Source: Clostridia bacterium (GTDB lineage: Bacteria; Bacillota; Clostridia; Oscillospirales; CAG-382). From it: a stretch of DNA of 18,155 nucleotides. This document shows, one piece after another, positions 1 through 18,155 of this stretch (position 1 is the first letter of the stretch; the number at the start of each line of letters is the position of its first letter). Below the pieces are notes generated by a model, which had not been told where the DNA came from, ran no database searches, and saw nothing but the letters and a program-made list of their open reading frames with translations. Where the stretch lies: NCBI GenBank assembly GCA_017397605.1, contig JAFQII010000282.1, positions 1 through 18,155 on the forward strand, in the 5' to 3' direction. A program made the position numbers and the translations under genes.

Positions 1-1708
1 CGATCGCGGTTACCGTTTCGGGAATCACGACGCTCGTGAGAGATTCCATATAGCTAAAAGCTTCATAGCCGATGCCCGTTACGGGACAGCCGGCAAGCTC
101 CGCGGGAATCACCAGCTCGCTCGAAGTATGAACCGTACAGCCCGTCAGCATCACACAGCCGTCGGTGATACGGTAGACAAAGCCGTCCTGCTCGCCGACG
201 TAGCTTACAAGCTCGCTGCCTGCCCAGACGTTTGCACTGCAATCGCGCGCCCAAGCGGGATCCCATCCCGACAAATCCGCGCCGGACGGACAGTAAATGT
301 CTGCCACGCTGCTGTTATAGAACGCATAAGGTCCGACGCTCGTAACTGTTTCGGGGAGCGTAACGCTCTTGACGCGGTTCTGCCAGTCAAACGACCAATC
401 GCCGATTCGTCCAACGGGATAGCCTTCGATCTCAGCGGGAACGATGACATGCTCATCATCACCGTAATAATCGCTGATGACAACGATATCGCCGTCAATC
501 CAATAGTTATAAAGCGCCGTCACGGGCAGAGTATCCCCGCAAACGGTGCAGACGCCGTTGTCATAGTCGTGGCTTGCTTCGTAATATTCATAGCGGACTT
601 CTTCGCCGCAATCGTCGCACGTGATGCGGAGATAGCCGTCCTCATAACAGGTCTTTTTAACCTCATCAACCGTTACGTTGCGGTGAACACACGCGCCCCA
701 GACGATCGATCCGGAAAAATAATCGGACCAATTATAGTGCCACAGATCAGATGCGGCATCCGCTTCAAAATACAGGGTCGCATAATCGTTAAAGAACGCA
801 CTGCCGCCGATATATTCCACGGTTTCGGGAATGCGCAGCTCCTGCAGGTTGCCGCACCACATAAACGCCTGCATGCCGATATACGTCAATCCGAGCGGGA
901 GGTTTATTTTTTCCAAAGACCCGCAGGAGATAAACGCGTTGTTTGCGATCACCGTCACAGTCTCGGGCAGCTTGATCTCGCGGATAGAATGCATATCCTT
1001 AAACGCATCCGCGCCGATCGCCGTAACCGTTGCATCGCCCACCGTCTCGGGAACCGATATACGGTCGGTATCATACTCGGGAACAAAATCCAGCACGGTT
1101 GCCTGCTTGCCTTCCACGCGGTAGAGGAACTGCTCGTCCTCCACACATTCCGCGGTCAGCACGCCGTCATACCAAATGTTTGCATGGCAGTTGTCTGCCC
1201 AGCGCTCATCCCAATTCTCGCCGGGCGCCGCCGCCTCAAAATAAACGTCGGTCAGCTCTTCGCAGCCCTCAAACAAGCCGGAGCCGAGAAGCTCCACGCC
1301 GGCAGGAATCGTGATCTCCGTCAATTCCTTGCAATAATAAAAGCACTGCGAGGAGATCGTCGTCAGCGTCGACGGAAGCGATACCGTCTCGACAGACGAC
1401 CAAGAAAACACGTTACCGCTGAGGACACGAATGCCCTCCGAAAACGTCACATGTGTAATCTCCATGTTACTGCCGAACACGCCGTACGCGATCTGCAACA
1501 CGGGCAGACCGTCGATCTCAGCGGGAACGACCACGATTCCGCCGTCGCCATAGTAGCCGTCAATGACAGCATACTCGCCTTCGGCGTCTGTACCGATGTA
1601 GTACGAAAAGTCGCTTGCGTCCGCCCACACGGCGATCGGCAAAACGCCGACCAGCATCAATGCGGTCAGTACAAGTGCGACCAAACGAGAAAATAACCGT
1701 TTCTTCAT
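1..1708 (-). CDS. Secreted BspA-type leucine-rich repeat protein, C-terminus cut off by window edge
   Basis: The first 569 residues are visible and the frame is open to base 1. It begins with a signal peptide: K2 K3 R4, a hydrophobic stretch to about residue 28, and a likely cleavage site after AVWA. The rest consists of LRR_5 (BspA-like, Treponema-type) repeats of the pattern 'VPAEIDGLPV..I....F......T.V..PETV..I'. A second, similar block (with 'WDPAWARDCSANVW' echoing 'WDERWADNCHANIW') shows internal module duplication. Between the blocks lies a Cys-rich segment with two CxxC motifs (ITCDDCGEE, GVCTVCGD), common in clostridial surface proteins. The start at 1708 has a GGAG site 8 nt upstream and a perfect promoter (1745-1773). 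It is probably exported and exposed at the cell surface. Cell attachment cannot be judged because the C-terminus is missing. Family seen directly; ligand unknown. Confidence 0.85.
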   Translation of the reverse strand, partial: MKKRLFSRLVALVLTALMLVGVLPIAVWADASDFSYYIGTDAEGEYAVIDGYYGDGGIVVVPAEIDGLPVLQIAYGVFGSNMEITHVTFSEGIRVLSGNVFSWSSVETVSLPSTLTTISSQCFYYCKELTEITIPAGVELLGSGLFEGCEELTDVYFEAAAPGENWDERWADNCHANIWYDGVLTAECVEDEQFLYRVEGKQATVLDFVPEYDTDRISVPETVGDATVTAIGADAFKDMHSIREIKLPETVTVIANNAFISCGSLEKINLPLGLTYIGMQAFMWCGNLQELRIPETVEYIGGSAFFNDYATLYFEADAASDLWHYNWSDYFSGSIVWGACVHRNVTVDEVKKTCYEDGYLRITCDDCGEEVRYEYYEASHDYDNGVCTVCGDTLPVTALYNYWIDGDIVVISDYYGDDEHVIVPAEIEGYPVGRIGDWSFDWQNRVKSVTLPETVTSVGPYAFYNSSVADIYCPSGADLSGWDPAWARDCSANVWAGSELVSYVGEQDGFVYRITDGCVMLTGCTVHTSSELVIPAELAGCPVTGIGYEAFSYMESLTSVVIPETVTAI

Positions 1709-1744
1709 ACTTTGTTCTCCGTTTCTTCATATTTTTTCGTCCCT

Positions 1745-1773
1745 ATTATAAATAATCACGCCGTTTTTGTCAA
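1745..1773 (-). promoter_or_regulatory. Consensus sigma-A promoter of the LRR gene
   Basis: On the minus strand TTGACA (1768-1773) and TATAAT (1745-1750) are separated by exactly 17 nt and lie 37 nt before the ATG of the LRR gene. Both hexamers match the consensus perfectly. Confidence 0.85.
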
Positions 1774-1828
1774 TAGGCTATGACACGAAAAAGCCGTATC
1801 TTTGCACAAAGAAGAAGCAAAGAAACCG

Positions 1829-1857
1829 TTGCATTTTTTGCGCGGTTGTGCTATACT
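1829..1857 (+). promoter_or_regulatory. Promoter of the GH13 gene
   Basis: TTGCAT (1829-1834), a 17-nt spacer ending in TGTGC, and TATACT (1852-1857). The TG one base before the -10 box makes it an extended -10 promoter. It is divergent from the LRR promoter. Confidence 0.7.
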
Positions 1858-1895
1858 GCCTTTGAAAAGCAAGCAAAAGAGAAAGGAACTCTCTT

Positions 1896-3581
1896 ATGAG
1901 CAACGCAATCAACAAAGGCTGGTGGAAAAACCGCATTGCCTACCAGGTTTATCCCCGTTCGTTCTGCGACGCAAACGGCGACGGCACGGGCGACCTCAAG
2001 GGTATTACTTCAAAACTGGATTATCTCAAAGAATTGGGCGTAGGCATCGTCTGGCTTTCTCCCGTCTACCGTTCCCCGATGGACGACGGCGGCTACGATA
2101 TCTCGGATTATGAGGATATCGACCCGCTGTTCGGCAATATGGCAGACATGGACGAGCTTTTGGCAGAAGCCAAAAAACGCGACATCAAGATTCTGATGGA
2201 TCTGGTCGTCAACCACTGCTCGGACGAGCATCCGTGGTTCCAAAAAGCCCTGCGCGAGCCCGACAGCGAGGAAGCGGGCTATTTCTGGTTTGCCGAGTCC
2301 CCGGACGGGCCTCCCAACAACTGGAGAAGCATGTTTGGCGGCTCTGCGTGGGAGAACGTCGGCGGCGACCGCTATTACATGCACCTCTTCTCCAAAAAAC
2401 AGCCCGACCTCAACTGGGAAAACCCCAAATTGAGACAGCGCATCATCGACATGGTACGTTTTTGGCTGGACAAGGGCTTGGGCGGGTTCCGCATTGACGC
2501 GATCGTGCACATCAAAAAGATGGAAGGTCTCCCCTCCGGTCCCGCGGACGGCCCCGACGGCATGGTCGGCTGTTATGCTTACACGCGCAACGTCGAGGGC
2601 ATCGGCAAGTTTTTGACCGAGCTGCGCGAGCAGACCTTTGACAAATACGAGTGCGTCACCGTCGCGGAGGCGGCAGGCGTTCCCAACGAGCAGTTGGTGG
2701 ACTACATCGGTGAAAAAGGCTATTTCTCTACGATGTTTGACTTCTCCTACTCCGAGCCGTACAACTACGGCCACGGCTGGCACACCGCCAAGGATCCGTA
2801 TGAATGGGATTTTGACGCATGGCGCGACACGCTGTACGCGTCCCAGCTTTCGACACAGAAGATCGGTTGCGGCGCGACCTTTATCGAAAACCACGACTAC
2901 CCCCGCGCATGCCAGAAATTCGTCCCCGAAAAGGACCATTGCCCCGAAGTGCAAAAAATGCTGGGCAACATGTATTTCTTCCTGTTCGGCATGCCGTTTA
3001 TCTACCAGGGGCAGGAGCTGGGCATGACCAACCCGCGCTTTACGTCCATCGACCAGATCGACGATATCTCGACCAAAAACCACTACCGCACAGCACTCGC
3101 CGACGGGCTCTCCCCCGAAGAAGCGATGCGCCTCTGCGCACGTTACTCGCGTGACAACGCGCGCGTGCCGTTCCCGTGGGACGACAGCGAAAACGGCGGT
3201 TTCTCCCCTGCGGGCGTGACACCGTGGCTGTGCGTGCATCCCGATTACAAAACGGTCAACGCAAAAGCGGAAACGGCAAAGAACGACGGTGTGTTTGCGT
3301 TCTACAAAGAGATGATCCGTCTGCGCACCGTGTCGGAATACGCCGAGACGATCCAGAACGGCACGTTTGCGCCGATTCTGCAAGGGGAAAAGCAGCTCAT
3401 CGCTTACACCCGCACGGGTGACAAAACGATCGCCGTGCTTTGCTCTTTTGCGGACAGCGCAAGAGAAATCGTTTTGCCCTTTGAGGCAAAAAAAGTCGTC
3501 CTTGCAAGCAAGGACGAGGTGAAGATTGACGGCAACGTTTTGACGCTTTTGCCGTATCAGTCGGTGACGCTGGAAGTGTAA
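1896..3581 (+). CDS. GH13 alpha-glucosidase (oligo-1,6-/alpha-1,4-glucosidase type)
   Basis: 561 residues, the usual length for MalL/TreC-type enzymes. It hydrolyses terminal alpha-glucosidic bonds of short malto- or isomalto-oligosaccharides. The N-terminus (WWKNRIAYQVYPRSF) and the calcium-loop-like DANGDGTGD are typical. Catalytic residues of the (beta/alpha)8 barrel are all present: nucleophile D201 in GFRIDAIVHI, acid/base E258 in VAEA, and transition-state stabiliser D334 in IENHDYPR, with H333 before it. The C-terminal 80 residues form the all-beta domain. The residue after the nucleophile is Ala202; Val here favours alpha-1,6 and Ala/Thr alpha-1,4 substrates in studied relatives, so maltose-type specificity is inferred. 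No signal peptide, so cytoplasmic. Start fixed by AAAGGA upstream. No sugar transporter gene lies nearby. Trehalose-6-phosphate hydrolase is a less likely alternative. Confidence 0.93.
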   Translation: MSNAINKGWWKNRIAYQVYPRSFCDANGDGTGDLKGITSKLDYLKELGVGIVWLSPVYRSPMDDGGYDISDYEDIDPLFGNMADMDELLAEAKKRDIKILMDLVVNHCSDEHPWFQKALREPDSEEAGYFWFAESPDGPPNNWRSMFGGSAWENVGGDRYYMHLFSKKQPDLNWENPKLRQRIIDMVRFWLDKGLGGFRIDAIVHIKKMEGLPSGPADGPDGMVGCYAYTRNVEGIGKFLTELREQTFDKYECVTVAEAAGVPNEQLVDYIGEKGYFSTMFDFSYSEPYNYGHGWHTAKDPYEWDFDAWRDTLYASQLSTQKIGCGATFIENHDYPRACQKFVPEKDHCPEVQKMLGNMYFFLFGMPFIYQGQELGMTNPRFTSIDQIDDISTKNHYRTALADGLSPEEAMRLCARYSRDNARVPFPWDDSENGGFSPAGVTPWLCVHPDYKTVNAKAETAKNDGVFAFYKEMIRLRTVSEYAETIQNGTFAPILQGEKQLIAYTRTGDKTIAVLCSFADSAREIVLPFEAKKVVLASKDEVKIDGNVLTLLPYQSVTLEV

Positions 3582-3596
3582 AAATAAAGAGAACGT

Positions 3597-3779
3597 TTAA
3601 GGGGACTTTTTTGAAAAAAAGTCCCCTTAAAAATCCCCCAAAAAACTGATTGCCCGAGACTGCCGTCTCGGGAGAAAAACGTATTTTGATCCTCCAAACC
3701 GACAGTTTTGGAGCAATCGCTTTTCTTTGGGGGTTTTAAAGGGGGAATTTCTTTTCCGCGAAAAGAAATTCCCCCTTTT
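3597..3779. repeat. Composite inverted-repeat element, copy 1
   Basis: Five nested parts are visible: hairpin A with a 16-bp perfect stem (3597-3612/3615-3630); a left arm holding ATCCCCCAAA; hairpin B CCCGAGAC/GTCTCGGG (3653-3660/3665-3672); a further hairpin CTCCAAAC/GTTTTGGAG (3692-3699/3705-3713); a right arm TTTGGGGGTTTTAA that pairs with the left arm; and hairpin C with a 15-bp perfect stem (3741-3755/3761-3775) plus flanking A/T pairs. The arms also share GATTGC/GCAATC (3648-3653/3713-3718). The same layout recurs at 15469-15620 and, partly, at 17222-17332. It occupies the whole gap after the GH13 gene. Confidence 0.8.
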
Positions 3780-3781
3780 TT
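3738..3781 (+). terminator. Rho-independent terminator formed by hairpin C of element copy 1
   Basis: The stem GGGGGAATTTCTTTT pairs with 3761-3775 and is followed by six or more Ts. It would stop readthrough from the GH13 gene before the DUF6323 promoter. Confidence 0.7.
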
Positions 3782-3789
3782 CTGTCTCT

Positions 3790-3818
3790 ATTATACCACA
3801 AAACGGCAAAAAAATCAA
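3790..3818 (-). promoter_or_regulatory. Minus-strand promoter firing into the repeat element
   Basis: TTGATT (3813-3818), 17 nt, TATAAT (3790-3795), with TGTGG directly before the -10 box. No minus-strand gene follows, so a transcript would cover element copy 1 and run antisense to the end of the GH13 gene. Confidence 0.5.
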
Positions 3819-3821
3819 GAC

Positions 3822-3849
3822 TTGTATTTTATTATTTTCCCGCTATAAT
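3822..3849 (+). promoter_or_regulatory. Promoter of the DUF6323/DUF6179 operon
   Basis: TTGTAT (3822-3827), a 16-nt spacer and a perfect TATAAT (3844-3849), 33 nt before the first ATG. Confidence 0.7.
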
Positions 3850-3882
3850 CGTAGACAGACAAAGCAAACACGGGAGAAAAAC

Positions 3883-4320
3883 ATGTCGGGAAAACTGCAA
3901 AAATTCAAAGCGAACGCGAGCGCGCTGACGCTCGCAAAGGACGCGCAAAAGATTCTCATGCACAACGAGAAGACGGTGCAATACGGGCTGGTGCTGACCA
4001 AGGAACAGGCCGTCGAGCTGTTGGAAACACAAGCGCACGAGCAACGCTACCACGGACGGCTGGAGTTTGGAGAGGGGCCCGTCGGCAAGCTGATCGACGC
4101 GTTTGCCGACTCGCCTTACATCACGCGGCAGAATTACGCCGACACCCTGCACGCACTGGTCGAGACATTTTATTACTACAAAAACGAGACGGAAGACAAG
4201 CTGACCGACGACGAGCTGATCGAGTACATGCGCAAATTCTTCAACGGCTCCTGCGAAGGCTCGATCGAACTGCTAAGCTCCCGCGAGCTGGACAGCCTTG
4301 CGCGCGCTCTGCGTTATTGA
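3883..4320 (+). CDS. DUF6323 family protein
   Basis: 145 residues. The pattern 'YGLVLTKEQAVELLE...HGRLEFGEGPVGKLIDAFADSPYI...NYADTLHALVETFYYYKNET.D.LTDDELIEYMRKFFNG' matches what I know of DUF6323, a small helical cytoplasmic family of unknown function in Clostridia. No membrane segment or signal peptide. ATG 3883 is preferred to an upstream in-frame start because it has GGAGA 7 nt upstream and lies just after the promoter at 3822-3849. The next gene starts 12 nt after the stop, with its ribosome site at the stop codon, so the two are cotranscribed. DUF6323 and DUF6179 genes commonly sit together, which suggests a shared function. Family assignment is from memory of the motif; function unknown. 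Confidence 0.8.
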   Translation: MSGKLQKFKANASALTLAKDAQKILMHNEKTVQYGLVLTKEQAVELLETQAHEQRYHGRLEFGEGPVGKLIDAFADSPYITRQNYADTLHALVETFYYYKNETEDKLTDDELIEYMRKFFNGSCEGSIELLSSRELDSLARALRY

Positions 4321-4332
4321 GGAGGAACGGAT

Positions 4333-5199
4333 ATGCTGCAAAAAAGAACCTTGCTCTGCAAAGAAAACCTCCGCGACAGCGCTTACCTTGAGGACCTGCT
4401 TGCCGAGGGCGAGCGCGTCGGCGCGCTGACGGAAACAGACTCCGCACGCGTCCAATACGACGTGCTGGAGCTGTTGCAAAAACGGCTGGAATCCCTTTAC
4501 GGCAAGCGCACGAGCTCCGTCCCCGACGAGATCGCCGAGGAACTGATGGAAAGTGTGCTGTACACCGTCTCTTTGGCGCTCCGCGCGTCGCCCGACCCCG
4601 ACGCGGCACTGCGCATGCTGTGCGACACGCCGATGGAGCTGTTGTATCAAAAAGGCTTGCGGTACTGCCGCATTCTCTTGCGCGACGTGCGCGTGCTGAC
4701 GAAAAAACTGCAAGCGGAAGAGACGCCCGCGTTCAACCCGTTTTACCGCGCCGCGATCGGCAGAGACCTGGCCGCGTTTTTGCGCGCCTACAAACCCGAC
4801 AGCCGTGCGCACGAGCATTCGTTTTTTCCGATTTACGCCGTGACGGAAACAAAAAACACCCTCTCGGGTGTCTTGTTTGTCCGCGATTATGCCAAGCGGC
4901 TGCTTGCGGAAACGCGTTTTTGCAATCTGTTTGACCGCACAGAGCTGTCCTACGTCCTTTCGTCTCCGCGCGCACGGGGAGAAAACGTGTTTGAAGCCGT
5001 CCTGCGGCAAGCGTCCGTCAGCGTCTTGGCGCTCGGAACGGTCAGCCTGCGCACCACGCAAGAAGACGCGCGCTTTGTCCGTGAGACCTTTGACGCGCGC
5101 GAAGCGGAAAAGCAACTCCGAAACGCGTTTGTGCGCTTTCCGTTTGCGTTTTCGACGCTGGAACGGCTCTCGCGGGAATTGACGGCAAAAAGCCGTTAG
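4333..5199 (+). CDS. DUF6179-like protein, partner of the DUF6323 protein
   Basis: 288 residues, mostly charged and helical, cytoplasmic. The N-terminal half (ESVLYTVSLALRAS...ALRMLCDTPMELLYQKGL) and the segment 'FFPIYAVTETKNTLSGVLFVRDYAKRLLAETRFCNLF' resemble DUF6179, the usual neighbour of DUF6323. It seems shorter than the DUF6179 proteins I recall. A GGAGG site immediately after the upstream stop codon sets the start at 4333. The stop TAG (5197-5199) overlaps the TAA of the convergent ABM gene (5196-5198), so the two transcripts share their 3' ends and no terminator fits between them. Function unknown; the family call is moderate, the gene itself is certain. Confidence 0.75.
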   Translation: MLQKRTLLCKENLRDSAYLEDLLAEGERVGALTETDSARVQYDVLELLQKRLESLYGKRTSSVPDEIAEELMESVLYTVSLALRASPDPDAALRMLCDTPMELLYQKGLRYCRILLRDVRVLTKKLQAEETPAFNPFYRAAIGRDLAAFLRAYKPDSRAHEHSFFPIYAVTETKNTLSGVLFVRDYAKRLLAETRFCNLFDRTELSYVLSSPRARGENVFEAVLRQASVSVLALGTVSLRTTQEDARFVRETFDAREAEKQLRNAFVRFPFAFSTLERLSRELTAKSR

Positions 5200-5486
5200 C
5201 CTTTCAGCTCAAACTCGCCGAGCTTTGCCGTTTTGATGCAGAGCGCGTTGATCTCGCGCAGGCGTGCCATGTGGGGCTGTTCCATGTGGACCTGCTGGTG
5301 CTGTTTGCTCTCCCATGCTTCGATGAGCAACAGACCGTTTTTGTCCCCGTCGGAATAATAGTAGTCGTATTGCAGACAGCCGTCCTCCGCGCGGATCGCG
5401 TCCAGAATGCCCTGCGACTTGACCGATTCGACAAACGTCTCGCGCTTGCCTTCGTGACATTCAAACTTTACATAGATCGTATACAT
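5196..5486 (-). CDS. ABM-fold (YgiN-like) putative quinol monooxygenase
   Basis: 96 residues, the normal length for a single antibiotic-biosynthesis-monooxygenase (ABM) domain, a dimeric ferredoxin-like alpha/beta barrel. Typical features are an opening beta strand (YTIYVKFECHEGKRETF), the 'EDGCLQYDYYYSDGD' turn, 'LLLIEAWESKQHQQVHMEQPH', and a C-terminal strand. Members act as cofactor-free oxygenases on quinone-like substrates or as small-molecule binding proteins; which applies here cannot be seen. A GGAG site lies 8 nt before ATG 5486. It is cytoplasmic. Upstream lies only a short broken reading frame (5496-5603). Confidence 0.85.
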   Translation of the reverse strand: MYTIYVKFECHEGKRETFVESVKSQGILDAIRAEDGCLQYDYYYSDGDKNGLLLIEAWESKQHQQVHMEQPHMARLREINALCIKTAKLGEFELKG

Positions 5487-5495
5487 GATGTATTC

Positions 5496-5603
5496 TCCTT
5501 AAAAATATCTTTTATTCACCGCCGAGCACGAGCTTGGTGCGCTTGGTGTACACCTCAAATGAGCCCGTGTACACAACATAGTCCTTGCACACATGGTCCA
5601 CGA
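5496..5603 (-). pseudogene. Short C-terminal gene remnant between the ABM and SUFU genes
   Basis: Read on the minus strand this 108-nt frame encodes a protein-like tail (GIVDHVCKDYVVYTGSFEV..., ending KLVLGGE and TAA). It has no start codon or ribosome site, and a TAA in frame cuts it off upstream. Another frame just before it reads EVLIDFDNGKD. Two missing bases would join this to both the remnant and the SUFU C-terminus. It is either the decayed end of an unidentified gene or a frameshifted C-terminal extension of the SUFU gene. Confidence 0.35.
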
Positions 5604-5632
5604 TGCCCGATCCTTTCCGTTATCGAAGTCAA

Positions 5633-6244
5633 TCAGAACTTCTCGCTGCGGTGCTTTTCGGACAGGAAATGACATTTGCCCCCGTTTTCGGGATACAAAT
5701 AATCGCTGAACGCCTGCGGCCCGATCTTCATCAGCCGTTCCAGCTCCGCTTTGCAAAGCAACACGACCTGCAAACACGCGGCGGTCTTGAGCATGCCCAG
5801 CTTGCAACGCAGAATGCCCGCATCCTCGATGACCTGCGGGAACTCAACGAACGCCGCGATCATTTCGTCGTCCGCGTCCTCGTTCTCCCATTCAAAGCTG
5901 TGTCCGTAGGTGATGTGCGTCTGACAGCAATACGCATAAGAAGCGATCATCAACAGCTTGCTGTGATACCATTGCAACGTTTCGCGGTCCTCAAGGTTTT
6001 CGCCGCGGTCGACAAACATGATGTACTCGTTGTGCTGCGAGATCGTGTTGGAAACCGCCGGCATTTTGTAATCGCTCGCACCCATCGTGACCAATTTCCA
6101 AAACGGGTATTTTTCGCTCGGCTTGTACAACAGCACGTCGACGTGATACGCGCCCCCGTCCACGGGATGCAAAACCGTACAGTCCGTCTGCTCAAAATAG
6201 CGGTCAAAATGCGCAACCAGCTTGTCCATTTCTTTTGTTTTCAT
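5633..6244 (-). CDS. SUFU (suppressor of fused) domain protein
   Basis: 203 residues from ATG 6244, which has AAGGGGAC upstream; longer in-frame readings have no ribosome site and overlap the RDD gene. Family features are 'HPVDGGAYHVDVLLYKPSEKYPFWKLVTMGASDYKMP', 'NEYIMFVDRGENL', and 'HITYGHSFEWE'. In eukaryotes SUFU binds Gli factors. In bacteria the fold is widespread and several members have been proposed as immunity proteins of polymorphic toxins. No toxin gene is visible here, so that role is only a possibility. It lies 14 nt after the RDD gene and is probably cotranscribed with it. The C-terminus (CHFLSEKHRSEKF) may be cut short by a frameshift, given the coding-like remnant just downstream. 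Confidence 0.85.
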   Translation of the reverse strand: MKTKEMDKLVAHFDRYFEQTDCTVLHPVDGGAYHVDVLLYKPSEKYPFWKLVTMGASDYKMPAVSNTISQHNEYIMFVDRGENLEDRETLQWYHSKLLMIASYAYCCQTHITYGHSFEWENEDADDEMIAAFVEFPQVIEDAGILRCKLGMLKTAACLQVVLLCKAELERLMKIGPQAFSDYLYPENGGKCHFLSEKHRSEKF

Positions 6245-6258
6245 ATTGGGTCCCCTTT

Positions 6259-6651
6259 TTATTTTTGTTTGATCTGTTTGATCACGGTCGTGGCGGTCGC
6301 CATGTCGCCGAGCGAACGGCCCGTCGCCAGCAAAACGATCGCGTCGATCGGATATACAAAGAAAAAGATGTTCCGCAAGATCAGCTTGCCCTTTGAAGGC
6401 GCTTCCCACGTCCGATCGTCCTTGACGCAAAGCCCAAGCATGCGCTTGGCAACGCTTCTGCCGCCAAACATCACGTCCCGAAGAACAAACAGCGCAGGGT
6501 AAGAGGCGACCAGCAACAGCACAAGGATCACGTCAAGCGGACGCACACCTCGCTTTTCGATCGCTTCCAACACAACAAACGAGCCGACCAGCGCAGGAAC
6601 GCCCGATAACAGCCAGTCCACAACAAACGCCAGCATTCTTTTGAGCTTCAT
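6259..6651 (-). CDS. RDD family membrane protein
   Basis: 130 residues with three probable membrane segments: about residues 6-28, 38-60 and 90-110. The family signature is present: basic R5 and acidic D12 in the first helix (RMLAFVVDWLLSG), 'GGRSVAKRMLGLCV' after the second, and D103 in the third helix (VYPIDAIVLL). RDD proteins are small inner-membrane proteins of mostly unknown role; some are linked to ion exchange. GGAGGAA lies 5 nt before ATG 6651. The SUFU gene follows after 14 nt. No promoter is obvious in the 30 nt upstream, so transcription may come from beyond the avd-like gene. Confidence 0.88.
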   Translation of the reverse strand: MKLKRMLAFVVDWLLSGVPALVGSFVVLEAIEKRGVRPLDVILVLLLVASYPALFVLRDVMFGGRSVAKRMLGLCVKDDRTWEAPSKGKLILRNIFFFVYPIDAIVLLATGRSLGDMATATTVIKQIKQK

Positions 6652-6681
6652 AACGGTTCCTCCTTGATTGTATGGGTGGGA

Positions 6682-7044
6682 TCATTTGTTACTTTGATTT
6701 GCTTTTGTTGTGTTGAGGGAAGAAATCAACATTCTGCGAATCTGTCCGCATTGATTTTGCAGAGGCTTATAAACATTTTCGGGAATATAACCCGTTTCAA
6801 AAAGTAAATCCATCCAATATTCTGTTTCGTAGCATTCTTTTTGCGCAATCTCCAATTTGGATATAAAATCCTTCGTTCCCTGCGCATATTGCGCCTCATG
6901 AATATTCGCACCGATAGACGTTCCCGAACGCAATAGCTGATTTGTGAGAACCGACTCTTTCATGTTTGTTTTTATATCACGGCAAAGAAAAACGACCTGC
7001 TTCGCAAACTCTTTGGATTTGTCTCTCAAAATACTTTCTGCCAC
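6682..7044 (-). CDS. Four-helix-bundle protein of the avd / 23S rRNA intervening-sequence (IVP) family
   Basis: 120 residues from GTG 7044, chosen because GAGGTGA stands 5-8 nt upstream; the GTG at 7053 would overlap that site. The family pattern is clear: 'DKSKEFAKQVVFLCRDIK', 'LTNQLLRSGTSIGANIHEAQYAQGTKDFISKLEIAQKECYETEYWMDLLFETGYI', 'RRMLISSLNTTK'. Relatives form pentameric basic bundles and include Avd of diversity-generating retroelements and proteins encoded inside 23S rRNA insertions. Here there is no reverse transcriptase and no rRNA; instead an array of hairpins lies directly upstream (7066-7276). The gene looks AT-richer than its neighbours, suggesting it arrived separately. Likely role, by family only: nucleic-acid binding. 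Confidence 0.88.
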   Translation of the reverse strand: MAESILRDKSKEFAKQVVFLCRDIKTNMKESVLTNQLLRSGTSIGANIHEAQYAQGTKDFISKLEIAQKECYETEYWMDLLFETGYIPENVYKPLQNQCGQIRRMLISSLNTTKANQSNK

Positions 7045-7065
7045 AGTCGTCACCTCAAATATAAT

Positions 7066-7276
7066 ATATCACAAAAATCATGAGTTGTAAAGAGCTTTAG
7101 TGATATGCTTCGCTCCCGCTCAGCGTGATATTTTTGCTTCGCAAAAGTGATATTGCTCCACTTCGTTCCGCAGTGATATTATATTCGCCTTGTAACTTCC
7201 AACGCGCGAAGCGCATATCACGTCCGAAGGACATATCACGCACTTGTGCATAGAACTCGCCGCAAGGCGAATATAA
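7066..7276. repeat. Hairpin array with GTGATAT / ATATCAC linkers (array A)
   Basis: Left half: GTGATAT at 7100-7106, 7125-7131, 7147-7153 and 7173-7179, separated by short units, the clearest being TTTTGC-TTC-GCAAAA (7132-7146). Right half: hairpins GCGC-GAA-GCGC (7204-7214), GTCC-GAA-GGAC (7222-7232) and GCAC-TT-GTGC (7240-7249), separated by ATATCAC (7215-7221, 7233-7239). ATATCAC also occurs at 7066-7072. A 14-bp perfect inverted repeat (7179-7192 and 7263-7276) encloses the right half. It lies between the avd-like gene and the tRNA-Gln terminator. Confidence 0.8.
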
Positions 7277-7279
7277 CTG

Positions 7280-7307
7280 AAAAAAGCACGCTTACGCGTG
7301 CTTTTTT
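7280..7307 (-). terminator. Terminator of the tRNA-Gln gene
   Basis: Stem GCACGC/GCGTGC (7286-7291/7296-7301) with a 4-nt loop, flanked by six As and six Ts, so it could act in both directions. It begins two bases after the tRNA 3' end. Confidence 0.85.
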
Positions 7308-7308
7308 C

Positions 7309-7382
7309 TGGCTGCGGAACTAGGATTTGAACCCAGACAAACAGAGTCAGAGTCTGTCGTGCTACCCTTACACAATTCCGCA
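7309..7382 (-). tRNA. tRNA-Gln (anticodon CUG), CCA encoded
   Basis: Read on the minus strand, 74 nt fold as a complete cloverleaf. The acceptor stem is TGCGGAA/TTCCGCA. The D stem is GTGT/GCAC with loop AAGGGTA. The anticodon stem is ACAGA/TCTGT with loop CTCTGAC, giving anticodon CTG. The variable loop has 4 nt. The T stem is CTGGG/CCTAG with loop TTCAAAT. The discriminator is G, followed by an encoded CCA. It reads CAG codons. It has its own promoter (7416-7444) and terminator (7280-7307), so it is a single-gene unit. Confidence 0.96.
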
Positions 7383-7415
7383 ATACACCGCCGAGTATTC
7401 CCGACAGCAAGGGCT

Positions 7416-7444
7416 ATTGTATCACTCTTTTTGGCAAATGTCAA
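7416..7444 (-). promoter_or_regulatory. Promoter of the tRNA-Gln gene
   Basis: Minus-strand TTGACA (7439-7444), 17-nt spacer, TACAAT (7416-7421), about 33 nt before the tRNA 5' end. Confidence 0.85.
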
Positions 7445-7463
7445 GCCTTTTTTCAAATTTTTT

Positions 7464-7504
7464 CAAAAAAATATTCCCGAACAGGTTTTTGTACCGTTCG
7501 GGAA
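7464..7504 (-). terminator. Terminator of the DUF4190 gene
   Basis: Minus-strand stem TTCCCGAAC/GTTCGGGAA (7496-7504 and 7474-7482) followed by a T-rich run (As at 7464-7470 on the plus strand), 10 nt after the stop codon. Confidence 0.8.
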
Positions 7505-7514
7505 CGTATCAAGC

Positions 7515-7892
7515 TTACGAAGGATAGTTTTCTTCCATGGACTCAAGCATTTCCTCAAGCCGTTGCAGATAGGCTTCCGTGCCGCCGTTTGCCTCGATGA
7601 CCAGCGCAAATACGATCAACGCGATCGAAAGCACCGCGCCGACGATGCCGCAGACCAAGCCCGCGATGGCAAGTCCGCCCATCGTGCCGTTTTTGGTTCT
7701 GTCCAGACACGCAAACACGATTGCCGGGACGCCGAGCAAAACGCCGAGATACGTGCAGCAGCACATAAACACAATCGAAAGGATGCCCGCAATCAGCGAA
7801 AGCGTTGCAAATGTATTGTATCGCGTCGGCGGAACAATGCCGTACGGATAACCGTTGTTGTTGAGCGAAAAGTCGTTTTGATAGCCGTTCAT
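7515..7892 (-). CDS. DUF4190-like small membrane protein
   Basis: 125 residues from ATG 7892, which has AAAGGAG 7 nt upstream; the longer in-frame start at 7922 overlaps the -10 region and lacks a ribosome site. A polar Asn/Tyr-rich N-terminus of about 26 residues precedes two long hydrophobic segments (about residues 28-62 and 70-98) with the DUF4190 pattern 'ATLSLIAGILSIV' and 'GGLAIAGLVCGIVGAVLSIA'. An unusual CCC triplet lies in the first segment. The acidic tail (RLEEMLESMEENYPS) is probably outside the membrane. Single-gene unit with its own promoter and terminator. Biochemical function unknown for the family. Confidence 0.85.
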   Translation of the reverse strand: MNGYQNDFSLNNNGYPYGIVPPTRYNTFATLSLIAGILSIVFMCCCTYLGVLLGVPAIVFACLDRTKNGTMGGLAIAGLVCGIVGAVLSIALIVFALVIEANGGTEAYLQRLEEMLESMEENYPS

Positions 7893-7925
7893 CGTGTTCT
7901 CCTTTGGTTTTTGCTTTCGCATATC

Positions 7926-7954
7926 ATTTTAGCACATTCTGCCCCGTTCGTCAA
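7926..7954 (-). promoter_or_regulatory. Promoter of the DUF4190 gene
   Basis: Minus-strand TTGACG (7949-7954), 17-nt spacer ending in TGTGC, TAAAAT (7926-7931), 33 nt before ATG 7892. Confidence 0.75.
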
Positions 7955-8006
7955 TGGGCGCGCAAAAGATTCCGCCGAAAAAATCCCGTTTTTTGATAGA
8001 AACCTG

Positions 8007-8036
8007 TTGCAAATCTGCCCCTCTCTGTGCTATACT
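8007..8036 (+). promoter_or_regulatory. Promoter of the DUF2752 gene
   Basis: TTGCAA (8007-8012), 18-nt spacer ending in TGTGC, TATACT (8031-8036); an extended -10 promoter. Confidence 0.7.
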
Positions 8037-8067
8037 GCAAAAGAACAGGCGAAAGGAAGTGCGCGGA

Positions 8068-8490
8068 ATGTTCTCCAAAAAAGAGCAATGGATCATTTTT
8101 TGTACGGTCAACGTTCTTGCCGTGCTGATTGCCTTGCTGTTTCTGTTTTACAAGTCGCTGGTCGCGCTTCTGCCCGAAATGCCCTGCGGTATGGTCAAAT
8201 ACCTGCACCTGTACTGCCCCGCTTGCGGCGGAACGCGTGCGCTGGACGCACTGCTCTCGTTTGACCTGCTTATGTCCTTGCGGTACAACCCGATCGTGCC
8301 GATGGGCGCTGCGGCGTTTGTCTTGTACGAGATCGGCATGATCAGACACCTCGTCCGCGGCGATCCCCGCCCGACGCTGATCGGAATCAAGCCCGTTTGC
8401 ATCGCGCTCGGCGCGTGGTTTGTGTTTTTTGTCGTCCGCAACGTGCTGTTGTTGTGCGGCATCGATTTTTTGGGCGACATCCTTGTTTGA
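8068..8490 (+). CDS. DUF2752 family membrane protein
   Basis: 140 residues with three probable membrane helices: about residues 9-34, 73-95 and 108-135. The DUF2752 hallmark is present: 'CPACGGTRALDALLSFDLLMSLRYNP' starting at C50, with C50 and C53 as a CxxC pair that could bind metal or form a disulfide at the membrane face. Function of the family is unknown. ATG 8068 has AAAGGA 10 nt upstream and lies 31 nt after the -10 box. No operon partner: the TetR gene downstream has its own promoter. Confidence 0.88.
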   Translation: MFSKKEQWIIFCTVNVLAVLIALLFLFYKSLVALLPEMPCGMVKYLHLYCPACGGTRALDALLSFDLLMSLRYNPIVPMGAAAFVLYEIGMIRHLVRGDPRPTLIGIKPVCIALGAWFVFFVVRNVLLLCGIDFLGDILV

Positions 8491-8572
8491 ACCAAAACCA
8501 AGCCATTCTTTGGCAAATAGCACAAAAATACGGAAAAATATTTTGCAAAATTGGATACCAAATTGTCAACTT

Positions 8573-8597
8573 TTGTGGTATACTATTGCATACACAA
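8573..8597 (+). promoter_or_regulatory. TetR-gene promoter with overlapping operator-like palindrome
   Basis: TATACT (8579-8584) preceded by TGTGG gives an extended -10 box; no good -35 hexamer stands at the right distance. The inverted repeat TTGTGGTAT (8573-8581) / ATACACAA (8590-8597) spans the -10 box and the likely start site, as expected for a TetR operator. A second inverted repeat, AGGAAG-TATCCG-CTTCCT, follows at 8597-8614. Confidence 0.55.
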
Positions 8598-8643
8598 GGA
8601 AGTATCCGCTTCCTCCATTACCACTGCAAGGAGAGAGTATACG

Positions 8644-9225
8644 ATGCCCAGAACAAAAATTGACAGACGAATCGTCAAGACCAAGCGCGCCATCAGCCTC
8701 GCGCTGTTTCAGATTCTTGCCGAAAAAAACGTCGATGATATTACCATCACCGAGCTGACCACCAAGGCTGACATCAACCGCAAGACTTTTTATCTGCACT
8801 ACTCCTGCGTGCAGGACGTTGCAGACGAGCTGATCGCAAGCATGAAAGGCGTGTTTGACAACGCACTGCAGAGCGCACTGGATGAGGAGAACAATTTTGT
8901 CCCCGCGCAGTTCTTTGCTTACCTGCGCGACAAGATCGGCGAGCACACCGAGCTGTTCCGCGCGTTCTGCCTGGAAAACACCTCGCTGTACTTTGTACGC
9001 GCACTGTCCGCTCCTTTGATGGAGTCGCTCATGAACGTCTACCGCAACTACTCCGACCAGAGCGACGCGTCGCTCCGTGCCGCACTCATCTTTATGGCAC
9101 ACGGCGCGCTGAACGTATATCTCGATTGGGCACGCAACCCCTCTGTCCTCACCCTCGACGAGGTCACGGAGATCGCACTCCGTTTTGTAGAGCAGGGAAC
9201 CGCGCTCGTAGCAACCAACCGCTGA
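8644..9225 (+). CDS. TetR/AcrR family transcriptional regulator
   Basis: 193 residues from ATG 8644, which has AAGGAG 11 nt upstream; an earlier in-frame ATG lies inside the promoter. The N-terminal helix-turn-helix is at about residues 9-56 (KTKRAISLALFQIL..., TITELTTKADINRKTFYLHYS), with the TetR-typical 'FYLHY' end of the recognition helix. Residues 60-193 form the all-helical ligand/dimer domain. The palindrome over its own promoter (8573-8597) suggests autorepression. The oxidoreductase gene starts 52 nt downstream without a clear promoter of its own, so both are probably cotranscribed and the oxidoreductase may be under its control. Inducer unknown. Confidence 0.9.
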   Translation: MPRTKIDRRIVKTKRAISLALFQILAEKNVDDITITELTTKADINRKTFYLHYSCVQDVADELIASMKGVFDNALQSALDEENNFVPAQFFAYLRDKIGEHTELFRAFCLENTSLYFVRALSAPLMESLMNVYRNYSDQSDASLRAALIFMAHGALNVYLDWARNPSVLTLDEVTEIALRFVEQGTALVATNR

Positions 9226-9277
9226 CAGTTTACTGATACTACAGCCGCCAAAACGGCAATGGCATGAGGTACAACGG

Positions 9278-10333
9278 ATGATAAAAACATATGGTGTCGT
9301 GCTGATCGGATGCGGACACATCGGCGAACAGCACATTCAGGAGATCTACGACAAACATGAAGCGACCATCATTGCGACGGTCGACACTAACGAGAAGATT
9401 GCAAAATCGTTTGCATCGCGCTTTGAGGCAGAGTCCTACGGCACGGATTACCGTCCGTATCTGAAAGACCCCCGCGTGGAGATCGTGATCATTGCAACCT
9501 ATACGGACACGCATTTTGCGATTCTGCGCGACTGCCTGCTGCACGGCAAGCACGTCATTTGCGAAAAACCGATTGCGACCAACCTCGACGACGCACGCGA
9601 GTTTGTGCGCCTTGTCAAGGAGAGCCACTGCAAGGTCTCCGTCTCGCACGTTTTGCGTTACAACCGTTCCTACCGCAAGATCAAGGAGATGATCGACGCG
9701 GGCGAGATCGGCGAGCTTCGCATGGTGCGCATGAACCAGAGCCACCACGCAGGCGAGGAAGGCCATCCCTGGGACCGCTTTATCCGCCTGATGCAGGACT
9801 GCCCCCCGCTGATCGACTGCGGCGTGCATTACGCAGACGTCATTCAATGGTTTGCCGAGTCGCCCATTGTGGCGGTCAGCGGCATTTCGTCCAAGGTCGA
9901 CGAGGACGCGCCCTGCGACAACTATCAGGTCATGCTGATGGAGCTGGCAAACGGTTGCCGCGGCTACTATGAGGTCGGCTGGAGTAACAATATCTCCTCC
10001 AACAACGACAAGGATTTTATCGGTACCAAGGGCCACATCACCCTGACCATGGCGCAAAACCGCACCGACGGCATCAACGACAAGGACCGCATCTGCGTCT
10101 ATTACGGCGACGAGCGCAAGCCCGACGTCATCATGGACTACGACTCGGTGTACAAGGATATGTACGGCCAGTACCTCAATCTGATCGATATGATCGAAAA
10201 CGACGCGGAAGGCGTGGTTCCGATCGATGCGGTCTACACCTCGTTCCGCACCGTTGTGCTGGCGTACGAGGCAATCAAACAAGGCAAGCGCATCCTCATT
10301 CCCGATGAGCATGAGCTGCTGGAGAATGTATAA
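9278..10333 (+). CDS. Gfo/Idh/MocA family NAD(P)-dependent oxidoreductase
   Basis: 351 residues, typical length. Rossmann fingerprint G11-C-G-H-I-G16 after the first beta strand; the family motif E96-K97-P98 (ICEKPIATN) whose Lys contacts substrate and cofactor; and the D180-x3-H184 motif (DCGVHYADVIQW) whose His is the usual catalytic residue. The C-terminal half forms the alpha/beta substrate domain. Members oxidise or reduce sugars, inositols or related polyols; the exact substrate is not readable. GAGGT stands 8 nt before ATG 9278. It follows the TetR gene and ends at a strong terminator (10341-10370). Cytoplasmic. Confidence 0.93.
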   Translation: MIKTYGVVLIGCGHIGEQHIQEIYDKHEATIIATVDTNEKIAKSFASRFEAESYGTDYRPYLKDPRVEIVIIATYTDTHFAILRDCLLHGKHVICEKPIATNLDDAREFVRLVKESHCKVSVSHVLRYNRSYRKIKEMIDAGEIGELRMVRMNQSHHAGEEGHPWDRFIRLMQDCPPLIDCGVHYADVIQWFAESPIVAVSGISSKVDEDAPCDNYQVMLMELANGCRGYYEVGWSNNISSNNDKDFIGTKGHITLTMAQNRTDGINDKDRICVYYGDERKPDVIMDYDSVYKDMYGQYLNLIDMIENDAEGVVPIDAVYTSFRTVVLAYEAIKQGKRILIPDEHELLENV

Positions 10334-10340
10334 GAATTCA

Positions 10341-10370
10341 AGAGGCTGAGTCCAAGACTCAGCCTCTTTT
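10341..10370 (+). terminator. Terminator of the TetR-oxidoreductase unit
   Basis: Perfect 12-bp stem AGAGGCTGAGTC / GACTCAGCCTCT (10341-10352/10356-10367) with a 3-nt loop and a T run. Its right arm and T run are repeated exactly at 10676-10690. Confidence 0.9.
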
Positions 10371-10690
10371 CATGTGTCTGCGGATCATCCGCAGACACAA
10401 TTCATGCGCTGCTTGCAGCGCTATTCATGCACAGCGTGAAACGCGCTATTCATGTGTGCGACAGCACACAATTCATTCACTAAATGCAAAAACGAGTCAG
10501 ATCGAACATATCGAAAACGCACAGAACCTTTTAGAGGATGAATTGCACCGCAAGCGGTGCATGAATTGTTCCCGTGCCGTACGCCACGGAAACATGAATT
10601 GACGGGGAGTGAATGCTCCCCGTCATGAATTGTGCCGAGCGTAGCGCAAAGCGCGCTCGGCACATTGGGCTGAATGACTCAGCCTCTTTT
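10356..10690. repeat. 15-bp direct repeat flanking hairpin array B
   Basis: GACTCAGCCTCTTTT occurs at 10356-10370 and 10676-10690, exactly at the two edges of array B. The right copy also keeps a GGCTGA arm (10668-10673), so it can still form a shorter terminator hairpin. This looks like a target or terminator duplication at insertion. Confidence 0.7.
10371..10675. repeat. Hairpin array with ATTCATG / CATGAAT linkers (array B)
   Basis: Left half: hairpins with stems at 10374-10383/10389-10398 (10 bp), 10406-10412/10415-10421 (7 bp), an imperfect one at 10433-10447, and 10453-10459/10464-10470 (7 bp), separated by (A/T)ATTCATG. Right half: stems 10544-10551/10554-10561 (8 bp), 10572-10589 (palindrome with one C-C mismatch), 10601-10609/10616-10624 (9 bp) and 10632-10641/10654-10663 (10 bp), separated by CATGAATTG. 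The two halves are in inverted orientation around a 67-nt centre (10478-10544) with no such units. The stems differ in sequence; only the linkers are conserved. It fills the gap between two convergent genes. Confidence 0.85.
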
Positions 10691-10696
10691 GTCCCT

Positions 10697-11836
10697 TTAT
10701 TCCAATACGTTTGCGTCGCGCAGGGTTTGCAAAAACTCGTCGAGATCGGCGGAAGCGACCTCTTTTTCGACCTCAAACTCGGCGAGAAGCTGCTCCAGCA
10801 AAAGCTCGCGCGTGGTCTCCTCGGTCATTTTCTCCCACAAAAACGCGCCGACCTCGTTGAGCATGATCGCGCCCTGCGCCGCCGCGGAATCCGCGCCGAC
10901 GGGAACGACGATGTACTCGTCCAGCATCTTGCGCATGACAAAATTCTTTTTGATCTTCATGGTATCTTCTCCTTCGGGTAATAGAATCACTTGTTCGGGA
11001 TGCTCCAACGCCGCAAGCAGGGTTTCTCCCGCCGAAACGTCGTTTTTGCAATACATACGGAACACGGGCACGCGCTCCGCGGCACGGCTGATCGTTGCGA
11101 TCACGTCGCCGACCGCCCCGCTGTCCCACAGCGGCAGGGAAACGCGTTTCATCAACAGCTTCGCCGCGCGCTTGGGCGGCAGGCGGTACAGCTTGTCCAC
11201 ACCGCACTTTTTGACCTCGATGACCGCGCCCAGCGGACGGGAATCGTTGATAAAGATGTTTTCTTTTCCGCTCCACGGCGCGCCGTAGGCAATAAACGTG
11301 CCGTTTTCTTCCCGCACGATCGGTCTGTCGCCGTTGAGCATCCAGACGCCTTCAAATGCCTTGCGGACGTTGCCCGCCAGCGTGCTTTTGCCCGCACCCG
11401 ACTTGCCCGTCGTGCAGTATGCCTTGCCGCCGTAAACAAACGCGCAGGCGTGCAAGGATAACACCCCGAGGGATGCAACGTGTTGTTCAAAAGCCATGCG
11501 GAACAATACGCGCAAGGAATCGGTCGCGTCCGTCTCGCCGTCCACGTACACCGTCCAGGTGTCCCCGTCGGCTAACAGCGCGCACGACTTGTCGCGCGGC
11601 ACGACAAATAAACGTCCCGACGAATCGGCATTTCCGACCGAACTGACGCGCATGGACGTACTTGAAAAAACCGCCTCGCCGTTTGGCGGGGCGGCTTTTA
11701 CGACCTCAATTGTAATGGGTTGCGAGCCCGGCGCGGTATCAACCTGAAACACGCGCAAAGACGCAAGGAAGTTAGCGGGTAGTAGTGTTTCGTTTTTTAG
11801 AACGAATTTCACTCCCGCGAGTGTGAGGTAGGACAT
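10697..11836 (-). CDS. HPr-kinase-like (HprK/PEPCK-fold) protein fused to a PqqD domain
   Basis: 379 residues. Residues about 1-110 are a divergent N-terminal region. Residues 125-285 are an HprK-like kinase domain: P-loop G144-KSGAGKST-152, then 'MLNGDRPIVREENG' (the usual Asp pair is Gly-Asp here) and 'AYGAPWSGKENI', a motif of RiPP-associated HprK-related proteins. Residues 293-379 (MKIKKNFVMRKM..., AIMLNEVGAFLWEKM, LLAEFEVEKEV) are a PqqD domain, which binds precursor leader peptides and presents them to radical SAM enzymes. The fusion is notable. A strong ribosome site (AAGGAG) and ATG at codon 293 could also give free PqqD. The start at 11836 lies 9 nt after the peptide stop with no visible ribosome site, suggesting translational coupling. 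It looks GC-richer than its two upstream partners. Confidence 0.85.
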   Translation of the reverse strand: MSYLTLAGVKFVLKNETLLPANFLASLRVFQVDTAPGSQPITIEVVKAAPPNGEAVFSSTSMRVSSVGNADSSGRLFVVPRDKSCALLADGDTWTVYVDGETDATDSLRVLFRMAFEQHVASLGVLSLHACAFVYGGKAYCTTGKSGAGKSTLAGNVRKAFEGVWMLNGDRPIVREENGTFIAYGAPWSGKENIFINDSRPLGAVIEVKKCGVDKLYRLPPKRAAKLLMKRVSLPLWDSGAVGDVIATISRAAERVPVFRMYCKNDVSAGETLLAALEHPEQVILLPEGEDTMKIKKNFVMRKMLDEYIVVPVGADSAAAQGAIMLNEVGAFLWEKMTEETTRELLLEQLLAEFEVEKEVASADLDEFLQTLRDANVLE

Positions 11837-11845
11837 GGGATTATA

Positions 11846-12046
11846 TCAAGTAAGTGGTACATCCTCGTACATGCCTGTACCAACACTTTCTTTGTCGCAA
11901 CCAGTATGCGCATCGTGAATCGCAGGAGTAAAATTATACTCGCTCTCGTAATTACATTTGACGGTAGCAGTACCACCAGAAGCAAAAAGGTGCTCTGAAA
12001 AATCATATTTTGCTACTACAATGATCGGCTTCTGATACTTTTTCAT
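11846..12046 (-). CDS. Candidate RiPP precursor peptide
   Basis: 66 residues from ATG 12046, with AAAGGA 6 nt upstream (a TTG further up would overlap that site). The N-terminus MKKYQKPIIVVAKYDF followed by SEHLFASGG looks like a leader with an 'ASGG' boundary at residues 22-25. The presumed core (residues 25-66) holds two Cys (C31, C50), three Tyr, two His and a short acidic tail ending in Thr66 (EDVPLT). It sits between a radical SAM/SPASM gene (stop 40 nt upstream) and the kinase-PqqD gene (9 nt downstream), all on one strand. The position and the leader-like start make it the likely substrate. I recall similar 'MKKYxKP...ASG' starts in clostridial peptides next to radical SAM genes, but cannot check. 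The modification is unknown. Confidence 0.7.
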   Translation of the reverse strand: MKKYQKPIIVVAKYDFSEHLFASGGTATVKCNYESEYNFTPAIHDAHTGCDKESVGTGMYEDVPLT

Positions 12047-12085
12047 AATGAATCCTTTCAAAATATATTCATGACATTTTTCTAC

Positions 12086-13210
12086 TTATTTGCTTTTTCG
12101 ATACAACATCGGTATCAACATACGCATTTTTTTGTTGCACGGAATGTTCCCGGCAAGCCCGTCTGTACTCCCTGAAGAATTGGCATATCGAGCGGCACAA
12201 AAGGTGCATTCGTCAAAAAAAGCACATGCCAAGCACTCTTCGCTTCGGTGATACATTTTCGCCGCGATGTTTATCTTTTTCCATGCATCCGCGAAACCGT
12301 CGGCGAGAACATCTGCTTTTGCCAACGGAAACTCTCCACACGGAAGCATGACACCGTCATAGCCTATATGGAAAGCACTCAATCCGGCTGCGCACGGCAT
12401 TTTGTTATACCGTTCTTGCGAATCATCAACTCGTCCTTCAAGGAAATCCTCATCACACAGTTTGCCTGTTTCTCTGCCCTTCCAAGCAAGCACTTGCGTT
12501 CTCACAGAAAGTTGTTCTTCGTACGACAACGAATAGTCCTCAAAATTATGACCACTGCTCTCGATTGGCGCAATTAAATCGCAATCAACAATTACACGCG
12601 TTTGATCAAAAGAGTTGGCATATTGCCACAATCCACTTAAATCATCCAAATTATACTTTGATATTGTTAGTGCAATTTGAGGTAGCAAATTTGTTTGCAT
12701 TAATTCCCGAAGCGCAAAATCTACTTTATAAAATGCGTTCGCATCTCCCGTGACGCGTTCATATACTTCCGGGGAACTGCCATATACACTAATCTGCAAA
12801 AAAATCGGCGGAACCGTAGCAAGAAACTCAATCATCTCTTTGTCAAGTAATGTGCCATTCGTCAATATTGTAATGTGCACACCTTTTTCTTTGAGACGCA
12901 TATATATTCGTTTGAAGTCGGGATGTAGCATACACTCCCCGCCAGTCAAAGTGGCGTGTAACATCCCCATATCAATCGCTTGATCCATGATGTCGATCCA
13001 CTCGTCACCCGTCAAAACACGGTGCGGATACTTGCCGTCCGAGCGATGCACATAGCACATCTTGCAATCCAAGGTGCAGTGTGGCGTGAGTTCAAAACGC
13101 CCCATCAAAGGCAATCCGCGTTTTTCATACTCAACGCGAAGGTTCCGTAGCATCTGTCCAAACCGCTTTTGAGGTTCCACATTCGCAACTTGTTCCATGA
13201 TCGTAGCCAT
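12086..13210 (-). CDS. Radical SAM/SPASM peptide maturase
   Basis: 374 residues. The radical SAM cluster motif is C45-x3-C49-x2-C52 (PHCTLDCKMCYVH), followed by the 'TGGE' SAM-binding motif (ATLTGGECMLHPDF) and 'TILTNGTLLD'. A SPASM-type C-terminal region carries C273, C291, C326-x2-C329-x5-C335-x2-C338 and C358, enough for auxiliary iron-sulfur clusters. This architecture is typical of enzymes that install thioether or carbon-carbon bonds in ribosomal peptides. GAGGAGG lies 8 nt before ATG 13210, and a near-perfect promoter (13268-13295) drives it. Codon use is clearly AT-richer than the neighbouring kinase gene. The product bond type cannot be predicted from sequence. Confidence 0.92.
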   Translation of the reverse strand: MATIMEQVANVEPQKRFGQMLRNLRVEYEKRGLPLMGRFELTPHCTLDCKMCYVHRSDGKYPHRVLTGDEWIDIMDQAIDMGMLHATLTGGECMLHPDFKRIYMRLKEKGVHITILTNGTLLDKEMIEFLATVPPIFLQISVYGSSPEVYERVTGDANAFYKVDFALRELMQTNLLPQIALTISKYNLDDLSGLWQYANSFDQTRVIVDCDLIAPIESSGHNFEDYSLSYEEQLSVRTQVLAWKGRETGKLCDEDFLEGRVDDSQERYNKMPCAAGLSAFHIGYDGVMLPCGEFPLAKADVLADGFADAWKKINIAAKMYHRSEECLACAFFDECTFCAARYANSSGSTDGLAGNIPCNKKMRMLIPMLYRKSK

Positions 13211-13267
13211 TGCGAATCCCTCCTCGGTCGACAGTTTGCGTGATGTTTTGCTAATTTATCAATTCTC

Positions 13268-13295
13268 ATTATATAAAAAACACTTTAAATGTCAA
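13268..13295 (-). promoter_or_regulatory. Promoter of the radical SAM-peptide-kinase cassette
   Basis: Minus-strand TTGACA (13290-13295), 16-nt spacer, TATAAT (13268-13273), about 57 nt before ATG 13210. Both hexamers are perfect. No second promoter is obvious inside the cassette. Confidence 0.8.
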
Positions 13296-13587
13296 TAGGT
13301 TTTTACGAAAAAACCGCGCGTTTTCGTGAACTTTTTTTGAACAAAAACCCAGTTCCCGCGCGGGTTTTTCCGTTTTTTACCATTCGGCTCCAAATATGGT
13401 GTCCCGTCCGACACAGGCACAAAATATTGTTTTTTAATATTACATTCCCCATGGAAAGGATACCTCTAATTCCAACGAGATCCCGCCTGCGGCGGCAATC
13501 CTTGTAGCATACTCATTAAAACGCGTAGCGTTTTTGATGTCGGCGGTATACGCAATGCAATCGACATAGCTTTGCGCCGATTTGGAC
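13296..13587. other. Gap between the radical SAM and GH127 promoters; possible gene remnant
   Basis: Contents: a hairpin AAAAACCC/GGGTTTTT (13343-13350/13362-13369) that could terminate in both directions, and a minus-strand reading frame ending at 13440 whose last part (about 13440-13580, with AQSYVDCIAYTADIK and NEYATRIAAAGG) looks protein-like. The frame has no ribosome site and its upstream end runs into the GH127 promoter, so if it was a gene it is broken. A small hairpin AAAACGC-GTA-GCGTTTT lies near 13520. I do not recognise the remnant. Confidence 0.3.
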
Positions 13588-13616
13588 TTGCTTTTTCTGT
13601 CAAAATGTGCTATGCT
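13588..13616 (+). promoter_or_regulatory. Promoter of the GH127 gene
   Basis: TTGCTT (13588-13593), 17-nt spacer ending in TGTGC, TATGCT (13611-13616), 33 nt before the ATG; an extended -10 promoter. Confidence 0.6.
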
Positions 13617-13648
13617 ATACCTACCAAAACACAAAAGGAAGCACCGCG

Positions 13649-15460
13649 ATGAAAAAGTGGAACTATTTTACCTCAAATGAAATCACCCCCCGCGGCTGGG
13701 TCAAAAAACAGCTCCGCATCCAGGCAAACGGTTTGTGCGGCAACTTGGACAAGGTCTGGCGCGACGTGCGCGACAGCGCGTGGATCGGCGGCGACGCCGA
13801 CGGATGGGAGCGCGTTCCGTACTGGCTGGACGGGTTTATTCCGATGGCGTACCTCCTGGAGGATGCCGACCTGATCGCGCGTGCCAAAAAATACATGAAC
13901 GCGATCATGGACGCACAACAGCCCGACGGCTGGCTCTGCCCCTGCCCGCCCGAAAAACGTGCAACCTACGACACGTGGACGGTGCTTTTGATCGCAAAAG
14001 TGTTGGTCGTCTACTACGACTGCGCACGCGACGAGCGCGCCGTGGACGTGCTGTACAAAATGATGCGTAATTTCCACGACCTGCTGCAAGACGGCAGCAT
14101 CAAGCTCTTTGACTGGGGCAAGTACCGCTGGTTTGAGGGTTTTGTCGCGCTGGAATTTTTGCAAGCGCGTTTTGACGAGCCGTGGATCAAAAATCTTGCG
14201 CAGATCTTAAAAGATCAAGGCATGGACTACCATACGGTCGAGCACCTTTGGGTGCGTCCTCTCAACAAATGGACCTTTGACACCCACATCGTCAACCTGA
14301 CGATGATGCTCAAACACGAAGCCGTCTCGCACGAAATGCTCGGCTTGCCCTACACCGACGAAGCGCAAAAACTGCTGGACATCCTGGAAACGCACAACAG
14401 CATGCCCGCAGGCACGATCGCGGGAGACGAGTGTCTGGCGGGCTTAAGCCCCATTCACGGCGCGGAGCTCTGCTCCGTCGTTGAGTTGATGTACACCTAT
14501 GAGCTTCTCTACGCCCACACGGGCGAGAGCAAGTGGTTGGAACGCTTGGAAGTTCTCGCCTTTAACGCGCTCCCCGCGGCAAACAGCGACGACATGTGGA
14601 CGCACCAGTACGACCAGATGTCCAACCAAATCGCATGCATCCGTTTTCCGGGCAAGACCTTGTTCCGCACCAACAGCTCGGAAGCGCATCTGTTTGGCTT
14701 GGAGCCCGAGTTCGGCTGCTGTACCGCCAATTTCGGGCAGGGCTGGCCCAAATTCGCCCTCTCCGCGTTTGCGCACAATGGCAACGTGATTCAAAGCACC
14801 GTGCCCGTTCCGAATGAACTGAACTGCAGCACGGCGCACATCGTACTGGACACCAACTACCCGTTTGAAAACACCTTTGTCTACACCGTAGAGGCAAAAG
14901 AAGACTTTACCTTCTCCGTGCGCATCCCGTCCTTTGCCGAAAACGTCCGCGTCGGCGGCAAAGCCGCGCCCGAGGGCGACATTTCCTTTGCGTGCAAGGC
15001 GGGCGAAACGTACCGTTTTGACGTTTCTTACGACGCTGTTCCTCATTTTGAGGAGCGTCCCTTTGACCTCGCGGTCGCAAAATGCGGTTCGCTGTTGTTT
15101 GCCCTGCCGATCGGTTACACGACGCGCATGCGCGAGTACGAAAAAAACGGCGTGGAGCGCAAGTTCCCCTACTGCGATTACGAGTACGTTCCGACAACGG
15201 ATTGGAGCTACGCTTACTGCGGCTCTCCGCTGACAATACAGCAAAAGGAAGTCTCCGACGTGCCGTTTTCGTCACAGAACCCGCCCGTCGTGCTGGAAAC
15301 GGACGTCGTTCCGATCGACTGGGGCTTTGAGGACGGCTACGACACCGTCTGCGCCAAGGTTCCCGACTCGCGCGAGCCTGTCGGCGAACCGAAACGCGTG
15401 GAGCTTTATCCCTACGGATGTGCCAAGCTGCGCATGACAGAGCTCCCGATTGTGGAATAG
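13649..15460 (+). CDS. GH127-type (DUF1680) glycoside hydrolase, beta-L-arabinofuranosidase-like
   Basis: 603 residues from ATG 13649, with AAAGGA about 10 nt upstream. The first 370 residues form the (alpha/alpha)6 barrel (e.g. WVKKQLRIQANGL, VPYWLDGFIPMAYLL, DAQQPDGWLCPCP). Residues 380-600 are beta-sandwich domains. The Zn-thiolate active site of HypBA1-like enzymes is kept: E273-x-C275 (HGAELCSVVE) and the Cys pair C357-C358 (FGCCTANFGQGWP), the first of which corresponds to the nucleophile. E261 in GDECLAG is a plausible acid/base. No signal peptide, so it acts on imported oligosaccharides in the cytoplasm. Substrate is probably an L-arabinofuranoside or related furanoside, but the family is broad. 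No transporter gene is adjacent. Confidence 0.9.
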   Translation: MKKWNYFTSNEITPRGWVKKQLRIQANGLCGNLDKVWRDVRDSAWIGGDADGWERVPYWLDGFIPMAYLLEDADLIARAKKYMNAIMDAQQPDGWLCPCPPEKRATYDTWTVLLIAKVLVVYYDCARDERAVDVLYKMMRNFHDLLQDGSIKLFDWGKYRWFEGFVALEFLQARFDEPWIKNLAQILKDQGMDYHTVEHLWVRPLNKWTFDTHIVNLTMMLKHEAVSHEMLGLPYTDEAQKLLDILETHNSMPAGTIAGDECLAGLSPIHGAELCSVVELMYTYELLYAHTGESKWLERLEVLAFNALPAANSDDMWTHQYDQMSNQIACIRFPGKTLFRTNSSEAHLFGLEPEFGCCTANFGQGWPKFALSAFAHNGNVIQSTVPVPNELNCSTAHIVLDTNYPFENTFVYTVEAKEDFTFSVRIPSFAENVRVGGKAAPEGDISFACKAGETYRFDVSYDAVPHFEERPFDLAVAKCGSLLFALPIGYTTRMREYEKNGVERKFPYCDYEYVPTTDWSYAYCGSPLTIQQKEVSDVPFSSQNPPVVLETDVVPIDWGFEDGYDTVCAKVPDSREPVGEPKRVELYPYGCAKLRMTELPIVE

Positions 15461-15468
15461 AGATACGG

Positions 15469-15620
15469 CTTAAGGGGTGTTCTTTCAAAAGAACACCCCT
15501 TAAGAATCCCCAAGAAATTTTATTTAAACATATATCATTTCTCTCCCGATGCACCGGCATCGGGCATTTGTTTTCTTTGAGGATTGTGAAGGAACTTTCT
15601 TTTTCAAAAGAAAGTTCCTT
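15469..15620. repeat. Composite inverted-repeat element, copy 2
   Basis: Hairpin A: 17-bp perfect stem (15469-15485/15488-15504). Left arm: AATCCCCAAGAAA. Hairpin B: CCCGATGC/GCATCGGG (15545-15552/15557-15564). Right arm: TTTCTTTGAGGATT, which pairs with the left arm. Hairpin C: 15-bp perfect stem (15589-15603/15606-15620). Same order and arm sequence as copy 1; the hairpin sequences differ. It separates the convergent GH127 and helix-turn-helix genes and may terminate both. Confidence 0.8.
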
Positions 15621-15629
15621 GACCGTTCC

Positions 15630-16856
15630 TTATCCTCTTTGCCCAACCTTGAGCTCGCTGTTTTTGGACAGACGCTCGACGGATTTGCCTTTGATCCTGC
15701 CGAGTGCGATCGTGCCGCTTCCGCGGACGGTAATCTCCGCGTCGCCCACGACCAGACGCTCGCAAGCGAGACTGCCGCTTCCGTTGATGTTCACGCGCAG
15801 GGTTTCCACCTCGCCGCCCGAACAGCAAATATCGCCCGAGCCCGCAATCGTCGCTTCCAGCGAGCCGTCCAATTTCATAACCGCAAGGTCGCCCGAGCCC
15901 GCGATGCGTACCGAAACGTTGCGCACGTGCGCGCAAGCCACGTCGCCGCTGCCCGAAATCGCAACCTCCAAACGCTCGCGCACGTCTTCCGTCGCTACGT
16001 CGCCCGAGCCCGAAATCCGCACGTTGCACGTGCCGAGGTCCTTGACGTTGATGCTGCCCGAGCCGGAAATCCCGCACGCCGCGTCCGTGTACGAAATCGT
16101 CTTTGCATGGATGCATCCGCATCCGCTGATGCGAGCGTCAAGCTTGTTGCCGCAGTCGTAACCCACCTTGATCAGAATGCGGCTGTTTTGCGCGTAGTTG
16201 TTGTTCGACCCCGACTGCGCGTTGACGGTCAGCGTGTCTCCCGAAACAGACAACTCCAGACGGGACAAAAAGAGCTTGCTTCCCTCGGCTTCGACAACCG
16301 TTTCGCCGTCGTTTCCGCGCGTGATCTCGATCTCGCACATGGCGCCGTTGTATACCGATAGCGAGCGCGTATCGCAAAACGTTTTGACCAGCGTCCCTCT
16401 TTCGTAGCCGTCCGACGAAAGCGCCTCGGGCGCGATGTCATGCAGGCTTAAAATGCGTGCCTCGCCCGGTCCGCAGTTGGTGACCGTGTTTGTCTTGGTG
16501 TCCGCGGTACTGCCGTCCGAGAACGTTACGGTGCCGTCCTGCTCGGTTTCGATCGATTTGTTGGAGTACACCGCCGTGTCGCCCTCGACGCAAACCAACT
16601 GCAAGCCGAACAGCGTCTGCGGAACGTTGCCGCGCGCCTGCCCGCTCACACCAAACAGCTCGTCCATCGAAATGCCCAGCGCGCCCGCAATCTGCGGAAT
16701 CAGCGTCACATCGGGAAGCCCCACCCCGTTTTCCCACTTGGAAACCGCTTGCGGCGTGATCATCAGCTTTTGCGCAAGCTGTTCCTGCGTCATGCCCGCT
16801 TCCTTGCGCTTTTCCGCAATGATTCTGCCGATGTTTTCTGCTCTGTATCCACTCAT
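15630..16856 (-). CDS. XRE-type helix-turn-helix protein with Gly-Ser-Gly beta-repeat tail (DUF2807/DUF4097-like)
   Basis: 408 residues from ATG 16856 (AGAGGGGA 8 nt upstream; a longer in-frame start overlaps the -35 box). Residues 7-62 are an XRE/Cro helix-turn-helix (MTQEQLAQKLMITPQAVSKWENG). Residues 245-381 hold eight repeats of 18-20 residues, each starting with a turn of the type I-S/A-G-S-G-D/S (positions 245, 265, 283, 302, 320, 339, 359, 379), a pattern of the DUF2807/GIN beta-helix domain. That domain is normally found on exported or membrane-anchored proteins, but no membrane helix or signal peptide is visible here, so the whole protein appears cytoplasmic. A DNA-binding sensor with a beta-helix module is inferred. 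Single-gene unit. Confidence 0.85.
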   Translation of the reverse strand: MSGYRAENIGRIIAEKRKEAGMTQEQLAQKLMITPQAVSKWENGVGLPDVTLIPQIAGALGISMDELFGVSGQARGNVPQTLFGLQLVCVEGDTAVYSNKSIETEQDGTVTFSDGSTADTKTNTVTNCGPGEARILSLHDIAPEALSSDGYERGTLVKTFCDTRSLSVYNGAMCEIEITRGNDGETVVEAEGSKLFLSRLELSVSGDTLTVNAQSGSNNNYAQNSRILIKVGYDCGNKLDARISGCGCIHAKTISYTDAACGISGSGSINVKDLGTCNVRISGSGDVATEDVRERLEVAISGSGDVACAHVRNVSVRIAGSGDLAVMKLDGSLEATIAGSGDICCSGGEVETLRVNINGSGSLACERLVVGDAEITVRGSGTIALGRIKGKSVERLSKNSELKVGQRG

Positions 16857-16890
16857 GTTACGTTTCCCCTCTCTTGTTGTTTGCAAGCAT

Positions 16891-16919
16891 AGTATAGCAC
16901 ACAAAAACCGTTTTGACAA
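16891..16919 (-). promoter_or_regulatory. Promoter of the helix-turn-helix gene
   Basis: Minus-strand TTGTCA (16914-16919), 17-nt spacer ending in TGTGC, TATACT (16891-16896), 34 nt before ATG 16856. Confidence 0.8.
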
Positions 16920-17045
16920 TAACCGCGTCGTTTATCTTTTTGCGCCTTGCGGGGCGGTTTTGCACGTCTGCGCGCCTGCCCGCTCAACGGACAGTTGTAC
17001 AACGTTTCGTTGCAAGGGGGTTGATCCCCAAAAACTTTTATTGAG

Positions 17046-17081
17046 AAAAACAAAAAGGCTCTGCCGCAGCGGGCAAAGCCT
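17046..17081 (-). terminator. Terminator of the small Cys-rich peptide gene
   Basis: Minus-strand stem AGGCTTTGCC/GGCAGAGCCT (10 bp, one G-U) with a 6-nt loop, followed by TTTTTGTTTTT. It begins 16 nt after the stop codon at 17098. Confidence 0.85.
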
Positions 17082-17097
17082 CATTGATTACCGCGCG

Positions 17098-17193
17098 TCA
17101 GCAGCCGCCGCAGCAGCAGAGAATGACGATCGCGATCAGGATGATGATCCAGCAGCAGTTGTTGCCGCCGAACAAAGAATCAAAGCATGCCAT
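17098..17193 (-). CDS. 31-residue Cys-rich membrane peptide
   Basis: The frame starts at ATG 17193 with GGAGGG 9 nt upstream, ends at TGA 17098, and is followed by a strong terminator. The peptide has a short polar N-terminus (MACFDSLFGGNN), a hydrophobic helix WIIILIAIVIL (residues 15-25) and a Cys-Gly tail (CCCGGC). Seven of 31 residues are Cys (3, 13, 14, 26, 27, 28, 31). Its size and shape recall the very short hydrophobic Gly/Cys peptides of sporulating Firmicutes (YjcZ-like), but the assignment is tentative. Likely a single-pass membrane peptide with its Cys cluster at the membrane face. No promoter was identified with confidence. Confidence 0.75.
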   Translation of the reverse strand: MACFDSLFGGNNCCWIIILIAIVILCCCGGC

Positions 17194-17221
17194 AAATTCT
17201 ACCCTCCTTTGTTAGCAGAAT

Positions 17222-17332
17222 ATTCCTGCATCCTCAAAAAGGTGAAAATATATTTCCCCCGAAAGCGATAGCTTTCGGCAATTAGTTTCTTTTTGGACTC
17301 TCAAACCTTTTTCTTTTTCGAAAGAAAAAGGT
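17222..17332. repeat. Composite inverted-repeat element, copy 3 (left hairpin missing)
   Basis: Left arm ATCCTCAAAAA (about 17230-17240), hairpin B CCGAAAGC/GCTTTCGG (17259-17266/17271-17278), right arm TTTCTTTTTGGACTCTCAAA, and hairpin C with a 12-bp perfect stem (17305-17316/17321-17332). The order matches copies 1 and 2, but hairpin A is absent. A similar arm, GATCCCCAAAAACTTTTATT, stands alone at about 17023-17042, on the other side of the small Cys-rich gene. Confidence 0.6.
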
Positions 17333-17416
17333 CTGAGCGGTGCTCGAGGAAGAGCCTCGACGTATCCCCGCGCGCCTTTTTGTCCATACTAAAAACAAAA
17401 AAGGAGCGTCTGTCCC

Positions 17417-17515
17417 GTGAAACCGTTTCCCGAAAAACTGCGCCTGGTCATTCTGCCGACCTTTGTGATGACGGTCGTGATGTGCGTTTACAAGCTGATC
17501 GCGTCGCTGGTCTAA
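17417..17515 (+). CDS. 32-residue single-pass membrane peptide
   Basis: GTG 17417 to TAA 17513-17515 with AAAGGAG 10 nt upstream. After the basic start (MKPFPEKLR) comes one hydrophobic segment, LVILPTFVMTVVMCVY, then KLIASLV. The shape fits a single-pass membrane peptide. No homology is recognised, the start codon is not ATG and the promoter is unclear, so this is a candidate rather than a certain gene. It lies 67 nt before the DUF6062 gene, which has its own promoter. Confidence 0.45.
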   Translation: MKPFPEKLRLVILPTFVMTVVMCVYKLIASLV

Positions 17516-17525
17516 AAAATTTCTC

Positions 17526-17554
17526 TTGCTTTTTCGCGCTGTGTATTATATAAT
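17526..17554 (+). promoter_or_regulatory. Promoter of the DUF6062 gene
   Basis: TTGCTT (17526-17531), 17-nt spacer, perfect TATAAT (17549-17554), 28 nt before ATG 17583. Confidence 0.75.
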
Positions 17555-17582
17555 AGAAGCAACAAACACACAGGAGAGCGAC

Positions 17583-18155
17583 ATGAGAGAACACATTTAT
17601 ACGATCGAGATCAACGAGGCGTTTGATAAGCATAACGGAAAGTGCCCGTTCTGCATGATTTTTGCAAAACTGGAGGACACGGAGATCGATCTGATTCTGG
17701 GCGCTTCGATGATGGAGCCCGAGATCCGCCAGATCACCAACAAAAAAGGCTTTTGCCCCAAGCACTACCAAAACATGTTCCCCCGCAAAAACCGTCTCGG
17801 CATGGCGCTCACGCTGGAAAGCCACCTCGACGAGCTGAAAAAAGACATCAAGCCCGCAGGCTTTTTGTCGCGCGATCCTGCGGAAAAGAGCGTCAAGCGC
17901 GCCGAGGAGCTGGAGCACAGCTGCTACGTCTGCGACAGAATCGAGGAGAAGTTCCACCGCGTCATGGTCAACGCCGCCGATCTGCATGCAGAGGAGTCGG
18001 AGTTCCGCAAAAAGTTTAACGAGCAGTCGCATTTCTGCCTGCCGCATTACAGAATGCTCTTGCGCACCGCGATCAAATGCCTGGACAAAAAGAAATACAC
18101 CGAGCTCGCCGAGGACGCCGTCAAGATTCAGAACGCGTACCTCACCAAGCTCAAG
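17583..18155 (+). CDS. DUF6062 family protein, C-terminus cut off by window edge
   Basis: 191 residues visible, no stop before the edge. ATG 17583 has AGGAGAG 5 nt upstream. The protein contains two similar modules that look like zinc sites: C21-x2-C24 ... C58-x2-H61 (CPFC, FCPKHY) and C114-x2-C117 ... C152-x2-H155 (CYVC, FCLPHY). The rest is charged and helical; no membrane segment. This Cys/His layout fits the DUF6062 family of clostridial cytoplasmic proteins, whose function is unknown. Duplicated metal-binding modules suggest a structural or redox role, which is inference. Confidence 0.85.
   Translation, partial: MREHIYTIEINEAFDKHNGKCPFCMIFAKLEDTEIDLILGASMMEPEIRQITNKKGFCPKHYQNMFPRKNRLGMALTLESHLDELKKDIKPAGFLSRDPAEKSVKRAEELEHSCYVCDRIEEKFHRVMVNAADLHAEESEFRKKFNEQSHFCLPHYRMLLRTAIKCLDKKKYTELAEDAVKIQNAYLTKLK

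Follow-up and report, generated by a model that had tools for sequence, protein, structure and literature searches.

Architecture of the cassette

Which peptide product, if any, is specified by a cassette that places a 66-residue open reading frame between a radical SAM enzyme and a kinase joined to a PqqD domain, and which of the two enzymes acts on it? The cassette lies in an 18,155-nt stretch of DNA (contig JAFQII010000282.1 of assembly GCA_017397605.1, Clostridia bacterium; Oscillospirales; CAG-382), referred to as a whole as the window. A sequence-only reading of this DNA had described one strand, one promoter and the gene order radical SAM enzyme, peptide, kinase-PqqD fusion. Indeed, three intact frames follow each other in this order on the minus strand, with gaps of approximately 40 nt between the radical SAM gene and the peptide gene and approximately 9 nt between the peptide gene and the fusion gene. 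The candidate promoter 5′ of the radical SAM gene, TTGACA-16-TATAAT (13268..13295, minus strand), agrees with the consensus at 12 of 12 positions; this is a consensus match only, in a region where the scan gave 7 matches of at least 9, against 4.0 expected by chance.

As for the surroundings, the non-coding stretch at 10334-10700 contains several hairpins with ATGAATTG (four exact copies) and CAATTCAT (two exact copies) between them, and may be a repeat element. A 13-bp perfect stem-loop is located 3′ of the Gfo/Idh gene, and its arm is repeated at 10676. A SUFU-domain protein (5633-6295, minus strand) and a DUF6323-DUF6179 pair (3892-5199, plus strand) are apparently unrelated to the cassette. 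A misbinned contig was also considered and rejected: the adjoining Gfo/Idh gene is 85-86% identical in four congeners and is syntenic with a TetR gene there, and the contig thus fits its genus.

The small open reading frame recurs beside related enzymes

The peptide frame (66 aa; 11846..12046, minus strand) has an AAAGGA box approximately 7 nt ahead of its ATG. When the 248 ORFs of the window were searched with a leader profile to which only other loci contributed (not fully independent of the motif idea, since its leaders were picked by pattern), the 66-aa peptide was the sole match above threshold (E 5e-5; next 3.8), and it outscored all 2000 shuffles of itself. Relatives of the enzyme were confirmed at 237 places in a scan of genome contigs, of which the best 80 were retained, representing 79 distinct loci. 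Sense and antisense ORFs (30-130 aa) lying no more than 700 bp from the enzyme were then compared. Among these loci from the best 80 of 237 places, a strict leader pattern was present in 68 of 397 sense ORFs, covering 51 of the 79 loci, versus 4 of 372 antisense ORFs in 4 loci; the pattern was written after inspection of the first ORF list, and it is therefore the antisense control that carries the weight. A looser filter, M..[YW]xxP, gave 79 distinct sense ORFs with the plurality consensus YETPxVEKVEFDYxDQVVASG, which was absent from the 21 antisense ORFs. The strict pattern was not found in 20 of the 57 loci having both kinase and PqqD.

Close relatives of the window peptide itself are few. 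P0002 (75% identity) is the only one that the protein database yielded, and the peptide of locus L021 is 41% identical over 32 residues; an alignment-based homologue search added only this L021 peptide, which was itself part of the query. When the three peptides are aligned with gaps, some positions of the core agree among them (Y, YN-TP, Cys, GxY). A chance ORF is ruled out by the leader-profile match, the shuffles and the sense/antisense recurrence, and, judged by these comparisons, the 66-aa frame is a real precursor gene. Conservation of the small frame beside related enzymes was the check on which the sequence-only reading had staked its proposal, and the leaders in 51 of 79 loci bear it out.

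An HprK-like kinase fused to an RRE, and a radical SAM/SPASM enzyme without one

The gene 3′ of the precursor gene encodes the whole kinase-PqqD fusion (379 aa; 10697..11836, minus strand). Its PqqD/RRE domain (approximately residues 291-379; 10697..10966, minus strand) matches PF05402 at residues 307-378 (E 1.5e-15) and resembles lasso-peptide RREs, with N327 and D364 as equivalents of LppB N33 and D70, the Asn and Asp of the YxxP-leader clamp. The kinase half (approximately residues 1-290; 10967..11836, minus strand) matched no Pfam kinase model and only weakly, far below cut-offs, the HprK-related models of NCBIfam (E 0.003 and 0.027). A profile of solved HprK sequences matched it with E 2e-4, and its predicted fold is HprK/PEPCK (model pLDDT 92.9); PEPCK fills the 50 VIA-align matches listed, among which HprK is absent. 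The fusion of an HprK-like kinase to PqqD, as read earlier from the sequence, is upheld by the PF05402 match for the one half, and by the solved-HprK profile and the fold for the other. All 20 fusions compared retain the P-loop (GKSGAGKS), H129, K150 and D170 unchanged. The Asp-Asp of HprK is Gly-Asp in 19 of these 20, Gly169-Asp170 in the window protein, and the kinase chemistry might therefore differ.

The radical SAM/SPASM maturase (374 aa; 12086..13210, minus strand; PF04055, E 5.2e-21) has the CxxxCxxC motif (C45, C49, C52) and seven further Cys (C273, C291, C326, C329, C335, C338, C358), a pattern that we take to be SPASM-type. All ten are invariant across 26 aligned enzyme sequences. 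By profile, SkfB is its nearest solved relative (E 6.5e-25). It stayed under the curated cut-offs of all 25 NCBIfam families listed, out of 82 matched (best 83.7 bits), and no RRE was found on it. We also looked at two other kinds of origin. A defence system was rejected, as the PADLOC matches consist of the radical SAM enzyme only, via viperin models. Phage origin was likewise rejected: neither kinase nor peptide has a PHROG match at E 0.01, and the enzyme matches general radical SAM families.

Leader, Ser23 and core of the precursor

In the light of the sense-ORF family profile, the leader part would comprise residues 1-22 (11981..12046, minus strand), with Y4xxP7 as a docking motif. Ser23 (11978..11980, minus strand), 19 residues after Tyr4, is the predicted phosphorylation site, based on a Ser peak in the family at +19 and on analogy to linear polyphosphorylated peptides (LPPs). 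A Ser at +19 from the leader Tyr is found in 47 of the 79 distinct sense YxxP ORFs versus 3 of 21 antisense ORFs. Ser anywhere at +18 to +20 occurs in 63 of 79 sense ORFs but also in 11 of 21 antisense ORFs, so that only the +19 peak is informative.

The core part (residues 23-66; 11849..11980, minus strand), with Cys31 and Cys50, is the predicted target region of the radical SAM enzyme, given the enrichment of Cys in cores of the family. In 61 precursors, filtered on leader pattern plus Ser, Cys makes up 7.4% of the cores versus 0.19% of the leaders, and 55 of the 61 cores have two or more. Such Cys-rich cores point to Cys as the target of the enzyme, or to disulfides. Some precursors have other features: those of L082, L083, L090, L094 and L097 form a sub-type with no kinase detected in the stretch examined, and the cores in L082, L083, L090 and L097 combine repeats of Gly-Arg or Gly-Lys with an Arg-Asn-Ser-Gly tail. 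A CTWYSG-like core is seen in some precursors adjoining a fused kinase (e.g., L030 10704, L074 9184).

The cassette resembles LPP systems

LPPs were first reported in 2026, from the lpp cluster of Paenibacillus alginolyticus (Popov et al. 2026, PMC13381572). According to that report, LPP clusters contain an SpI-type peptidase, an RRE, an HprK-like kinase, an NTP transferase and an MsbA-like exporter and often lie in capsule loci, the precursor motif is YxxPxVLxHQxIxFETxxS, and the kinase polyphosphorylates core Ser3, 18 residues past the leader Tyr; LPPs are stated there as restricted to Bacillota, and the end products and functions of phosphorylated RiPPs are left open (PMC13381572). The family studied here has in common with LPPs the HprK-like kinase (HprK profile E 2e-4, HprK/PEPCK fold, invariant H/K/D), an RRE with an Asn33/Asp70-type clamp, a YxxP leader and a conserved Ser 18-19 residues past Tyr, and many relatives also have an S24/S26-type peptidase, an NTP_transf_5 nucleotidyltransferase and an ABC transporter nearby. 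These matches lead us to view the family as an LPP-like kit plus a radical SAM enzyme. It differs from LPPs in this radical SAM/SPASM enzyme, in its Cys-rich core, and in having relatives also outside Bacillota. The window departs further: its RRE is fused to the kinase, whereas that of LPPs is discrete; the SpI-like peptidase, NTP transferase and MsbA-like transporter of LPP clusters have no counterpart in it; and its leader has YxxP with Ser at +19 instead of +18, and neither LxHQ nor FET. By the published definition the cassette is thus a variant of the LPP kind and not a member, and its sequence suggests a relative of the LPP peptide family that had not been described before. The sequence-only reading had matched the combination to no named RiPP class. 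This needs qualification, as LPPs match several of its parts (HprK-like kinase, RRE, YxxP leader), though the words 'radical' and 'rSAM' are absent from the main text of the LPP paper (PMC13381572). Among the entries and abstracts listed from open-licence papers, for several searches a part of the matches, none described a RiPP pathway with both an HprK-like kinase and a radical SAM enzyme.

Other systems resemble the cassette in part. The phosphorylated lasso peptides paeninodin and pseudomycoidin share the HprK-like kinase, the PqqD-type RRE and YxxP/WxxP-type leader recognition, and the nucleotidyltransferase of pseudomycoidin can be counted as a further likeness. The paeninodin kinase is reported to target the C-terminal Ser (PMC9266682). 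A lasso peptide was rejected, as Pfam detected neither a B2 protease nor an Asn-synthetase-like macrolactam cyclase among 18 window ORFs. Sactipeptide and ranthipeptide maturases (SkfB, AlbA, StsB, PapB) likewise combine a radical SAM/SPASM enzyme with a Cys-bearing core, but the window enzyme scores below their curated cut-offs, showed no RRE, and is accompanied by a kinase. The SynChlorMet and GeoRSP cassettes (NCBIfam names) share a radical SAM enzyme and a PqqD-type chaperone, whereas the scores are far below cut-offs (ScmE, 83.7 of 400; GeoRSP radical SAM, 67.3 of 400). In general terms, the window has what characterizes RRE-dependent RiPPs, namely a precursor with a conserved leader, a modifying enzyme and, next to them, a PqqD-type RRE.

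Partner genes were counted with home-made exemplar profiles, not Pfam, at the 36 loci flanked by 4 kb or more on each side. An S24/S26-type peptidase is near 26 of these well-flanked loci, an ABC transporter near 22 and an NTP_transf_5 gene near 16; six, L021 included, have none of the three. The ABC transporter match in L021 was the kinase P-loop, and such matches are excluded from the counts. For the window, we found no S24/S26 peptidase by the home-made profiles or by Pfam on 18 ORFs, and no NTP transferase and no MsbA-like transporter by home-made profile. The earlier statement that exporter and protease are missing is thus right for the contig, as well as for the L021 stretch, but describes an atypical situation, and the suggestion drawn from it, that the product acts inside the cell, is unsupported given how common the peptidase is near relatives. 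The window genome is 61% complete, and absent partner genes may therefore sit in unassembled parts. It has two S24 matches elsewhere, on C278 and C197; no LPP genes were noticed by eye on C278. The same genome has a PF14907/NTP_transf_5 gene (L132 1495-2709; G000:C160) on a 6.9-kb contig where no other LPP genes were seen by eye, and a second PqqD match (G000:C40:4725-4907, L129; E 1.4e-5) within a 481-codon open frame.

A peptide that is probably modified by both enzymes

Taken together, the genes, the recurrent precursors, the fold predicted for the fusion, the clamp residues of its RRE, the conserved Ser and the abundance of Cys in the cores make it probable that this is a RiPP cassette, LPP-like with an added radical SAM step, whose peptide is Ser-phosphorylated, most likely at Ser23, and also altered by the radical SAM enzyme, probably at Cys. 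Via Tyr4-x-x-Pro7, the leader would dock into the RRE of the kinase-PqqD protein, and the attached HprK-like kinase would phosphorylate a Ser where leader and core meet, Ser23 being the most likely one. With no detected RRE of its own, the radical SAM/SPASM enzyme would borrow that of the fusion to reach the core and modify it, most likely at or through Cys31 and Cys50, a thioether-type crosslink being our first guess. The pathway would then resemble that of LPPs with an extra radical SAM step and a kinase-RRE fusion, and leader removal and export would be performed by genes elsewhere, or neither would occur. Binding and phosphorylation are our inference, as are the reaction carried out by the radical SAM enzyme, the sequence of events, and what the product is and does.

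Alternatively, the product might be a pure radical SAM RiPP, sactipeptide- or ranthipeptide-like, with the kinase domain as a catalytically silent carrier of the RRE. The nearest solved relative of the enzyme by profile, SkfB, is a sactipeptide maturase, exactly two Cys are found in 41 of the 61 filtered cores, the Gly-Asp of 19 of 20 fusions replaces the Asp-Asp of HprK, and some relatives (e.g., L082, L090) have a precursor and PqqD and no kinase in the stretch examined. However, invariance of the P-loop, H129, K150 and D170 in all 20 fusions would be needless in a dead carrier, and the same kind of kinase is reported to be active in LPPs (PMC13381572). We consider a silent kinase unlikely.

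The opposite reduction, to a pure LPP-type peptide on which the kinase acts alone while the radical SAM enzyme is a passenger or works on a different substrate, would be in line with the fit of kinase, RRE, leader and Ser position to LPP logic. In the same taxonomic family there are also kinase-PqqD sets that lack a related radical SAM gene, and the presence of the enzyme beside the rest is partly built in and not independent evidence, since loci L021-L099 were gathered by the radical SAM gene. Yet the conserved leaders adjoin the enzyme directly (in the 51 of 79 loci), the Cys-rich cores suit radical SAM chemistry, and eight loci have two radical SAM genes, of which the six with one kinase have a precursor after each enzyme. 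An uninvolved enzyme seems improbable to us on these grounds. The six loci with one shared kinase and two radical SAM genes, each trailed by a precursor, are L024, L030, L034, L065, L079 and L088.

Twenty further stretches, L101-L120, were gathered by kinase, from genomes of the window's family or order, and in only one of them, L106, does a related radical SAM gene lie near the kinase. Many of the others (L102, L104, L105, L110, L111, L114 and L120 among them) have an HprK-like kinase, often with PqqD. Pfam, applied to a few neighbours only, gave S24 in L102 (below cut-off in L105), NTP_transf_5 in L102, CpsB in L104 and a ParA-type ATPase in L111, and short YxxP ORFs lie 5′ of the kinase in L110 (7011-7136) and L120 (6482-6589). 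It is possible that the kinase loci without radical SAM gene in the window's order are LPP systems.

Distribution and origin of the cassette

In a kinase tree of 88 rows (from L021-L099, gathered by radical SAM gene, and L101-L120, gathered by kinase), the window pairs with L021 (100/99). This pair falls inside a 24-row clade (100/98), in which 21 kinases are fused and 23 have a radical SAM gene within 2.5 kb, and which is separate from the kinases without radical SAM gene of the window's own genus and family; given how the rows were gathered, the link to a radical SAM gene is partly built in. The radical SAM enzyme of L021 is 53% identical to that of the window, and the gene set is the same compact one. 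Searches of 62 further genomes of the family (E ≤ 1e-60) and of 393 others drawn from the order (E ≤ 1e-75) did not recover the enzyme, and at these thresholds horizontal gain is likely. A more distant radical SAM enzyme with kinase, PqqD and precursor does occur in the order (G073, L106). In six congener stretches, some ending 1.5-2 kb past Gfo/Idh, tblastn (E 1e-5) gave no match to the kinase, peptide, radical SAM or GH127 genes, and the congeners searched showed no intact fusion of this type, the best match (33% identity, in G001) being interrupted by stop codons and spread over a kinase frame and a separate PqqD frame. A formerly larger cluster that lost peptidase and exporter and is now decaying would agree with this broken match and with the peptidase near 26 of 36 well-flanked relatives, but is very unlikely, as none of the three frames is interrupted, the catalytic residues are conserved, and L021 shares the compact form, which therefore probably predates the window.

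Differences in GC3 within the cassette suggest modules of different origin: the peptide (0.34) and the radical SAM enzyme (0.46) are low compared with the fusion (0.72) and five neighbours (0.72-0.77). Over 62 loci, GC3 of the enzyme is below that of the kinase in 45 of 67 enzyme-kinase pairs, a count in which L007 and L106 are one place counted twice, some pairs are near-copies and relatedness is uncorrected. The gap exceeds 0.15 in seven pairs, where the enzyme is always the lower and the kinase always fused. Loci with an enzyme more than 0.15 under a nearby fused kinase-PqqD gene are the window, L024, L030, L034, L086 and L088. Based on the GC3 differences and on the precursor after each enzyme in two-enzyme loci, we hypothesize that enzyme-precursor pairs are exchanged around a kinase-RRE hub.

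By record titles and lineages, mostly of metagenome-assembled genomes, the family extends beyond Bacillota to Bacteroidota, Actinomycetota and Synergistota. We tentatively propose, as a possibility short of an even chance, a new RiPP class of phosphorylated and radical-SAM-modified peptides in at least four phyla, with the kinase-RRE as fixed hub and exchangeable radical SAM-precursor pairs. If this is true, it would be, to our knowledge, the first pathway in which a Ser kinase and a radical SAM enzyme share a single leader and a single RRE. A peptide family of gut and rumen bacteria would then join phosphorylation and radical chemistry on one peptide, and the LPP-like kit would extend beyond Bacillota. 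With its fused kinase-RRE, defined Ser and short operon, the cassette offers a compact three-protein system for testing the products and roles of phosphorylated RiPPs.
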